Origin: Mobilibacterium timonense
GTDB lineage: Bacteria; Bacillota; Clostridia; Peptostreptococcales; Anaerovoracaceae
Assembly: GCF_900155555.1 (NCBI RefSeq)
Contig: NZ_FUHN01000008.1
Span: forward strand, 256,117-320,116
Direction of reading: 5' to 3'
Length of the DNA stretch: 64,000 nucleotides
Position 1 is the stretch's first letter, and each line of letters opens with the position of its first letter. Shown here piece after piece: positions 1-64,000 of the stretch. The position numbers and the translations under genes are program-made. Below the pieces are notes generated by a model that worked only from the letters and a program-made list of their open reading frames with translations, made no database searches and was not told the DNA's origin.

Positions 1-14
1 GTGATCTTTAGTGT

Positions 15-750
15 AAAAAAACCACCGGCTAAGCCGGTGGAGTAAGAAGCTTTAGCTTCAAGAAAAAACCTCCTGTGATATCATGAATGAGGCTTCCAAC
101 CGCACTCATGTAACAAAGGAGGAATAAATCGATGGGTAATATTACCAAAACCGACATCAATAGTTTAACACATTCGAAGTGGCGGTGTCAGTATCACGTA
201 GTGTTTGCGCCGAAGTACAGGAGACAAATTATCTACGGAAAAATAAAAGAGGATATTGGCAAGATACTTAGGCAGTTGTGTGATCAGAAAGGCATAGAAA
301 TAATAGAAGCGGAGTTGTGCCCTGATCATGTACACATGCTGATATCAATTCCGCCAAAATACAGCGTATCGCAAGTGATGGGATATCTGAAGGGAAAAAG
401 CTCACTGATGATATTCGACAGACATGCGAATATGAAATATCGGTATGGGAACAGGCATTTCTGGTGCCGTGGCTATTATGTCGATACAGTTGGCAGAAAC
501 AAAAAGGCAATCGCAGAATACATACGAAACCAACTGCAAGAAGATATCGCAAATGATCAATTAACATTGAAGGAGTACATAGACCCGTTCACGGGTAGCA
601 AGAATACGAAGGCATAATAAAAAGCGCCCTTAGGCGCAGCCGGAAAATAGAGATGCGGTTGGCAGTCTATTTCGGTGCGTCTTAAGACGCCTGCAAGTAA
701 CAGGCCCTTTTAGGGCAAGGACAAACCACCAGTTCAACTGGTGGTTATGA
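15..750 (+). mobile_element. IS200/IS605-family insertion sequence (tnpA only)
   Basis: A single Y1 transposase gene is bracketed by subterminal hairpins, as in IS200-type elements that lack terminal inverted repeats. The left hairpin has 9-bp arms at 22-30 and 32-40 (CCACCGGCT/AGCCGGTGG). The right hairpin has 11-bp arms at 724-734 and 736-746 (AACCACCAGTT/AACTGGTGGTT). Additional small hairpins lie after the gene near 625-715. No tnpB is present. The element sits inside a nitroreductase gene whose reading frame enters the right end and stops there. The exact ends are approximate because the empty target site is not visible. Confidence 0.85.
132..617 (+). CDS. tnpA: IS200/IS605 family Y1 (HUH) transposase TnpA
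   Basis: This 161-aa protein is the single-strand-specific transposase that cuts and joins the IS ends through a phosphotyrosine. The HUH metal motif is visible as PDHVHML (His66, His68), and the catalytic helix as YIRNQ (Tyr130 with Gln134 as third metal ligand), the same spacing as in IS608 TnpA. Length is usual for the family. The start follows AAAGGAGGAATAAATCG with good spacing. All catalytic residues are present, so the element may still be active in cis. It is the only gene of the element. Confidence 0.95.
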   Translation: MGNITKTDINSLTHSKWRCQYHVVFAPKYRRQIIYGKIKEDIGKILRQLCDQKGIEIIEAELCPDHVHMLISIPPKYSVSQVMGYLKGKSSLMIFDRHANMKYRYGNRHFWCRGYYVDTVGRNKKAIAEYIRNQLQEDIANDQLTLKEYIDPFTGSKNTKA

Positions 751-1134
751 TATGGTTATCACTGCTATTGTCGGTGCATTAAAAAGATTTTTCTGACCTT
801 CACCGAACTGATATGCGTCAGAACTTAAAAATCCGCGAAGCTGCTGTCCCCAGTGCCCCATATTCCGTTGCTCTCGAATACCCCAGTGTTCGTCCCGGAA
901 AGAAGGCAGTTCAGCTTCAGATGGCAGGCTGCCGCTTTGATAATCACGCCTGATTTCACGGGCCGTATCCCCTGTAGCGACATACAGCTTCCAAGGCTGC
1001 GCGTTTGCCCAGGATGGTGTCCACTGTGCATCTTCCGCGATCTTACGGATCACATCGGCCGGTACGGCCCTGTCTATGAATCTGCGAACGGATCTTCTGT
1101 TTGTGAGTGCATCGTGTATCGTATTATCAACCAT
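745..1134 (-). pseudogene. Nitroreductase family protein, 3' part removed by the IS200 insertion
   Basis: The 129-aa remnant starts with the flavin-binding nitroreductase N-terminus (NRRSVRRF near residues 12-19, then WTPSWANAQPWKLYV) and runs through NAPTIAVI before hitting a stop inside the right hairpin region of the IS. Family members are usually 170-200 aa, so the C-terminal FMN-binding and dimer part is missing. The start is set by GGAGG seven bases upstream. It lies 12 bp after the EFR1-type gene, so both were one operon controlled by the divergent HxlR regulator. The missing 3' half should lie left of position 1 if the insertion was simple. Confidence 0.85.
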
Positions 1135-1146
1135 TTAAGGACCTCC

Positions 1147-1917
1147 TTATCTGATATCTGGTTCTGTATTCGGATTGAAATACTGTCCGTGACCGACGGT
1201 TTTCTTTGTGTAGGAGATGGCGTTCACAGGACAGCGGTGTACACAGCCGAGACAGAGCGTACATTCAGGCTTTACCCAGACAGGCTTTTTGTCTTTGAGC
1301 TTGATGGCGTTTACCGGACACTGGCGCTCACACAGGCCGCAGCTGATGCAGGCACTGCTGACGGCAAACTTTCTGGTTTTACAGTAGCTGTGGTACAAGC
1401 GCGTAGAAAATGCTTGAAGAATAGTGGGCATATTTTTTGCGGGAATATCTGTTTTGACATGATTGGAGATTTTTTGTACCACGTCTCCGATGGCGGATTC
1501 CGCTTCGGATTCTGCCTTTGAAATATAGTCTTTGTCGTTCATATTGAAATACGGGTTCCAGTTGTCCACCATTTTTATCGTGAATGCCGCATCAGGTTTC
1601 CTCCCCAGCTTCTCGAGCCTTCGAAAAGCTTCCTGACCGATGTTCCCACAGTTTGCCCCGTAAGTGCCGACAAAGAATACGTAATTCCTGTCAGGCCACT
1701 GAATATCCAGCTTCTCGAGAAAATCAATTATGATATTCGGAAATCCGCCGAAGTAAGTCGGGATGACGAGCCCAAAATTTTCTCCTTCCTTCAGAGTATA
1801 GGAAAAATGACCGTCGTGCATACATCCAGAGACTGAATATATAGTATCCTTCGTTGATTCAGCAATTCGGGCAGCTGCATATTTATCATTTCCGGTTGAA
1901 GAAAAATAGAAAATCAT
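1147..1917 (-). CDS. EFR1 family ferrodoxin (flavodoxin domain plus two [4Fe-4S] clusters)
   Basis: The 256-aa protein begins with a flavodoxin-type FMN loop (FYFSSTGN) and ends with two ferredoxin motifs, CISCGLCERQCP and CTLCLGCVHRCP, the architecture of EFR1-type electron carriers of anaerobic Firmicutes. The likely role is cytosolic electron transfer to a flavoprotein partner; the adjacent nitroreductase is an obvious candidate. I chose the ATG at 1917 because GAGGTGA lies just upstream; a longer frame extends back into the promoter and the neighbouring start. A sigma-A-like promoter (TTGTTA, 17 bp, TATATT) lies at 1949-1977. Confidence 0.88.
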   Translation of the reverse strand: MIFYFSSTGNDKYAAARIAESTKDTIYSVSGCMHDGHFSYTLKEGENFGLVIPTYFGGFPNIIIDFLEKLDIQWPDRNYVFFVGTYGANCGNIGQEAFRRLEKLGRKPDAAFTIKMVDNWNPYFNMNDKDYISKAESEAESAIGDVVQKISNHVKTDIPAKNMPTILQAFSTRLYHSYCKTRKFAVSSACISCGLCERQCPVNAIKLKDKKPVWVKPECTLCLGCVHRCPVNAISYTKKTVGHGQYFNPNTEPDIR

Positions 1918-1941
1918 AGATGTCACCTCATTCATTTGCGC

Positions 1942-1977
1942 TTGACATAATATAACTGATAAGTGTACATTTAACAA
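1942..1977. promoter_or_regulatory. Divergent promoter pair with candidate HxlR operator
   Basis: On the minus strand TTGTTA (1972-1977) and TATATT (1949-1954) are 17 bp apart and would drive the EFR1-nitroreductase operon. On the plus strand TTGACA (1942-1947) and TACATT (1966-1971) are 18 bp apart and would drive hxlR. A near-palindrome AAGTGTACATTT (1961-1972, TGTACA core) overlaps both and is a plausible operator for the HxlR protein. The promoter call is from sequence; operator function is inferred. Confidence 0.55.
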
Positions 1978-2008
1978 GTACTGTAATAAAGGTAAGTATG
2001 GAGGTAAC

Positions 2009-2410
2009 ATGGAACTTACAGCGGAACAGACCAGATTTTATGAAAGCCTTGATGATATGGGACGGGATGAACGGGATAAAGTCCTGTGTGCAGCACGAGA
2101 GTGTGTGAAAAACACCGGCTTCAACTATACTATGTCCCTGATCAACGGAAAATACAAAATGACGATTCTTTATACGATCGCAGAGTTCGGGACGATCAGA
2201 ACGAATGAGATGCAGCGCTACATCGCAGACATATCATTCAAGACGCTTAGCCTGAATCTTAAGGAACTGGAAAAAGACGGGCTGATCAACAGGAAGGAAT
2301 ATTCACAGGTTCCACCAAAAGTGGAATATTCGCTGACAGAGAAGGGCAGAACGCTTATTCCGATTTTAAATGCTATGTGCGCATGGGGATACGTACACAG
2401 GCAGAGATAA
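2009..2410 (+). CDS. HxlR family winged-helix transcriptional regulator
   Basis: The 133-aa protein carries the HxlR fold signature: helix with INGKYKMTILYTI, recognition region RYIADISFKTLSLNLKELEKDGLI, wing RKEYSQVPPKVEYSLTEKG. HxlR proteins are usually dimeric repressors or activators responding to thiol/electrophile stress or metabolites and commonly sit divergent to oxidoreductases, as here. An N-terminal extension of about 40 residues precedes the core domain and includes two cysteines (Cys27, Cys32) that might act as redox sensors; that is inference. GGAGGTAAC sets the ATG. Confidence 0.9.
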   Translation: MELTAEQTRFYESLDDMGRDERDKVLCAARECVKNTGFNYTMSLINGKYKMTILYTIAEFGTIRTNEMQRYIADISFKTLSLNLKELEKDGLINRKEYSQVPPKVEYSLTEKGRTLIPILNAMCAWGYVHRQR

Positions 2411-2638
2411 GGTGATCACTCAGGATAATATGCCGTTCACCCGGAATGAAAAAGATCTGTTGGTGCTCAAGGCATGGAGTGAAAAATCAAAAAAGCAGGG
2501 CAGGCCGGAAATGTCGGCCACTTCCCCACTGACGTCAGGATATCAACTTACGAAGATGGATTCAATTTTCAGTTGTGATAAGATGGGCACCGATCGGCGT
2601 TCTGGCTGTGCCAATTCAGGATTTCAGGAGATGACGGA

Positions 2639-3550
2639 GTGAGCAATAAGACAGATGAGCAGAAAAAGGATGCAATAAAGACAGGATTGATCATGGAAGG
2701 TGGAGCCATGCGCGGAATGTTCACAAGCGGCGTAATGGACGTCCTCCTTGAAAACAACATCACATTCGACGGCGCCGCAGGGATCTCTGCAGGCGCCGTA
2801 TTCGGATGCAATTTCAAGTCGAAACAAATAGGCAGAGTGATCCGGTTCAACAAGAAATACTGCAGGGATCAGAGATACTGCAGCATTCGATCACTGATAA
2901 AAACGGGCGATCTGTACGGTGCGGACTTCTGTTACCGGGAGCTTCCCGATGTGCTCGATCCGTTCGACAGAGAGACTTTTCGGAAAAACCCTGTGGAGTT
3001 TTACGTCGGTGCAACGGACGTGCACACCGGAAAATGCATCTATCACAAGTGCTGCGACGGCGAAGACAGAGACATGAAGTGGATGCAGGCTTCCGCTTCA
3101 ATGCCGATCGTTTCAAAGCCCGTAAAAGTTGACGGCTACACATTGCTTGACGGAGGGATCGTAGACGCAGTTCCGTACAGGTTTATGGAGCAGCAGGGAT
3201 ATAATCACAACGTGATCGTCCTGACTCAGCCCAAGGGATACAGGAAAAGCAAGAGCAAGGCGTCTCCCGCAATCAGGTTCTTACTGCGCAGATACCCTGC
3301 TGTGGCAGACGCAATGGCTGACAGACACGTAATATACAACCGGCAGATGCAGGAGATAACGGAGAGAGGGGAAAAAGGTGTTTCCCTTGTGATCAGGCCG
3401 CCGGAACCTCTGAAGATCCGCCGGACTGAAAACGACCCGGAGGAACTGGAACGAGTTTATCAAATCGGCCGCAGAGAGGGAGAGACCGAGCTGCCAAAGA
3501 TAAAGAGCTTTTTACAGGTCGATGCCGCCTCCTGCGGCATATCCGTATAA
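2639..3550 (+). CDS. Patatin-like phospholipase family protein
   Basis: This 303-aa cytosolic serine hydrolase shows the patatin oxyanion loop EGGAMRGMF (residues 20-28), nucleophile elbow GISAG (Ser50) and the dyad aspartate in DGG (Asp171). It would hydrolyse lipid acyl esters; the substrate is unknown. The start is GTG at 2639 behind AGGAG. The last ten or so residues are read from sequence that is antisense to the neighbouring beta-helix remnant, so the natural C-terminus seems to have been replaced at a rearrangement junction near 3515-3530. The catalytic core is complete. Confidence 0.88.
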   Translation: MSNKTDEQKKDAIKTGLIMEGGAMRGMFTSGVMDVLLENNITFDGAAGISAGAVFGCNFKSKQIGRVIRFNKKYCRDQRYCSIRSLIKTGDLYGADFCYRELPDVLDPFDRETFRKNPVEFYVGATDVHTGKCIYHKCCDGEDRDMKWMQASASMPIVSKPVKVDGYTLLDGGIVDAVPYRFMEQQGYNHNVIVLTQPKGYRKSKSKASPAIRFLLRRYPAVADAMADRHVIYNRQMQEITERGEKGVSLVIRPPEPLKIRRTENDPEELERVYQIGRREGETELPKIKSFLQVDAASCGISV

Positions 3551-4294
3551 TCCGCTTTGCGTGCCATCTACCGCGGTATTGTTCTGAATGACCCCGCCTG
3601 ACATGGTCATCACAGAATGATTCTCCAGAAAAACACCGCCTCCGAAGTTCGCGGAATTGTTTTCGATCGTGCCTCCTGTCATCGTGATCGTGCCTTCATC
3701 CGCAACAATTGCTCCTCCTAAGGCACAAAAATAGCCCAGATCCCGCAGCACGTTGTTTTTCAGCACGGTACCGTCCTCGATAGTCAACGACCCCATATCG
3801 CGGATCATCGATTTGGTCGTTCCGGTGGCCTCGCTGCTGTTGCCGTCTATCGTGATATTCTTCAAAACAACGCTGTCGCAGCTATTGATGACCATAAGAT
3901 AACCACTATAAGAAGGATCTCTCTTCACAACGGCATTGGTCCCTTCTAATGAGATCTCCCCACTGATACTCACGGAATTAGTAATAAAAATGGTCTTAAC
4001 ATTCTCATTTTCCTGAGCGATCTCCTTCGCCCTGGCAAAGGTCTTCACCGCATTCTCTGCTGAAGACCCGTCCGCACTGTCGTTTCCGGATCTCCCGTTG
4101 AGATATACTGCTTCCTGTGTTGCTTCCTGTGTATTTCCCTGATCCTTCGTCTCCAAACTGTCAGTACTGTCCGTTCCTGTCTGAACTGCTTCCGCATTAT
4201 TGTTTGCCGTGGTGTTCCCGGCAGATGCAGTCTCATCCGCAAAAACGCTGACATTACTCATGGCACCCAAAAGCAGTATCAGCATCATTGCCAC
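3512..4294 (-). pseudogene. Truncated beta-helix surface/adhesin-like protein remnant
   Basis: The frame encodes a signal-peptide-like hydrophobic stretch (MLILLLGAMSNVSVFA), a Ser/Thr/Gln-rich linker, then a repetitive right-handed beta-helix region with recurring GGTIENNSA, GGGVFLENH, GGVIQNNTA units typical of large clostridial surface proteins. Both ends are abnormal. The frame is open upstream without a charged N-region or ribosome site, and at the 3' side it stops 38 bp inside the end of the convergent patatin gene, where a complete protein would run for many hundred residues and carry an anchor. It reads as an internal fragment left by deletion. Confidence 0.72.
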
Positions 4295-4310
4295 ACATGT
4301 AAAAAACGGG

Positions 4311-4499
4311 GTGTACTCAGTCCAGAGTTACTCAGAACATGTGATCCCTGGAAAGGGAACTGGGTTTTACGCTTTTTACGAAGAATCATTTTGGCGCAGA
4401 ACTGACAAAGTCGGTACGGACTCTTCTTCCGAGGATCCAGCAGATCCTGAAGAATCTGAGAATGCATCAGGTGGATCTGGGACTGATCAGTCGCCCTGA
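4311..4499 (+). pseudogene. 3' fragment of an unidentified gene with acidic Ser/Glu-rich tail
   Basis: On the plus strand the frame reads protein-like sequence (YAFYEESFWRRTDKV) followed by an acidic, Ser/Asp/Glu/Gly-rich tail (about 25 residues) and a TGA at 4497-4499. Low-complexity tails of this type end many secreted or membrane proteins of clostridia. No start is present; upstream the frame runs into the antisense of the beta-helix remnant, so the junction of the two fragments lies near 4300-4315. I cannot name the family. Confidence 0.35.
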
Positions 4500-4544
4500 C
4501 AAACAGGAAAATCCCGGTATAAAATTTCTGCCGCTTGTAGAAGT

Positions 4545-4571
4545 AAAAAAGCACCGTCCGAAGCAGGCGCT
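4545..4571 (-). terminator. Rho-independent terminator of the EamA exporter gene
   Basis: On the minus strand AGCGCC (4571-4566) pairs with GGTGCT (4555-4550) and is followed by a run of six T. It lies 18 bp past the stop codon of the EamA gene. Confidence 0.65.
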
Positions 4572-4589
4572 GTCACAGATCTAGTTTAA

Positions 4590-5612
4590 CTATTCTCTAA
4601 TAGTATTTTTCTTCCGCCGGTCTGAAGTCGTGACTGCTCCGCTATCTTCCTTCCCTGTGAACACGACAATGATACCCACGCAGATCAGCGCGAGCGCGCT
4701 CAGTGCCCACATATTGAACACGGATCGCTCGTCAAGCAGCAGCGAAGAAATGATAACTCCGGCAGCCGGCGTCACGAACGAGAACATCGAAACCCGGCTG
4801 ACCGGATTGTATTTTAGAAGGATGCCCCAGAGCGTATAGGCCGCCGAAGAGATGAAGGCCATATAGAGAATCAGCAGGAGCGAGCTGCCGCTCTTTACGG
4901 TCAGCCGTCCGCCCGCCGCAAAGGAAAGAGCCGCCATGACCGCACCGCCGAGCATGAACTGGCAGCCGCTGAGCATGACCGGGTCGAAATCCTTCGAAAA
5001 TTTTTTGATCAGGCAGCCGGCGAGCGCCGAAGCGAAGACAGCGATCAGCACAAAGCCCTCACCATTCAGTGTAAATCCGAACTCCAGTGAACTGCCAAGC
5101 GTCTCGAGCAGCACCACGCCAGCGAATCCGAGCACACTGCCGATAACTTTCCGCATCGTCAGCTTTTCGTAGCCAAAAAGGAACACTGCCAGCAGAATGG
5201 AGACGAATGTGCCGGCACCGTTGATGATCGACGAGCGAACAGCGGACGCATGAGCGAGTCCGATATAGAAAAATACATACTGCAGCACAGTCTGCGTCGA
5301 TGCCAGCGACGCGACCGCCCGAAAAGATCCGCGTGCCGGCAGAATGATCCGACGCTCTGCAATACTTCCGAATATAAGCGTCATGACTCCGGCCAGAAAG
5401 AACCGCACCCCGGCGAAAAAGATCTGCCCGGCAGCGTCACCCTCACTCACATCAAAGAGCCGGTATCCGATTTTTATGCAGGAATGCGCGCTTCCCCAGA
5501 GGGAGCAGCAGAAGATCGCCGTCAAAACCAGGATCGGTTTTCTCTGCCATATAACTGTTTTTTCAGTTTCACCAACGTGTCCTCCGCTCCGAGTGCTGTC
5601 CTTCCGGATCAA
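4590..5612 (-). CDS. EamA/DMT superfamily transporter
   Basis: This 340-aa inner-membrane protein has two EamA repeats and about ten hydrophobic helices, beginning with a SLWGSAHSCIKIGYRL helix and repeating the pattern in the second half (AAYTLWGILLKYNPVSRVSMF). DMT transporters of this type export or exchange small metabolites; the substrate cannot be read. The start is uncertain: the only in-frame candidate before the first helix is TTG at 5612, preceded by AAAGGAT at a rather long distance. It is 36 bp after the zinc-ribbon gene and probably cotranscribed with it. Confidence 0.85.
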   Translation of the reverse strand: MIRKDSTRSGGHVGETEKTVIWQRKPILVLTAIFCCSLWGSAHSCIKIGYRLFDVSEGDAAGQIFFAGVRFFLAGVMTLIFGSIAERRIILPARGSFRAVASLASTQTVLQYVFFYIGLAHASAVRSSIINGAGTFVSILLAVFLFGYEKLTMRKVIGSVLGFAGVVLLETLGSSLEFGFTLNGEGFVLIAVFASALAGCLIKKFSKDFDPVMLSGCQFMLGGAVMAALSFAAGGRLTVKSGSSLLLILYMAFISSAAYTLWGILLKYNPVSRVSMFSFVTPAAGVIISSLLLDERSVFNMWALSALALICVGIIVVFTGKEDSGAVTTSDRRKKNTIRE

Positions 5613-5648
5613 TTTGCTGTATCCTTTCCCTGTCTTCCCATCCGTTAA

Positions 5649-5942
5649 TTACTTGAAAAATCGGCCGGCTTCGTCCCGATAGACAAAATTCGTCGTCCCG
5701 CCGCATTTTCTGCAGCGCACGGATCTATATGCGAAGCCTTCTCCAGACCCGCCGAAGCCGCTATCAAGATCGTCCGACCCGCAGTGAGCGCAGGTTTTCG
5801 CCGCATCGCCCGCGCGGTCATCGACATAGGCGGTCTTCCCGTAATTCGGAAGGGAATGAAAGTCAAGCGGGTTCGCCCCACTGAAAGTCAGGTCCACCCG
5901 TTTCGCATCATCTGAGGTCATCACCCATTTGCCGTCTGCCAT
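5649..5942 (-). CDS. Small zinc-ribbon protein, function unknown
   Basis: The 97-aa protein has an N-terminal half without recognisable domain and a C-terminal treble-cysteine ribbon, CAHC and CRKC separated by about 26 residues, which should bind one zinc. The ATG at 5942 is chosen because GGAGGAAAA stands directly before it; an upstream ATG at 5987 has no ribosome site. It precedes the EamA gene in the same direction with a 36-bp gap. No function can be inferred from sequence. Confidence 0.6.
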   Translation of the reverse strand: MADGKWVMTSDDAKRVDLTFSGANPLDFHSLPNYGKTAYVDDRAGDAAKTCAHCGSDDLDSGFGGSGEGFAYRSVRCRKCGGTTNFVYRDEAGRFFK

Positions 5943-5993
5943 TTTTCCTCCGTCACTCAACCGAAATTCACATCCGCCATTATGCATAACACA

Positions 5994-6303
5994 CTAATAC
6001 GTAAATTGCAATAACGAGCTGGACACCCGCCACCAGGCAGCAGCCTTGCAGATCCGGTCAAGTTCTTCTTCTCTGCTGCCTGATGAGAAGGGCATTGGAA
6101 CCCAAGCTTCGGGCCTCGGGCTCCTTCTTTTCACGCTCATCCTCTTCCGGAAAATATTTTTCCTTATCCTTGACGCTTCCTGTAACGGATGCCGCAATCG
6201 CAGATGCGCGGATCTGACTCATCATCGATCTCCAGGTTTTGGTAAGCTCTCCCGGCTTAAGGAAAAGCACCCGAAGCTCTTCTGTTTCACTCTTTTCGTT
6301 CAT
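5994..6303 (-). pseudogene. Frameshifted small hypothetical gene
   Basis: From ATG 6303 (AAGGAG eight bases upstream) an 81-aa frame starts MNEKSETEELRVLFLKPGEL and remains protein-like until about 6110. A second frame then continues naturally (EAWVPMPF, then REEELDRICKAAAWWRV) to a stop at 5994, which suggests one gene of about 100 codons broken by a single-base indel near 6100-6115. The start overlaps the stop of an upstream fragment by ATGA. I do not recognise the family. Confidence 0.35.
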
Positions 6304-6443
6304 GTGCGGCTCTCCTTGCTCTGGAACATGCCCCGCCGCCAGCCTTCCACATAGTTTTCATGGTCTCCATTGTTGTAGCCATCTCTTATCCTTTCTCCGG
6401 ATACCGGATAAACAAATAACCCCGCGCCGGATCGTGCGTGGCT
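6300..6443 (-). pseudogene. 3' remnant of an upstream gene, ATGA-coupled to the next frame
   Basis: A 47-codon open stretch without a start codon ends with TGA at 6302-6300, sharing ATGA with the next start. Its sequence is compositionally natural (RDGYNNGDHENYVEGWRR). The four-base overlap is the classical sign of a translationally coupled operon, so this looks like the C-terminus of a degraded partner gene. No homologue is recognised. Confidence 0.3.
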
Positions 6444-6487
6444 TCAGGTGCGTCTGAGAGGGTTTCTGTGCGTTTTAAAGGAGGCAT

Positions 6488-6518
6488 AAAAAAAGCCGCT
6501 GACCATTGAAATCAGCGG
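6488..6518 (-). terminator. Rho-independent terminator downstream of tmRNA
   Basis: On the minus strand CCGCTGA (6518-6512) pairs with TCAGCGG (6502-6496), loop of nine, followed by C and a run of seven T. It is the second and stronger of two hairpins after the tmRNA gene. Confidence 0.8.
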
Positions 6519-6537
6519 AATTCGTTGCAATGTAAAA

Positions 6538-6561
6538 GGTTCAGAGTTTTGCCTCTGAACC
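6538..6561 (-). terminator. First hairpin after tmRNA, weak terminator
   Basis: Perfect 9-bp arms GGTTCAGAG/CTCTGAACC with a six-base loop, followed on the minus strand by TTTTACA. It starts eight bases past the tmRNA CCA end and may serve as processing or primary termination signal. Confidence 0.6.
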
Positions 6562-6569
6562 CTGAAAAA

Positions 6570-6927
6570 TGGTGGAGACGGTGAGAGTCGAACTCACGTC
6601 CAGAAACACATCCGAGAGACTTTCTCCGAGCGCAGCTGATAATTTGTGTCTCGCCTTACCTGCCGTCTGTCAGCAAACTGCAGTCAGGCCAGCCCGTGAT
6701 GTTCCTGAGCTGCCGGGCTTTCACTCAGGAGTTTCCTGCATATCTTAGACCGGTTATGTCACCTGCAGGTGAGTGGCGCCGGCCCGCGGGGCTGAACTAA
6801 GCAGCCAGTGCGAAATTGCTATTATTATTCTTAGCGTTTATATTTAGGTTGCCACTTTTTACGTAGACTTGGCGACTACGGCTCGCTTATCCCTGTTCAA
6901 CATCCCTGTCGAAACCATTACGTCCCC
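6570..6927 (-). ncRNA. ssrA: Transfer-messenger RNA (tmRNA)
   Basis: The 358-nt RNA rescues stalled ribosomes. The tRNA-like ends are visible: 5' GGGGACG pairs with 3' CGTCTCC followed by encoded ACCA, next to the T-arm GAGAGTCGAACTC on the plus strand. The tag frame reads A-K-N-N-N-S-N-F-A-L-A-A and TAG, located near 6800-6840, with the ALAA degron expected for ClpXP targeting. The resume codon GCT follows the usual unstructured A-rich stretch. A consensus-like promoter lies upstream and two hairpins downstream. Confidence 0.95.
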
Positions 6928-6953
6928 ATGTACTGGAACTTTTGCAGTACAAC

Positions 6954-6982
6954 AGTATACGTTTTTCCGGGAAAAAGGTCAA
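6954..6982 (-). promoter_or_regulatory. Sigma-A promoter of tmRNA
   Basis: On the minus strand TTGACC (6982-6977), 17-bp spacer and TATACT (6959-6954). The start point would fall near 6946, leaving about 20 nt of 5' leader to be removed by RNase P at 6927. Confidence 0.8.
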
Positions 6983-7132
6983 CTGGTTTTTTGAGAAAAT
7001 CCGGGTATTTGGAATGGATACGGGTGTTCCAGGAGTTTTTTCCGGCGCTCCGGAGGATCCTGTTCGCTCGAATGCGATCGTTTGTATCCGTGCTACTGCC
7101 TCCCGTACCACTACATCACGCGCCTCGATCTC

Positions 7133-8026
7133 TTACACCTCGGCGCCAACGCTCCCCTCGTTCAGCCGCCTGCTGATCTCCCGTCCCGCAGGCGTGGCGG
7201 CAAGTCCTCCTTTTCCTGTCTCTCTGAGGCTCTCCGGAAGCTGACGGCCGACGCTCTTCATTGCGTCCACCACCTGGTCCGGAGGAATGGTGCTGCGAAG
7301 GCCTGCAAGGGCCATATCAGCTGCGGTCACCGCGTTTGCCGCACCCACCACGTTACGGCGGACGCAAGGGATCTCCACCAGTCCGGCCACGGGATCGCAC
7401 ACCAGTCCCATGAGGCCGGACAGTGCCATCGCGCAGGCGTGTATTATCGCCAGGTCAGAGCCGCCGAGCAGCCAGACCGCTGCTCCTGCAGCCATCCCGG
7501 AGGCAGAACCGACCTCAGCCTGGCAGCCGCCCTCCGCGCCGGAGAGGCAGGCCCTTTCACCGATGACGCCTCCGATCCCGGCTGTAACATAGAGGGCCTG
7601 GATCATCTTCTCATCGGAAAAGCCGAATTTTTCCTGCATTGTGATGAGCACGGCCGGCACAACGCCGCAGGAGCCGGCCGTCGGAGCCGCGACGATCCTC
7701 TTCATGCAGGCGTTTGACTCCGATATGCGGAGGGCACGCTCCATGATCCGGCTCTCGAACTCGCTGCAGAGGGTATTGTTTCCCTCCTTCTCGCGACGGT
7801 TTTTCACCATCGCCGCGTTCATGCCGGTAAGGCCGCTCTTGGACTTCAGGTGTTCATCGTAATTCCGGTCGGAATCCACCATGGCCTGCCAGATCGCCCT
7901 CATCCTCTCCAGGGACTCCTCCTCAGATATGCCCTCCTCCCGGCAGTCGTCGCGGCATACCGTCTCCCAGAAGGGCGTGTTGTTTTCCTTGCATTCTTCA
8001 AGAATATCTAAAAATGATCCAAACAT
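7133..8026 (-). CDS. sdaAA: L-serine ammonia-lyase, iron-sulfur-dependent, alpha subunit
   Basis: The 297-aa catalytic subunit of the oxygen-sensitive [4Fe-4S] L-serine dehydratase converts L-serine to pyruvate and ammonia. Hallmarks are APTAGSCGVVP, GAEGGCQAEVGSAS and GLVCDPVAGLVEIPC, which supply cluster cysteines and active-site residues. Length matches the family. It follows the beta subunit gene with a 120-bp gap that holds a short tandem repeat. Together with the neighbouring peptidases it points to serine released from peptides being fed into pyruvate metabolism. Confidence 0.96.
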   Translation of the reverse strand: MFGSFLDILEECKENNTPFWETVCRDDCREEGISEEESLERMRAIWQAMVDSDRNYDEHLKSKSGLTGMNAAMVKNRREKEGNNTLCSEFESRIMERALRISESNACMKRIVAAPTAGSCGVVPAVLITMQEKFGFSDEKMIQALYVTAGIGGVIGERACLSGAEGGCQAEVGSASGMAAGAAVWLLGGSDLAIIHACAMALSGLMGLVCDPVAGLVEIPCVRRNVVGAANAVTAADMALAGLRSTIPPDQVVDAMKSVGRQLPESLRETGKGGLAATPAGREISRRLNEGSVGAEV

Positions 8027-8076
8027 GTTTTCCTGTCTCCCGTGCTGCCGCCTCCCGCGCAGCCATCCAGTTACAA

Positions 8077-8109
8077 TGCGGTCATCGTGCGGTCATTATG
8101 CGGTGATTC
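8077..8109. repeat. Three 11-bp imperfect tandem repeats
   Basis: Units TGCGGTCATCG, TGCGGTCATTA and TGCGGTGATTC follow each other directly, plus a partial fourth TGCG. They lie in the gap between the beta and alpha serine dehydratase genes. Function unknown; it may be a slippage product. Confidence 0.7.
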
Positions 8110-8146
8110 TGCGCGTCGCCGTGCCGCCCGTAATGCAGCCGAAGCC

Positions 8147-8809
8147 CTACGCCGGGCTGTAATAAGTCACGCTTTCCACGCCGTCCAGTTGCTCCAGTCT
8201 CTCCAAAGACTCCCGCGGCACCTCATCGTCACACTCGATCACCATCACCGCGTGGCCGCCCCGCCCTGAGCGATAGACCTGCATGGTGGCGCTGTTGACG
8301 CCCTTTTCGTGAAGCATCGACGTGACATTGGCTACGCACCCAGGCCTGTCCTGGTTGTGGACGATCAAAGTATGGTATTCGCCGCTGAACCCCGCCTTCA
8401 TCCCGTTGATCCTGCTGATCCAGATGCGCCCGCCACCGACTGAAGACGCAACGACCTCAAGCCTTTTCCCGCTGACGGACTCGAGGACGAGCTTCACAGA
8501 GTTGGGGTGCACGTCATCCCCCAGGTCTATGGCGCCGAAGCGGAAGGACATGCCTTGCCTCTTCGCCAGTAAAAAGCTTTTTCTTATCCTCTCGTCATCT
8601 ACGGCAAGTCCCATGAGGCCTGCCACCAGCGCCAGGTCCGTCCCGTGTCCGTGGCCCGTGGCCAGAAAGGACCCGTGAAGCAGTATCTCCGCATCCTTTA
8701 TCTCCTCACCCATGAGCTTCCTGGCCGCAAGGCCTATGCGGACAGCTCCGGCGGTATGGGAGCTGGAAGGACCCACCATCACGGGCCCAACGACATCAAA
8801 AACATTCAT
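8147..8809 (-). CDS. sdaAB: L-serine ammonia-lyase, iron-sulfur-dependent, beta subunit
   Basis: The 220-aa subunit has the SDH-beta motif VGPSSSHTAGAVRIG near the N-terminus and a C-terminal ACT domain (HNQDRPGCVANVTSMLHEKGVN), expected to sense amino acid. The frame is open further upstream, but AGGGGAAAATAT places the start at ATG 8809 just before NVFDVVGPVMVGPS, as in homologues. It forms the L-serine dehydratase with the next gene. An independent terminator lies upstream after the dipeptidase gene, so this pair is its own transcription unit. Confidence 0.96.
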   Translation of the reverse strand: MNVFDVVGPVMVGPSSSHTAGAVRIGLAARKLMGEEIKDAEILLHGSFLATGHGHGTDLALVAGLMGLAVDDERIRKSFLLAKRQGMSFRFGAIDLGDDVHPNSVKLVLESVSGKRLEVVASSVGGGRIWISRINGMKAGFSGEYHTLIVHNQDRPGCVANVTSMLHEKGVNSATMQVYRSGRGGHAVMVIECDDEVPRESLERLEQLDGVESVTYYSPA

Positions 8810-8927
8810 ATATTTTCCCCTGTTTAATTCTCTTGTTTTCCCGAATCGCGAAGCATTTTTTGTATATATCCAACAAATACTCCAGTCCTTTTGTGGATAG
8901 TATATCATTAATTTCCCGCATTTACGA

Positions 8928-8953
8928 GAAAAGCCTCCGCGTCTGCAGAGGCT
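8928..8953 (-). terminator. Terminator of the transporter-pepD-pepV operon
   Basis: On the minus strand GAGCCTC pairs with GAGGCTT across a short loop and is followed by TTTTC. It lies 23 bp past the stop codon of the dipeptidase gene. Confidence 0.6.
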
Positions 8954-8975
8954 CCAATGTCGATGTTGATGCGTT

Positions 8976-10253
8976 CTATATCTCCAGCAGGTTCTGAAGC
9001 GCCAGGCGGTAGATCTCCCGCAGCTTGTAAAAGTCCTCCAGCAACAGGTACTCGTCGCTGTTGTGCTCCCTGTTCTCGTGACCCGGAAAATTCGGTCCGA
9101 AGGCCACGATGTTTTTCATGGACCGGGCGTACGTCCCTCCGCCGATGGCCAGCGGCTCCCCGAGATCCCCCGTCACCTGGCGGTACGCCGCGAGCAGGCG
9201 GCTGATCACAGGCCCGTCCTTTTCCATGTACACCGCCGGCATCTCAAATGACTTTTCCACGGTAAGCCCGAGACCACTGTACTGGCCGAGCGCCTCCCTC
9301 ATGCCCGCCACCACCTGGTCGGACGTGACGGAAATCGGGAAGCGGATGTCCATGTCGAGGGTGAGCCGGCCATCCTCCGACCTGATGATCCCCGGGTTCA
9401 CCGAGAGCCTCGTGCCGTCATCGGAAAAGTCGATGCCCAGCCCCTCTCCGTGGTGCTTGTCCGCGATGTGGCGAAGGTATATGGCCGGAAAAGGCAGGTC
9501 CTCCTCGCCCTCAGCTTCGGCGGCACGCCTCATGGCGTCCGAGATGGCGTTTTTTCCGAGCCATGGCGCACAACCGTGGCTCATCTTTCCGTGGCCTTCG
9601 TACGTGCCGCGGGCGGTCTTCAGCTGGCAGAGATCAGGGACCACGTTCGGGGCAGTCCCCGCACAGGCGTACTCCAGGCCGCTGTTTTCAAGGGGCATGG
9701 AGATCCTGGCGATCATTATCCCGTTTTCGCAGTAGATCGCAGGGAAATCCCCGTCGGGCGTAAAGCCGCAGTCCGGCGCGTCCTCGTTCTCGAGGTAGGC
9801 GGTGATATCGTCCCAGTCGCCGTTTTCCTCGGTCTGGCCGAGGATGAGACGGATCCTTTTTCCCGGTGTGCCGTGGTCCAGGATGTCCTTCATGGCAAAA
9901 AGGCTCGCCACCGCCGGTCCCTTGTCATCGATGGTCCCCCTGCCGTAGATCCTGTCGTCCTCCATGGTGGCCTGATAAGGAGGATAATTCCAGTCCTTTC
10001 CGGCCTCAACAGTGTCCAGATGGGCCAGGATGCCGATCAGCTCCTCGCCCTCTCCGATCTCCGCGTAGCCGTAGGTCCCCTTGTTGACGGTCTTGAAGCC
10101 CATGGCCGCCGCCTGCTCCAGCATGTATTCCAGGGCCTTTGCCGGGCCCTCGCCAAATGGATGGGACTGGTCGCCCCTCTTGGCGATGCTCTTGATGGAG
10201 ACGAGCTCCTCGAGCGTCTCAAGCATTTTTGTGTTGTCGCGATCTTTGCTCAT
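8976..10253 (-). CDS. M20 family dipeptidase, PepV/Sapep type
   Basis: The 425-aa cytosolic zinc peptidase hydrolyses dipeptides. Metal-site motifs are HLDTVEAG, GRGTIDDKGP and TEENGDWDD, followed by the lid domain typical of PepV and a C-terminal GGGTYAR and HNSDEY motif. Length is slightly under PepV of lactic acid bacteria. It is third in an operon after a membrane transporter and PepD (48-bp gap), which suggests import or cleavage of small peptides as nutrients. The start ATG is preceded by a weak site, AAAGGATCAAATT. Confidence 0.93.
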   Translation of the reverse strand: MSKDRDNTKMLETLEELVSIKSIAKRGDQSHPFGEGPAKALEYMLEQAAAMGFKTVNKGTYGYAEIGEGEELIGILAHLDTVEAGKDWNYPPYQATMEDDRIYGRGTIDDKGPAVASLFAMKDILDHGTPGKRIRLILGQTEENGDWDDITAYLENEDAPDCGFTPDGDFPAIYCENGIMIARISMPLENSGLEYACAGTAPNVVPDLCQLKTARGTYEGHGKMSHGCAPWLGKNAISDAMRRAAEAEGEEDLPFPAIYLRHIADKHHGEGLGIDFSDDGTRLSVNPGIIRSEDGRLTLDMDIRFPISVTSDQVVAGMREALGQYSGLGLTVEKSFEMPAVYMEKDGPVISRLLAAYRQVTGDLGEPLAIGGGTYARSMKNIVAFGPNFPGHENREHNSDEYLLLEDFYKLREIYRLALQNLLEI

Positions 10254-10301
10254 AATTTGATCCTTTATTGCATCCTTTCGACGGCCGTGCAGGGCGAAAA
10301 C

Positions 10302-11741
10302 CTACATCCTCCTCAGAACTTCTGTCAAAACATCGAACGTGCGCTCATATGAATCCATGTCCAGGTACTCATGAAAAGTATGGACATTTTCGTGGGTCGG
10401 TCCAATGGTTATGGCGTCAAGGCCCGGAATCCTGCGCACGAACACAGAAATCTCCAGTCCTCCTGGACAGATATCTTCTTTGAGCTTCACTCCCTGTTTT
10501 TCCATCAGCACCTCGTTGAAGAGCGCCTTTATCCTTGAATCAGGGCTGCTCTGCCAGGATATGATCCTCTCGCATCTCGCGAAATCACAACCGAAAGTCT
10601 CCGCTGTATACCTGATGTGCCTGCAGAGCTCCTCCCCCATGTCCCTGTGACGTGCTCTGGTGCTGCCGGTCATTGTGAACCTGGATCCATTAAGTTCAAT
10701 GACCCCGAGCATATGAAGCGCCTCCATCTTTCCAGTCGCGATATCCGAAGCAAAGGTATTCGACTCCATGAGATACATCATCCTTATCAGTCTGTCACTT
10801 TCCTCCGGGCTCACCACATCTCCTGCTTCAGCTTTTTCAAAGCTTATCGCAGCTGAGAACTCAGTCCCCCGGTAGCGTTCCATCATCTCGTTAAAAGCCT
10901 TTTCCAGGAGACCCGTAACAGCATCATAGTCCTCGTCACAGGAAAAGACAATCTCACAGGAGAGAGGATTACGGTTTTCCGCTGAGCCTCCTTCTGCGGA
11001 ACATAGCCCGACCTGTATTCCTTCATCGAGCAGCTCTGCCAGCATACGGAAGCTCATTTTTATTGCATTCCCCACCTCGGGATCGGAGCCGCCCAGGAAA
11101 ACATCTCCCGTTATCCCGTCCACCGTCATCTTCACGACGGTACCGGAACACGGCACTCTTTTCCTCAGATTCTTTGAGACGACGGTCTTGTCGCTGCACA
11201 CACAGCCAACATAAGTTACACCCTCCTGCTCGGAATCAAGGTTTATCAGGGTCCTGCTCTCAACATCCGATACGTCGAACCCGCGAGCCCCGGTCATACC
11301 CGATTCTTCGTCGATGGTGAAAAGGCACTCCAGGGGCGGATGGCTGTAATGGCCTTCATCTGCAAGGAGCGTCAGCATATAGGCCATCCCGAAACCGTCA
11401 TCGGCGCCCAGGGACGTATCCTCAGCCATCAGGTGACGGTCTTTGACCACCAGCTTTATCGGATCCTTCCTGAAATCATGATTGCTTTCAGGTCTCTTCT
11501 CACACACCATGTCCATGTGTGCCTGGAGCAGCACTGGTGGATGGTCCTCATATCCTTCGGTCCCATTTTTCTTGATGAAGACATTATTCAGTTCATCACG
11601 GCGGTACCAAAGTCCCTGCGCCCTCGCAAATTCAACGAGATAATCGCTGATCTCCTTTTCGTGACACGACTCCCTCGGGATCCTGGATATTTCTTCAAAG
11701 AACCTGTAGACAGGCATGTCATGATCCAGTATATTTTTCAT
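10302..11741 (-). CDS. pepD: Aminoacyl-histidine dipeptidase (PepD, M20 family)
   Basis: This 479-aa zinc dipeptidase cleaves Xaa-His and related dipeptides. Catalytic motifs are AHMDMVCEK, LGADDGFGMAY and TIDEESGMTGARGFD, followed by an inserted lid domain and the terminal GPTHENVHTFHEY region that provides the last metal ligand. Length equals E. coli PepD. It lies between the transporter gene (33-bp gap) and a PepV-like gene in one operon. The candidate GntR operator before the transporter would control it. Confidence 0.95.
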   Translation of the reverse strand: MKNILDHDMPVYRFFEEISRIPRESCHEKEISDYLVEFARAQGLWYRRDELNNVFIKKNGTEGYEDHPPVLLQAHMDMVCEKRPESNHDFRKDPIKLVVKDRHLMAEDTSLGADDGFGMAYMLTLLADEGHYSHPPLECLFTIDEESGMTGARGFDVSDVESRTLINLDSEQEGVTYVGCVCSDKTVVSKNLRKRVPCSGTVVKMTVDGITGDVFLGGSDPEVGNAIKMSFRMLAELLDEGIQVGLCSAEGGSAENRNPLSCEIVFSCDEDYDAVTGLLEKAFNEMMERYRGTEFSAAISFEKAEAGDVVSPEESDRLIRMMYLMESNTFASDIATGKMEALHMLGVIELNGSRFTMTGSTRARHRDMGEELCRHIRYTAETFGCDFARCERIISWQSSPDSRIKALFNEVLMEKQGVKLKEDICPGGLEISVFVRRIPGLDAITIGPTHENVHTFHEYLDMDSYERTFDVLTEVLRRM

Positions 11742-11774
11742 TTCTTTCGCCTCGAAAGCAATTAATTACCGATG

Positions 11775-12974
11775 CTATATCAGACTTACCAGGATACCGG
11801 CTATTATCCCTGTCTCTACAGAGATAGTTACAACCCCCGAGATCACTATCTGCGGCTGATAATATGCGACCATAGCTTCATAGGTCTCATCATCGAGGTC
11901 CATGTTCGTCTTCAGATCGGCTGCGGCAGCCTTTGCTACCAGCAGGCTTGGCGGGAATCCGACCATGCATCCGAGAGCCACTGCCCATGTCTCAAAGAAG
12001 TTTTTCTTGAAAATCCTTGAGAAGATGGCTCCGCAGACTGCACACCCGGCAACCCCTATAGCGAAGAAAAGCGCGACTATCGGAAGCATGCCGAGGATCT
12101 CTTCCCAGGACAGCTCTACGAAGGCCTCACAAATGACCGGATACATGAGGCCGAAGATCATTCCGCCAGCTCCTGCTTTGTTCAGTGCATCCTTTGGGAT
12201 GATACCCACCTGTACTGCAGCAAATCCGAGGATTATCTCCCATACGTAGTGACTTATCCTTGTCCACTGTCCCACGTAGAAAGAAAGCAGGCATATGAGT
12301 GTGAACACCACGAATACATAGTAGAAGGAGCTCTTGACATCATCAGGGATCCTGAAATTCATGCCTTTGTGTTCCTCCGCCCCGGACCTCTTTTTAGCAA
12401 GTGCACCTGAGGCTATTTCCATCATGTCTCCTGCCATGAGGTGCTTCTTCATCCCGGCTCTGAGCGAATATACACAAGCAGGATATCCCACGAGTATCTG
12501 CATGTTCATCAGCAGCAGCATAAGTCCGACCATCTTTGTGTCGCCGATCTGCTGAGCCTTCGTGAGCATGATGAGCCCGGCCTGTCCGCCGCCTGCTACC
12601 TCTACAGAACTGTAGAGCGAGGTCCTGAGGTCTGTCAGCGGAGTTCCGATCAACGATCCGGTCAGTATTATCAATGCTACAGCCGCCGTGCCGATGATGA
12701 AAGTCTTGTACTGCCCCTTCATTTCAGACAGGGATACGCTGGCCCCAAAGCTGACTATGGCAAACGGTATGCCGAAATTGTTGATGATCGTCATGAATCC
12801 GGTCGCTTCAAACGTCGACGGAGTGATCACATGCAGAACAGAGCCGAAAACGATAAGTAATACGATGGAGAATATCAGGCTGTCCACCCGATACTTCACC
12901 AGCTTGCTCAACAGATCTCCGGCCAGAAACGTGCCGAGGATGAGGAGCATAGGAACGTAAACTTCAGGACTCAT
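11775..12974 (-). CDS. Polytopic membrane protein, probable secondary transporter
   Basis: The 399-aa protein has about ten hydrophobic helices in two halves, with a cytosolic loop containing a run of charged residues (KKRSGAEEHKG). A glycine-rich GVAGCAVCGAIF helix and GGGQAG loop resemble substrate-binding re-entrant segments of sodium-coupled carboxylate or amino-acid carriers, but I do not recognise the family firmly. The first gene of the operon with pepD and the M20 dipeptidase, it is a candidate carrier for peptides or their amino-acid products. GAAGGGAG precedes the ATG. Confidence 0.72.
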   Translation of the reverse strand: MSPEVYVPMLLILGTFLAGDLLSKLVKYRVDSLIFSIVLLIVFGSVLHVITPSTFEATGFMTIINNFGIPFAIVSFGASVSLSEMKGQYKTFIIGTAAVALIILTGSLIGTPLTDLRTSLYSSVEVAGGGQAGLIMLTKAQQIGDTKMVGLMLLLMNMQILVGYPACVYSLRAGMKKHLMAGDMMEIASGALAKKRSGAEEHKGMNFRIPDDVKSSFYYVFVVFTLICLLSFYVGQWTRISHYVWEIILGFAAVQVGIIPKDALNKAGAGGMIFGLMYPVICEAFVELSWEEILGMLPIVALFFAIGVAGCAVCGAIFSRIFKKNFFETWAVALGCMVGFPPSLLVAKAAAADLKTNMDLDDETYEAMVAYYQPQIVISGVVTISVETGIIAGILVSLI

Positions 12975-13008
12975 TTTTTCTCCCTTCCTTTAATCCGATA
13001 TAATACAC

Positions 13009-13050
13009 AACACACAAATCGATTTAGGGTATTATACATTTTGTGTGTTA
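13009..13050. promoter_or_regulatory. Candidate GntR operator before the transporter-pepD-pepV operon
   Basis: The inverted pair AACACACAAA (13009-13018) and TTTGTGTGTT (13040-13049) frames an AT-rich 21-bp centre. Its right half CATTTTGTGTGTTA (13037-13050) matches 13 of 14 bases with CATTTTGTGCGTTA (17643-17656) in front of the minus-strand GntR gene. The shared motif suggests that regulator controls this operon. Similarity is seen; binding is inferred. Confidence 0.5.
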
Positions 13051-13173
13051 CATTTTGCAATATGCATTTTAATAATTCTTATGGATCTGAACAAATTACT
13101 TTATCGATGTATTGTGAAAACATCAAACCTGATCGAGCAGACGCACAGCTCAAATGAGCACCTGGTGAAATAC

Positions 13174-13204
13174 AAAAGGCCCTGCCGCACGCTGTGGCAG
13201 AGCC
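13174..13204 (-). terminator. Terminator of the GPH symporter gene
   Basis: On the minus strand GGCTCTGCC (13204-13196) pairs with GGCAGGGCC (13186-13178), followed by TTTTG. Confidence 0.7.
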
Positions 13205-13238
13205 TTATCTCTTTTTCAAAATATACAGTTTTTTCCTG

Positions 13239-14801
13239 CTACTGCTCCGGGGCGTCCTCGCCCTCAGCTTTTTCGTCCGGCTTTTCAGCAACTTCTGCAG
13301 AAGTCTCTGTTCCATCGGTCTGTGCGGAGTCATCTGTCACTGACTCAACAGCTGCTGCCGCCTCGGCCTTCATTGTACCAACCGCCTTCAGCTCGGCTGC
13401 ATCTCTTGCAGCTATCTCCGCTTCCATCTGAGGAATGTTCTTCTCCAGTCTGGCGAGATACATGAAGAGGAAGAACAGCACGATGAACGTTACAGCAGGC
13501 ATCGTTACTATCTCGTTGAAGAACAGGCTCTTCACGGCCTCAGTCTGGCTCTTCGCGTTCGGTACGTAGTGGTAAGCTGTGAGCAGGCTGCTGGCGATGA
13601 TGCCGCCGAGGGCCAGGCCCAGCTTCTGAGCGAATGTGTAGATGGACATTACAGTTCCCTGGTTGTCCACGCCGGTCTTCCACTTGCCGTATGTCATGGC
13701 GTCAAGCGCGCACTGGTAGATCATCTGTGCGAACAGGCCGGCGCCGATGCCCTCGATGCCCCAGCAGGCGAAGAGCACTGGCAGAAAGGCGTCGTGGGTC
13801 AGGAACCTTGTCCCGTAGCTGATGATCAGGAGCACCGACGCGATGCCGCAGGACTTCGCGTTGCCAAATTTCTTTCCCATGAAGCCCATGCCCGCGACGG
13901 CGATGAAGCCGATCACGGACGTCATGATCGAGTACACGCTCATGAGTCCCTGGTTGTGGAGGTTGTAGTTGAGGTAGTAAACGGTGGATGCTCCGTTCAG
14001 TGCGTTGTATATCAGGAAAAGGGCGTTGATCAGGCAGACGATCAGGGCGTACTTATTCTTGAGGAGCGCCACGATCAGAGCCTTGACGGATGTCTTTTCC
14101 TTGTTCTTCTTTTCTTCTTCCTTAGTCTCCAGCTCTTCAGGATCGAAGTGCTCGTAGCCCTTGCTGGCGTAGAACACCAGGAGAAAGCCGGCGGCATAGA
14201 TGACTCCGCATATGATGGCGAATGCGAAAAATCCCTTGGTCTGGTCGCCGTGTCCGATGAGCTTTACGAGAGGAAGTGCGGTGGCGGTGATGAGGGTGCT
14301 GGCGATCATTCCGCCGAATCCTCTCCACTGGCCGAGCTTTACACGCTCTTCCTTGTCGGTCGTGATCCTTGCAAGCAAGGTGTTGAACGGGATGTTCGTT
14401 ATGGTCTGTGCCATCCCCTGGAAGATGTATGTGATCCCGACCCATGCGATCAGTGCGTTGCCCTTAAGTCCTGGACATGTGTAGCTGAGCACGATGAAAA
14501 CTCCGGCTGGAACAGAAAAATACTTGAGCCAGAATCTGCACTTTCCTTCCTTTGATCTGGTCTTGTCCAGAAGAACGCCCATCATCGGGTCGTTCACCGC
14601 ATCCCAGACACGGGCGATGATCATGATCACCGTGGCGGCGGCCGCAGGGATCTTCGCTACGTCCGTATAGAACCACAGCAGAAAAAATGCATTGAGGATC
14701 TGCAGTGTACTTTTACTGAAATCTCCTACTGCAAGAGAAAATTTCAGGAAGACCGGCAATTTAGTGGTCTGTCCAGCTGTTTGTGCAGTATTCTGGTCCA
14801 T
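13239..14801 (-). CDS. GPH-type (glycoside-pentoside-hexuronide:cation symporter) MFS transporter
   Basis: The 520-aa protein has twelve hydrophobic helices and the MelB-like loop DAVNDPMMGVLLDKTRSKEGKCR between helices 2 and 3, which is diagnostic of the GPH family, with a second-half YGKWKTGVDNQG motif. A C-terminal cytosolic tail of about 65 residues is rich in Ala, Glu and Asp and is unusual. The ATG at 14801 follows AGGAGGGTGAA; a longer frame from 14963 has no ribosome site. Substrate is unknown; sitting between peptidase genes, it may carry a small peptide or amino-acid conjugate rather than sugar. Confidence 0.88.
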   Translation of the reverse strand: MDQNTAQTAGQTTKLPVFLKFSLAVGDFSKSTLQILNAFFLLWFYTDVAKIPAAAATVIMIIARVWDAVNDPMMGVLLDKTRSKEGKCRFWLKYFSVPAGVFIVLSYTCPGLKGNALIAWVGITYIFQGMAQTITNIPFNTLLARITTDKEERVKLGQWRGFGGMIASTLITATALPLVKLIGHGDQTKGFFAFAIICGVIYAAGFLLVFYASKGYEHFDPEELETKEEEKKNKEKTSVKALIVALLKNKYALIVCLINALFLIYNALNGASTVYYLNYNLHNQGLMSVYSIMTSVIGFIAVAGMGFMGKKFGNAKSCGIASVLLIISYGTRFLTHDAFLPVLFACWGIEGIGAGLFAQMIYQCALDAMTYGKWKTGVDNQGTVMSIYTFAQKLGLALGGIIASSLLTAYHYVPNAKSQTEAVKSLFFNEIVTMPAVTFIVLFFLFMYLARLEKNIPQMEAEIAARDAAELKAVGTMKAEAAAAVESVTDDSAQTDGTETSAEVAEKPDEKAEGEDAPEQ

Positions 14802-14945
14802 TTCACCCTCCTGAATACTCTTCAAAACATAAAAGCAACGTTTTGTAAATGTGTGTTGAGTTATGTGAGCCCCACCACCGGAAGGGTGGGACGGGACTTG
14901 AAGATGTAAATGGGTCATTGCATTGTGCATAATCCATTTACGGTT

Positions 14946-14973
14946 ATTATAATAATTCATCATTTATTGTCAA
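14946..14973 (-). promoter_or_regulatory. Sigma-A promoter of the GPH symporter gene
   Basis: On the minus strand TTGACA (14973-14968), 16-bp spacer, TATAAT (14951-14946). The transcript would have a leader of about 140 nt, in which CCCCACC and GGGTGGG (near 14871-14890) form a hairpin and AAATGG/CCATTT (near 14908-14939) an inverted pair. Confidence 0.8.
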
Positions 14974-14998
14974 GTCTTTTGTAGTTTTTATTAAATAC

Positions 14999-15027
14999 TT
15001 GTCAATATAGTATATTTTTGATAATAT
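14999..15027 (+). promoter_or_regulatory. Promoter of the M42 aminopeptidase gene
   Basis: TTGTCA (14999-15004), 17-bp spacer, TAATAT (15022-15027). It is arranged divergently to the symporter promoter within the same 327-bp intergenic stretch, which holds no gene. Confidence 0.6.
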
Positions 15028-15128
15028 CCTAGCAAATATTATAAAATCATGCCGAATTTCGCCGGTGTCATTCGTCTTGAAAGTTCCGCAGACGGATCAG
15101 CCGGCCTGTGTGATGAGAGGAGGAAAAA

Positions 15129-16145
15129 ATGGAACTTCTTAAAGAGCTGACTCAGGCATGGGGAGTTTCCGGACGGGAAAAGAATGTAAGGAAGATCATC
15201 AGGGAGCAGGTGAAGGTCATGGCTGACGAGGTGGTCACGGATGCCATGGGCAATCTGATTGTCCTCAAGAAAGGAAACGGCTCTCCAGACGGCAAAAAGA
15301 TCATGTTCTCTGCCCACATGGACGAGATAGGATTCCAGGTGACCCACATCATGGGGGACGGAAGAGTCAAGGTCTGCAGCGTCGGCTGGACGTGGACGTC
15401 CTCCGCCTACAACGACAAGGTAGTATTCCAGAACGGCACGATAGGCGTCGTGGGATGCGACGGTCCTGTAGAGGAAGCCAAGAACAAGGCTCAGCAGCTC
15501 TACATAGATATAGGCTGCGACTCAAAGGAAGAGACAGAAAAGTACGTACAGGTCGGCGACTATGCAGGCTTCATCGGAAACTGGTATGAGATGAAGGGAG
15601 ACAAGATCACCGCCAAGACCTTCGACGACAGGGCCGGCTGCTACGCCATGATCAAGGCTCTCGAGAAGAATGACGGATCCGGCCCTAATGATGTCTATTA
15701 TGTTTTCTCTGTTCAGGAAGAAGTTGGCTGCAGGGGCGCCGTGACATCTGCAGAACGCATCCGCCCGGACATCGGTGTCTCCATCGACGTTTCTCCAGAT
15801 CACTACTATCCGAACGATCTGACAGGAGCCAACAAGGTGGGAGCCGGCGTAGGCGTCACCATCGGTAATCCGTCCGCCATGCTCGACGAATATCTTGTAA
15901 ACGAGATGCTCGCCTGCTGCCAGGAAAATGAGATCCCGTATCAGCGAGACGTCATGGACAGAGGCGGTACCGACGCCAGCAGCATCAACCAGTCCGGCAT
16001 CGGCGTGCGAGTAGCCGGCATCTCCATCATCGACAGATTCCCTCACAGCCAGAGCTCCGTCATATCTAAGAAGGACCTCGAGGCCACTATCGACCTGATC
16101 GACAAGTATTCGAAACGCACATTCAGGTTTGAGGAGGAGTGGTAG
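15129..16145 (+). CDS. M42 family metallopeptidase (glutamyl/leucyl aminopeptidase type)
   Basis: The 338-aa cytosolic aminopeptidase forms TET-like dodecamers in characterised homologues and trims short peptides. Metal and catalytic motifs are AHMDEIGF, FDDRAG, QEEVGCRG, SIDVSPD and GGTDASSI, in the family order. Length is typical. AGAGGAGGAAAAA precedes the ATG. Neighbouring peptidases, transporters and GntR genes suggest a shared peptide-utilisation role; the gene is divergent from the GPH symporter. Confidence 0.94.
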   Translation: MELLKELTQAWGVSGREKNVRKIIREQVKVMADEVVTDAMGNLIVLKKGNGSPDGKKIMFSAHMDEIGFQVTHIMGDGRVKVCSVGWTWTSSAYNDKVVFQNGTIGVVGCDGPVEEAKNKAQQLYIDIGCDSKEETEKYVQVGDYAGFIGNWYEMKGDKITAKTFDDRAGCYAMIKALEKNDGSGPNDVYYVFSVQEEVGCRGAVTSAERIRPDIGVSIDVSPDHYYPNDLTGANKVGAGVGVTIGNPSAMLDEYLVNEMLACCQENEIPYQRDVMDRGGTDASSINQSGIGVRVAGISIIDRFPHSQSSVISKKDLEATIDLIDKYSKRTFRFEEEW

Positions 16146-16161
16146 ACCATTCCCGTAATGC

Positions 16162-16196
16162 AAAAAGGAGAAGGCTTCGTTGCCTCCTCCTTTTTC
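16162..16196 (+). terminator. Terminator of the M42 aminopeptidase gene
   Basis: AAAAAGGAG and CTCCTTTTT arms with inner AGGC/GCCT pairing around TTCG. The T run follows on the plus strand; the symmetrical arms may also work in reverse. Confidence 0.75.
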
Positions 16197-16204
16197 ATTT
16201 GATA

Positions 16205-16246
16205 ATATATTCGAAGATTTGTTTGATATATTCCGGAATTTGTTTC
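16205..16246. repeat. Tandem 21-bp direct repeat, candidate operator of the adjacent GntR gene
   Basis: 16205-16225 and 16226-16246 match at 16 of 21 positions; both start ATATATTC and end ATTTGTTT plus one base. The 21-bp phase places the copies two helical turns apart on the same DNA face, 20 bp before the GntR start codon, which fits autoregulation. Function is inferred. Confidence 0.5.
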
Positions 16247-16265
16247 TGGACTGAGAGGATACCAC

Positions 16266-16940
16266 ATGAAAAGCGATAATGACACCACTCTTTCCGAAAG
16301 GCTTTACCACGAGCTGTACGATGACATCACCCAGCGGCGCCTGGTCAGTGGGCAGAAGCTCACACTGAACATGCTGAAGGACCGGTTCAACGTGAGCCAC
16401 ACCCCTATCAGGGAAGCTCTGTCCCGCCTCGTTTCCGACGGCCTTGTCACACACTCCACCAACCGCGGAATGACCGTTGCCGAGTTCTCTCCTCAGGAAA
16501 TACGGGAGATGTTCCAGTTCACCGCGGAGCTGGAGGCCACGGCAGTCAAGATGTGCAGCACAGGCTTTGCAACGGCGCCGATGGAATCCGAGCTCAAGCA
16601 GGCCATAGACCAGGAGAAAGCGGCGCTGGAGAACTACCCTTCCAATGAGTCCATTGAGGCCTTTTCCATCGTAGGAGGGCAGATCCACGATATCTTCTAC
16701 AAATACGCAAACAACCGATTCCTCTCTGAAGCGGCAAACAGGCTGGCTGCCCGAATGGAGCTGATGTCCAGCATCTACGCCACCCAGGACAACTACCCTC
16801 AGATCTACGAAAACCACCTGCGGATCTACGAGGCGATCTGCCACAGGGATTTCGACCAGGCCGCCGACCTGGTCCGTGCACACCTTCAGTTCAGCCTAAT
16901 GCGCACCCTGGAAAACCTGGAGAGCACGAGCCTTCGATGA
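16266..16940 (+). CDS. GntR family transcriptional regulator, FadR/FCD subfamily
   Basis: The 224-aa protein has an N-terminal winged helix-turn-helix (FNVSHTPIREALSRLVSDGLV near residues 41-61) and a helical FCD ligand-binding domain with the expected His positions (GQIHDIFYKYANN and YENHLRIYEAI). FCD regulators bind small carboxylates or metals. The 3' end overlaps the convergent second GntR gene by 45 bp. Candidate targets are the M42 aminopeptidase and itself, given the tandem repeat upstream. Confidence 0.92.
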   Translation: MKSDNDTTLSERLYHELYDDITQRRLVSGQKLTLNMLKDRFNVSHTPIREALSRLVSDGLVTHSTNRGMTVAEFSPQEIREMFQFTAELEATAVKMCSTGFATAPMESELKQAIDQEKAALENYPSNESIEAFSIVGGQIHDIFYKYANNRFLSEAANRLAARMELMSSIYATQDNYPQIYENHLRIYEAICHRDFDQAADLVRAHLQFSLMRTLENLESTSLR

Positions 16941-17552
16941 CATGAGGTGCGCCCTCAGTATGCTGCTGGCCTCATCCACATCGCCCTTCTCCAGGGCGTC
17001 CAGCACCCTGCCGTGCTCCCTGGCGATGTCCTCCTGATTTTCCTCTATGCGCTCATAGGCGTTGGAGAAGATGGTCATCTGCGCCCGGATCTTACGGGCA
17101 GCTATGGTCAGCCTCGAGTTGTCGGCATAATCATACATGAGGAGGTGGAAATCGTCGCTGAGCCTGATCCACTCATCCCCGTCCTTTTCAGACGGATCCC
17201 CCGAGATCTTCTCCAGGTTCTCCCTCATGGCGCTGATCATCTCTTCGCCGTTGCCCTTGTTCATGGCAAACCTCATGGCTATCACGTCCATCTCGGCCAT
17301 GAGGTCGAAGATCTCATCCACATCCTTAGCCGTCATGACGATGACGCTCATGCCCACGTTCGGCTTGTACTCTATCAACCCGTCGTCCTTAAGCTTGGTG
17401 AGGGCCTCGCGTATAGGTGATGAGCTGACGCCATACATTTCGTGAAGCATCTTCACCGTCAGCTTTTCTCCCGCAGGGATCTCCTGTGTCATGATGGCGT
17501 GTCGGATCTCGTTGTATATCTGTTCTGTAACTGTCTTAACCATGCCGGCCAT
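16896..17552 (-). CDS. GntR family transcriptional regulator, FadR/FCD subfamily
   Basis: The 218-aa protein carries the GntR helix-turn-helix (YGVSSSPIREALTKLKDDGLI) and an FCD domain (DDFHLLMYDYADN, EHGRVLDALEKGD). GGGAGGTATGAT places the start at ATG 17552; an ATG eight codons earlier has no site. Its 3' end overlaps the neighbouring GntR gene in antisense. A perfect 9-bp inverted repeat upstream (17625-17653) is a likely operator, and a closely related motif precedes the transporter-pepD-pepV operon. Confidence 0.92.
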   Translation of the reverse strand: MAGMVKTVTEQIYNEIRHAIMTQEIPAGEKLTVKMLHEMYGVSSSPIREALTKLKDDGLIEYKPNVGMSVIVMTAKDVDEIFDLMAEMDVIAMRFAMNKGNGEEMISAMRENLEKISGDPSEKDGDEWIRLSDDFHLLMYDYADNSRLTIAARKIRAQMTIFSNAYERIEENQEDIAREHGRVLDALEKGDVDEASSILRAHLMSSKARALQVFQGAH

Positions 17553-17624
17553 ATCATACCTCCCGGTTTTTATCATTAACTACTGGAATAATAACATCCC
17601 GGAAAAAAGGATTGCAAGAAAATT

Positions 17625-17656
17625 CGCACAAAACGCAAAATGCATTTTGTGCGTTA
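17625..17656. promoter_or_regulatory. Candidate GntR autoregulatory operator
   Basis: Perfect inverted repeat CGCACAAAA (17625-17633) and TTTTGTGCG (17645-17653), 11-bp centre containing AAAATGCA. The right half extends to CATTTTGTGCGTTA, shared with 13037-13050. It lies about 75 bp before the minus-strand GntR start. Confidence 0.55.
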
Positions 17657-17709
17657 TCCGTTTGCCCTTTAAAAAACTTCTCCGGCTTACGCCTTCTATG
17701 AACAACCGG

Positions 17710-20562
17710 CTACAGGTGCAGGATCTTTTTCAGATACTGACCCGTGTATGACTCCGATACCATAGCCACTTCTTCCGGCGTTCCCGTTGCCACAATGGTG
17801 CCACCGCCGTCGCCTCCCTCAGGGCCGAGGTCGATGATCTGGTCGGCGCACTTTATCACATCCAGATTGTGCTCTATGACTATAACGGTATTGCCCTCGT
17901 CGACAAGGCGCTGGATGACGTCCATGAGCTTGTCCACGTCTGCAAAATGCAGCCCTGTTGTCGGCTCATCCATGATATACAGAGTCCGGCCCGTCCCCTT
18001 CCTGGAAAGTTCCGTTGCGAGCTTGATCCTCTGCGCCTCTCCGCCGGAGAGCTGCGTCGACGGCTGCCCAAGCTTCACGTATCCGAGTCCCACGTCATTC
18101 AGCGTCCTCAGATATTTCTCGATGTTCCTGTGGTTCCTGAAGAACGGCAGGGCCTCCTCCACCGTCATGTCCAGGACCTCGGATATGTTCTTCCCTTTGT
18201 ATTTCACCTCAAGGGTCTCACGGTTGTACCTGGCACCTCCGCACACCTCGCACGGAACGAATACATCAGGCAGGAAGTTCATCTCCACCTTGATGATGCC
18301 GTCTCCGCCGCAGTTCTCGCAGCGGCCGCCCTTCATGTTGAAGCTGAACCGGCCCTTCGTGTATCCGCGCATCTTTGCCTCAGGCATCTCGGAAAAGAGC
18401 TCTCTTATCCCCGTGAACATCCCGGTGTATGTGGCCGGGTTGGAGCGCGGGGTCTTTCCGATAGGCGTCTGGTCGATGTCTATGATCTTGTCGAAGTTCT
18501 CTATTCCCTCGATCTTCCTGAACTTGCCCGGCTTCGCCTGGGTCCTGTTGGTGACCCTTGAGACCGCCTTGTACACGATCTCGTTGACGAGTGTGCTCTT
18601 GCCGGAGCCAGACACTCCCGTGACGCAGATCAGCTTGCCGCCATCGAATGTGACATCCACGTTCTTCAGGTTGTGCTCGGCCGCACCGTACACCTTAAGG
18701 TGAGTGCCGTTGCCCTCTCTCCTGTGATCAGGCACCTTGATAGATTTCTTTCCCGAGAGGTACTGACCGGTGATGGATTCCGGACACGCCTTGATGTCCT
18801 CCACGGTACCCTGGCACACCAGGTGTCCGCCGTTCATGCCGGCGCCCGGTCCTATGTCCACGATGTGATCCGCGGCGTACATGGTCTCCTCATCGTGCTC
18901 AACAACGATGAGGGAGTTACCCATGTCGGTGAGCCTCCTCAGAGACTGGAGCAGCCGGGCATTGTCCCTCTGGTGCAGCCCGATGCTCGGCTCGTCCAGA
19001 ATGTACAGCACACCTACCAGGCCGGAACCGATCTGGGTAGCAAGGCGGATCCTCTGGGATTCTCCACCGGACAGAGTCCCACTGCTGCGGTCAAGAGTCA
19101 GATATCCGAGGCCGACGCTTTTCAGGAAGCCCAGCCTGCCCTTTATCTCCTTGAGCACCATCGCGGCGATCTTCTGATCGCGCTCCGACAGCTCCAGCTT
19201 ATCGAAGAAGTCGATAGCATCCAGTACCGACTTCTCCGTCAGGTCGATGATGTTTATCCCGCCAACGGTGACCGCCAGGACCTTGTCCTTCAGCCTCTTC
19301 CCGTGGCACACCTTGCACACCGCCTCCTCCTGGAGGTCGGAGATCTTTTCCTTGATGTAGTCGGAGTTGGTCTCGCCGTATCTCCTCTCCAGGTTCGGTA
19401 TTATGCCCTCGAAAGGATGGTTCATGTGGCTGACCTTCCCGGCCCTGCTCACGTAGTCATAGGAGATCTTCCTGCCCTTAGTGCCGTAGAGGAGATCCTC
19501 CTTGAAAGCCTCAGGCAGGTCCTTGTACGGTATGGACAGGTCTGTGTGGTGCACGTCCGCCAGCGTGTTCAGCATGTGCCTGTACCAGCCCATGGCGTCC
19601 ATGGATCCGAAAACGTTTCCCAGAGCCCCGTCCAGTATCGAAAGGTTCTCGTCTGTCACCAGCCGGTCCGGATCGATCCTCAGAGTAAAGCCCAGGCCTC
19701 CGCAGTTGTCGCAGGCTCCGTAAGGGCTGTTGAAGGAGAACATCCTCGGTTCCATCTCCTCGATGCACACCCCGTGCTCCGGGCAGGCGAAGTTGGTGCT
19801 GTAGGTCTCCATGAACTCGTTGGAGTAACCGCTCTCGTCTTTTACCTGGAAAAGCACGTTGACAATGCCCTCGCCCTCCTTCAGCGCCAGCTCGACGGAC
19901 TCGGAGATACGGCTGTGGTTGTCGTCACGCACCCGGATCCTGTCCACTGCGATCTCGATGGTGTGCTTCTTGTTCTTGTCCAGAGTCACCGGCCCCTGGT
20001 CCAGGGTCATCATCTCGCCGTCGACCCTGACCCTCGTGTATCCGTCCCTCTGGATCCTGGAGAACACCGCCTTGTGCTCTCCCTTTCTCCCCCGCACAAC
20101 GGGAGCCAGAACCGTTATCCTAGTCCCCTCCCCCTGCTGGGCTATCTTGTCTACAATGGTGTCCACCGAGGCGCTGGTTATCTCCCTGCCGCACACCGGG
20201 CAGTGAGGCACGCCGATCCTGGCGTATAGAAGCCTCAGGTAGTCGTATATCTCGGTCACCGTTCCAACGGTCGACCTCGGGTTCTTGTTGGTGGTCTTCT
20301 GGTCGATGGATATGGCCGGGCTCAGGCCCTCGATGAGGCTCACGTCCGGCTTCTTCATCAGCCCCAGGAACTGCCTGGCGTATGCGGAAAGGCTCTCCAC
20401 GTACTTCTTCTGCCCTTCTGCGTATATGGTGTCGAATGCCAGTGAGGACTTTCCGGAACCGCTGAGCCCGGTCATCACCACCAGCTTGTCTCTCGGTATG
20501 GTAACGTCCAGATTCTTGAGGTTGTTCTCTCTGGCTCCTTTAATTACGATGTTCTTTTCCAA
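17710..20562 (-). CDS. uvrA: Excinuclease ABC subunit A
   Basis: The 950-aa damage-recognition ATPase of nucleotide excision repair shows Walker A motifs in both ABC halves ([10 protein letters not shown] and [10 protein letters not shown]), ABC signatures ([12 protein letters not shown] and [12 protein letters not shown]) and the two zinc modules (CPVCGREI early, CENCGGDG and CEVCGGARY late). Length is normal. The start is TTG at 20562 with GAGGT six bases upstream and the expected [17 protein letters not shown] beginning. It follows uvrB by 56 bp, presumably cotranscribed. Confidence 0.97.
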
Positions 20563-20618
20563 TCGATACCTCGCGTTCTCGTAAAAAAATTTTATCGTTA
20601 TGCTCTGCGCGTGCGGCG

Positions 20619-22592
20619 CTACGCCCGCCTGCTGCTCCGCAGGTCGAAGAGGAGGTCACGCAGCTCTGCTGCCCTCTCGAACTCGAGATTCTTCGCAGCC
20701 TCCTTCATTTCCTTTTCCAGGTTCCTGATGGTCTCTCGCAACTCCTTCGTTGTCATTTCCTTCGGGCTCTTCGCCTTGCCATCACCGGTGTAAGCCTTGG
20801 TAGCCTCTATTACGTCGCGGATCGGCTTGACGATCGTGTGTGGAACGATGCCGTTAGCCTTGTTGTAGTCGTCCTGCACCTTGCGCCGTCTGCCGGTCTC
20901 GTCTATGGTGTACCTCATCGCCTTGCTGATGTGGTCGCCGTACATGATGACCCGGCCGTGCTCGTTCCTGGCGGCCCTTCCCACGGTCTGGATCAGCGAC
21001 GTCTCGGTCCTCAGGAAGCCCTCCTTGTCGGCGTCCAGTATGGCTATGAGCGACACCTCAGGGAGGTCGAGGCCCTCACGCAGGAGGTTGATGCCCACCA
21101 GGACGTCGAATTCTCCCAGACGCAAGTCCCTGATGATCTCCAGCCTCTCGAAGTTGTCGATGTCCGAGTGGAGATATCTGACCCGTATGCCGGCGTTCCT
21201 GAGATAAGCCGTCAGGTCCTCCGCCATGCGCTTGGTCAGGGTCGTGACCAGGACGCGCTCTCCTTTGTCTGTAGTCTTGTAAATCTCGCCTATCAGGTCG
21301 TCGATCTGGCCTTCGGTCTTTCTCACCTCGATCGGAGGATCGAGGAGTCCTGTAGGTCTGATGAGCTGCTCCGCCGTTATCCCGCCGGAATGTTCCAGTT
21401 CATATTTCCCCGGGGTGGCGCTGACATACACCGTCTGGCCGACCAGATCCTCGAACTCCTCGAACTTGAGCGGCCTGTTGTCCAGCGCCGAAGGCAGCCT
21501 GAACCCGTACTCAACCAGCGAGGACTTCCTCGCCCGGTCTCCGTTGTACATGGCACGGAGCTGAGGGAGCATGGCGTGGGACTCGTCGATTATGCAGAGG
21601 AAATCATCTGGAAAATAGTCCAGCAGCGTGTACGGCCGCTCTCCCGGCTTCAGGAAGTTGATGTGTCGGGAGTAGTTCTCGATCCCCTTGCAGCGCCCCA
21701 CCTCCATCATCATCTCTATGTCGAAGTTGGTCCTCTGCTCCAGCCGTTCCGCCTCCAGAAGCTTTCCGTTGGCCTTGAACCAGTCCACCCTCTCCTTGAG
21801 CTCTTCCTTTATGGAGGCAACGGCCAGCTCCATGTCGGCCTTGTCGGTGACATAATGGGACGCCGGGAAGATGCTGATGTGATTCCTGATACCTGTGATC
21901 TCACCTGTGACGCTGTTCAGTTCCTTGATCTCGTCGATCTCGTCCCCGAAAAGCTCCACCCTCACGGCGTTCTCTCCCCCCGCAGGGAATATGTCTATGG
22001 TGTCCCCCCTTGACCTGAACGTGCCCCTCTGGAAATCCAGGTCGTTCCTGGTGTACTGAATGTCCACCAGCCTGCGGATGATCTGATCTCTCTCTATCTC
22101 CATGCCCGTCCTCAGGCTGAGCAGCTGATTGCGGTAGGACTTCGGAGAACCCAGTCCGTATATGCAGGACACGCTGGCGACAACGATCACGTCCCTTCTC
22201 TCGAGGAGTGCCGCCGTGGCCGAGTGCCGCAGCTTGTCGATCTCGTCGTTTATATCCGCATCTTTCTCTATGTATGTATCCGTCGATGGGACGTAGGCCT
22301 CAGGCTGGTAGAAATCGTAGTATGAGACGAAGTATTCCACCGCGTTCTCCGGAAAAAACTCCTTGAACTCCCCGTGGAGCTGTGCAGCGAGCGTCTTGTT
22401 GTGGGAGATCACCAGGGTCGGCTTGTTCACTCTCTCTATGATCTTGGCCATGGAAAAGGTCTTTCCAGAACCCGTGACTCCCATAAGCGTCTGGTGCCTG
22501 TTGCCCATCTCTATGCTGTTTACTATCTTATCCACCGCCTGGGGCTGATCCCCGGTCATGTCAAAATCAGAATGGACTTTAAAATCCGGCAT
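20619..22592 (-). CDS. uvrB: Excinuclease ABC subunit B
   Basis: The 657-aa helicase-like subunit loads onto damaged DNA from UvrA and recruits UvrC. Visible are Walker [11 protein letters not shown], the beta-hairpin region [21 protein letters not shown], the DESH box (IDESHAML), QTVGRAARN of motif VI and the C-terminal UVR domain ([23 protein letters not shown]). It lies between a CDF exporter gene (28-bp gap) and uvrA. Confidence 0.97.
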
Positions 22593-22620
22593 TGCGTCTC
22601 CTTCTTACTGCTTTCCCGTA

Positions 22621-23832
22621 CTAGTCGCTCGTATCGCTGTCCATGTTCACCACTATCTGGTAATCCGGATAGGCAGCTTGTACCTTGTCGCACACGTTCT
22701 TCCACACGGCCTTCCTGTCCGGAGCATCGTAGTCCACCACCACATCAAAGGAGATCTTCTTGTTCTCCTGATCGAGATAGAAGCCGTGTATCTGCAGGAT
22801 GTAATCATCATCCGCGATCAGATGGTAGATATTCTTCCTTATCTTGACCGCCTCTCCTCCGCAGGTGTTGTAGGAATAGATCCCGATACCTGTAAGGATG
22901 ACTCCGTGTTTTTCAAACACCTTATCTGCGATCTTCCTGCTCAGGGCGTCGATGTCAGCGGCATGGAGCACGTCAGGTACCTCAATGTGGACAGAACCAA
23001 GCCACCTGTCGGGCCCGTAACTGTGCATGACCAGATCGTACGCCCCCATGACGTTATCAAAAGAATTGATTGTGCTCTTGATGTCCTTGGCCATCTCGCT
23101 GTTCACACGCTCTCCGAGTATCTGGCTGTATCCCTCGCGGAGCAGGTCGAGGCCGGCTTTTATTATGACCACGGAGATGACTGCACCAAGCCAGGCTTCA
23201 AGGCTGAGACCGGTGCCGATGAAGATCAGCGCCGCCACCAGCGTCGAGGCGGAGATCACCGAATCCAGGAGAGCATCCTGGCCGGAACCTATCAGCGAAC
23301 CGGAATTCACCTTTTCACCCACCGACTTAACGTATCTGCCCAGCAGTATCTTAACAACTACGGCCACCGCAACTATTACCAGAGACAGAGTCGTGTACTC
23401 CGGCACAGTCGGATGTATGATCTTCTTGACCGACTCCACCAGCGAAGTTATACCTGCGTACAGGACTATTACTGCGATGATCATGGATGTCAGGTACTCC
23501 ACCCGCCCGTGGCCGAAGGGGTGTTCCTTGTCCGCAGCCTTTGCTGCCAGCTTCGTTCCTATTATCGTTATGAGAGATGACAATACATCGCTCAGGTTGT
23601 TCACCGCGTCCAGCACGATGGCGATGGACCCCACCGCCATGCCTATCACGGCCTTGAACCCGGCCAGGAAAATATTGGCGATGATCCCTATTACGCTGGT
23701 CCTTACTATCACCTTGTCCCGACTGCCGCCGGGCAGCATGTCAGCAGCACCGCCGCTGTTCTCCGCCGGGCCGCCTGCCTTTCCCTCTTCTTTATTTTCT
23801 TCTCTTTCTGTCTGTTCTTTTTCTTCGCTCAT
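22621..23832 (-). CDS. Cation diffusion facilitator (CDF) family metal exporter
   Basis: The 403-aa protein has a charged N-terminal tail of about 40 residues, six transmembrane helices and a C-terminal metallochaperone-like domain. The transport site reads N-x-x-x-D in helix 2 (NNLSD) and D-x-x-x-D in helix 5 (DALLD), and HPFGHGRVEY follows helix 2. Absence of the His found in zinc exporters suggests manganese or iron rather than zinc, a tentative inference. It is in the thioesterase-uvrBA operon. Confidence 0.9.
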   Translation of the reverse strand: MSEEKEQTEREENKEEGKAGGPAENSGGAADMLPGGSRDKVIVRTSVIGIIANIFLAGFKAVIGMAVGSIAIVLDAVNNLSDVLSSLITIIGTKLAAKAADKEHPFGHGRVEYLTSMIIAVIVLYAGITSLVESVKKIIHPTVPEYTTLSLVIVAVAVVVKILLGRYVKSVGEKVNSGSLIGSGQDALLDSVISASTLVAALIFIGTGLSLEAWLGAVISVVIIKAGLDLLREGYSQILGERVNSEMAKDIKSTINSFDNVMGAYDLVMHSYGPDRWLGSVHIEVPDVLHAADIDALSRKIADKVFEKHGVILTGIGIYSYNTCGGEAVKIRKNIYHLIADDDYILQIHGFYLDQENKKISFDVVVDYDAPDRKAVWKNVCDKVQAAYPDYQIVVNMDSDTSD

Positions 23833-23868
23833 AGCCGCCTCCCGGCTTTCAAATACACCTGCTCCGGA

Positions 23869-24252
23869 CTACTGCAGCTTGTCCTGGCACTTCTTCATGA
23901 ATTTCTCGTCGTCTACAATAAACCTCTCGTGAGAACCCTCACCGATCAGGCCCTTCTCGTCATATGCCTTCACGCTGAAGACCAGCCTGCGCCGGTCCAC
24001 CGCGGTGAGCTCAGACTCGCACCACACCTTCATGCCGATCGGGGTGGCAGAGAGGTGCGTCACGTTAATGAGTGTGCCGACCGTGCTCTGGCCCTCCGGG
24101 AGCTCCCCCTGGACCGAACCGCTGGCCGTGCTCTCCATCAGGCTTATCATGCACGGGGTGGCGAATACCCTGAGTCCGCCGCTGCCGACGGCCTGCGCTG
24201 TAAGCTCCTCAGTGACTGTCAGTTCCTTTTTCCCCTTGATCCCTGTCTCCAT
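23869..24252 (-). CDS. Hotdog-fold thioesterase, FlK-like
   Basis: The 127-aa protein matches the fluoroacetyl-CoA-thioesterase-like group: an early TPCMISLMESTAS segment supplies the active-site Thr/Glu region, and GTLINVTHLSATPIG the histidine. It likely hydrolyses a small acyl-CoA; the substrate is not readable. GGAGG five bases upstream selects ATG 24252 rather than the ATG four codons earlier. It is the first gene of an apparent operon with the CDF exporter, uvrB and uvrA (37-bp gap to the next). Confidence 0.85.
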   Translation of the reverse strand: METGIKGKKELTVTEELTAQAVGSGGLRVFATPCMISLMESTASGSVQGELPEGQSTVGTLINVTHLSATPIGMKVWCESELTAVDRRRLVFSVKAYDEKGLIGEGSHERFIVDDEKFMKKCQDKLQ

Positions 24253-24347
24253 GAAAACCTCCATTTTTTTCGAACATCTGTTCTCAGATTATACCATCTG
24301 GCTCCGCTTATGCAACAGCCTGAACTTGCCCTGCCTTGCATTTTTCC

Positions 24348-24375
24348 ATTATAACACCATTTTAATTGCACACAA
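24348..24375 (-). promoter_or_regulatory. Promoter of the thioesterase-CDF-uvrBA unit
   Basis: On the minus strand TTGTGT (24375-24370), 16-bp spacer, TATAAT (24353-24348), about 85 bp before the first start codon. I see no LexA-type box in the leader. Confidence 0.55.
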
Positions 24376-24472
24376 TCGTTTTCCCCGTGTACCGGAAAAA
24401 GGCCGCCGCAAAATGCGACAGCCCCCTCTCTTCTTATCCCCGCGATCCGCCGACGGCCGATCCGGTTTTTTC

Positions 24473-25258
24473 CTATTCCGCCTTCTGCCTCACGTCCAGC
24501 TCCTGGTTCGGCACCCTGACGCCGCTCTCCTGCAGGTTGCTGTACACGTGGGCCATGGCCCTCCGCCACATCGGCCACTTCTCAGCCGGTGAACACTTGA
24601 AGCGGATCTTGTGGATGAACTGGGCGCCGTTGAAGTTCTGCACGCCCATGTATTCGCAGCTCTCGAAGCCCTTCTCCGCCGCGATCTCGCCGGCGATCTT
24701 CTTCATGAGGGCCTCCACCTTCTCCGGGTCCTCCGCTCCGCTGACCGGAAGGTCGATGTCGTACAACCCGCACACCACGGCGGTAGTGCTGATGTCGCGG
24801 TTGCAGATGGTGACGAGATTCCCGGAGTTCAGGTCCCTGACCTGTGTGGCCAAGAGCGTGAATGATACCACCACGCCCTCGTACCCGTTGATGGTCACCA
24901 CGTCTCCGTACTTGAACGCCTTGTCGCTGACGATGTGGAAGCCCATGATGATGTCCTTGAAAAGGTCCTGCATGGCAAGTCCGACGATGGCGCCGGCAAC
25001 GCCCACTCCCGCGATGAGGGATGTGATGTTGATGCCGTTCATCTGCAGGAGAGCCATGATCACAAGGGTCCACACGATGACCTCGACGGTGCGGATCATG
25101 GACCGGAGCATGGACTCCAGCCGGCGATCCGGGTCGTTGCGGCTGATGTACGCCTTTACGAGTTTTCTGAAGATCCCCAGCAATATGAAAGTCGCGGCAA
25201 CTATGCACAGGCTGGCTATGATATTAGTAGATAAAATCCTCTGCAGTATTCTCTCCAA
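24473..25258 (-). CDS. Small-conductance mechanosensitive channel, MscS family
   Basis: The 261-aa membrane protein has two N-terminal helices, the glycine/alanine-rich pore helix AGVGVAGAIVGLAMQDLFKDIIMG and a cytosolic beta domain with YGDVVTINGYEGVV. It relieves turgor under hypoosmotic shock. I prefer the TTG at 25258 because AGGAGAACTTTT directly precedes it; an ATG at 25294 (273 aa) lacks a ribosome site. It follows thrH by about 60 bp in the same direction. Confidence 0.9.
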   Translation of the reverse strand: MERILQRILSTNIIASLCIVAATFILLGIFRKLVKAYISRNDPDRRLESMLRSMIRTVEVIVWTLVIMALLQMNGINITSLIAGVGVAGAIVGLAMQDLFKDIIMGFHIVSDKAFKYGDVVTINGYEGVVVSFTLLATQVRDLNSGNLVTICNRDISTTAVVCGLYDIDLPVSGAEDPEKVEALMKKIAGEIAAEKGFESCEYMGVQNFNGAQFIHKIRFKCSPAEKWPMWRRAMAHVYSNLQESGVRVPNQELDVRQKAE

Positions 25259-25318
25259 AAAAGTTCTCCTGACTGGTCGATACTGTCCGGGCATTCCGCG
25301 GCAAAGGCCGCAGCCCGT

Positions 25319-25918
25319 CTACAGCGCCGCCTCGATGGCCTCAAGCAGCTCCGGGAAATCCTCGAACGCCGGGATCTCCGGATGCGTCGCCTTAATGGCA
25401 TCTGTGCTCTTGAAAAGGAACCCCGCCTTGCTGGCCTGTATCATCCCAAGGTCATTGAAGCTGTCCCCGGCGGCGATGGTCTCGAAGCCGATGGACTGAA
25501 GTCCCTTTACCGTTGTAAGCTTGGACTGCTCACATCTCATGCGGATGTCCTCGATGGTGCCGTCATCACCTACCACCAGCTCGTTGCAGAACAGGGTCGG
25601 GTAATTCAGCTTCTTCATGAGCGGAGCGGCAAACTGTGTGAATGTGTCGCTCAGGATTATCACCTGAGTCTCGGTCCTCAGCCTGTCCAGGAACTCCTTC
25701 GCCCCTGGCAGCGGATCGATGGTGGCTATGATATTCTGCACGTCCTTCAGCTTCAGTCCGTGTTCTTTGAGTGTGTCCAGCCTGAATTTCATGAGTTTAT
25801 CGTAATCGGGCTCGTCTCTTGTGGTTCGCCTGAGCTCCGGGATCCCACTGGCCTCAGCAAAGGCTATCCATATCTCAGGAACCAGAACTCCTTCCATGTC
25901 CAGACATACTACATTCAT
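25319..25918 (-). CDS. thrH: Bifunctional phosphoserine phosphatase/homoserine phosphotransferase ThrH
   Basis: The 199-aa HAD hydrolase starts with CLDMEGVLVPEIW, where the second acidic residue of the HAD motif is Glu, a mark of ThrH rather than SerB. Motif II is ILSDTFTQFA and motif III/IV KGLQSIGFETIAAGDSFNDLGM. Characterised ThrH dephosphorylates phosphoserine and can pass phosphate to homoserine. Its place near serine dehydratase and peptidase genes fits amino-acid metabolism. Start ATG with GGGAGAA upstream. Confidence 0.93.
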   Translation of the reverse strand: MNVVCLDMEGVLVPEIWIAFAEASGIPELRRTTRDEPDYDKLMKFRLDTLKEHGLKLKDVQNIIATIDPLPGAKEFLDRLRTETQVIILSDTFTQFAAPLMKKLNYPTLFCNELVVGDDGTIEDIRMRCEQSKLTTVKGLQSIGFETIAAGDSFNDLGMIQASKAGFLFKSTDAIKATHPEIPAFEDFPELLEAIEAAL

Positions 25919-26115
25919 GGTCTTCTCCCTTCGGTAAATAATATAATTAAATCATCTTAAATTGGAATTTCTAACAAAACCCGATGAAAGTATAGCATGT
26001 TTTTACGAGTCCCTCAATCACGAATTTGTGTGCGTCAATCGCGGACTGTCGCTCGCCGGCGCACATCCGTCTCTGCTTTTCCAGGGCGAGAATTATCGCG
26101 GGCCAAAACCCTTCT

Positions 26116-27474
26116 CTACTCGTAGACCACCTTTTTCTTCTCCCAGTCCCATCTGCCCTTGAGGGTGAGCCTCTCGTATGGCGGCAGGAAAATGGAGAGT
26201 ATCACGAATGCGCCCAGGAGGAAAAGGTACCAGTTGTTCGGGATGATGTCCACCGGGCTGATGCGTCCCTTGCACAGGCTCGCCACCAGAAGGAACTGCG
26301 CACCGTATGGGATCAGTCCCTGTACGATGCACGTGAACGAGTCCAGGATCGACGCGGTCTTCCTCGGATCGATGTCGTATTTTACGCTGATGTCATGGGC
26401 CATTGAACCGTCCACGATTATGGCTATGGTGTTGTTGGCCGTGGCCACGTCTGTCAGGGCCGCCAGGATGCACAGCCCGACCTGGGCGGACCTCTTTCCG
26501 TGGAACTTGTCGGCGAGGTTGTCGATGAGCCAGTCAAGGCCTCCGTAATGCTTTGTCATCTCGGCAATGCCTCCGATGAATATTGAGAGCAGGAACACCT
26601 CGATCATGCTCTGGTATCCCTCCCAGATCTTGGAGGCGAAGGTTATCACCGTCAGGTCACCGTAGGCGATGCCTATGATGCCCGCAGACAGGGTCCCGAT
26701 GATCAGCACCACGAAAACGTTGATCCCCACCAGCGCCAGCACCAGCACCAGGAGATAAGGAAGCACCTTTACCAGGTCGTAGTCACCTGTCTCCATGGCA
26801 ACGGCGGTCTCCGGCCTCCCGAAAATTATCAGGAGGACCAGCGTGATAACAGCAGCGGGAAGAGCGCACCAGAAGTTGGTGCGGAATTTGTCCTTCAGCT
26901 CCACGCCCTGCGTCCTGGTCGCAGCTATGGTGGTGTCGGAGATCATGGAAAGATTGTCTCCGAACATGGCTCCGCTGACGCATGCGGCCATTACGAGAGG
27001 GAGCGACAATCCGGTCTTGTCCACGATCCCGAGAGCCAGCGGCACCAGGGCGCCTATGGTCCCCATCGATGTACCGGTAGCGGTCCCCAGGAAAGCCGAG
27101 ATCACGAACACTCCTGCCGTGAGCAGGGACGGTGGCACGATGGACACTCCAAGGTTCACCGTGGAATCAACTCCGCCCATGGCGCCTGCGACTGCGGAAA
27201 AGCCTCCTGCAAGGAGGAAGATCATGAGCATGGTCATGATGTCCACGCTTCCGCCTCCCCTTGCAAAAAGCTTGAAGTTTTCATTTATACCTGCCTTGTG
27301 GAAGATACCGAACGCCACGATCGTTGCTATCACCACGGCCACTACTGACGGGAACTGGTAGAACGCCATCTCCACTCCCCGGGCCTGCAGGATGATGCCC
27401 GCCCCCAGGTAGATGACGATGAACGTCAGAGGCGGTACCAGCGCCAGCGCCCTTTTATTACCCTCTAATTTCAT
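26116..27474 (-). CDS. Na+/H+ antiporter, NhaC family
   Basis: The 452-aa protein has about eleven membrane helices. The segment GTATGTSMGTIGALVPLALGI and the following GAMFGDNLSMISDTTIAATRTQG are NhaC signatures, with the charged DN/SD residues in the ion path; ATANNTIAIIVDGSMAHDI is the second half-repeat motif. NhaC-type proteins exchange Na+ for H+ or amino-acid-derived solutes. The start is ATG 27474 behind AAAGGATC; a GTG six codons earlier is less likely. It is monocistronic, with 197 bp before thrH holding no gene. Confidence 0.92.
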   Translation of the reverse strand: MKLEGNKRALALVPPLTFIVIYLGAGIILQARGVEMAFYQFPSVVAVVIATIVAFGIFHKAGINENFKLFARGGGSVDIMTMLMIFLLAGGFSAVAGAMGGVDSTVNLGVSIVPPSLLTAGVFVISAFLGTATGTSMGTIGALVPLALGIVDKTGLSLPLVMAACVSGAMFGDNLSMISDTTIAATRTQGVELKDKFRTNFWCALPAAVITLVLLIIFGRPETAVAMETGDYDLVKVLPYLLVLVLALVGINVFVVLIIGTLSAGIIGIAYGDLTVITFASKIWEGYQSMIEVFLLSIFIGGIAEMTKHYGGLDWLIDNLADKFHGKRSAQVGLCILAALTDVATANNTIAIIVDGSMAHDISVKYDIDPRKTASILDSFTCIVQGLIPYGAQFLLVASLCKGRISPVDIIPNNWYLFLLGAFVILSIFLPPYERLTLKGRWDWEKKKVVYE

Positions 27475-27604
27475 AAAAGATCCTTTCTGCACCTTAAAGT
27501 AAACTTGCCTTCAAGTTTACACATTTACGGCAGGGTTTTGCAATAATCTTCAGGCCGTTTTTCGTTTTTTCACAAAAAAAGCATGTTCTGACTTTGTTTT
27601 CCCC

Positions 27605-27633
27605 TTCAACTTCCGGAGATATACATTTATAAT
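27605..27633 (+). promoter_or_regulatory. Promoter of butyrate kinase
   Basis: TTCAAC (27605-27610), 17-bp spacer and perfect TATAAT (27628-27633). The start codon lies 46 bp downstream behind AGGAGGATCATACCA. Confidence 0.65.
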
Positions 27634-27678
27634 AGTCAGTAAATCTTACATTTAAAGCTAATTAGGAGGATCATACCA

Positions 27679-28848
27679 ATGGGTAACAAGACAGAGCGCA
27701 TTCTTGTGCTGAACCTCGGTTCAACATCCAGCAAGATCGCCGTATATGACAACGACAAGGAAGTTTTCAAGGAGACCATCCGTCACTCTCAGGAAGAGAT
27801 GAGCCAGTTCAGCGGCGTTATCGACCAGTTCGAGTTCAGAAGAGACAAGATTTATGACGCGCTTAAGAAGAACGGCATCTCCACCGATTCTCTCACAGCA
27901 GTTTGCTCCAGAGGCGGAAGGATCATCGCCTGCCCTCACGGAGCTATCGAGATCGACCAGGAGATGGTGGACTACCTGACGAGACCTGACGATGCTTACC
28001 CTCACGCTTCCCTGCTGGGCAGCCTGGTAGCTTTCGACCTGAAGAAGCAGTACGGAATCCCTGCCTGCATCTACGACGCCATCGGAACAGACGAGATGCA
28101 GCCTATCGCAAGAGTTACAGGAGTTCCTGAGATCCCTCGCTTCACAGTAGGGCACACTCTGAACACCAGAGCCATGGGCATCAAGTGTGCAGAGGAGATC
28201 CTGCACAAGGACTTCGACGACTGCACATTCATCGTTGCACACCTGGGCGGCGGTTCTTCCATCCGTCTGTATCACAAGGGCGTGAACATCGACGCCGTGA
28301 ACGACGACGAGGGCAACTTCACACCTGAGAGAGGCGGCGGAGTAAGTGCCAAGGAGCTGATCAAGTTCACCGGCGACCGCATCGCTGAGGGACAGACAGT
28401 AAAGGATGTTACCAAGAGATTCCACGGCGAGGGCGGCCTGAAGGCTCACCTTGGCACGACGGATGCCATCGAGGTGGAAAAGATGATCGAGGCCGGCGAT
28501 GAGTATGCGAAGATCGTTTACGATGCTATGGCATACAGAGTTGCCAAGGACATCGGCACACTGGCAGTTCCTGTTGCCGGCAAGGTGGACAGGATCATCC
28601 TCACCGGAGGTATCGCTTACTCCAAGATGCTCACACAGAACATCATCAAGCTGGTAGACTGGATCGCGCCAGTTGAGGTGATGGCTGGAGAGTACGAGAT
28701 GGAGGCACTTGCCGGCGGTGCTCTCAGAGTTCTCCAGGGCAAGGAGAAGCTCCAGAACTTCGGAGAGATCAAGAAGGCTGCTGTAGACAGGATCCGCATC
28801 TGCGACGGAGTTGAGCCGTTCACAGCACCTGCAAAGTACCACAAGTAG
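27679..28848 (+). CDS. buk: Butyrate kinase
   Basis: The 389-aa ASKHA kinase interconverts butyryl phosphate plus ADP and butyrate plus ATP. Motifs are ILVLNLGSTSSKIAVYD (phosphate loop), FTVGHTLNTRAM, VAHLGGGSSIRLY and ILTGGIAYSKM. It is about 30 residues longer than most butyrate kinases, with the surplus in a C-terminal tail (from GEIKKAAVDRIRICDG). The phosphate butyryltransferase usually found beside buk is absent here. Codons are strongly biased, suggesting high expression. Branched-chain acyl kinases of this family cannot be excluded. Confidence 0.94.
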   Translation: MGNKTERILVLNLGSTSSKIAVYDNDKEVFKETIRHSQEEMSQFSGVIDQFEFRRDKIYDALKKNGISTDSLTAVCSRGGRIIACPHGAIEIDQEMVDYLTRPDDAYPHASLLGSLVAFDLKKQYGIPACIYDAIGTDEMQPIARVTGVPEIPRFTVGHTLNTRAMGIKCAEEILHKDFDDCTFIVAHLGGGSSIRLYHKGVNIDAVNDDEGNFTPERGGGVSAKELIKFTGDRIAEGQTVKDVTKRFHGEGGLKAHLGTTDAIEVEKMIEAGDEYAKIVYDAMAYRVAKDIGTLAVPVAGKVDRIILTGGIAYSKMLTQNIIKLVDWIAPVEVMAGEYEMEALAGGALRVLQGKEKLQNFGEIKKAAVDRIRICDGVEPFTAPAKYHK

Positions 28849-28876
28849 TCTTTCCCGGAAAAAAGGAAGAACGCTC

Positions 28877-28906
28877 GGCGGCAGCTTCGGCTGTCGCCTT
28901 TTTTTT
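28877..28906 (+). terminator. Terminator of butyrate kinase
   Basis: GGCGGCAGC and GCTGTCGCC form a 9-bp stem with TTCG tetraloop, followed by eight T. Confidence 0.9.
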
Positions 28907-28947
28907 GCGCAAACGGGGCAACATATATTTTGGTTTTTTCCCTACTA

Positions 28948-28988
28948 CCCCCCCCGATTTGTGCTAAAATACAATTCAGAATGGGGGG
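28948..28988 (+). promoter_or_regulatory. Extended -10 promoter flanked by C8 and G6 tracts
   Basis: TGCTAAAAT (28962-28970) is an extended -10 element. A run of eight C (28948-28955) lies just upstream in the spacer/-35 zone and six G (28983-28988) just downstream, so ACCCCCC and GGGGGGT form an inverted pair around the promoter. The C tract could vary in length and change promoter strength; that is inference. Confidence 0.45.
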
Positions 28989-29025
28989 TAAGTTTATTTA
29001 TACACAATTTTTTCGGGTATCAGAA

Positions 29026-31482
29026 ATGGCTATTGATTATGACACATATATAAGATCACATCTGGAAACGGCTGTTTCACACGGTGATATCGAGATCTGG
29101 TATCAGCCGCAGATCCGGGCCCTGTCCGGGCAGGTGTGCGGCTTTGAGGCCCTGGCCCGGTGGAAGGATCCGGAGCTGGGATATCTGTATCCTAACAAGT
29201 TCATACCGGTCCTGGAAAAGAATTATCTCATCCACAAGCTAGACTCCTTCATAGTTGAGGAAGTGTGCAAGGTCCAATCCCAGAGGCTGACTCAGGGGAT
29301 CCAGCTCATACCGATATCGGTCAACCTGTCGCTCGAGGATTTCCAGGCCATGGACATCGTCGGCTTCATCGATTCCTGCGCGGACAGATACCAGGTCCCT
29401 CACAATTACATAAAAATAGAGATCACGGAGACCATGATCCACGGCGATCCCGAGTCCCTTCACAGGCAGCTGGATTCCCTGCGGGAGCTCGGCTTCGAGG
29501 TGTGGCTCGACGATTTCGGGAGCGGCTACAGCTCGCTAAACGTGCTGAAGGACTACGACCTGGATCTTCTGAAGATCGACAGGGAGTTTTTCAGCGACTT
29601 TTCACAGAAATCCAGGAGCATCATAGCCTCTATCATCCGCACGTCCAAGGATATAGGAATGAGATCTCTTGCCGAGGGCGTGGAAACGGAGGAGCAGTTT
29701 CTCTTTCTCAGGAAGATCGGCTGCGACCTCATCCAGGGATATTACTTCGGACGCCCGGCTCCACTGGAGCAGGAAATGGAGGATCTGAAAAGGCGTGGCA
29801 TCTTCCCGGAGGAACGCTCCGCGATAAACTTCTGGAACGAGGCCGACAAGATCAAGCTGCTCACTGATCTTCCTATCGCGCTCATCATGGATGATGGAGA
29901 GTCTCTGAATACTGTATATATCAGCGATGCGCATCTCGAAGAGCGACTTTCCTGCGGTCTCTCGCCTGTCCGCGACGGAGAAGACTACTGTCCGCCTGAG
30001 GATCACTTTTTCAACCAGAAGGCCGCCTCTTTCCTGCGCTCCCTCCCGCCGGACGGTGAAAACTCCAGCGAGCTCGTGAACCACAACGGAAACTACATTA
30101 AGCTCACGGCACGGGAGGTGGTGAGGTCAAAGTGGCACGTGCTGTATCTCCTCACCCTCAGCAACATCTCGGTGTCGGAAAACCAGGTGGCGAACGCGTC
30201 CATCAACGGGATACTGAGGGACAATCTGCAGCTGTTCAACCAGGTGTCCGTAATAGCTCCAGAAGAGATGAAGATCACCTTCTTTTCGGGCAGCCACTCC
30301 AGGTACTCGGGCAAGCCCGGCATGGCTCGGGAGGACATCCTGGATTTCGCGTCAAGATCTGTATATCCGGACGACAGGGCGCTTTTCCTTGAGTTTACCG
30401 ACGTCGATACCCTGCCTGAAAGGCTCAGAAAAAATGACGTTCCATTCCTCTCACAAGCCTTCAGGATGCGCAACGATAAGGGTGAATATCAGTGGGAGGA
30501 GCTTTGTTACGTCTTCGGCAGCGGGATAAACAAAGACCTCGTGGTCTCTTTCCGCCACACCATGCCGGTGAATAACGACGAGATAGCCCACAGGGTGTTC
30601 ACGTCTCTGGGCGTCTCAGAGAAGCAGATGGACTCTCTGGACGTTTCTGTCACCTCAGAAGACCTCTGGCGCAACCTTCAGCTGGGCAGCACCCTGAAGT
30701 TCTTCTGGAAGGATACGAACCGGAGATTCCTTGGCGCTTCACGCACATTCCTCAATTACTACGGCATCCAGGACGTTAAGGAGATAATCGGAAAGACCGA
30801 CGACGACATACAGTGGAACGTGCCACCAGAGACCTACCGCAGGGATGAGCTGGAGGTGCTGGAGTCGGGCAGGCACGTCGTTGCAAGCCCCGGAAAATGC
30901 ATTGCCGGCGGCGTTCCCCGGGACATCGTCGCCACGAAGCTACCTGTTTTCAAGAACGGCAAGATCGTAGGCCTGGTGGGATTTTTCATAGATTCAGATA
31001 ACTCCGCCTACGTGGCCAGAGACATCAGGTCCGCCCGCTTCCTGGACAAGACTACGGGTTTTCTCAACACCCAGGGACTCATACCGGTGATACGGGGTTA
31101 CGGAGACAACTGGGAGGTGCGCGGAACGGACTTCACCCTGAAAAAGTTCCACCTTCACGGTTATCGCCGCCTCCTTCGGGAATATGGCCCCGGCGGCACG
31201 GCTAAGATCCTGCGGGCCGTAGCCGACAAACTCAGGGGAGCCGTAGGTCTGCAGGCTGTCCTCGCCTATGGAGGTTCCGGCGACATATTCACCCTTTACC
31301 AGTCGGGCGCTCCCGAGGATGACGCCAGGTTCGAGGACACAGTGATCGAAACTATCCAGTCCGTACGCGAAGTAGACGGGCTCGCATGCACGTTCTTTGC
31401 CGACTGCACATCTGTGAGGTACAGTGATTCAGAGAACACCGATGCCATGACCCGCCTGCTCACGGAGAAGGTGCCGGTATGA
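29026..31482 (+). CDS. EAL-domain c-di-GMP phosphodiesterase with PAS and degenerate GGDEF domains
   Basis: From the N-terminus: an EAL domain (residues 20-265) with the catalytic set EAL (41-43), SVNLS, EITET, LDDFGSGYSSL, KIDREF, AEGVE and IQGYYFG, so c-di-GMP hydrolysis is expected; a middle region with no named domain; a PAS-like domain (about 555-660, LKFFWKDTNRRFLGASRTFL); and a C-terminal GGDEF-like fold whose signature is YGGSGDIF, unlikely to make c-di-GMP. No membrane segment is visible, so it is a soluble regulator. The start at ATG 29026 is chosen because the promoter overlaps earlier start codons; the ribosome site is weak. Total 818 aa. Confidence 0.85.
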   Translation: MAIDYDTYIRSHLETAVSHGDIEIWYQPQIRALSGQVCGFEALARWKDPELGYLYPNKFIPVLEKNYLIHKLDSFIVEEVCKVQSQRLTQGIQLIPISVNLSLEDFQAMDIVGFIDSCADRYQVPHNYIKIEITETMIHGDPESLHRQLDSLRELGFEVWLDDFGSGYSSLNVLKDYDLDLLKIDREFFSDFSQKSRSIIASIIRTSKDIGMRSLAEGVETEEQFLFLRKIGCDLIQGYYFGRPAPLEQEMEDLKRRGIFPEERSAINFWNEADKIKLLTDLPIALIMDDGESLNTVYISDAHLEERLSCGLSPVRDGEDYCPPEDHFFNQKAASFLRSLPPDGENSSELVNHNGNYIKLTAREVVRSKWHVLYLLTLSNISVSENQVANASINGILRDNLQLFNQVSVIAPEEMKITFFSGSHSRYSGKPGMAREDILDFASRSVYPDDRALFLEFTDVDTLPERLRKNDVPFLSQAFRMRNDKGEYQWEELCYVFGSGINKDLVVSFRHTMPVNNDEIAHRVFTSLGVSEKQMDSLDVSVTSEDLWRNLQLGSTLKFFWKDTNRRFLGASRTFLNYYGIQDVKEIIGKTDDDIQWNVPPETYRRDELEVLESGRHVVASPGKCIAGGVPRDIVATKLPVFKNGKIVGLVGFFIDSDNSAYVARDIRSARFLDKTTGFLNTQGLIPVIRGYGDNWEVRGTDFTLKKFHLHGYRRLLREYGPGGTAKILRAVADKLRGAVGLQAVLAYGGSGDIFTLYQSGAPEDDARFEDTVIETIQSVREVDGLACTFFADCTSVRYSDSENTDAMTRLLTEKVPV

Positions 31483-31513
31483 TAAAACAGTCTGCCGTAC
31501 CGCGGATACAAAA

Positions 31514-31538
31514 GGCGGCCGCATCAGATGCGGCCGCC
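31514..31538 (+). terminator. Strong GC hairpin after the EAL gene
   Basis: Perfect 11-bp arms GGCGGCCGCAT/ATGCGGCCGCC with a CAG loop, 31 bp after the stop. It lacks a T run and may stabilise the 3' end with the following terminator. Confidence 0.5.
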
Positions 31539-31552
31539 ACGGCTGACTTTAC

Positions 31553-31574
31553 GAGGGGCTCGCCCCCTCTTTTT
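31553..31574 (+). terminator. Rho-independent terminator of the EAL gene
   Basis: GAGGGG and CCCCTC arms around CTCGC, followed by TTTTTCG on the plus strand. The convergent ferredoxin gene ends ten bases further on. Confidence 0.7.
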
Positions 31575-31583
31575 CGTTATCTT

Positions 31584-31772
31584 TTACTCCTGCTCGCGGA
31601 TAGCGCTCACCGGGCAGTTCTCGATGGCCTCCAGCACACCGTCTCTGTTTTCATTCGTTGTGTCAGCGACGGCCTCGGCCTTTCCCTCATCGTTCATCTC
31701 GAAAACCTCCGGGCAGGTCGATGCACACAGTCCGCACCCGATACATACATCCTGATCTACATATGCTCTCAT
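31584..31772 (-). CDS. Ferredoxin, single [4Fe-4S] type
   Basis: The 62-aa protein has CIGCGLCASTCP near residues 10-21 and a distant CPVSAI near the C-terminus, the four-cysteine pattern of a single-cluster ferredoxin with an acidic middle. It is a cytosolic low-potential electron carrier. AAGGAGGAATGACA precedes the ATG. It is divergent to the ric gene with a 22-bp palindrome between them, suggesting common control. Confidence 0.93.
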   Translation of the reverse strand: MRAYVDQDVCIGCGLCASTCPEVFEMNDEGKAEAVADTTNENRDGVLEAIENCPVSAIREQE

Positions 31773-31830
31773 TTGTCATTCCTCCTTTGCTTTATCTTGT
31801 GTATCTACTATAGTGCAGCTGCTTCTTATC

Positions 31831-31852
31831 TTCTGTATCCGGGGATACAGAA
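31831..31852. promoter_or_regulatory. 22-bp perfect palindrome between ferredoxin and ric
   Basis: TTCTGTATCC (31831-31840) and GGATACAGAA (31843-31852) are perfect inverted arms with a GG spacer. It sits between the divergent starts, 59 bp from ferredoxin and 113 bp from ric. A dimeric regulator of the CRP/FNR (HcpR-like) or Rrf2 class is a plausible binder, given the nitrosative-stress function of ric. No regulator gene is in the window. Confidence 0.55.
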
Positions 31853-31964
31853 TTCTGGTTGTTTTTGAAGTACATTATCCATATCCAAAGGCGAGATGAA
31901 AACAACGAAAACACTCAACTAAGATCACCGAGCGGGTGTCACCCGACAACAAGGAGGAATAGAT

Positions 31965-32660
31965 ATGATCACAGAAAAAATGTCTCTGGCCGAGGTCGTA
32001 AAGGAGTACCCTCAGACCATCCCTTATCTCAACGACCTGCATCTGGACTACTGCTGCGGCGGCCATCAGCCGATGGACGAGTCTTTCACCGACGGCTCCG
32101 TGGATCTCGAGAAAGTCCTGGCGGAGCTCAACCGCATCGCGAGCCAGCCGGAAAAAGCAAGCAACGGTCAGGCGGGCACCATCGAGGCGTTCGAGAAGCT
32201 CAGCGTGAACGAGATGCTCTCCGATCTGGAGACCACACACCACATTACCGAACGCGAGATGATGGACGAGATCGACGCCCTGCTGAACAAGATCCTCGTA
32301 GTCCACTACCCGAACCACGGAGAGGAGCTCACGAAGGTGCACAACCTCTTCGCAAAGCTGAGGGCAGAGCTCGAAGAGCACTTCGCCAAGGAAGAGCGGC
32401 TCGTGTTCCCGATGATGCGTGCAAACCCTCACCCTGACAAGGAGACCGTAGCCCAGGTCAAAATCCTCGAGAATGAACACACATCCGCCGGCGACATGCT
32501 GAAACAGCTGAAGATTCTGACAGATGACTACACACTACCCGAAGACGCCTGCCCGACATTCGCCCGGACATATTCCGTCATGAAGGCGTTCACCGAGGAC
32601 GTTTTCGTACACGTCTTCAAGGAAAACAGCATCGTATTCCCTGAGTACGAGGAGCAATAG
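31965..32660 (+). CDS. ric: Iron-sulfur cluster repair di-iron protein (ScdA/Ric family)
   Basis: The 231-aa protein has the short ScdA N-terminal domain (LNDLHLDYCCGGHQPMDE, Cys29-Cys30) and a hemerythrin-like four-helix domain with iron-binding HHITER, HYPNHGEE, EEHFAKEERLVFPMM, ENEHTSAG and VHVFKENSIVFPEYE. Such proteins repair Fe-S clusters damaged by NO or oxygen and act in the cytosol. AAGGAGGAATAGAT precedes the ATG. The Fe-S-rich enzymes in this window (serine dehydratase, ferredoxins) are natural clients. Confidence 0.95.
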   Translation: MITEKMSLAEVVKEYPQTIPYLNDLHLDYCCGGHQPMDESFTDGSVDLEKVLAELNRIASQPEKASNGQAGTIEAFEKLSVNEMLSDLETTHHITEREMMDEIDALLNKILVVHYPNHGEELTKVHNLFAKLRAELEEHFAKEERLVFPMMRANPHPDKETVAQVKILENEHTSAGDMLKQLKILTDDYTLPEDACPTFARTYSVMKAFTEDVFVHVFKENSIVFPEYEEQ

Positions 32661-32691
32661 AAGCGATAGAAGCGCAAACATCGCGCAGGCG

Positions 32692-32735
32692 AAAAAAGAC
32701 TTCCCGGCGGAACACCCACCTGGAAGTCTTTTTTT
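32692..32735. terminator. Bidirectional terminator between ric and recR
   Basis: AAAGACTTCC (32695-32704) and GGAAGTCTTT (32722-32731) form a 10-bp stem flanked by A and T runs, so both convergent transcripts can end here. Confidence 0.85.
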
Positions 32736-32745
32736 ACTTTTATAT

Positions 32746-33348
32746 TTACAGCTCCCTCCTGCCTTCCATCGCCTTCAGCAGGGTCACCTCGTCAGCGTAC
32801 TCCAGGTCGCCTCCCACCGGTATTCCGTGGGCGATCCTGGTGACCTTGATCCCTGTGGGCTTCAGCAGCCTTGCGATGTACATGGCCGTCGCCTCACCCT
32901 CTATGTTGGGATTTGTGGCCACGATTATCTCCTTGACCCTGTCGTCCTTCTGCAGCCTCACGATCAGGGACTTGAGGTTGATGTCGTTCGGGCCGGTGCC
33001 CTCCGCCGGAGAGATGACCCCGTGGAGGACGTGGTATCTGCCCTTGTACTCCCGGATCCGCTCCATGGCGATGACGTCCTGCGGGGTCTCAACCACGCAG
33101 ATGACCGATGGATCCCGGCTCTCGTCGGAGCAGTAGATGCAGGGATCCTGGTCCGTGAGGTTGCCGCAGATCGAACAGTAGTGGAGGCTTTTTTTTGCCC
33201 CCACGATGGCGTTGGCCAGCTCGCCGGCCTCCTGATCGCTGAGGGACAGAATGTGAAAAGCCAGCCTCTGCGCCGTCTTGCCGCCGATGCCCGGGAGCTT
33301 GGAAAGCTCGTTCACCAGCCTGTTAAGAGGTCTCGGGTACTCTCTCAT
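32746..33348 (-). CDS. recR: Recombination mediator RecR
   Basis: The 200-aa protein loads RecA at gaps with RecO/RecF. It shows the helix-hairpin-helix [20 protein letters not shown], a four-cysteine zinc finger ([16 protein letters not shown]) and a Toprim domain ([29 protein letters not shown]). Length is standard. It begins one base after the ybaB stop, so translation is coupled, in the common dnaX-ybaB-recR order. Confidence 0.98.
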
Positions 33349-33349
33349 C

Positions 33350-33700
33350 TTACAGCCCCGGGATGTTCAGGCCTCCTGTGATGCGGCCCATCTGCTCCTC
33401 TACCATCTCGTCGATCTGGCGCATGCCCTCGTTTACGGCTGCGATGATCAGGTCCTGGAGCATCTCAGGATCCTCCGGATCGATGACGTCCTTGTCCAGC
33501 TTCAGAGCCACCAGCTCCTTGTTGCCGTTGATCGTCACCTCCACGGCACCGCCGCCGGCAGTGGTGGTTATCTCCTTTTCTCCCAGGCTGGCCTGAGCCT
33601 CTTCCATCTCGCGCTGCATCGCCTGCACCTGCTTCAGCTGTGCCTGCATGCTGCCGCCGCCCGTCTTAGGCTTCTTGCCTGCTCTCATTCCTCTTCCCAT
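33350..33700 (-). CDS. YbaB/EbfC family nucleoid-associated protein
   Basis: The 116-aa DNA-binding protein has the helical [22 protein letters not shown] segment and beta core [18 protein letters not shown] of the family. Its Gly/Lys-rich start ([16 protein letters not shown]) is common in Firmicutes. AAAGGAATGAC precedes the ATG. It lies between dnaX and recR. Confidence 0.96.
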
Positions 33701-33754
33701 GTCATTCCTTTCCGGGCCTCGCCCTCATCTGGAAAATCCGATATTTCTGTTTCT

Positions 33755-35839
33755 CTATTCGATAGTGAACGGCACATCGCCGATCTTTGACTTTATCAGG
33801 GCCGCGATGGCATCGTCCTCTCCCATCGGCTCGTCATCCCCATCGCCTGCCGTCTCAGGGCCGTCCGCCACGGGCGCCATGTTTTCCACCTCAGGCGGGA
33901 CGTAGTCCGCCGGAGGTATCGAGTCCTCGTAGTCTTCGTCTCCTGAAAAAGGAGGTTCCGGTTCGTACTGCTCTTCCGGCATCTCGCGAGGCTCCGGCCT
34001 TCCCTGCGGCTCCGGCTTTTCGCGGGTATCCTGCCCCCTGCTCAATTCTGCGGACTGGACTGCATTCTCTGCCGGCTCTGCCGCATGCTCCTGCTCGGTT
34101 GCAGATGATGGTGCCTGACCTTGTCCACCGCAGGAGCCCGAAGAAGTTGAAACTCCCTGGGATGCCGCGATCCTCACATTGTCCTCCTTCGGCCTCAGTG
34201 TCACGTAATAGTTCTTTCCGAACCTGGATCTCACCAGCTCCTCTATTTCGTCCTTCTTATTGGCCGCGAGCTTTAGCGACCGGGTCTTGAGAGCGGAGAT
34301 CATCACCTCTCCGTCGATGACCGCGGTCAGTTCAAGATTGGAAAAGATCATATGATTCGAAGGTTCACGGCTCTCCATCTGGGTGCGGATGAATTTCCAC
34401 ATTTTATTGATGTCCGGCTGGTTATCTGCCGGCTTCTGTCCGGCAGCCTGGGAGGCTGCCCCTGCGGTGGCTCCAGCTGGGCCGCTCTCCGGCTTCCGGG
34501 TCGCTTTCCGCGGCACGGGAGTTCCCGGGGCTTCCGCCGGAGCGCCTTGAGCCGCGGTCTGATGCCTGGCGGTTTTTTTCTTTTCCACCTCATGAGGCGC
34601 AAAAGCCTCTTTCCGCTCTGCCGCGAGGATCTCGGCGCGCGATGCCCTCTTTTTCTCCGTGGATACAGGAACTATCTCCGGTTTCGCGGGACGCGACGGC
34701 CTCGGTGGCTGAACTGGCTGCCCCTGCTGCGGAGCCTGGCCTCCGCAATATGCGGCCGGACCCTCTATGAGCTGGACCGTCGCCGTGTCCAACAGGATAC
34801 CTGTCTTTGTGGAATATCTCGCGAGGTCCACGAAACCCGTGAGAGTCCTGATGCCATCCGTGATCTGCGAAAGCTCCATCCGGGCGGCCTGGTCCCTGAG
34901 TCGCTCCATGTTCTCCGGGGAGACCTTGACCATGACCTCTGGCTTTTTTGCCACCTTCACCACCATCAGATCGCGGTAGTGGCCCATGAGGTCGCCGATC
35001 ATCACCTTAGGGTCTGCACCTGCGGCGGTCATGGCCTGTATGGCCTCAAGCGCTCCCGCCGCGTCCTGGTCGATGATACGGTCCGTGAGGTCCAGGTAAA
35101 AATCCCTCCCCGCGGCCCCGGTGTACTCCAGCACAAGTTCTTCCGTCACCGGGTCGTCTCCGGCGCTGATGCACTGCTCGAGGATGCTGAGGGCATCCCT
35201 GACCGAACCATCGGCGCTCCTCGCGATGAGCCGGAGCGCGGGCTCCGTTACGTTGACTCCTTTTTTACTGCAGATGCGGCTCATGCCCTCTGCCAGCTCG
35301 TCCTCGGAGACCCGTTTGAAATTCAGGGTCATGCAGCGGGATCTTATGGTCGGCCGCACCTTCTCCGGGTCGGTGGTGGCCAGGATGAACACCGCGTACT
35401 CTGGCGGTTCCTCAAGGGTCTTGAGAAAAGCATTCTCCGCGGACGCGGAGAGCATGTGGACCTCGTCGATTATGTATACTTTGTACTTACCGAGCACCGG
35501 TGGATAGTACACACTGTCGATGAGTGATCTGATATCGTCCACGCCGTTGTTGGAGGCGGCGTCCAGCTCAACGACATCCATGTATTTTCCATCTCTAATG
35601 GCCTGGCAGTTCTGACACTGGCCGCATGGTTTGTCCTCTGTGTCGCCGGTGCAGTTCAGGGCCTTGGCCAGTATCCTGGCCGTCGTGGTCTTGCCCGTCC
35701 CCCGGATCCCCGTGAAGAGATACGCCTGGCTCACGGTCCCGTTCTTCAGCTGGTTCTGAAGGATCTTAACGATATGCTTCTGGCCGATCATTTCGGAAAA
35801 AATCTCCGGTCTCTCCGACCTGTACAGCGCGTAGTGCAC
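33755..35839 (-). CDS. dnaX: DNA polymerase III subunit gamma/tau
   Basis: The 694-aa clamp-loader ATPase has Walker A GIRGTGKTT (44-52), the zinc cysteines C-x8-9-CGQCQNC and the DEVHML box, then domain III and a long low-complexity tail rich in Pro, Glu and Ala after about residue 370, with a folded tau-like segment near 490-560. The start is GTG 35839 behind AGGAGG. A run of seven A lies in the linker (34573-34579) and could support transcriptional or ribosomal slippage to a gamma form; unproven. Confidence 0.96.
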   Translation of the reverse strand: MHYALYRSERPEIFSEMIGQKHIVKILQNQLKNGTVSQAYLFTGIRGTGKTTTARILAKALNCTGDTEDKPCGQCQNCQAIRDGKYMDVVELDAASNNGVDDIRSLIDSVYYPPVLGKYKVYIIDEVHMLSASAENAFLKTLEEPPEYAVFILATTDPEKVRPTIRSRCMTLNFKRVSEDELAEGMSRICSKKGVNVTEPALRLIARSADGSVRDALSILEQCISAGDDPVTEELVLEYTGAAGRDFYLDLTDRIIDQDAAGALEAIQAMTAAGADPKVMIGDLMGHYRDLMVVKVAKKPEVMVKVSPENMERLRDQAARMELSQITDGIRTLTGFVDLARYSTKTGILLDTATVQLIEGPAAYCGGQAPQQGQPVQPPRPSRPAKPEIVPVSTEKKRASRAEILAAERKEAFAPHEVEKKKTARHQTAAQGAPAEAPGTPVPRKATRKPESGPAGATAGAASQAAGQKPADNQPDINKMWKFIRTQMESREPSNHMIFSNLELTAVIDGEVMISALKTRSLKLAANKKDEIEELVRSRFGKNYYVTLRPKEDNVRIAASQGVSTSSGSCGGQGQAPSSATEQEHAAEPAENAVQSAELSRGQDTREKPEPQGRPEPREMPEEQYEPEPPFSGDEDYEDSIPPADYVPPEVENMAPVADGPETAGDGDDEPMGEDDAIAALIKSKIGDVPFTIE

Positions 35840-35910
35840 GGGTGCCTCCTTTCTTCAGCAGTTTCTCGGGCCTCGGTGTGCGGTCTGCGGATGGTTTCCG
35901 CAGAGATAGA

Positions 35911-36062
35911 AAAACGCCCTTAGATAGCTTGCAGAAAGCAGCGAGGTTTAGCTGCGGCACACGAGATGGTCCGCTTATTGCTGCTTCCTCTCGGACCTGA
36001 CAAGGTTCACGGTATCCCGTTGCGCAGGACCCCGAAGCTCTGCAAGCTATCTAAGAGCGCCG
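35911..36062 (-). ncRNA. ffs: Signal recognition particle RNA
   Basis: The conserved SRP domain is visible on the minus strand: TCAGGTCCGAGAGGAAGCAG and the following GCGGACC, forming the Ffh-binding hairpin. The long terminal stem pairs TTAGATAGCTTGCAGA (5' side) with TCTGCAAGCTATCTAA (3' side), and the 3' arm runs into a T5 run that ends transcription. About 150 nt, intermediate between the E. coli 4.5S and the B. subtilis scRNA. It sits before dnaX as in many Firmicutes. Confidence 0.92.
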
Positions 36063-36068
36063 CTGACA

Positions 36069-36097
36069 ATTATAATAAAACATCGGGGGGCTGTCAA
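36069..36097 (-). promoter_or_regulatory. Consensus sigma-A promoter of SRP RNA
   Basis: On the minus strand TTGACA (36097-36092), 17-bp spacer, TATAAT (36074-36069): a perfect consensus, with the start expected at 36062. Confidence 0.92.
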
Positions 36098-36113
36098 TCA
36101 CGGAGACAACATG

Positions 36114-36150
36114 AAAAAAGACTGCAGAAAATTTGATTTCCCACAGTCTT
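36114..36150 (-). terminator. Terminator of the ribosomal protein cluster
   Basis: On the minus strand AAGACTG (36150-36144) pairs with CAGTCTT (36124-36118), followed by TTTT. It lies 40 bp after rplQ and ends the long ribosomal transcript before the SRP RNA promoter. Confidence 0.75.
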
Positions 36151-36189
36151 CCCGTTCGACTTATTTATCAAGTACCATCAGTCTCCGGA

Positions 36190-36531
36190 CTATACCAGCT
36201 CCAGGTAAACGACTTCTGCGTTGTCTCCCTGCCGAGGTCCCAGCTTCAGGATCCTTGTGTATCCGCCGTTCCTCGCCTCGTATCTAGGAGCGATCTCCTC
36301 GAAGAGCTTTGTAACAACGTCCTCGTCTACGATATATGCCAGGGCCTGTCTTCTGGCGTGCAGGTCGCCGCGCTTGCCGAGAGTGATCATCTTCTCAGCG
36401 ACTCTGCGGGCTTCCTTGGCTCTGTCTTCAGTGGTAGTGATTCTTTCCTCTCTCAGGAGGTCTGTCACAAGATTCCTGAGCATGGACTTCCTGTGCGCAG
36501 AATCTCTGCCCAGTTTTTTGTAACCGTTCAT
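36190..36531 (-). CDS. rplQ: 50S ribosomal protein L17
   Basis: The 113-aa protein starts [20 protein letters not shown] and has the family core [30 protein letters not shown]. It is the last gene of the ribosomal cluster, 19 bp after rpoA, with the usual rpoA-rplQ arrangement, and is followed by an intrinsic terminator. Confidence 0.98.
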
Positions 36532-36550
36532 TCCGCGTTACTCCTTTCCT

Positions 36551-37498
36551 TTAGTTTTCGTCGTTAGGCTTAAGACCAAGTCCAAGCTCAGCCAGCTTGT
36601 TCTTAACTTCGACCAGGGACTTCATTCCCATGTTTCTAACCTTCATCATATCCTCTTCGGTGCGCTGAGTGAGCTCCTCAACGGTGTTGATGTTGGCTCT
36701 CTTCAGGCAGTTGAAGGAACGGACGGAGAGCTCCAGCTCTTCGATGGTCATCTCAAGAGCCTTTTCCTTCCTGTCTTCGTCCTTCTCGATCATGAATTCC
36801 ATGCCCTTGACATCGGAACCCAGACCGATGAACAGATTGAGGTGCTCCAGCATGATCTTGGCTCCAATGGAAACACCCTCCTCAGGAGTGATGGATCCGT
36901 CTGTCCAGAGCTCAAGTATCAGCTTGTCATAGTCCGTAACCTGTCCTACTCTCGTGTTCTCAACGGTGTAATTGACCCTTGTAACAGGAGTGTAGATAGA
37001 ATCAACAGGGATAACGGAGATCGGAGTGAACTCAGTCTTGTTCTGCTCGGCAGGAACGTATCCTCTGCCGGATGCGATGTTCATCTCCATTACCAGTGTG
37101 GCGTTCTCTGCCAGTGTGGCAATGTGCAGATCAGGATTGAAGATCTCTGTATCGGAATCAACGATTATATCTGCTGCGGTGACCTCCTTAGGTCCGACAG
37201 CGTTGATGATCGCCCTCTTATCCTCATCTCCTGTGATCTTTACAGCCAGTCTCTTCAGGTTCAGGATGATCTCTGTAACGTCTTCCTTAACTCCAGGGAT
37301 CGTAGAGAACTCGTGAAGAATGCCATCGATCTTGACCGATGTGATGGCAGCACCTGGCAGCGAGCTGAGGAGGATTCTTCTCATGCAGTTTCCCAGCGTA
37401 GTACCATATCCTCTCTCGAGAGGTTCTACGACGAACTTACCGTACTTGCCGTCCTCACTGATTTCCTTAGTGATCGTAGGCTTTTCAATTTCGATCAT
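36551..37498 (-). CDS. rpoA: DNA-directed RNA polymerase subunit alpha
   Basis: The 315-aa subunit has the N-terminal assembly domain ([25 protein letters not shown]) and the C-terminal domain with helix-hairpin-helix ([22 protein letters not shown] and [18 protein letters not shown]). GGGAGGAATAGA sets the start at ATG 37498 rather than the ATG six codons upstream. It lies between rpsD and rplQ. Confidence 0.98.
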
Positions 37499-37549
37499 TC
37501 TATTCCTCCCTATCAACTTTCCAGTCTGTACACCAGCATCAGCATCCTA

Positions 37550-38137
37550 CTATCTGGAGTAGAACTCTACGATGTAGTGCTCCTCGATCGGCAGGTCAAT
37601 GTCCTCACGAGTAGGGGCGGCAACGATCTTTCCCTCGAGCTTGTCCATGTTGATCTCGATCCACTGTGGAGTGGTGATGACCATGTCCTTCAGCTCCTTG
37701 AACTTAGGGGAGGACTGGGACTTCTCCTTAACGGTAATAACGTCACCAGGCTTGAGCTCCATTGAAGGGATGTTTGCCTTCTTGCCGTTCACCAGGAAGT
37801 GTCCGTGGTTAACGAGCTGTCTGGCCTCTCTTCTTGTTGCGGCAAAGCCCATTCTGAATACTACGTTGTCGAATCTGCTTTCCAGCATGATGAGCAGGTT
37901 CTCACCGGCAGAGCCAGGTCTCTTTGTAGCCTTGTCGAAGGTGTTTCTGAACTGCTTCTCCTGAAGGCCGTACAGGAACTTCACCTTCTGCTTCTCGTTC
38001 AGCTGAACGCCGTACTCGGACTTTCTCCTTCTGCTCTGCTGAACCTGTCTCTTAGATTTCTTATTAATACCCATGTACTGTGGTGCAATGCCCAGAGCCT
38101 TGGCTCTCTTCAGTACAGGCTCTCTGTTCTTAGCCAT
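37550..38137 (-). CDS. rpsD: 30S ribosomal protein S4
   Basis: The 195-aa protein has an S4 RNA-binding domain ([26 protein letters not shown] as [10 protein letters not shown] and onward) and no N-terminal zinc cysteines, thus the C- form. In many bacteria S4 represses its own operon by binding a leader before rpsM; the structured gap at 38942-39187 is a candidate target. Confidence 0.98.
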   Translation of the reverse strand: [195 protein letters not shown]

Positions 38138-38159
38138 GTATCGTAAATCCTCCCTTCAA

Positions 38160-38555
38160 TTAGACTCTTCTCTTCTTAGGCGGACGGCATCCGTTATGAG
38201 GGATAGGTGTGATATCCTTGATCATAGTGATGTTCAGTCCTGCTGTCTGAAGTGCTCTGATAGCAGCCTCTCTACCGGAGCCCGGTCCCTTTACATAGAC
38301 CTCTACGGTCTTCAGACCATGCTCCATGGCGGCCTTTGCAGCTACCTCTGCTGCACTCTGAGCAGCGAATGGGGTGGACTTACGGGATCCCTTAAATCCG
38401 TTGGATCCGGCGCTGGACCAGGAAAGTGCATTCCCGTCCATATCTGTAAGAGTAACGAGAGTGTTGTTAAAGGTAGTCTGGATATGAGCCTGGCCTCTCT
38501 CAACGTTCTTACGTTCTCTCTTCTTCTTTCTTACTGTTTTCTTAACAGCAGCCAT
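38160..38555 (-). CDS. rpsK: 30S ribosomal protein S11
   Basis: The 131-aa protein shows the S11 core [21 protein letters not shown] and the conserved C-terminus [31 protein letters not shown] precedes the ATG. It lies 20 bp after rpsM. Confidence 0.98.
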
Positions 38556-38575
38556 ATTCTCTTACCTCCTATCCC

Positions 38576-38941
38576 TTACTTCTTCTTGCCAGCAAGTCTC
38601 TTAGGGCCCTTGCGAGTTCTAGCGTTAGTCTTGGTCTTCTGTCCTCTGACAGGGAGGTTTCTTCTGTGTCTGATTCCTCTATAGCTGCCGATCTCCATCA
38701 ACCTCTTGATATTCAGGGAAACCTCTCTTCTGAGGTCACCTTCTACCATGTAGTTGTTTTCGATGACTCTTCTGATCTTACCAGCATCTTCCTCGGTAAG
38801 ATCTCTGACCCTGATATCAGGATCTACTCCCGCTTCAGCGAGAATCTTCTTGGATGTTGCGAGACCAATTCCGTAGATGTAAGTAAGACCGATCTCGATC
38901 CTCTTATCTCTTGGCAGGTCAACTCCGGCAATTCTTGCCAT
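38576..38941 (-). CDS. rpsM: 30S ribosomal protein S13
   Basis: The 121-aa protein starts [20 protein letters not shown] and ends in the basic [16 protein letters not shown] tail. AAGGAGGAAGAA chooses ATG 38941 over the ATG six codons earlier. It is the first gene after a 246-bp structured gap, which suggests a separate regulatory leader for rpsM-rpsK-rpsD-rpoA-rplQ. Confidence 0.98.
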
Positions 38942-39062
38942 TTCTTCCTCCTTTCCCATCTTCCGTCACCATCCCGGGGGCGATATAGACGGGGGTTGCA
39001 ATAAATAAACTTGCGCAGTGATCCCGGTACCACCGCGTGCAAAAAAACAACACTTCATTTTA

Positions 39063-39118
39063 ACAGGAAACGAAAAAAATTTCCTGTCTTTTTTTGTACT
39101 GTTATCAGTACACAGGAA
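39063..39118 (-). promoter_or_regulatory. Candidate attenuator/leader before rpsM with mutually exclusive hairpins
   Basis: Read on the minus strand, segment A TTCCTGT (39118-39112) can pair with B ACAGGAAA (39087-39080); that stem, with an inner GTACTG/CAGTAC hairpin, is followed at once by seven T and makes an intrinsic terminator. B can instead pair with C TTTCCTGT (39070-39063), which destroys the terminator. Such A:B versus B:C choice is the layout of an attenuator. It lies between rpmJ and rpsM, where S4 autoregulation occurs in other bacteria. A second hairpin with 7-bp stem lies near 39014-39038. Confidence 0.5.
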
Positions 39119-39187
39119 GGCTGCGGTCAGCCCTCAGGCCCCCGCATCCTCTGCATACATCTGACTGTGCCTGTAATACTTTTTCGA

Positions 39188-39301
39188 CTAGCCCTGTCTC
39201 TGCTTGTGCTTAGGGTTCTCGCAGATTACCATGACCTTGCCATGTCTCTTGATAACCTTGCACTTCTCGCAAATAGGCTTTACTGAAGATCTAACCTTCA
39301 T
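39188..39301 (-). CDS. rpmJ: 50S ribosomal protein L36
   Basis: The 37-aa zinc-binding protein reads [20 protein letters not shown] and on to NPKHKQRQG, with C-x2-C (CEKC), a third Cys (VICENP) and His as ligands: the zinc form, C+. AAGGAGGACAAGCAA precedes the ATG. It lies between infA and the structured leader before rpsM. Confidence 0.97.
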
Positions 39302-39383
39302 TTGCTTGTCCTCCTTAATGTCAGTCGCGGGCGGCCCGCAAGCAGCTCATTCTGCGACTCCGAAAATAGTCCCCATTCCCGGA

Positions 39384-39602
39384 CTATTTCTCTCTCCAGG
39401 TTATTCTGCCTCTTGTCAGATCATAAGGTGAAAGCTCGACCTTTACCTTATCTCCCGGCAGGATCCTGATGTAGTTCATTCTGATCTTGCCGGAGATGTG
39501 AGCAAGGACCTCAAATCCATTCTCCAGCTTCACTTTGAACATCGCGTTTGGCTGTGCGTCCACAACTGTGCCCGTTACCTCGATAGTATCTTTCTTAGAC
39601 AT
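39384..39602 (-). CDS. infA: Translation initiation factor IF-1
   Basis: The 72-aa OB-fold protein starts [19 protein letters not shown] and contains [22 protein letters not shown] and the C-terminal [10 protein letters not shown]. Length and sequence match the family fully. It follows map by 15 bp; the KOW-type protein gene often found here in Bacillus is absent. Confidence 0.98.
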
Positions 39603-39617
39603 ACTACCAGCCTCCTT

Positions 39618-40364
39618 CTACAGTGTGAGCAGCTCCGGCTCCCCGTCTGTGATCACCACGGTGTTCTCGTAGTGAGCAGAAAGCTTGCCGTCAGCAGTAA
39701 CCACTGTCCAGTCATTGGACAGCACCCTCGTATCGTATGTTCCCTGAGCAAGCATCGGCTCGATCGCCAGAACCATGCCCTCCTTCAGGTGTGGTCCTGT
39801 ATGAGGTCTTCCGTAATTAGGCACCTGTGGATCCTCGTGCAGATCTCTCCCGATCCCGTGTCCCAGGTACTCCCTGATAACAGCCATTCCGTTCTTCTCG
39901 GAATACTCCTGGATGGCGTGGCCGATGTCGTGAAGCCTGAAGCCTACCATAGCGTACTTTACGCCCTGGAAAAAGCTTTCTTTCGTAACGTCGATCAGCT
40001 TCTGAGCGTCGGCGGTTATCTCTCCTACGGCGTACGTCCGCGCGGCATCGCTGGCGTAACCTCTGTAGGTAGCGCCGGTGTCCACACTGACGATGTCTCC
40101 TTCATTCAGCACCCTGTTCTTGGAAGGGATACCGTGGACGATCTCATCGTTCACGGAAACGCAGGCCCCTGCAGGGAACCCGCCGTACCCCTTGAAAGTA
40201 GGTGTCATCTTGTAGTGAGCGATCTTATCTTCTACATAAGCGTTCACATCGTACGTGGTCATTCCCGGTTTGATGAGGGTCTCCAGGTCTCTCAGGATCT
40301 CTCCCGTGACCTTTGCCGCATCCCTCATCAGATCGATCTCCCGCTTCGATTTGATAATGATCAT
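39618..40364 (-). CDS. map: Type I methionine aminopeptidase
   Basis: The 248-aa metallopeptidase removes initiator methionine. Metal ligands are visible in SVDTGATYRGYASDAART (two Asp), GHGIGRDLHEDP (His), LAIEPM (Glu) and SAHYENTVVIT (Glu). No N-terminal zinc finger. It lies 11 bp after adk in the ribosomal cluster. Confidence 0.97.
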   Translation of the reverse strand: MIIIKSKREIDLMRDAAKVTGEILRDLETLIKPGMTTYDVNAYVEDKIAHYKMTPTFKGYGGFPAGACVSVNDEIVHGIPSKNRVLNEGDIVSVDTGATYRGYASDAARTYAVGEITADAQKLIDVTKESFFQGVKYAMVGFRLHDIGHAIQEYSEKNGMAVIREYLGHGIGRDLHEDPQVPNYGRPHTGPHLKEGMVLAIEPMLAQGTYDTRVLSNDWTVVTADGKLSAHYENTVVITDGEPELLTL

Positions 40365-40375
40365 TCAAACGACTC

Positions 40376-41020
40376 CTATCCTATAGTCTGGACTATATCA
40401 CCAAATATGGCTTCAGCATCCTTGGTCCCGTCGAAGTCGGCCAGGACGCCGGTGTTCTTATAGTAGTCCACCAGCGGAGCAGTCTGCTCGTCATAAGTCT
40501 TGAGCCTGCTGGCAACAGTCTCTGGAGCGTCATCCTTTCTCTGATAGAGCTCGCCGCCGCATCTGTCGCACACGCCTTCCTTTTTCGGAGGGATGGTGAC
40601 GATGTTGTAGCTCGCTCCACAGCTGCGGCAGATCCTCCTCCCGCTGAGGCGGCTGATGATCTGCTCTGAAGGAACGCTGAGGTTGATCACGATATCCAAC
40701 TTCATGCCGTTCTCCTTCAGGAACTGATCCAGCTTGTCAGCCTGGAAGATCGTCCTTGGGAAACCGTCCAGCAAAAATCCGTTTGCGCAGTCGTCTTCCA
40801 GAAGTCTGGATGTTACGATCTCGCATGTCAGCTCGTCCGGTACCAGCTTTCCGGCGTCGATGTAGCTCTTGGCCTTGACGCCCAGCTCTGTACCCTCGCT
40901 GATGTTTTTCCTGAAGATGTCTCCTGTCGAAATGTGAGGCACCTGATACTTATCTACCAGCTTCACGGCCTGAGTGCCTTTTCCTGCACCCGGAGGCCCC
41001 AGCAGTACTGCTCTTAACAT
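40376..41020 (-). CDS. adk: Adenylate kinase
   Basis: The 214-aa enzyme interconverts 2 ADP and ATP plus AMP. P-loop GPPGAGKGTQA, AMP site HISTGDIFRKN and DGFPRT, and a zinc-binding LID (CRSCGASYN and CDRCGGEL), typical for Gram-positive adenylate kinases. It lies between secY and map. Confidence 0.98.
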   Translation of the reverse strand: MLRAVLLGPPGAGKGTQAVKLVDKYQVPHISTGDIFRKNISEGTELGVKAKSYIDAGKLVPDELTCEIVTSRLLEDDCANGFLLDGFPRTIFQADKLDQFLKENGMKLDIVINLSVPSEQIISRLSGRRICRSCGASYNIVTIPPKKEGVCDRCGGELYQRKDDAPETVASRLKTYDEQTAPLVDYYKNTGVLADFDGTKDAEAIFGDIVQTIG

Positions 41021-41073
41021 GACCCAACTCCTATACCTTGAATACTAAAGCACCATTTGATCTGTTGAATAAT

Positions 41074-42354
41074 TTATTTGAGGAATCCCTGATAATTTCT
41101 CATAAGCATTTGGTTCTCCAGCTGCTGCACCATGTCCAGCGCTACTCCTATCAGGATCAGCAGAGATGTTCCTCCGAAAGCGATGTCCAGCGGTGTGAGC
41201 ACGCTTATGATGGTAGGGATGGTGGCTACCGCCGCCAGGAAAATTCCGTCCGCCAGGCACAGTCTGGACATGATCCTCGAAAGGTAGTCCACTGTAGCCT
41301 GTCCCGGTCTGATTCCCGGAACGAATCCACCGTTCTGCTTCATCTGCTCTGCGACCTCAACTGGGTTGAAGGTGATCGCAGTATAGAAATAAGTGAAGAA
41401 CATTGTAAGCGCGATGTTCAGGATCGCATATACCCATACTCCAGGGTTTCCGGATGGCGACAGATACTTGGTCACGAAGTCCGTGAATCCGGTGTTCGGG
41501 AAAAAGTATGTTATCGTCAGTGGGAACTGGAGCAGAGAGAGAGAGAAGATGATAGGAATTACTCCGGCCTGGTTCACCTTCATCGGAATGTGGGTGGACT
41601 GACCGCCGTACATCTTCCTTCCAACGACTCTCTTTGCATACTGTACCGGGATCTTTCTGACTCCCTGCTGCATCTCGATCACGACCATCGTGACCAGGAC
41701 AGCTATGATGACCATCACGACTACTGCCACAGCGCTTATAGTCCCCTCAGATACCTGAGTTGCGATGCCTCTGATACTGGACGGGATCCTGGCAACGATA
41801 CCGGCGAAGATGATAAGGGAAATTCCGTTACCAACGCCAAACTCGTTGATCTTCTCCCCGATCCACATGAGGAACGTGGTACCCGCTGTGAGCACTGCGA
41901 TGATGACGATCATCGTGAAAACGCCCTGATCGATGATGGCCTTTCTGAAAAGGCCGATGGTCAGACCTGTTGCCTGGATCAGTCCCAGGGCAACGGTCAT
42001 GTACCTTGTGATCATAGCCATTTTCTTGCGTCCTTCATTTCCTTCCTTTGCGAGCCTCTCAAAATAAGGGAACGCTATGGTGAGGAGCTGAACGATGATA
42101 GACGCCGTTACGTATGGCGTAATGCTCAGTGCGAAAATGGTGAAGTTGCTGAACGCTCCACCGGAAAACAGGTCGAACAGGTCCAGAAGGCCCGTGTCTC
42201 CTGAGAACATCTGCGCTAAATACTCTCTATTAATGCTGGGTACCGGAATGTTTGATCCGATCCTGTACACCAGGAGCATGAGGAGGGTGAAGATTATCTT
42301 CTTCCTCAGCTCATCGATGTGCCATGCCTTCGAGAAAGTCTTTAGCATCTCCAT
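41074..42354 (-). CDS. secY: Preprotein translocase subunit SecY
   Basis: The 426-aa channel subunit has ten helices, the plug/helix-2 region GAFSNFTIFALSITPYVTASI and cytosolic loops with basic EGNEGRKKMAM and KRVVGRKMYGG. The start is ATG 42354, one base after the rplO stop; the frame is open further upstream within rplO. The order rplO-secY-adk-map is conserved. Confidence 0.98.
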   Translation of the reverse strand: MEMLKTFSKAWHIDELRKKIIFTLLMLLVYRIGSNIPVPSINREYLAQMFSGDTGLLDLFDLFSGGAFSNFTIFALSITPYVTASIIVQLLTIAFPYFERLAKEGNEGRKKMAMITRYMTVALGLIQATGLTIGLFRKAIIDQGVFTMIVIIAVLTAGTTFLMWIGEKINEFGVGNGISLIIFAGIVARIPSSIRGIATQVSEGTISAVAVVVMVIIAVLVTMVVIEMQQGVRKIPVQYAKRVVGRKMYGGQSTHIPMKVNQAGVIPIIFSLSLLQFPLTITYFFPNTGFTDFVTKYLSPSGNPGVWVYAILNIALTMFFTYFYTAITFNPVEVAEQMKQNGGFVPGIRPGQATVDYLSRIMSRLCLADGIFLAAVATIPTIISVLTPLDIAFGGTSLLILIGVALDMVQQLENQMLMRNYQGFLK

Positions 42355-42355
42355 T

Positions 42356-42796
42356 CTAGAGTACCTCTGCCTTTCCGCCTGCAGCCTCGATTTTCTCTGC
42401 AGCACTCTTGCTGAACTTGGCTGCCTTTACGGTCAGCTTCTTCTCCAGCTCTCCGTTGCCCAGCACCTTAACGCCGTCGTTCAGCTTCTTTACCAGACCG
42501 CAGTCCAGCAGAGCCTGCTGATCAACAACAGCGCCGTCCTCGAATCTGTTCAGGTCCTGAACGTTCACCTCGGAATATACTGTAGCGAAGTGGTTGGTGA
42601 ATCCTCTCTTAGGAAGTCTTCTGTAGAGAGGCATCTGGCCTCCCTCGAATCCCAGTCTTACTCCGCCGCCGCTTCTGGACTTCTGTCCATTCATTCCTCT
42701 GCCGCCGGTCTTACCCTGACCGGTAGCAGTACCGCGGCCTCTTCTCTTACGGTCTCTGGTAGACCCTTCAGCCTTCTTCAGTTCATGAAGTCTCAT
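42356..42796 (-). CDS. rplO: 50S ribosomal protein L15
   Basis: The 146-aa protein starts [20 protein letters not shown] with the family glycine-rich stretch [20 protein letters not shown]. It is coupled to secY (stop and start one base apart) and follows rpmD by 15 bp. Confidence 0.98.
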
Positions 42797-42811
42797 GATC
42801 TCTGCACCTCC

Positions 42812-42994
42812 TTACAGCTCTTCAACATCCAGAAGATGAGAAACCTTAGCAATAGCACCCCTTGTTGCAGGAGTGTCGCCCAGCTCTACAGACTGGTGCA
42901 GCTTCTTCAGGCCCAGGGCTTCTACGGTCTTCTTCTGCTTAGGAGGTACGCCGATAACACTTTTTACCAGTGTGATCTTTAATGTCTTTGCCAT
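42812..42994 (-). CDS. rpmD: 50S ribosomal protein L30
   Basis: The 60-aa protein has the L30 core [20 protein letters not shown] and [20 protein letters not shown]. It lies between rpsE and rplO, as expected for the spc operon. Confidence 0.98.
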
Positions 42995-43006
42995 TGTACG
43001 ATCCTC

Positions 43007-43510
43007 CTATCCTAAAATTTCCTCTGGTGTCTTGCCGCGACGCTTAGCAACTTCCTCAACAGTTGTGAGGTTCTTCAGTCCCTCCATGGTAGCCTGTGCC
43101 ATGTTTCCTGTGTTGCTGGATCCCAGCGACTTGGCTCTTACGTCCTTGATACCTGCGGACTCCAGTACTGTACGCACGGAAGATCCTGCGATAACTCCGG
43201 TACCCTTTGCAGCAGGCATGATCAGGACTTTTCCTGCTCCGAAAATTCCAACAGTCTCGTGAGGAACTGTTGTCCCTACTGTCGGAACGAAAATCAGCTT
43301 CTTCTTGGCATCCTCGGTAGCCTTTCTGACAGCCTCAGGGATCTCCTGAGCCTTTCCGAGACCGATACCAACGTGACCCTCGCCGTCTCCAACGACAACC
43401 GTAACAGAGAATCTCATGTTACGTCCGCCCTTTACGGTCTTGGCTACACGTCTGATATTTACGATGGTCTCAGTGAGTTCAAGCTTGGATGCATCTACTC
43501 TACTACGCAT
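43007..43510 (-). CDS. rpsE: 30S ribosomal protein S5
   Basis: The 167-aa protein has the S5 double-stranded-RNA-binding domain ([20 protein letters not shown]) and the C-terminal domain with [19 protein letters not shown]. It lies 12 bp after rplR. Confidence 0.98.
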
Positions 43511-43522
43511 TCCATTTCCTCC

Positions 43523-43888
43523 CTAGAATTCTAATCCTGCTTCACGAGCGCCGTCAGCCAGCTCCTTGACTCTGCCGTGATAGAGATATCCACCTCTGTC
43601 AAAAGCGACCTCCTTGATCCCCTTTGCGAGAGCTCTCTCACCTACTGCCTTGCCAACTTTTGCTGCAGCCTCTTTGTTTCCGCCGTTAGCGATCTCTGCC
43701 TTCAGCTCCTTGTCCAGAGAAGATGCGGATGCCAGTGTGACACCGTGAACATCGTCGATGATCTGAGCTGAAATGTTGCTGTTAGATCTGAATACACACA
43801 GTCTAGGCTTCTCAGGAGTTCCGAAAACGTCTTTTCTTACTCTGGCATGCCTCTTCAGGCGTCTGTCATTTCTGCTTAATGTTGCCAT
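43523..43888 (-). CDS. rplR: 50S ribosomal protein L18
   Basis: The 121-aa 5S rRNA-binding protein ends with the conserved [20 protein letters not shown] and contains [17 protein letters not shown]. It lies 18 bp after rplF. Confidence 0.98.
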
Positions 43889-43906
43889 GTTTCAAATCCT
43901 CCTTTC

Positions 43907-44452
43907 CTAAGCGGATGCGCCGCTCTTGCCTTCCTTCTTGTGGATAACTTCACCATCGTACATAACGCCCTTGCCCTTGTATGGCTCAGGTTTTCTCCAG
44001 GCTCTGATGATGGCTGCGTAGTTGCCTACCTGTGCCTTGTCAGCTCCCTTTACTACGATAGTGTTGGCGTCAGGAGTCTCTGTTGTGATCCCCTCAGGAT
44101 CTTCCATCTCGATCGGATGGGAATAACCCAGCTTCAGGACCAGCTTGCTGCCCTGCTTGCTGGCTGTGTAACCAACTCCGCTGATCAGCAGCTTCTTCTC
44201 GAAGCCCTTCTCAACACCCTCGATCATGTTGTTGATCAGGGTCCTTGCCAGACCGTGCTGAGATCTCAGGATCCTTCCATCGTCAGGTCTGGATACTGTC
44301 ACTACACCATCCTCAACAGTGATCTTCAGATCCTCGTTGATGGACTGGTGAAGCTCTCCCTTAGGTCCCTTTACGGTCACGTTGTTGTTCTCGTCTACTG
44401 TTACCTCAACGCCGGCAGGGATCTGGATCGGTTTGATACCTATTCTTGACAT
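43907..44452 (-). CDS. rplF: 50S ribosomal protein L6
   Basis: The 181-aa protein starts MSRIGIKPIQIPAGVEVTVD and ends with the duplicated L6 fold and the RAWRKPEPYKGKGVMYDGE signature. It lies ten bases after rpsH. Confidence 0.98.
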   Translation of the reverse strand: MSRIGIKPIQIPAGVEVTVDENNNVTVKGPKGELHQSINEDLKITVEDGVVTVSRPDDGRILRSQHGLARTLINNMIEGVEKGFEKKLLISGVGYTASKQGSKLVLKLGYSHPIEMEDPEGITTETPDANTIVVKGADKAQVGNYAAIIRAWRKPEPYKGKGVMYDGEVIHKKEGKSGASA

Positions 44453-44462
44453 TTCTTACCTC

Positions 44463-44861
44463 CTACCAAACGTAACAAATAACTTCTCCGCCTACTCCCA
44501 GCTTCCTGGCTTCCTTGTCGGTGATTACGCCGTTGGAAGTGGAGAGGATGGCGATTCCCAGGCCTCCCAGTACCTTAGGTACATCGTTTGCCTTTGCATA
44601 TACTCTCAGGCCAGGCTTGGAGATCTTCTTGATACCGTAAATGGTCTTCTCCTTGTTAGGACCGTACTTCAGCTCTACCTTGATGGTTCCCTGAGCGTTG
44701 TCCTGAACGACCTGATAGTCACTGATGAATCCCTCGTTCTTGAGGATCTCAGCAATTGACTTCTTCATGTTGGAAGCAGGAATGTCGACAGTCTTGTGTC
44801 CCGCTGTGTTAGCATTCCTGATTCTGGTCAGCATATCCGCGATTGGATCTGTCATTGCCAT
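44463..44861 (-). CDS. rpsH: 30S ribosomal protein S8
   Basis: The 132-aa protein has the S8 start [15 protein letters not shown] and the C-terminal [20 protein letters not shown] motif. Either ATG at 44861 or the one two codons on could be used; AGGAG lies 11 bases before the first. The 70-bp gap to rpsN contains a GC-rich hairpin. Confidence 0.97.
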
Positions 44862-44931
44862 AGCAGTAATTTCTCCTTTCTTCGCGCGGTTCCCCCGCCG
44901 CCTTGCGTCGAGGGCCTTCGCAAACTATATC

Positions 44932-45117
44932 TTACCAGCTCGCCTTCTTTACGCCAGGGATCTCACCCTTGTAAGCAAGCTCTCTGAAGCAGATACGGCA
45001 GATGCCGTACTTCTTCAGAACGGAATGAGGTCTTCCGCATATTCTGCACCTTGTATAAGCTCTTGTCTTATACTTAGGCTTTCTCTGCTGTTTGATCTTA
45101 AGTGAAGTCTTAGCCAT
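44932..45117 (-). CDS. rpsN: 30S ribosomal protein S14 type Z
   Basis: The 61-aa zinc-binding form has [20 protein letters not shown], the C-x2-C, x12, C-x2-C pattern, and the final [12 protein letters not shown]. This short Z-type S14 in the spc operon is usual for Gram-positives. Confidence 0.98.
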
Positions 45118-45125
45118 GTTTCCTC

Positions 45126-45668
45126 CTATTTCTCAAACGGCATTCCCAGCATCTCGAGAAGGGCCTTTGCTTCCTCGTCGGTCTTAGCCGTTGTCGTGAA
45201 TACGATGTTCATTCCCTTGATGGTCTCTACATCATCATATACGATCTCAGGGAAGATGAGCTGCTCTCTGATGCCCATGGAGTAGTTTCCTCTTCCGTCG
45301 AAGGAATTCTTGCTTACGCCCTTGAAGTCTCTTACTCTCGGGAGAGAAAGGTTGAAAAGCTTGTCCGCAAATGCGTACATCTTGTCTCCTCTAAGAGTAA
45401 CCTTTGCTCCTACAGGCATTCCCTGTCTCACCTTGAAGTTGGCGATGGACTTTCTGGCCTTTGTTACAACAGGTCTCTGTCCGGAGATCAGGGCGATCTC
45501 CTTAACGGCGCTGTCCAGGATCTTGGAGTTGTCCTTGGCCTCGCCCAGTCCCATGTTGATGGTGATCTTCTCGAGCTTAGGGATCTCCATTACATTCTTG
45601 TACTGGAACTTCTCGTTCAGGGCTGTGCGGACTTCATTGTTATACTTGTCTCTCAGTCTGATTTCCAA
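45126..45668 (-). CDS. rplE: 50S ribosomal protein L5
   Basis: The 180-aa 5S rRNA-binding protein contains [18 protein letters not shown] and [20 protein letters not shown], then the C-terminal [20 protein letters not shown]. It lies between rplX and rpsN. Confidence 0.98.
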
Positions 45669-45685
45669 TTGTCACTCCTCCTTTC

Positions 45686-45991
45686 CTAGTCTATTACAGC
45701 ACCCGTCTTCTTGGATACTCTTACCTTCTTGCCGTCCACGATCTTGTAGCCGATCCTTGTGCCGCTCTTTGCTTCCTTGTCGTAGTACATAACGTTGGAA
45801 GCGTCGATAGGCCCCTCGATGTGCTTGATCTCTGCCGGTGAAGTCTGAGTTGCCTTAGCATGCTTTGTCTGCATGTTAACGCCCTCAACAACTACCTTGT
45901 TCTTCTTAGGGATAGCTCTCAGCACGGTACCGGTCTTGCCCTTGTCCTTGCCGGAGATAACCACTACTGTATCGTCTTTCTTGATTTTCAT
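45686..45991 (-). CDS. rplX: 50S ribosomal protein L24
   Basis: The 101-aa protein begins [20 protein letters not shown] (KOW motif). The GTG two codons earlier is less likely because GGGGGTG lies at proper distance before ATG 45991. It lies 11 bp after rplN. Confidence 0.97.
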
Positions 45992-46002
45992 CGTCACACC
46001 CC

Positions 46003-46377
46003 CTACAGTACTTCCGGTGCAAGAGATACGATCTTCATGAAGCCTGCATCTCTCAGCTCTCTGGCAACTGGTCCGAAAATACGAGTTCCGACCGGGTTCT
46101 TGTCGGTTCTGTCCTTGATGATAACTGCAGCGTTCTGGTCGAACTTTACGTAGCTTCCGTCATCTCTTCTGGCGCCACTCTTGCTTCTGACAACTACTGC
46201 TTTTACAACGTCGCCCTTCTTTACAACTCCACCTGGTGTAGCATCCTTTACGGAGCAAACGATGATATCACCGATGTTAGCGTACTTGCGTCCTGTACCG
46301 CCGAGGATACGGATGCACAGAAGTTCCTTAGCTCCGGAGTTGTCGGCAACCTTTAATCTTGTTTCTGTCTGGATCAC
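46003..46377 (-). CDS. rplN: 50S ribosomal protein L14
   Basis: The 124-aa protein starts [20 protein letters not shown] from a GTG at 46377 behind GGAGG, and has the [20 protein letters not shown] segment and [14 protein letters not shown]. Order rpsQ-rplN-rplX is standard. Confidence 0.98.
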
Positions 46378-46389
46378 GATTGCGCCTCC

Positions 46390-46644
46390 TTATTTAGCCT
46401 TTTCAACGATCTCGACAACTCTCCATCTCTTGTCCTTGGAAAGTGGTCTTGTCTCCATGATTCTAACCTTATCACCGATGCCGCACTGGTTCAGCTCGTC
46501 GTGGGCCTTGAACTTTCTGGTCCTCTTGATTCCCTTACCGTAAAGAGAATGTCTTACGAATTCCTGAGTAGCGACAACGACAGTCTTGTCCATCTTGTTG
46601 CTGGATACGATTCCTACTCTTGTCTTTCTTCTGTTTCTTTCCAT
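46390..46644 (-). CDS. rpsQ: 30S ribosomal protein S17
   Basis: The 84-aa OB-fold protein has [20 protein letters not shown] and the [20 protein letters not shown] core. It lies between rpmC and rplN. Confidence 0.98.
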
Positions 46645-46662
46645 CGTACATCCTCCTTTCCG

Positions 46663-46866
46663 TTAAGCTTTTGGCTGCTCGAGCTCTTTCTCTCTGATGA
46701 TGGTCTTGACTCTTGCGATGTCTCTCTTGACCTCTCTCATCTTTACAGGATTCTCGAGCTGTCCGGTAACGTGCTGAAATCTCAGGTTGAAGAGCTCCTG
46801 CTTCATTCTCTGCAGCTCGGCGTCTCTCTCCTGGTCAGTCATCTTTCTAATCTTGTTCAAATCCAT
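46663..46866 (-). CDS. rpmC: 50S ribosomal protein L29
   Basis: The 67-aa two-helix protein has [20 protein letters not shown] and [15 protein letters not shown]. Its ATG shares a base with the rplP stop (TAATG), so translation is coupled. Confidence 0.97.
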
Positions 46867-47300
46867 TACTCGTCACCACCCTTTGTCGCTTCCTGTCCTT
46901 TGACAACGAACTTGCACTTGATAGGCAGCTTGTGAGAAGCAAGTCTCAGGGCCTCCTTGGCCTGTGCCTCTGTTACTCCGTCGATCTCGAACATAACTCT
47001 GCCCGGCTTAACAACTGCAACCCAGTACTCTGGTGCACCCTTTCCGGAACCCATTCGAACCTCTGCAGGCTTCTTCGTAATAGGCTTATGTGGGAAGATC
47101 TTGATGTAAACCTTTCCGCCTCTCTTGATGGATCTGGTCATGGCGATTCTGGCAGCCTCGATCTGCTTGGAGTCGATCCATGCACACTCCTCAGCAACAA
47201 GACCGTATTTGCCGTATGTAACGGTGTTGCCCTTTGTAGCAACGCCCTTCATTCTGCCTCTGTGAACTCTTCTACGTTTAACGCGCTTAGGCATCAACAT
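46866..47300 (-). CDS. rplP: 50S ribosomal protein L16
   Basis: The 144-aa protein contains [20 protein letters not shown] and the conserved [20 protein letters not shown] and [20 protein letters not shown]. The start may be ATG 47300 or the ATG two codons on. It overlaps rpmC by one base. Confidence 0.98.
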
Positions 47301-47321
47301 GGCAAGTCACACTCCTTTCTA

Positions 47322-48191
47322 CTATTCTTCAGTTACCTCTGCAGGAGCATTCTCAGCTTCTGTCTGTACTGGAGCCTCGACCTTAGGCTGCTTTCTGACT
47401 CTCGTGGTTGCAGGCTTGATCTCAGGCCTTGCGTCACGACGGTCGTTTCTTCTGCGGTCACGACCCTCGAAGTTTCTCTTGTTCCTTCTGTCGTTTCTCC
47501 TGTTCTTCTTGTCCCTTCTGTCATTTCTGGATGTCTCAGGGATGGCCTCCTTCAGGCCCTTGTCCAGGATCTCGCCGTGGTTGATCCAAACTTTTACGCC
47601 GATCTTGCCGTATGTGGTGTCAGCCTCAGCGAAGCCGTAGTCGATGTCTGCTCTCAGTGTGTGGAGCGGAACGTTGCCCTCACTGTACTTTTCCTTACGG
47701 GCGATCTCAGCTCCGCCAAGTCTTCCGGAGCACTCGATCTTGATACCCTTTGCGCCGGCCTTCATGGCTCTGCCGATAGGCTGCTTCATGGCTCTTCTGA
47801 AAGAAGTTCTTCTCTCAAGAGACTGAGCTACGCTCTCGGCTGTCAGCTGTGCATCCAGGTCGTAGCGTCTTACTTCCTCGATGTTGATGTCGGCCTTTCT
47901 GTCGGTGATCTTGCTCAGGCCCTTCTTCAGCTGCTCGATGCCGCTTCCGTCGCTTCCAATGATCATTCCAGGTCTTGCGGCCAGGATGTTGATCTTTACT
48001 CTGTCAGCTGTGTTTCTCTCGATCACGATGCTGGAGATGCCAGCGCCGTACAGCTCTCTCTTAACGTATTTTCTGATCTGGTTATCCTCGGCGATGTAAT
48101 CAGCGAAATCAGCCTTGTCAGCATACCACTTGGAATTCCAGTCTTTATTAACGCCGACTCTTAAACCGTGTGGATTAACTTTCTGCCCCAT
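47322..48191 (-). CDS. rpsC: 30S ribosomal protein S3 with a long basic/acidic C-terminal extension
   Basis: Residues 1-218 are a normal S3 with the KH domain ([20 protein letters not shown]) and the C-terminal [15 protein letters not shown]. From about 219 to 289 a tail follows that is rich in Arg, Asn and Asp, with repeated RNDRR units, then an acidic end ([12 protein letters not shown]). Most Firmicutes S3 proteins stop near 218-225. The start overlaps rplV by 17 bp. Confidence 0.97.
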
Positions 48192-48552
48192 TAGACTGAC
48201 CTCCTTCTGTTTCTGTAGTCTCCTTCTCTCTCAGAGTTACGCCGATGTGGCTACTCCTCTTGAGGATCATTGATGCTCTTCCCTGAGCGCCTGCTCTGTA
48301 GCGCTTCATGGTCGGACCCTGGTTTGCGTAGATCTCTGCTACGTACAGGTTGTCAGGATCCATATCGTGATTGTTCTCAGCGTTTGCTGCTGCGGACATA
48401 ACTACTTTCTCGACCAGCTCAGAACCCTTGCCAGGTGTGAACTTCAGAATAGTCAGAGCTTCCTTCAAGTCCTTTCCTCTTACCAGGTCAGTAACAGGCT
48501 TGAGCTTGCTTGGAGACATTCTGACATACTTAGCAACTGCTTTTGCTTCCAT
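48175..48552 (-). CDS. rplV: 50S ribosomal protein L22
   Basis: The 125-aa protein has [20 protein letters not shown] and the beta-hairpin [20 protein letters not shown] that lines the exit tunnel. The tail after REKE is slightly longer than usual and is encoded in the 17-bp overlap with rpsC. Confidence 0.98.
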
Positions 48553-48577
48553 CTTATCTTCTCCTTTCTGTTACTGT

Positions 48578-48856
48578 TTATTTTCCCTTGGTAGCCTTGT
48601 CACCTGCGTGACCCTTGAAGGTTCTCGTAGGAGCAAACTCACCCAGCTTATGTCCTACCATATCCTCGGTGATGTATACCGGAACATGCTTGCGGCCATC
48701 GTGAACTGCGATGGTGTGTCCAACCATCTGAGGGAAAATTGTGGATGGTCTGGACCATGTCTTGATGACTTTCTTCTCGTTAGCGTCGTTCATCTCCTCG
48801 ATCCTCTTCAAGAGCTTTTTGTCGACGAACGGGCCTTTCTTAAGCGATCTTCCCAT
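48578..48856 (-). CDS. rpsS: 30S ribosomal protein S19
   Basis: The 92-aa protein starts [20 protein letters not shown] and carries [20 protein letters not shown] and [16 protein letters not shown], the full family pattern. It lies between rplB and rplV. Confidence 0.98.
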
Positions 48857-48870
48857 TATATGCTCCTTCC

Positions 48871-49704
48871 TTACTTAGCCTTTCTGCTTCTGACGATGTA
48901 CTTGCTGGAAGCCTTATGCTTGCTGCGAGTCTTGTAGCCAAGAGCAGGCTTGCCCCAAGGGGTAACTGGACTCTTACGTCCAACTGGTGCTCTTCCTTCA
49001 CCACCGCCGTGTGGGTGGTCGTTAGGGTTCATGACGGAACCTCTGACGGTAGGTCTCCAGCCCATGTGTCTCTTTCTTCCTGCCTTACCGATCTGGATGT
49101 TGGCGTGTTCGATGTTGCCGACCTCACCGATGGTAGCTCTGCAGTTGATCCTTACCATTCTTACCTCGCCGGAAGGAAGCCTTACCTGTGCGTAATCTCC
49201 CTCCTTGGCCATGAGCTGAGCGCCGTTTCCGGCGGATCTTACCATCTGAGCACCCTTGCCAGGCTTGAGCTCGATGTTGTGGATGATCGTACCAACCGGA
49301 ATGTTTGCGATAGGAAGCGCATTTCCCGGCTTGATGTCTGAATCAGGTCCGGATACGATCACGTCTCCTACCTTCAGCTCGTTAGGAGCGATGATGTATC
49401 TCTTCTCGCCGTCTGCGTAGCACACCAGGGCGATGTTTGCGGATCTGTTAGGATCGTACTCGATGGTCTTCACTGTTGCAGGGATGTTGTCCTTGTTCCT
49501 CTTGAAGTCGATGATCCTGTACTTAGGTCTCGTGCCGCCGCCTCTGTGCCTGACGGTGATCTTTCCTCTTACGTTTCTTCCTGCGTTCTTCTTGAGAGTA
49601 ACTGTAAGAGACTTCTCAGGCTTGCTAGCTGTGATCTCCTCGAATGTGGAGACGGTCATTCCACGCAGGCCCGGAGTGGTTGGATTGTATTTCTTGATTC
49701 CCAT
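48871..49704 (-). CDS. rplB: 50S ribosomal protein L2
   Basis: The 277-aa protein shows the peptidyl-transferase loop region [20 protein letters not shown] with the conserved histidine, and [20 protein letters not shown] near the N-terminus. It follows rplW by 20 bp. Confidence 0.98.
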
Positions 49705-49724
49705 TTCTTACATTCCCTCCTATA

Positions 49725-50015
49725 TTACAGACCCTGGAAGATCTCGATCTCCTTGCTGTCAGGAGTGAGTGTGACGATGGCCTTCTTGTAATCAGAAGTC
49801 TTTCCAACGGATCTTCCCAGTCTCTTAGTCTTGCCGTTAACGTTCATGATGTTTACCTTTGCAACATCTACGTCGAAGATCTCTTCGACAGCATTCTTGA
49901 CCTCAGTCTTGTTAGCTCTTGGGTCGACCTTGAATGCGTATTTCCTCTCAGCAGCCAGGTCCATGCTGGACTCGGTGATGATCGGTCTGATCACTACGTC
50001 GTAAGCTGTCTTCAT
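49725..50015 (-). CDS. rplW: 50S ribosomal protein L23
   Basis: The 96-aa protein has [20 protein letters not shown] and [20 protein letters not shown]. Its ATG overlaps the rplD stop by one base (TAATG), giving coupled translation. Confidence 0.98.
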
Positions 50016-50638
50016 TATGCGTATACCTCCTGGATCTTCTCGGCTGCTGCCTTAGTCAGTACAAGGCTGTAATGATTGAGGATCTCATATACGTTCATTG
50101 TACTTACGAGAGCAGTCCTTACGCCCTGGATGTTGGATGCGGACTTTACTACGTTCTCGTCCTTCTGATCCATCACGATGAGCGCCTTCTTGTCAGCGTT
50201 GATGTTCTTCAGGACGTTGACCATCTCCTTAGTCTTAGGCTCCTCGAACTTCAGCTCGTCCACAACGATGAGCTCGTTGCCGGATACCTTAGCGGAGAGA
50301 ACGGACTTCAGCGCCAGCCTTCTCAGCTTCTTAGGAACGCTGTATCTGTAGTCCCTTGGCTTCGGAGCGAACACGATACCTCCGCCGATCTGTGAAGGAT
50401 CTGTTGTGCTTCCCTGTCTGTGGCGTCCTGTTCCCTTCTGTCTGAAAGGCTTGCGGCCGCCTCCTCTTACCTCGCTTCTGGTCTTGGCAGATTGGGTCCC
50501 CTGTCTCTGGTTTGCCAAGTAATTCTTAACTGTAGCCTGAACGGCGTACTCGTTAGGCTCGATACCGAAGACTTCGTCGTTCAGAGTGATCTCGCCCACG
50601 TTCTCGCCGGCCATGTTCAGTACTTTTACTGTTGCCAT
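50015..50638 (-). CDS. rplD: 50S ribosomal protein L4
   Basis: The 207-aa protein has the extended loop [20 protein letters not shown] and [13 protein letters not shown] that reaches the exit tunnel. In E. coli L4 also represses the S10 operon through the leader RNA; here the leader before rpsJ has a terminator hairpin, so a similar loop is possible but not shown. Confidence 0.98.
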
Positions 50639-50661
50639 TTCACTTCCTCCTTTCTGCCTGA

Positions 50662-51297
50662 CTACTTATCCTGGCCCTTAACGGCATATCTGATCTTCAG
50701 CAGACCACCCTTCTTTCCAGGAACTGCGCCCTTTACGAGCATGAGGTTCCTGTCAGCGATGACCTTGACCAGAACCAGGTTCTGAACAGTGACTGTGTCT
50801 CTGCCCATTCTTCCCGGACCGTCGTTGCCCTTGAATACTCTTGATGGATATGTACCGGCAGCCAGACCACCTGCAAGCCTCTTGTGCTTGGAACCGTGAC
50901 CCATAGGTCCTCTTCTGTGGCCGTGTCTCTTGATGTTGCCCTGAGTTCCCTTACCTTTGGTGATACCTGTCACATCGATCTTGGATCCCTCCTCGAAGTC
51001 AGCAACGGTGATCTCCTGGCCGATCTCGTACGTCTCGCCATCCTCGACTCTGAACTCTGCCAGATGCTTCTTGGTGGATACTCCGGACTTCTCGAAGTGG
51101 CCTGTGAGAGGCTTGTTGACTCTCTGAGGCTTCTGCTCCTCATATCCGACCTGTACTGCGTCGTAACCGTCTGTCTCAGCTGTCTTGATCTGAGTTACGT
51201 ACTCAGGACCTGCCTCGATGACCGTAACCGGAACAACAGCACCTTCCTCGGTGAAGATCTGGGTCATGCCGATCTTCTTTCCCAACAGTGTCTTCAT
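50662..51297 (-). CDS. rplC: 50S ribosomal protein L3
   Basis: The 211-aa protein starts MKTLLGKKIGMTQIFTEEGA and has the loop KRHGHRRGPMGHGSKHKRLA that approaches the peptidyl-transferase centre. It is second in the S10 operon. Confidence 0.98.
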   Translation of the reverse strand: MKTLLGKKIGMTQIFTEEGAVVPVTVIEAGPEYVTQIKTAETDGYDAVQVGYEEQKPQRVNKPLTGHFEKSGVSTKKHLAEFRVEDGETYEIGQEITVADFEEGSKIDVTGITKGKGTQGNIKRHGHRRGPMGHGSKHKRLAGGLAAGTYPSRVFKGNDGPGRMGRDTVTVQNLVLVKVIADRNLMLVKGAVPGKKGGLLKIRYAVKGQDK

Positions 51298-51371
51298 TTT
51301 AACCTCCTACTTTCTTACAGCGGATCGCCCTGGTTTGGCCTGTGCCCTCTCATGCGATCTTTCTAATCAGC

Positions 51372-51683
51372 TTAGAGCTTGATCTCTATATCGATTCCAG
51401 CAGGCATATCGAGCTTTGTGATAGCGTCGGTAGTCTTTGTGGAAGCGTTAGTGATATCGATCAGACGCTTGTGAGTTCTCTGCTCGAACTGCTCTCTGCT
51501 GTCCTTGTACTTGTGGACAGCCCTGATGATGGTCACGACTTCCTTCTCTGTTGGCAGAGGGATAGGGCCGCTTACATCAGCGCCTGTTCTCTTCGCGGTC
51601 TCTACGATCTTGGCAGCGGACTTGTCCAGCAGTGCGTGATCATAGGCCTTGAGTCTGATTCTGATCTTCTGTAATTCGCTCAT
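51372..51683 (-). CDS. rpsJ: 30S ribosomal protein S10
   Basis: The 103-aa protein has [20 protein letters not shown] and the loop [20 protein letters not shown]. It is the first gene of the S10 operon, with GGAGGTAACACTA before the ATG and a leader of about 270 nt. Confidence 0.98.
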
Positions 51684-51955
51684 TAGTGTTACCTCCTGTG
51701 ATTTGTACGGTTTTCGCTATGCTTGTACAGGACCTCGTTTTCTGAATTCCGCGATCTTATTGTTTCTGCGCTTCTGAAAAAGTGTTTTCGTCTCTCGTCA
51801 TTCCCCGGGAGGCGTCTTACACGTCTTCGTGCGTTTCCTCAATCATGACGCAGAATAAAAAAAGCGAACCCCTTCGCCCCCATCTGGTGAGGACAATTCT
51901 CCACGGAAATTATCTGTTAGCCCAGTAACTTCCCGCTTCATCGCCTTAAACAAGC
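51684..51955 (-). promoter_or_regulatory. Structured 5' leader of the S10 operon
   Basis: About 270 nt separate the promoter from rpsJ. The leader contains a near-palindromic GGAGAATTGTCC segment (51891-51902), then a short terminator hairpin with seven T, then about 170 nt to rpsJ. An autoregulatory attenuator, for example responding to L4, would have this form. No T-box or known riboswitch consensus was recognised. Confidence 0.5.
51856..51877 (-). terminator. Intrinsic terminator inside the S10 leader
   Basis: On the minus strand GCGAA (51877-51873) and TTCGC (51868-51864) close a GGGG loop, followed by seven T. The stem is short, so it may only be effective with the upstream structure, as expected for attenuation. 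Confidence 0.6.
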
Positions 51956-51961
51956 CTTTAG

Positions 51962-51990
51962 ATTATACATGGCCGAAAAATCAAACGCAA
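51962..51990 (-). promoter_or_regulatory. Promoter of the S10 operon
   Basis: On the minus strand a perfect TATAAT (51967-51962) with a weak TTGCGT (51990-51985) 17 bp upstream. The start would be near 51955. Confidence 0.65.
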
Positions 51991-52298
51991 CAGTTTTTTA
52001 ATATTTTTTCGGGCCAAAACAGCGTTTTTCTTGTTTTTATTTCCAGTCATTGCAAGGTGTTCACGCCCGTTCTGTCATACACGGTTTCACGCGTTTCCTC
52101 GCGGTGTGTATTTTACCGGTTTTTCCTTGAAAAATCAAGGGCTGCGCCCTTTTCTCACGCATCGCGTATTTTACCGGAGACCCGCCAGCTCCGCCAGGCG
52201 AAGTCCTTTTTTGTGAGATCCCACACAGCAGCTCCCGGTGCATACCTATAAATACACAAAAAAACATATTTTCGTGCGCCACGCACGATTATTTGAGG
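51991..52298. other. Gene-free spacer between the S10 promoter and the large RNA unit
   Basis: AT-rich with no credible reading frame. It holds a 12-bp direct repeat GTATTTTACCGG at 52108-52119 and 52166-52177, a CCTTGA/TCAAGG hairpin (52125-52140), an overlapping GGGC-TGC-GCCC hairpin followed by TTTT (52139-52153), and a CGTGCG/CGCACG inverted repeat (52273-52287) just before the TATAAT of the RNA unit. Confidence 0.6.
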
Positions 52299-52304
52299 TA
52301 TAAT
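52299..52304 (+). promoter_or_regulatory. TATAAT -10 box of the large RNA unit
   Basis: A perfect TATAAT lies seven bases before the expected RNA start near 52311. No good TTGACA lies 16-18 bp upstream; a CGTGCG/CGCACG inverted repeat occupies that place and could be an activator site. Confidence 0.5.
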
Positions 52305-52310
52305 GCAGAC

Positions 52311-53165
52311 AAGAAAAGAAGAGGAGCTCAAACAGAGATAGAGCAAATCTGATTTTGGGAGGTGGGTCCAATGACACACTAACACCTCAGCAACCATCAA
52401 GGCAGACCGGCAGAATCTCATAGACGGTCAGATGGAAGCAGCCTTCCCTTCGTAGCGGGGGTCGGGTCGATGGTCCAGACGGGCGGCAGTCGAAGTTCAG
52501 GCGTGAGGCAAAACGCATGAAGGTGTCGAAGCCGCAGGCGAAACGCCGGAGGAGCGTTCGCGAAGGCAGTCGGGCCCTGGATGTATTCCAGGTACAGACA
52601 TCGGTTCAGCAGACCGGGTCTGGAGACACGGTTCCGGGAGTGAAGGGACGATCCCAAGGAGCAAGAGCCTAAGGTCGGGGACGAAGTCCAGTTCCGGGAA
52701 GCATTTCTGGCAGGTCGGTGGAGATCCTGAGTACGTCAGGAACGGTCTTCCGGCAGAGAAGATGAATTTCTCCCGCCGCTCTCCCGAGTGAGAGACAGGG
52801 TGTGGGAACCGCAGCGATCAGTTGCATGATCTGAGGCCGGTGCAGATTCGGGGCGAGGGCCACGGGATGCGGATGGATAACAGCCGAGGAGCAACAACTT
52901 AATACGAATTGGTTATCACTATTGAACAGGATACGGTAAAGCGAAGGCGTCATCGGTATGACGCAGTAATCTGCAGGGTGAGTGAGTTGCACAGCAGGAG
53001 AACAGCCACAGGTCACCATGAAGCGGAAGTGAGCGCGTATCAGGTTATTACTAAGGATGCTGAGGATTCAGCTGAAAGAGTAAGATGAGAAAGAAAGAAG
53101 TGTAAATGGAGCCAGTTAATTAGCAGGCGGTACGTCCGAGAGTTGGAAGTACCGCCTTTGTTTTG
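52311..53165 (+). ncRNA. Candidate large structured non-coding RNA, about 850 nt
   Basis: The stretch has no credible ORF in six frames, is GC-richer than the spacer and is full of strong local hairpins: GAGGTG/CACCTC (52359-52388), CCTGGA/TCCAGG (52576-52592), GGAC-GAA-GTCC (52679-52689), TCCTGA/TCAGGA (52725-52741), GATCA/TGATC (52816-52831), GCGTCAT-CGGT-ATGACGC (52947-52964) and GCTGA-GGAT-TCAGC (53059-53072). Several loops are GNRA- or tetraloop-sized. It is bounded by a TATAAT and an intrinsic terminator, so it forms its own transcription unit. Size and style recall the ornate large RNAs (OLE, ROOL, GOLLD). I could not match RNase P RNA, group I or group II cores. Class is unknown. Confidence 0.65.
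53125..53165 (+). terminator. Intrinsic terminator of the large RNA unit
   Basis: AGGCGGTAC (53125-53133) and GTACCGCCT (53149-53157) make a perfect 9-bp stem followed by TTGTTTTG. The convergent murE-like gene ends 58 bp further on. Confidence 0.85.
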
Positions 53166-53223
53166 CCTTTTTCTGTTTAATGGTCCTTCGCTGGGCCCTT
53201 TGATCTTACATCAGATCCTCACA

Positions 53224-54753
53224 TCACATTCCGGCGGGATGCCTCATGTCATACTCCCGGATCTGCTTTTCCACGTGATCCACATCGGACGGACAGTCAA
53301 CGTACTCCTGGCCGATCTTCTGCCGGGTCTCCCGGCCCTTTCCGGTCACCAGGATCATCGCGGGCCTGCCGCTCTCCTCCGCCTGACGAAGGGCTTTTTT
53401 TATGCCAAGGCCTCTGTCATCCACGATCTCGTACGGGCAGTCCTGCTTAGTGACGTACCGGGAGATCTCGCGGGAGATGTCGTCGGCCGACTCTTTCCCG
53501 GGATCCTCGGGAACGAGGAAGACCTTGCTGGAATACTTTCCGGCTATTCTTCCGAGGTCCGCCCTCCTCTCCAGGGCCTTTCCGCCCGGACAGCCAAATA
53601 CGGTATAGATGCTGCGGTCCTGCCCTTCTTTTTCCACGGTCTCGAAGAGCTTCCTGAAGCTGAGGCCGTTGTGGGCGTAGTCCACCACGGCGACGATCCT
53701 GCTGTCGGCTGTGGTGAAGATCTCCATGCGGCCGGCGGCGCGGGCCTGGATGAGGCCTTTACGCACGCAGTCCTCAGGGATGCCGCAGACTCCGGCGGCG
53801 GCGATGACGGCCATGGCGTTTTCAACATTGAAGAGTCCCAGCATTCCGATGGCAAATTGTCCGCTGATATTTTTTCCTTTTACTTTGAATGAGTAACCTT
53901 CTCCCCAGTTCTCAATGTCGTAGCCATAGTAGTCGGCGCCGGGATCTTCAATGCTGAACGTCGTCACATCGCCTGCGCTGTGGGCGGCCTCGAGAGCCAT
54001 GTTCGAGAAACCGCTGTCGAGGTTTACCACGGCGTGGTCGGTCATGGGGAACATCTTCATCTTGGATTCGAAGTAGTCCCCGAAGTCCTTGTGCTCCACG
54101 CTGCTGATGTGATCTCTGGAAATATTCAGGAAGACCCCCACATTGAAGCGGAGGCCGTCCACTCTATGATATTTGAGGGCCTGGCTGGAGACCTCCATCT
54201 CCATCCAGGTTATCCCGTTTTCGACTGCCCTGGCCATGTGCCTGTGGAGCTCCACCGCCTCAGGGGTGGTGAGGCGGGATTCTTCGACTGTTCCTCCGTC
54301 GTAGTAGCATATGGTGGACAGGAGCCCGCTTGGCTTTCCTCCGGTCACCTTCATGTACTCGTCCACCACGGACTTCATGAAGCACGTGCTCGTGGACTTT
54401 CCCTTTGTCCCCCCGAAGGCTATGATATTCAGGTTCTTCCAGGCGCTGCCGGAAAACTTGTCCGCCAGCACCGCCATGGCCTTCCGGATGTCTGAGACGA
54501 TGATGCCCGGAACGGGAACATCATAGCTCTTCTCGGATACGTAGGCCACGGCCCCCAGGTCCACGGCGTCCCGGAGGAACTTTTCCCTGAAGCCCGCACC
54601 TTTACAGATGAAGAGAGTACCTTCCTTCACTTCGCGGGAATCGAAGGTCAGGAAAAGGACTTTTTTTCTCCTGAAGGGCTCCGGGACGCCGGTGACCAGG
54701 AGGTCAGTAACCTGAAGGATCTTTTCGTATTCGTCTATGGAAAAAGCTGTCAC
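53224..54753 (-). CDS. MurE-like UDP-N-acetylmuramyl peptide ligase
   Basis: The 509-aa ATP-dependent Mur ligase has the N-terminal UDP-binding domain (LTFDSREVKEGTLFICKGAG), P-loop FGGTKGKSTST (113-123), TTPEAVELHRHMARAVENG, the central SSQALKYHRVDG and the C-terminal domain beginning AGRMEIF with DYAHNGLSFRKLFE. The DNPR motif that binds the third amino acid in most MurE proteins is replaced by EDPGKE, so the added residue cannot be predicted. It stands alone, away from a dcw cluster, and may be a paralogue. GTG start behind AGGAG. Confidence 0.85.
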   Translation of the reverse strand: MTAFSIDEYEKILQVTDLLVTGVPEPFRRKKVLFLTFDSREVKEGTLFICKGAGFREKFLRDAVDLGAVAYVSEKSYDVPVPGIIVSDIRKAMAVLADKFSGSAWKNLNIIAFGGTKGKSTSTCFMKSVVDEYMKVTGGKPSGLLSTICYYDGGTVEESRLTTPEAVELHRHMARAVENGITWMEMEVSSQALKYHRVDGLRFNVGVFLNISRDHISSVEHKDFGDYFESKMKMFPMTDHAVVNLDSGFSNMALEAAHSAGDVTTFSIEDPGADYYGYDIENWGEGYSFKVKGKNISGQFAIGMLGLFNVENAMAVIAAAGVCGIPEDCVRKGLIQARAAGRMEIFTTADSRIVAVVDYAHNGLSFRKLFETVEKEGQDRSIYTVFGCPGGKALERRADLGRIAGKYSSKVFLVPEDPGKESADDISREISRYVTKQDCPYEIVDDRGLGIKKALRQAEESGRPAMILVTGKGRETRQKIGQEYVDCPSDVDHVEKQIREYDMRHPAGM

Positions 54754-54822
54754 TAGTCTTACTCCTGTTTACAGAGTCTGGATCTTTTACCTAAATCTTT
54801 CACCTAACGTAAAGATACTAGC

Positions 54823-54854
54823 ACCAATAAAGGCCCCGTTGTAGCTCGGAGCCT
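54823..54854 (-). terminator. Terminator after the zinc-ribbon gene
   Basis: On the minus strand AGGCTCCG pairs with CGGGGCCT around an eight-base loop, followed by TTATT. It lies about 70 bp after the upstream gene and before murE. Confidence 0.6.
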
Positions 54855-54922
54855 CATCTTTAAGTATTCTTAAGTTTTCCTTCATAATTATCCCAGGTTT
54901 CTGACGGGCATTATGGATCTTT

Positions 54923-55423
54923 TTACGCCTCTTTGCGCGGAAGCTCTGCCCCGCACTCGAAGCAGTACTGCTGTCCCGGCTCTACCTGGACGCCGCATTC
55001 CGGGCAGTAGAGGGCCTTGGACTCGTCCACCGCGTCCATCACGGTTATGTCCACTCCGTCCTTCACCTTGTCCGAAATCTTGCGGGCGTACTGAGCGATC
55101 TTGTAGTTCTGGCGGCTGAGCGCCACGGCGCCGGCGTGCTTCTTCGCCCCGGCCTTCAGGCGGTCGTACTCCCCGTCGTCCGACAGGATCAGCATGGAGA
55201 CGGTGCCCGTCTTCTTCTGTATGAACGACAGGTTCCTGATCTGGTCACAGTACAGTATCGTGTACATGTCAGAGAGATTGACCACTCCCCTGTCCAGCGG
55301 CCGCCCCTCCGGATCCATGACAAGCATGGCGCTTCCGGCGAATACGGCTTTCCCCGCATTCTGAGGCTTTCCGTCCACAATGTAGTGGGCTCTCGTAAAA
55401 GTTATCGTGTCCTTGTTTTCCAT
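54923..55423 (-). CDS. Zinc-ribbon domain-containing protein
   Basis: The 166-aa protein has an N-terminal domain of about 125 residues, beta-rich at the start and helical towards its end, with no family I can name, and a C-terminal zinc ribbon CPECG and CFECG spaced by about 12 residues, followed by a short charged end. Such ribbons usually mediate protein or nucleic-acid contacts. It follows the TldE-like gene by 33 bp and probably belongs to that operon. Function unknown. Confidence 0.75.
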   Translation of the reverse strand: MENKDTITFTRAHYIVDGKPQNAGKAVFAGSAMLVMDPEGRPLDRGVVNLSDMYTILYCDQIRNLSFIQKKTGTVSMLILSDDGEYDRLKAGAKKHAGAVALSRQNYKIAQYARKISDKVKDGVDITVMDAVDESKALYCPECGVQVEPGQQYCFECGAELPRKEA

Positions 55424-55456
55424 TTGTTTCGTTTCGCTTTGTCCTGATCTATACAG

Positions 55457-56788
55457 CTAGTTGTCTTCTATTCCCGTCACGGTGACGTTCCTGAGCAGGG
55501 TAACGGCGGGCACGAGCGCAGTGCCGAACTGCCGGGTCTCTCCGGAAAAGCTGAGGCCAGCCATGAGCTCTCTCACGTTGCCGGAGACCGACCCGCCGGT
55601 GACCGTCTTTTCCTGGTCGCCGCAGTGCCAGTACCCCAGGCGTATCTCCCCCGCCATGTCCCCGGTGAGGGGATCCACGTCGAAGCTGGAGAACTCCACC
55701 ACCTCCAGGTAGTCGCCGCTCCGCAGCTCCTCTTCGGAAACTGAGCCGCCCTCCACCTGATAGTTGTAGACAATGGAGCCATCCTCGATGCCCAGGTAGC
55801 TGCAGTACTGGCGGCCGCCCCAGAACCTGCGGGGAACGTTCTCCTCCAGGAGCACCCGGTCCGCCTCGGGGCCGCCCTGGCTGTCGAAGCTGTGGTTTTC
55901 CGGTGAGTTCGGGAGGTATCTGACCTGCCTTATGGTCAGCTTTTCCCGCATCTCCTCCTCCGGGTCGATGGACCTTCCGATCTCCCAGTCGCTGAACTTC
56001 CGGTAGATATTCGCGGCGTTCATCTGGGAAAGGAAGTATTCGTAGATCCGGCAGCTGTCCTCGGTGGAGAGCATGAGATCCGCGGTGCCCATGGCCGGCG
56101 TCGGCCCGGCCTCGAGCCTGTCGCGTCCGTACCGGAAAAGGTCTGTCACGTAGCTCTTCAGCTCCGCCGCGTCGCAGGTGCCGAAGGACGGCAGGCGATA
56201 GAGCTCGATCTCCTTGTCGCCCTTTCTGGCATTCACCACCAGCTCGAGGGTGGACTGAGGGTAGTTCTCCGTGAGATCCACTCCCCTGGAGTTCATGTAG
56301 TGCCTGGTGATGTCCCGAACGAATATCTCGTAGGAATTCATGTATTCCGTGTCCGTCTCAGGGAGACTGTCCATGGTCTCTATGAAGTCCTTTGCTATCC
56401 GGAAAACGTCGGCATCCGCCTCGCCCTCTCCGGCAGCGCCGGTGCCGCCGGACTCCGCGTCGCGGTCATCTTCTTTTTCCATGTCCTCGGGGCCGTGGAG
56501 GGAAAACTCCGGGTTCTTCACGAACTCCGCCTCGGTGAGGAGCTGCGAAATGCAGCTGCGGATCTCCTCGTCAGTGGAGCCCTGGGGGATCTCCATCTGG
56601 GCGCTGCCGGTGAAGCCCTCCTCCAGCGCCCTGTACACGGTGACGGAGGTGTGGCGCGTCTCAACGGCGCGGTTCTGGTCGAGGCGGTGGCGGATGAAAT
56701 AGAACTCCCAGTCTTTTTCAGTTGTATCTGTGAGCTCCCAGGCCCAGGCGTCCGAGGCCCGGAGAGCGTCTGTTATCTTATTTATCAT
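55457..56788 (-). CDS. TldD/PmbA family protein, TldE-like partner
   Basis: The 443-aa protein belongs to the TldD/TldE (PmbA) group: it is downstream of a full TldD and lacks the HExxxH metalloprotease motif, as TldE does. Members act as a heterodimer that degrades unfolded or modified peptides, for instance in maturation of peptide antibiotics. AGGAGTTTTAGAA selects ATG 56788; the earlier ATG has no site. The C-terminal domain with VSGNVRELMAGLSFSGETR and VTLLRNVTVTG is typical. Confidence 0.85.
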   Translation of the reverse strand: MINKITDALRASDAWAWELTDTTEKDWEFYFIRHRLDQNRAVETRHTSVTVYRALEEGFTGSAQMEIPQGSTDEEIRSCISQLLTEAEFVKNPEFSLHGPEDMEKEDDRDAESGGTGAAGEGEADADVFRIAKDFIETMDSLPETDTEYMNSYEIFVRDITRHYMNSRGVDLTENYPQSTLELVVNARKGDKEIELYRLPSFGTCDAAELKSYVTDLFRYGRDRLEAGPTPAMGTADLMLSTEDSCRIYEYFLSQMNAANIYRKFSDWEIGRSIDPEEEMREKLTIRQVRYLPNSPENHSFDSQGGPEADRVLLEENVPRRFWGGRQYCSYLGIEDGSIVYNYQVEGGSVSEEELRSGDYLEVVEFSSFDVDPLTGDMAGEIRLGYWHCGDQEKTVTGGSVSGNVRELMAGLSFSGETRQFGTALVPAVTLLRNVTVTGIEDN

Positions 56789-56922
56789 TTCTAAAACTCC
56801 TGTCGCGTGTGATACCACGCGAATCTCATCTGTGGCGATCCCTGCCGGATCAGCTCGCTCCGTCCTGTCTCACCTGCATTATGCATCGGCACGGCGCGGG
56901 CATCGCTTCCGCCGACACGATC

Positions 56923-58356
56923 TTAACCAAGTCTTGCCCTGGCCTTGAGGTAAGGGCCGCCGTCGGCCACCTTGACCCACTCCTTGTGGCCCTTGCCGCA
57001 GCCACCGTTTCCTTCGATGACCCTGTCAGTGGAGGCCATCGAGACCGACTTCAGCAGGTCCGGCACGAAGCCGGTGAGGACCACAGGCGCCACCATCTTG
57101 CCGGTGAGCCTGCCGTTCAGGATCTCGTAGCCTCTTGAGACGATGCACTGGATGCCCCAGTGTTTCGGGTCCTCCATTCCGCTGTCCATGCCCTGGAGCA
57201 GGTAGCCGTGTTCTATCGACGCGATCATGTCATCCAGACTGTCGCTACCCGAGTCGAAGACCGTGTTGGTCATCCTGGTGTAAGCCTTGTGGGCGAAGTT
57301 CTGGCGCTTGCCGTTCCCGGTAGGCCTGATGCCAAGGCGCTCTGCCGCAAGTGCGTCGCAGATGCCGGCCTTGAGTATTCCGCGGTCGATCTCCGTCACG
57401 TCTCCGGCCAGGGTACCCTCGTCGTCAAAGGCGTATGCGGTGACGCTCTCGTCACAGAGGGCGCCCTCGTGCATGGTCACCAGGTCTGAGCCTACGCGCT
57501 GGCCCATGTGATCCGCAGCGATAGCCCTGTGCTTCACGAACATGTCCATCTCCACGCCGTGGCCGAATGCCTCGTGGGCGATGAGACCGGTGACGTCCGG
57601 TGCCGTGATTATGTCGTAGGTGCCGGCGGGCACGGGCTCCGCGTCCAGCATTTTCACGGCCATGTCCGCGGCCCTGTCCACCTTGTCCAGCAGGCCCCTG
57701 AACATCTCCGGCCCCCGGCAGCCGGACACGACCTCGTAGGCCATGCGGTTCCTCCCGTCCCTGGCGGCGACCACGGCTGACATGGCCTCAGAGTAGACGT
57801 AGCTCTGGCGGAGGTATCTGTTCGGCGTGATGAACATCTTGGAAATGTGAGTGGACTGGGCCCTGAGGATGGTCTCCACTATTTCCTCTGAGGCCTCCAG
57901 GCCCTTGCGGGTGATCTCCTCCAGGAGCTCCATTATCTCCCGGACGACCGCCTTCTCAGGCAGGACCTCAGTCTCCTTTTCCACGAAAAGCTCTTTTTCC
58001 TCGTCCGCCAGGACTCCCGTTTCGTAGACCTGCGTACCGGTGAGCCTGAGGAGCTCCAGCTGGGCGTCCAGCTCCTTCCGGATCCTGCCGGCCAGCGCGG
58101 GGATGTCGTCCCTGTCAAAATCGTTGAAGGCGTACTCGCTGTACAGGCCGTCCCTGCAGACTCTCACCACGTTGCCGCGCTCGGTGGTCATGGTGCTGTG
58201 GCTGGCCTGCCGGCCGCTGCGGGAGCACACGAGGGTAAGCCCCGGCGAGTCGGTGGACAGCACGCTGACGTAGTCGTAATCCGGGCGCAGGAGCTCCACC
58301 AGCTCCTTCATGGCACCGGATATGCTGTTGAGATATGTCGAAAATGGTGCTTTCAT
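56923..58356 (-). CDS. tldD: TldD family metalloprotease
   Basis: The 477-aa protein carries the zinc motif HEAFGHGVE (HExxxH), the substrate loop GLIAHEAFGHG, NRLYLRQSY-like NRYLRQSYVYSEA and the C-terminal GGCGKGHKEWVKVADGGPYL. It is the catalytic half of the TldD/TldE peptidase. The start at ATG 58356 follows AGGAGAACACAAT, the last of three tandem ribosome-site repeats. The TldE-like gene follows 134 bp later. Confidence 0.93.
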   Translation of the reverse strand: MKAPFSTYLNSISGAMKELVELLRPDYDYVSVLSTDSPGLTLVCSRSGRQASHSTMTTERGNVVRVCRDGLYSEYAFNDFDRDDIPALAGRIRKELDAQLELLRLTGTQVYETGVLADEEKELFVEKETEVLPEKAVVREIMELLEEITRKGLEASEEIVETILRAQSTHISKMFITPNRYLRQSYVYSEAMSAVVAARDGRNRMAYEVVSGCRGPEMFRGLLDKVDRAADMAVKMLDAEPVPAGTYDIITAPDVTGLIAHEAFGHGVEMDMFVKHRAIAADHMGQRVGSDLVTMHEGALCDESVTAYAFDDEGTLAGDVTEIDRGILKAGICDALAAERLGIRPTGNGKRQNFAHKAYTRMTNTVFDSGSDSLDDMIASIEHGYLLQGMDSGMEDPKHWGIQCIVSRGYEILNGRLTGKMVAPVVLTGFVPDLLKSVSMASTDRVIEGNGGCGKGHKEWVKVADGGPYLKARARLG

Positions 58357-58359
58357 ATT

Positions 58360-58395
58360 GTGTTCTCCTGGTATTTCTCCTGGTATCTCTCCTGG
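58360..58395 (-). repeat. Three tandem 12-bp repeats each carrying a Shine-Dalgarno sequence
   Basis: On the minus strand CCAGGAGAGATA, CCAGGAGAAATA and CCAGGAGAACAC follow each other and end four bases before the tldD ATG. Each has AGGAGA. Slippage would change the number of ribosome-binding sites. Confidence 0.75.
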
Positions 58396-58528
58396 AAAAA
58401 ACGGGTGGCAGTGCGAGGTGCCGCGGCAAAGGCGGCAGGCGTCCCGCGGCGCGGATTCCGGCACTGCAGAGGCTATTATACCATGATATGGGGGAATGGC
58501 GCAGTGGGATCCATCTGGCGATCATACG

Positions 58529-58561
58529 AAAAAAGAGCGGAAGGATCAGCTCCCCCGCTCT
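58529..58561 (-). terminator. Terminator of the truncated surface-protein gene
   Basis: On the minus strand AGAGCGG and CCGCTCT pair around a 14-base loop, followed by six T. It lies 90 bp past the stop of the sorting-signal fragment and before tldD. Confidence 0.75.
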
Positions 58562-58650
58562 TCCGTGTTTTTGCATCATTCCCAGACGGCGGGCTGCACG
58601 CAGGCGTTTTTTATCTCTGCTGCAGGCAGCGCCGAGGCGCGAATGCCGGA

Positions 58651-58785
58651 CTACCTGCGCCGTGCGACCTTTTTCCTGGCCGCAAGAAGCGACATAAGGG
58701 CTATCGACAGCACCAGCGTACCGGCGTAAAGCCCGGTGTGGGTCTCGTCCCCTGTTCTCGGACCAGCACCGCTGCTTTCAGGGCG
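58651..58785 (-). pseudogene. C-terminal cell-wall sorting signal of a truncated surface protein
   Basis: The 44-codon frame reads a Gly/Ser/Pro linker, GPRTGDETH as a variant LPxTG sortase motif, a hydrophobic segment LYAGTLVLSIALMSLLA and the positive tail ARKKVARRR, then TAG and a terminator. No start exists: the frame meets a TAA at 58786-58788, right at the edge of the recombinase-restriction module. It is the anchor end of a surface protein whose body has been lost or separated. Confidence 0.7.
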
Positions 58786-58823
58786 TTACCAATGTATCGA
58801 TTCTTCATTGGCTATTTTTCCCG

Positions 58824-59753
58824 TTACATCAGATTCGACAAAGACCTCATTACCAGATCAACGTCCTGGTTCTCAAGTTCCTGAATTATATGCAGATATG
58901 TTTTCTGCGTAGTAGTCATACTGGCGTGGCCAAGACGTCTTGCTACGCTTGGCAGTGAAACGCCTGCAAAAAGAAGTATGGACGCATGTGTGTGCCGAAG
59001 TCCATGTACAGAAATAACAGGTATGTTCAACTTGTTGCAATGGCTTTCCAGTATATCGTTCACTGTGGAGTTATAGACCTTCTCGTTCGGCACAAATATA
59101 GGCCTGTCTTGAGGAAGGTCCTTAACCAGCGTTGCGAACTGCATGACGACCTGCCAGTCGATCTGTATTTTCCTTACTGAAGACTTATTCTTCGTTGGAG
59201 AAAAGCCACCTCCATCTTTATAATTCCATGTTTTATTGACCGATACAGTCTGGTGCGCAAAATCGAAGTCAGCCGGAGTTATCGCAAGCGCTTCGGAAAA
59301 ACGCATGCCCGTCTTCGCTATCAAAAGAATGAACCAGTCCCAGCTGACCTGATCACCCAGATCCAGTCCTTTTAACAGAGTGTGAAGTTCAAATTGATTG
59401 AGATATTTGATCTTCTTTTTTGACGGTGTTTTCCCCTTTATTATCACCTTTCTTGTCGGATCTCTGGGAATGAGGCCTTCGTCGACCGCATCCAGAACAG
59501 CGCCCTTGAGCTGATGGTGAAAATCCATGGTCGTCTGCCGCTCATGCTCTCTTGCATATTCATTTATTATCTGTTGATACGCAATCCTGCTCACATCGCA
59601 GAGCTTCAGATCAGGCGCAAGCTTTTCGACCCATTTCAGGCTCATTTTGTACTTGGATAATGTGACGTCTCTGATAGCACCCTCTTTATATACAGACACC
59701 CAGTTGTTGAAATAATCCACAAGGTGATCAGTTGATTGAAATTCATTCAGCAT
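58824..59753 (-). CDS. Tyrosine recombinase (site-specific integrase) linked to the type I restriction module
   Basis: The 309-aa protein has an N-terminal SAM-like core-binding domain and the catalytic set Arg151 (TGMRFSE), His250-x2-Arg253 (HGLRHTHA), His276 (LGHASM) and nucleophile Tyr286 (TQKTYLHI). AAAAGGAG precedes the ATG. Recombinases next to hsdR/hsdS often invert hsdS segments and change specificity; alternatively it is the integrase of the island that broke the adjacent surface-protein gene. An inverted pair CCAATG/CATTGG (58790-58812) just downstream is a possible recombination core. Confidence 0.9.
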   Translation of the reverse strand: MLNEFQSTDHLVDYFNNWVSVYKEGAIRDVTLSKYKMSLKWVEKLAPDLKLCDVSRIAYQQIINEYAREHERQTTMDFHHQLKGAVLDAVDEGLIPRDPTRKVIIKGKTPSKKKIKYLNQFELHTLLKGLDLGDQVSWDWFILLIAKTGMRFSEALAITPADFDFAHQTVSVNKTWNYKDGGGFSPTKNKSSVRKIQIDWQVVMQFATLVKDLPQDRPIFVPNEKVYNSTVNDILESHCNKLNIPVISVHGLRHTHASILLFAGVSLPSVARRLGHASMTTTQKTYLHIIQELENQDVDLVMRSLSNLM

Positions 59754-59799
59754 AAAATAATTCTCCTTTTATGCCAATGAAGAACCGACCTTCATCCGA

Positions 59800-62700
59800 T
59801 CATTTCTCACCAGTCTCTTCATCATCTGGCTCAGGGATATCAAATCCACCCGAGAGCACGAAGTCTGTCAGGAGCTTATTTGCACGATTTCTGACCTTAA
59901 ACGGAGGCATAGAATGTCCTTCTTTCTTCGTAAAATACTCCTGCGCTTTATCTCTCACAACTGTGGATTTGAGTTCATCAAATCTGCCGTATTCGTTCAG
60001 ATTGTTCTTTGTTGGATGTGCATCCATCACTTTTCTCAGAAGCTCCTCCGAACACCCGGTGATCTCTACCAGTCGACTGATCTGTTCATCCTTCTCACTT
60101 TTCGCATACTGTGTAAGATAGTCCTGAAAAGTCCTCCCCTCCTCCAGGACCGCATCTCCCGTCTGAACATCGTGCAGGAACAGGTTCGCATGCTTCTGGT
60201 CTTCTTGAGAGAGGAATGCAAACGATTTGTGCAGTTCAGCCAGAGTCTCGTCCAACTCCACCGGATCCACATCTGGATCACTGAGTTGCTTCTTCCACTT
60301 CTCAAATCTTGAATTCATGTAATTCTGATCTATCACACCTGTATTCTGCTCTGAGAGATACGGATCGATCGGGAATGTTATTTCTCCATCCTCAACTCCA
60401 TCAGGCCCTCCATCTCTTCTAAGTTCTTTATAACGCATAAGAAGGATCTCATACTGGTCTTCCGTTGGGATCAAAGGGATCATCACTTCTTCCCTTTCGT
60501 CCTCAGCATCGATCTTTGAGGAGTATTCTTTTTTATCCCAACTGAATCCCTGAATTTTTGCTGCCTGCAGGTAAGTCGAAAATTCCCGGAACAATTTGGC
60601 GAACTTAGCTTTAGACGGTGTGTCATCCGGCAACCGGTCAAGATCTGTGATCCCTGCGCTTTTGAAGATCTCTTTCATATCCAGGAATGACTCATTCATA
60701 TGTCTCACATTATCTGGAAGATGGTCCGCAAAAAGGCCCTGCGGCCTGTCGCCAGAGAACAGCTTTACCGCATCCTCTATGTTCCTTTTCATCGTGTGAG
60801 GCATCCTGTAGTATCTGATGGATCCGAACGGCTTCTCATTAATGTTGAACAGTCTGTTCGTCCTTGAAAAAGCCTGTATAAGGTTCTCATACACCAACAC
60901 CTTGTCGAGATAGAGCGTATTGATCCATTTTGAATCGAACCCTGTAAGCATCTGGTTCACAACTATGAGAAGATCCAGTTGTTTTTCACTGTCTATACGA
61001 TCATATGGCCTCTTGTGCGCCAGCCTGGCCGATACATCCTTCTTAAACTTTCCATATCCACCGATATCGAAATGCTGATCGTACATCTGATTGTAATCTT
61101 CAAGCATCTCCTTCAGGCCATCCTCCTTGTCAAGGGAACGCTTCCCGCCCTTGTTGTCGATACTCGGATCAAAGAGACCGGTGACCTTCAATTCCGGAAA
61201 TCTCTGGCGGAATTTCTTGTAATATCTGATCGCCTCCGGGATACTCGATGTGGCAAATATGGCATGAAACTTGTTGTTTCGGCTCATGGTAAACCAGTTT
61301 TCTGCGATATCCTCTACCACTGCGTTCTGATATTCATCTGTGAGCCACGCCTCAGCCTCAACATAGTCTTCAATTCCGCGATGGCAATTTCCGTCTTCAA
61401 GCAACCTGCCGGCCATCGGGACTTCATCTGGCGACATGTAGTGATAGTATTTTTTGCTCATCGTCGGATCTTTGACCGCCTCTTCTTCTGACGAAGCACC
61501 CGACTTCTGCAGCGCCACCCTTTTCCTCAGATCCCGGTCTTTGTACACCATAACCATGGTCGGATCAAATCCGAGGACGTTTTTATCTCTTATGCCATCT
61601 GCAATGCTGTACCTATGAAGTTCATCGCCGAAAATGTCCGCCGTTGTGGTCAGCAGTTTTTCATTCTCCTGAAAAACAGGCGTGCCCGAAAAGCCGAAGA
61701 ATAACGCATTTGGAAAAGTCTTCTTGATGATCGCAAGCATATCGCCAAACGTAGAACGATGGCATTCGTCAATAATGAACACTATCCTCTTTTTCTGTAT
61801 CTTTTCCAGATCCTTTGACTGCATTTTTACATCGGCGTCTTCCTTGATATTGCTCATCTTCTGGATAGAAGAAACTATCAAGGTGTTTTTAGTGTCCGTG
61901 CTTGTCAGCTTCGATATCAGAGCAACCGTGTCCTCTGTTTCCTGTACATCGTCGATGTTATCAGAAAATGCCTGGTATTCCTTTAATGACTGAGTGCCCA
62001 GCTCTATGCGGTCCATCAGAAACACGACCTTATCAGCGTCCATGGAGCTTGCGATAAGCTGGGCAGATTTAAAGGATGTCATTGTTTTACCCGAACCTGT
62101 TGTATGCCAAACGTATCCTCCAAGCTGGTTGCCTTCTGACCAGTCGTTCTTGGAAACCTTGTCGGATATCTTGTTTGCCGCATAGTACTGGTAACTGCGC
62201 ATTACTTTCAGAACGCCATCTGAGTCGTCTGCAACGGTATAGAATCCAATAAGCTGATGCGCCATCGGAATGGAAAGGATCGTAGAAGCTATGGTCCTCC
62301 AGTCGTTGATCGGCTCGTTGTTAAAATCCGCCCAGTGAAAATAAAAGTCCGGATTAAACTTGCCGTCCGGTCCCGGATTGGCAAAATACAATGTTTCTTC
62401 CGGATTCATCGCAACAAAGATCTGGACCAGAGAAAACAGGCCGGTGTAGACACCTTCATGAGCATACTTCTCGATCTGATTCACCGCCTCCTGAACTGGT
62501 ACCCCTGTCTTCTTCAACTCAATATGAAAAACAGGCATGCCGTTTATAAGGAGCATGAGATCTCCCCGTCTGTCCTGAAGCACCTCCTCATGACGGTGGA
62601 ACTGTGGCTGCTCTACGATCTGGTAACGGCTCTGCCCAGCCGCGATCTCCTGCCGATCGTATATTTTCAGGCTTACCTCTTTACCATAATGGAGCTTGTC

Positions 62701-62991
62701 CTCCGGATTTTTACGTGTTATAGCTACAGTTTTTCCGTTGATGAAACCATTTATGGCATGAGGTGTGCGGGCATTTTTCACCTGTTCCAGGAGCTCATCC
62801 ATTTCTTCATCTATGAGAGGACAGTCATTGAGCCTGTCGATATTTCTGTTGTTTTCGAAAAGGATATCTGCCCAGTTCTTTATCAAATCCTTTTCAGTAG
62901 GATTGCAGATTACTTCCTTCTCCCATCCATAACTCTGCAATGCAGCGATAAGAGCTCTTTCAAAATCAGCCTCTTTCTCAAAATGATCCAT
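59800..62991 (-). CDS. hsdR: Type I restriction enzyme, R subunit
   Basis: The 1063-aa protein has an N-terminal PD-(D/E)xK nuclease (RRGDLMLLI with Asp144; FHIELKK with Glu158 and Lys160), Walker A HTTGSGKTMTS (about 296-306), DECH box (IIDECHRST, 408-411) and the helicase C-terminal motifs near LLIVVNQMLTGFDS and QAFSRTNRLFN. It translocates DNA and cuts when HsdS/HsdM meet unmodified sites. It starts 15 bp after hsdS behind AGGAGC, and precedes the recombinase gene. hsdM is not in the window and is expected to the right. Confidence 0.96.
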   Translation of the reverse strand: MDHFEKEADFERALIAALQSYGWEKEVICNPTEKDLIKNWADILFENNRNIDRLNDCPLIDEEMDELLEQVKNARTPHAINGFINGKTVAITRKNPEDKLHYGKEVSLKIYDRQEIAAGQSRYQIVEQPQFHRHEEVLQDRRGDLMLLINGMPVFHIELKKTGVPVQEAVNQIEKYAHEGVYTGLFSLVQIFVAMNPEETLYFANPGPDGKFNPDFYFHWADFNNEPINDWRTIASTILSIPMAHQLIGFYTVADDSDGVLKVMRSYQYYAANKISDKVSKNDWSEGNQLGGYVWHTTGSGKTMTSFKSAQLIASSMDADKVVFLMDRIELGTQSLKEYQAFSDNIDDVQETEDTVALISKLTSTDTKNTLIVSSIQKMSNIKEDADVKMQSKDLEKIQKKRIVFIIDECHRSTFGDMLAIIKKTFPNALFFGFSGTPVFQENEKLLTTTADIFGDELHRYSIADGIRDKNVLGFDPTMVMVYKDRDLRKRVALQKSGASSEEEAVKDPTMSKKYYHYMSPDEVPMAGRLLEDGNCHRGIEDYVEAEAWLTDEYQNAVVEDIAENWFTMSRNNKFHAIFATSSIPEAIRYYKKFRQRFPELKVTGLFDPSIDNKGGKRSLDKEDGLKEMLEDYNQMYDQHFDIGGYGKFKKDVSARLAHKRPYDRIDSEKQLDLLIVVNQMLTGFDSKWINTLYLDKVLVYENLIQAFSRTNRLFNINEKPFGSIRYYRMPHTMKRNIEDAVKLFSGDRPQGLFADHLPDNVRHMNESFLDMKEIFKSAGITDLDRLPDDTPSKAKFAKLFREFSTYLQAAKIQGFSWDKKEYSSKIDAEDEREEVMIPLIPTEDQYEILLMRYKELRRDGGPDGVEDGEITFPIDPYLSEQNTGVIDQNYMNSRFEKWKKQLSDPDVDPVELDETLAELHKSFAFLSQEDQKHANLFLHDVQTGDAVLEEGRTFQDYLTQYAKSEKDEQISRLVEITGCSEELLRKVMDAHPTKNNLNEYGRFDELKSTVVRDKAQEYFTKKEGHSMPPFKVRNRANKLLTDFVLSGGFDIPEPDDEETGEK

Positions 62992-63006
62992 AATAATTGC
63001 TCCTGT

Positions 63007-64000
63007 TTATAGTGTTATTAAACTTTTTCCCTCTCGTTGATGAAGGGTGATAAGGTTGTCGAGGCTCTTAAAGTAACGCCCAATCAATCGCTGTTCCTCT
63101 ATGTCTTGCGGAAGCGTCAGCGTTGTCTCAAAGAAATCGGCCGGCGCAATATTCAATAATCCATGGTTCCTAGCACCTTCAGCAGCAACAGCTTGAACGC
63201 CTTTATGCCAGAGGTCAGTATCATAATATGACACCAGATAGTCCGAGTCTGTCTTGCTATCATCAAGAATCCGGAACACGATATAAAGCGTTGATAATAC
63301 GCCACTTTCATAGCGGTCAAGACGTTTTATCGCTCCCCACGGGGCATCTGCTGAAGTGCTCTTGTTGTACGCAAATTCGCCTTTACGGACAAGGTAATAA
63401 CCGCTCACATCTTTACTGGCGATTCGTTTATCGAAGAACTCATTTTGATCGATTAACCCGTATTGAGCCGAAATCGTTAGTGGAAGAGTAGATTTCAAAT
63501 CTTGATTCTTGCGTGTGATTCGCTCAACTACATCTCCCAACTTACGCTGTTCCCAAGGGTCAGTAAATCCTGGAAATCTTATTTCCGGGACAGTCCCCCC
63601 ATTTTTCGGAAACATTTTTTGAAGCATACCATTTTTAAATTTTTTGTACGAGTCAAGCTCACGCTGATGAAGGGTGATAAGGTTGTCGAGTTGAGCAAGA
63701 TACTTGCCAATTCGTATTTGCTCAGCCTTGTTTGGCAACAGTAAGTCTATGCCCATTAGTGTTTCAGCATTGAGTTTTGCACGACCCCCGCCGACCAAAA
63801 GTGACTCAATATCCGCTTGACTAATGGCATAGGCAAGGAATTGATTGTCTGCACAATCATACTTTCCTTGTAGAACGTGAGCGTGATTATTGACCCAAAT
63901 TCTCCCTTTTACGCACTTTACAGGATAATTTTTAAGGTCATTCGCTCCATCTTCTGCGACAAGGATAAACTCACCATCGTGAGTATATCCATCTACATAG
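63007..64000 (-). CDS. hsdS: Type I restriction enzyme specificity subunit, 5' end beyond the window
   Basis: At least 330 residues are open to the window edge. A first target-recognition domain enters from the right (ending near GGGRAKLNAETLMGIDLLLP), then the conserved coiled spacer IGKYLAQLDNLITLHQREL, a second target-recognition domain beginning PWEQRKLGDVVERI, and a C-terminal spacer IGRYFKSLDNLITLHQREG that ends soon after. The two spacers contain an identical 26-bp DNA repeat (63038-63063 and 63665-63690). The protein lacks the long second coil of many HsdS proteins. The base composition is more AT-rich than the core genes to the left. Confidence 0.92.
   Translation of the reverse strand, partial: YVDGYTHDGEFILVAEDGANDLKNYPVKCVKGRIWVNNHAHVLQGKYDCADNQFLAYAISQADIESLLVGGGRAKLNAETLMGIDLLLPNKAEQIRIGKYLAQLDNLITLHQRELDSYKKFKNGMLQKMFPKNGGTVPEIRFPGFTDPWEQRKLGDVVERITRKNQDLKSTLPLTISAQYGLIDQNEFFDKRIASKDVSGYYLVRKGEFAYNKSTSADAPWGAIKRLDRYESGVLSTLYIVFRILDDSKTDSDYLVSYYDTDLWHKGVQAVAAEGARNHGLLNIAPADFFETTLTLPQDIEEQRLIGRYFKSLDNLITLHQREGKSLITL
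63038..63690. repeat. 26-bp identical direct repeats inside hsdS
   Basis: 63038-63063 and 63665-63690 are identical over 26 bp and encode the LDNLITLHQR spacer in both halves of hsdS. Recombination between them would remove exactly one target-recognition domain; exchange with a silent hsdS copy outside the window would swap domains. Confidence 0.85.

Follow-up and report, generated by a model that had tools for sequence, protein, structure and literature searches.

A probable free-standing gene for a large structured noncoding RNA beside the S10 operon in the genus Allobaileyella

The stretch of DNA analysed here (64 kb at its full length, called the window) probably harbours a free-standing gene whose product is a structured noncoding RNA. 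The unit is about 860 nt long, has up to now been found only in the genus Allobaileyella and is equipped with its own -10 box and intrinsic terminator. The observations behind this reading are that the place and the ends of the unit are conserved, that it bears no signs of coding, and that a shared fold is kept by compensating base changes. The candidate RNA gene is an isolated noncoding unit flanked by the divergent rpsJ of the S10 operon and by a convergent gene of the Mur-ligase family (Table 1), and it is present in single copy in the 2.09-Mb host genome, which belongs to a same-genus relative of Allobaileyella (formerly Baileyella) intestinalis. It was compared with the copy in a sister genome (G001), the only same-genus relative among the genomes searched, which we infer to be Baileyella intestinalis RF-744-FAT-WT-3 (NZ_VUNB01000006.1), now Allobaileyella, of the family Anaerovoracaceae.

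Table 1. Positions in the window of the candidate RNA gene, its parts and its neighbours
Feature	Position	Strand	Basis
AT-rich, partly conserved tract 5' of the promoter; candidate UP element	52242..52271	+	two-species alignment; interpretation inferred
Perfect palindrome TCGTGCG-NNN-CGCACGA in the -35 region	52272..52288	.	arms kept and spacer changed in sister species
TATAAT (-10 box) inside GGTATAATGCAG	52299..52304	+	sequence; same letters in sister species
Large structured noncoding RNA (putative), ends approximate	52306..53168	+	folding, two-species alignment, column shuffles, hand-matched helices
5' conserved block A, 60 nt, 4 differences between species	52358..52417	+	alignment
Variable multi-branched domain closed by helix H2 (52411-52418/52722-52729)	52411..52729	+	RNAalifold, folding, hand-matched helices
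Three-helix hairpin arm around invariant UGAGGCAAAA	52483..52535	+	RNAalifold, column shuffles, hand-matched helices
Conserved domain B: nested helices H6-H10, invariant AUCA in H10 loop	52750..52840	+	column shuffles, hand-matched helices
Conserved strand: 3' side of H1 (partner 52394-52398), CGAGG, ACAACUUAAUACG	52872..52906	+	alignment, column shuffles, hand-matched helices
3' domain closed by long-range helix H13 (52907-52919/53100-53117)	52907..53117	+	RNAalifold, folding, column shuffles, hand-matched helices
Intrinsic terminator, stem 53125-53157 then U-rich tail	53125..53172	+	sequence, folding, column shuffles (53090-53166, z -6.1), hand-matched helices
Neighbour: S10-Clostridia leader of divergent S10 operon	51874..51949	-	34.2 bits, gathering score 35.1
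Neighbour: rpsJ, ribosomal protein S10	51372..51683	-	ORF list; name presumed from the sequence and the position in the operon
Neighbour: convergent Mur-ligase-family gene	53224..54753	-	Pfam PF08245, PF02875

The S10-Clostridia leader scored just below its gathering score and is probably a true leader given its position before rpsJ. The Mur-ligase protein has the middle and C-terminal Mur-ligase domains, and no N-terminal Mur-ligase domain was matched in Pfam. The sole gene that ARAGORN found in the window was a tmRNA (6570-6927, minus strand, tag AKNNNSNFALAA), 45 kb from the RNA unit; a permuted-tmRNA match below cut-off at 6797-7059 partly overlaps it and is probably spurious. The bacterial small SRP RNA was found at 35937-36036 on the minus strand.

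The sister genome carries the unit at the same place, as seen from synteny and from near-identical blocks with strong divergence between them. Pieces aligned by blastn were 76% identical over 52811-52916 and 83% over 53092-53161, and identity in the middle of the unit fell to 41-47% in 150-column windows with gaps counted as differences. This pattern of divergence between the species is RNA-like. The preliminary description had seen no credible ORF here, and this was borne out in several ways. The longest ORFs within the unit are of 116 aa (minus strand) and 59 aa (plus strand), and none of seven ORFs tested had a Pfam match at E<=1. The alignment with the sister copy has 14 gaps (one terminal), nine of which (8 of the 13 internal ones) are not multiples of three, the internal gaps including ones of 1, 2, 4, 5 and 20 nt. 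Substitutions over 203 gap-free columns were spread over the codon positions as 24/27/28, with no third-position bias. The plus strand of the unit is rich in purines (61% A+G vs 45.5% in the whole window).

The claimed TATAAT box is present and identical in the sister species. The consensus scanner reported no -35/-10 pair at this promoter, its sole pair lying on the minus strand at 52138-52110, and the -35 region has no recognisable -35 sequence; its place is taken by a perfect 7-bp inverted repeat. Both arms of this palindrome are identical in the sister species and the spacer differs (CCA/TGA), as expected of a protein-binding site. With up to two mismatches the palindrome occurs once per genome in both genomes, i.e. 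only at this promoter, whereas the reversed control matched 5 and 2 places in the two genomes, each counted on both strands. The palindrome is thus a possible operator of a DNA-binding regulator. At the other end, the terminator is conserved in the sister copy, was absent from the scanner's list and was recovered by folding. It is a real terminator but not the perfect one described earlier, since it consists of a 9-bp stem, one G.A mismatch and a 5-bp stem. Just 5' of it lies a mini-ORF, AUG-GAR-CCA-GUU-AAU-UAG (MEPVN-stop, 53106-53123, plus strand), with one synonymous difference between the species; this pattern needs no translation to explain it because the same bases make the 3' strand of helix H13.

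Folded alone, the window copy was more stable than its dinucleotide shuffles (z -2.6; none of 20 shuffles matched it) and formed eight or more helices, each of 4-7 pairs and with a loop of 3-5 nt. The preliminary description had counted at least seven perfect local stems, and that many short helices are indeed predicted, but the sister species lacks some of them, e.g. GGAC-GAA-GUCC. The evidence is therefore not the number of local stems but the conserved, compensated helices. The long-range helices H1, H2 and H13 close the 5' multi-branched part and the 3' domain, and the latter holds hairpin H11/H12 around the conserved CAGGAGARCAG.

RNAalifold run on the two-species alignment kept 148 pairs, with 32 changed on both sides. 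Because the program optimises exactly such double-changed pairs, controls were used beside it. When columns were shuffled within conservation classes and each element was tested on both strands, the strongest plus-strand signals came from 52474-52540 (plus z -5.9, 0 of 1000 shuffles as good; minus z -2.2), 52728-52889 (plus z -5.1, 0 of 400; minus z -1.9), the terminator at 53090-53166 (plus z -6.1, 0 of 1000; minus z -4.9) and the hairpin at 52972-53022 (plus z -4.5, 1 of 1000; minus z -4.0). The good minus-strand scores of the last two are usual for near-symmetric hairpins. Region 52392-52556 gave z -2.9 on the plus and -0.2 on the minus strand, columns 640-740 gave -3.2 and -3.3, and two of the eight stretches shuffled in this way showed nothing on either strand. 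A tiling with 15 windows gave plus-strand z from -5.48 to +1.79, and none of 100 shuffles was as good in four plus-strand windows and one minus-strand window; the latter covers columns 1-150 (minus z -2.4). Columns 1-150, 51-200, 251-400, 351-500, 551-700 and 701-850 showed no plus-strand signal in this tiling.

A second control projected the fold of one species on the other. The fold computed from the sister copy only, projected on the window, had 30 double changes vs 19.3 expected, a count equalled in 1 of 2000 permutations, and its other projections had 25 (19/2000) and, at a higher threshold, 20 (67/2000) and 17 (21/2000). The fold of the window copy projected on the sister copy stayed at the level of permutation, with 13 double changes vs 14.7 expected (1610/2000), 21 vs 17.8 (356/2000), 14 (251/2000) and 12 (795/2000), so the single-sequence window fold or the alignment is partly wrong. 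Three of the four reverse-complement controls were null and the fourth reached 113/2000 on double changes and 21/2000 on broken pairs. In 18 hand-picked helices, 56 of the 88 pairs are unchanged, 14 have one-sided and 17 two-sided changes and one is broken; since the helices were selected, this tally is descriptive and no test by itself. The clearest element is the arm at 52483-52535, whose 17 pairs comprise 8 unchanged ones, 7 with two-sided and 2 with one-sided changes, and no broken one. Helix H13c (CAC/GUG to CUC/GAG) requires a two-base realignment. All of this comparative evidence comes from two sequences, which are too few for statistics of the R-scape type.

Searches for further copies returned a narrow distribution. 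With blastn the unit was matched in 3 of 196 genomes, its own included, and one of the three is a chance match (G040, 84% over 43 nt, inside a 712-aa ORF). The search for homologues in related Clostridia that the preliminary description had proposed thus yielded the sister species and, beyond it, only this match by chance. Of 349 family genomes, just the two Allobaileyella contained the 20-nt block A pattern without a mismatch. A covariance model of domain B (R1) had hits in 2 of 345 genomes of the family and in 3 of 383 of the order, where one hit was chance-like, and a model of block A (R2) matched 5 of 316 family genomes, three of them chance-like. Weak matches to these models were found in G147 (model R1, order genomes, no further similarity), in G220 (inside a 320-aa ORF) and in G023 and G112 (about 20 bits, chance-like). 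In the genomes searched, only the two Allobaileyella matches are real; distant relatives may be missed because the model searches used Infernal's stricter filters on overlapping genome sets with metagenomes outside them.

Some looser matches were also seen. With up to three mismatches, CAAGGCAGACCGGCAGAATC, the block A pattern, was found in 86 of the 349 family genomes, in 84 of them with 2 or 3 mismatches; its reversed control matched visibly fewer genomes, and the excess perhaps reflects codon usage. For 18 block A loci that were fetched (L016-L033), blastn found little beyond the pattern. Matches to a 19-nt block in a Dehalococcoidia and a Ruminococcus MAG are by chance, with at most about 25 nt in common with either copy. 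Promoter-like matches in G318 and G375 had nothing in common with the unit beyond the promoter stretch; the frame behind the match in G375 is presumably that of a glutamate dehydrogenase. Among viral contigs a first pattern had no match, a second had one, inside a 313-aa phage ORF, and a third had two, which scored 10.7 bits with model R1; one of these patterns carried a base found only in the sister copy and was therefore blind to the window's own form. Neither the phage collection (50,697 records, blastn) nor the plasmid collection had a match. Lastly, rpsJ was located in 29 of 31 relatives' genomes, and upstream of it nothing resembling the RNA was found at 24 other loci (19 oriented and 5 taken on the plus strand; the survey ran without L040, L052 and L062, and some upstream stretches were short because contigs end).

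If the gene is transcribed, its RNA would fold into a large globular particle, either a protein-binding scaffold or an RNA oligomer, by analogy with OLE, ROOL and GOLLD. The invariant unpaired stretches may then be docking surfaces for a protein, for another copy of the RNA or for the ribosome, and the unique palindrome in the -35 region would be the site of a dedicated regulator. On this analogy a particle or scaffold appears to be the most likely role, and it fits better than a seed-type sRNA because the RNA is free-standing, structured and ORF-less, leaves invariant stretches unpaired and has long-range helices that close its domains.

Block A offers a different lead. In both species it contains GGAGG (52358-52362), an 8-nt spacer and AUG-ACA-CAY-UAA (52371-52382), the sole difference in this ORF being synonymous. 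A candidate local hairpin, GAGGUG/CACCUC at 52359-52364/52383-52388, has its 3' strand starting in the window right where the mini-ORF ends. The RNA could therefore be a translation-linked regulator in which the strong ribosome-binding site and the mini-ORF (MTH-stop) recruit a ribosome, and a switch of CCUC between the local hairpin and a distant partner strand would report translation or ribosome supply. When pairing is limited to 250 nt, the hairpin's pairing probability is 0.74 for the window copy and 0.70 (4 pairs) for the sister copy; RNAalifold pairs CCUC with a distant GAGG instead, and the S10 operon adjoins. However, without the span limit the hairpin is listed for neither species and the distant partner of CCUC differs between them, and a U-A pair of the window's stem is replaced by C.A in the sister copy. 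When this RNA was dinucleotide-shuffled 2000 times, 6.1% of the shuffles also had such a ribosome-binding site with a short ORF, the whole of block A is conserved anyway, and there is no downstream coding in cis. The translation link is a lead rather than a finding, and as an explanation of the RNA it is unlikely. The bolder version, an ornate 860-nt RNA machine beside the S10 operon that is engaged by ribosomes, with the ribosome-binding site and three-codon ORF, in a hairpin of the SD sequence with an anti-SD-like strand, as its sensor and with a dedicated operator, is improbable.

It is also quite unlikely that the RNA is a long base-pairing sRNA that recognises target mRNAs with its invariant unpaired stretches as seeds. 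Such a role would suit ACAACUUAAUACG, which is conserved yet has no predicted conserved structure (region 52853-52926, z +1.1 in column shuffles). However, when a 12-nt complement of it was sought in the two genomes with up to one mismatch (shorter or gapped seeds fall outside this search), it was found in the RNA gene itself in both and at one further site in the sister genome only, i.e. at no shared target. A seed also has no need of many compensated helices.

The preliminary description had proposed either a member of an ornate known class or a new one. Both copies were searched with the covariance models of Rfam 15 under permissive filters (E<=10). In and around the window copy there were four matches, to S10-Clostridia (other strand, outside the unit), to IMES-5 (RF02995) and two weaker ones; IMES-5 reached 23.4 bits (E 0.081) against a gathering score of 96.1 and was not listed for the sister copy. 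The sister copy had four other matches, all far under their cut-offs, and no family recurred in both copies. OLE (RF01071), ROOL, GOLLD, HEARO, RNase P and group I/II introns, for most of which this search had been suggested, gave no match in either copy at E<=10. This agrees with the earlier failure to see RNase P or intron core motifs, and an RNase P candidate lies elsewhere in the genome (G000:C3:129696-130025, E 1.1e-9, 40.2 bits with the type-B model, cut-off 97 bits). The RNA might still be a strongly diverged OLE, ROOL, GOLLD or similar RNA that covariance models miss, and its size range and multi-domain architecture are in keeping with this. Against it are the absence of a match at E<=10 in either species despite permissive filters, a housekeeping context that is neither phage nor tRNA island, and the silence of the OLE model in both whole genomes (0 of 2), a weak point as all 14 control genomes were silent too. 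This reading is improbable as well. Of the two proposals, membership of a known class found no Rfam match, whereas a new RNA is favoured by a second species, in which the unit is syntenic and its helices are compensated. The earlier interpretation as a self-contained, large structured noncoding RNA is the best reading and is partly supported; the class would comprise one genus with two species within the searches made. With no credible match in Rfam 15 and no RNA in the titles of Baileyella papers, the RNA is treated here, within these searches, as undescribed.

That the unit is a decayed protein gene or an untranscribed spacer, as its restriction to two species, its poorly conserved middle and its still putative transcription might suggest, is highly improbable given the 9 of 14 gaps not in threes, the lack of codon-position bias and of Pfam matches, the compensated helices and the conserved -10 box and terminator; the first of these possibilities had been raised in the preliminary description.

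Few bacterial RNAs of conserved fold are this large. The named and deposited isolate of the genus, the housekeeping context and the genome-unique promoter palindrome make expression, structure and partner of the RNA favoured here directly testable. OLE is about 600 nt long and has the partner protein OapA. In the accounts drawn on here it is a large structured RNA found in Bacillota, some of them anaerobes, and its RNP is linked to ribosomal protein bS21. Like it, the present RNA is large, structured and from Bacillota; it differs in length and has no Rfam match to it. ROOL is described in PMC12286853 with an example of 659 nt, from phages and prophages and often near tRNA islands, and a 520-nt lncRNA on a megaplasmid of L. 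salivarius (PMC5643018) is apparently counted as ROOL there. Like ROOL, the RNA reported here is large and structured; unlike it, it has no Rfam match and was not found in a phage or prophage. GOLLD, often longer than 800 nt, is likewise assigned by PMC12286853 to phages and prophages, in many cases close to tRNA islands, and is bound by ribosomes in pull-downs. The resemblance to GOLLD lies in size and in a complex fold with more and less conserved regions, and the difference lies in the lack of an Rfam match, the place beside the S10 operon and the lack of a blastn match in the 50,697 phage records. The phage, prophage or tRNA context of ROOL and GOLLD was thus not found here, where the neighbours are housekeeping genes and the tmRNA is 45 kb away. 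According to the same source OLE is a dimer, whereas ROOL and GOLLD form nanocages; what the three do biochemically is described as unknown or unsettled. By the tests done the Allobaileyella RNA is a member of none of them, but by analogy it may work like OLE, ROOL or GOLLD.
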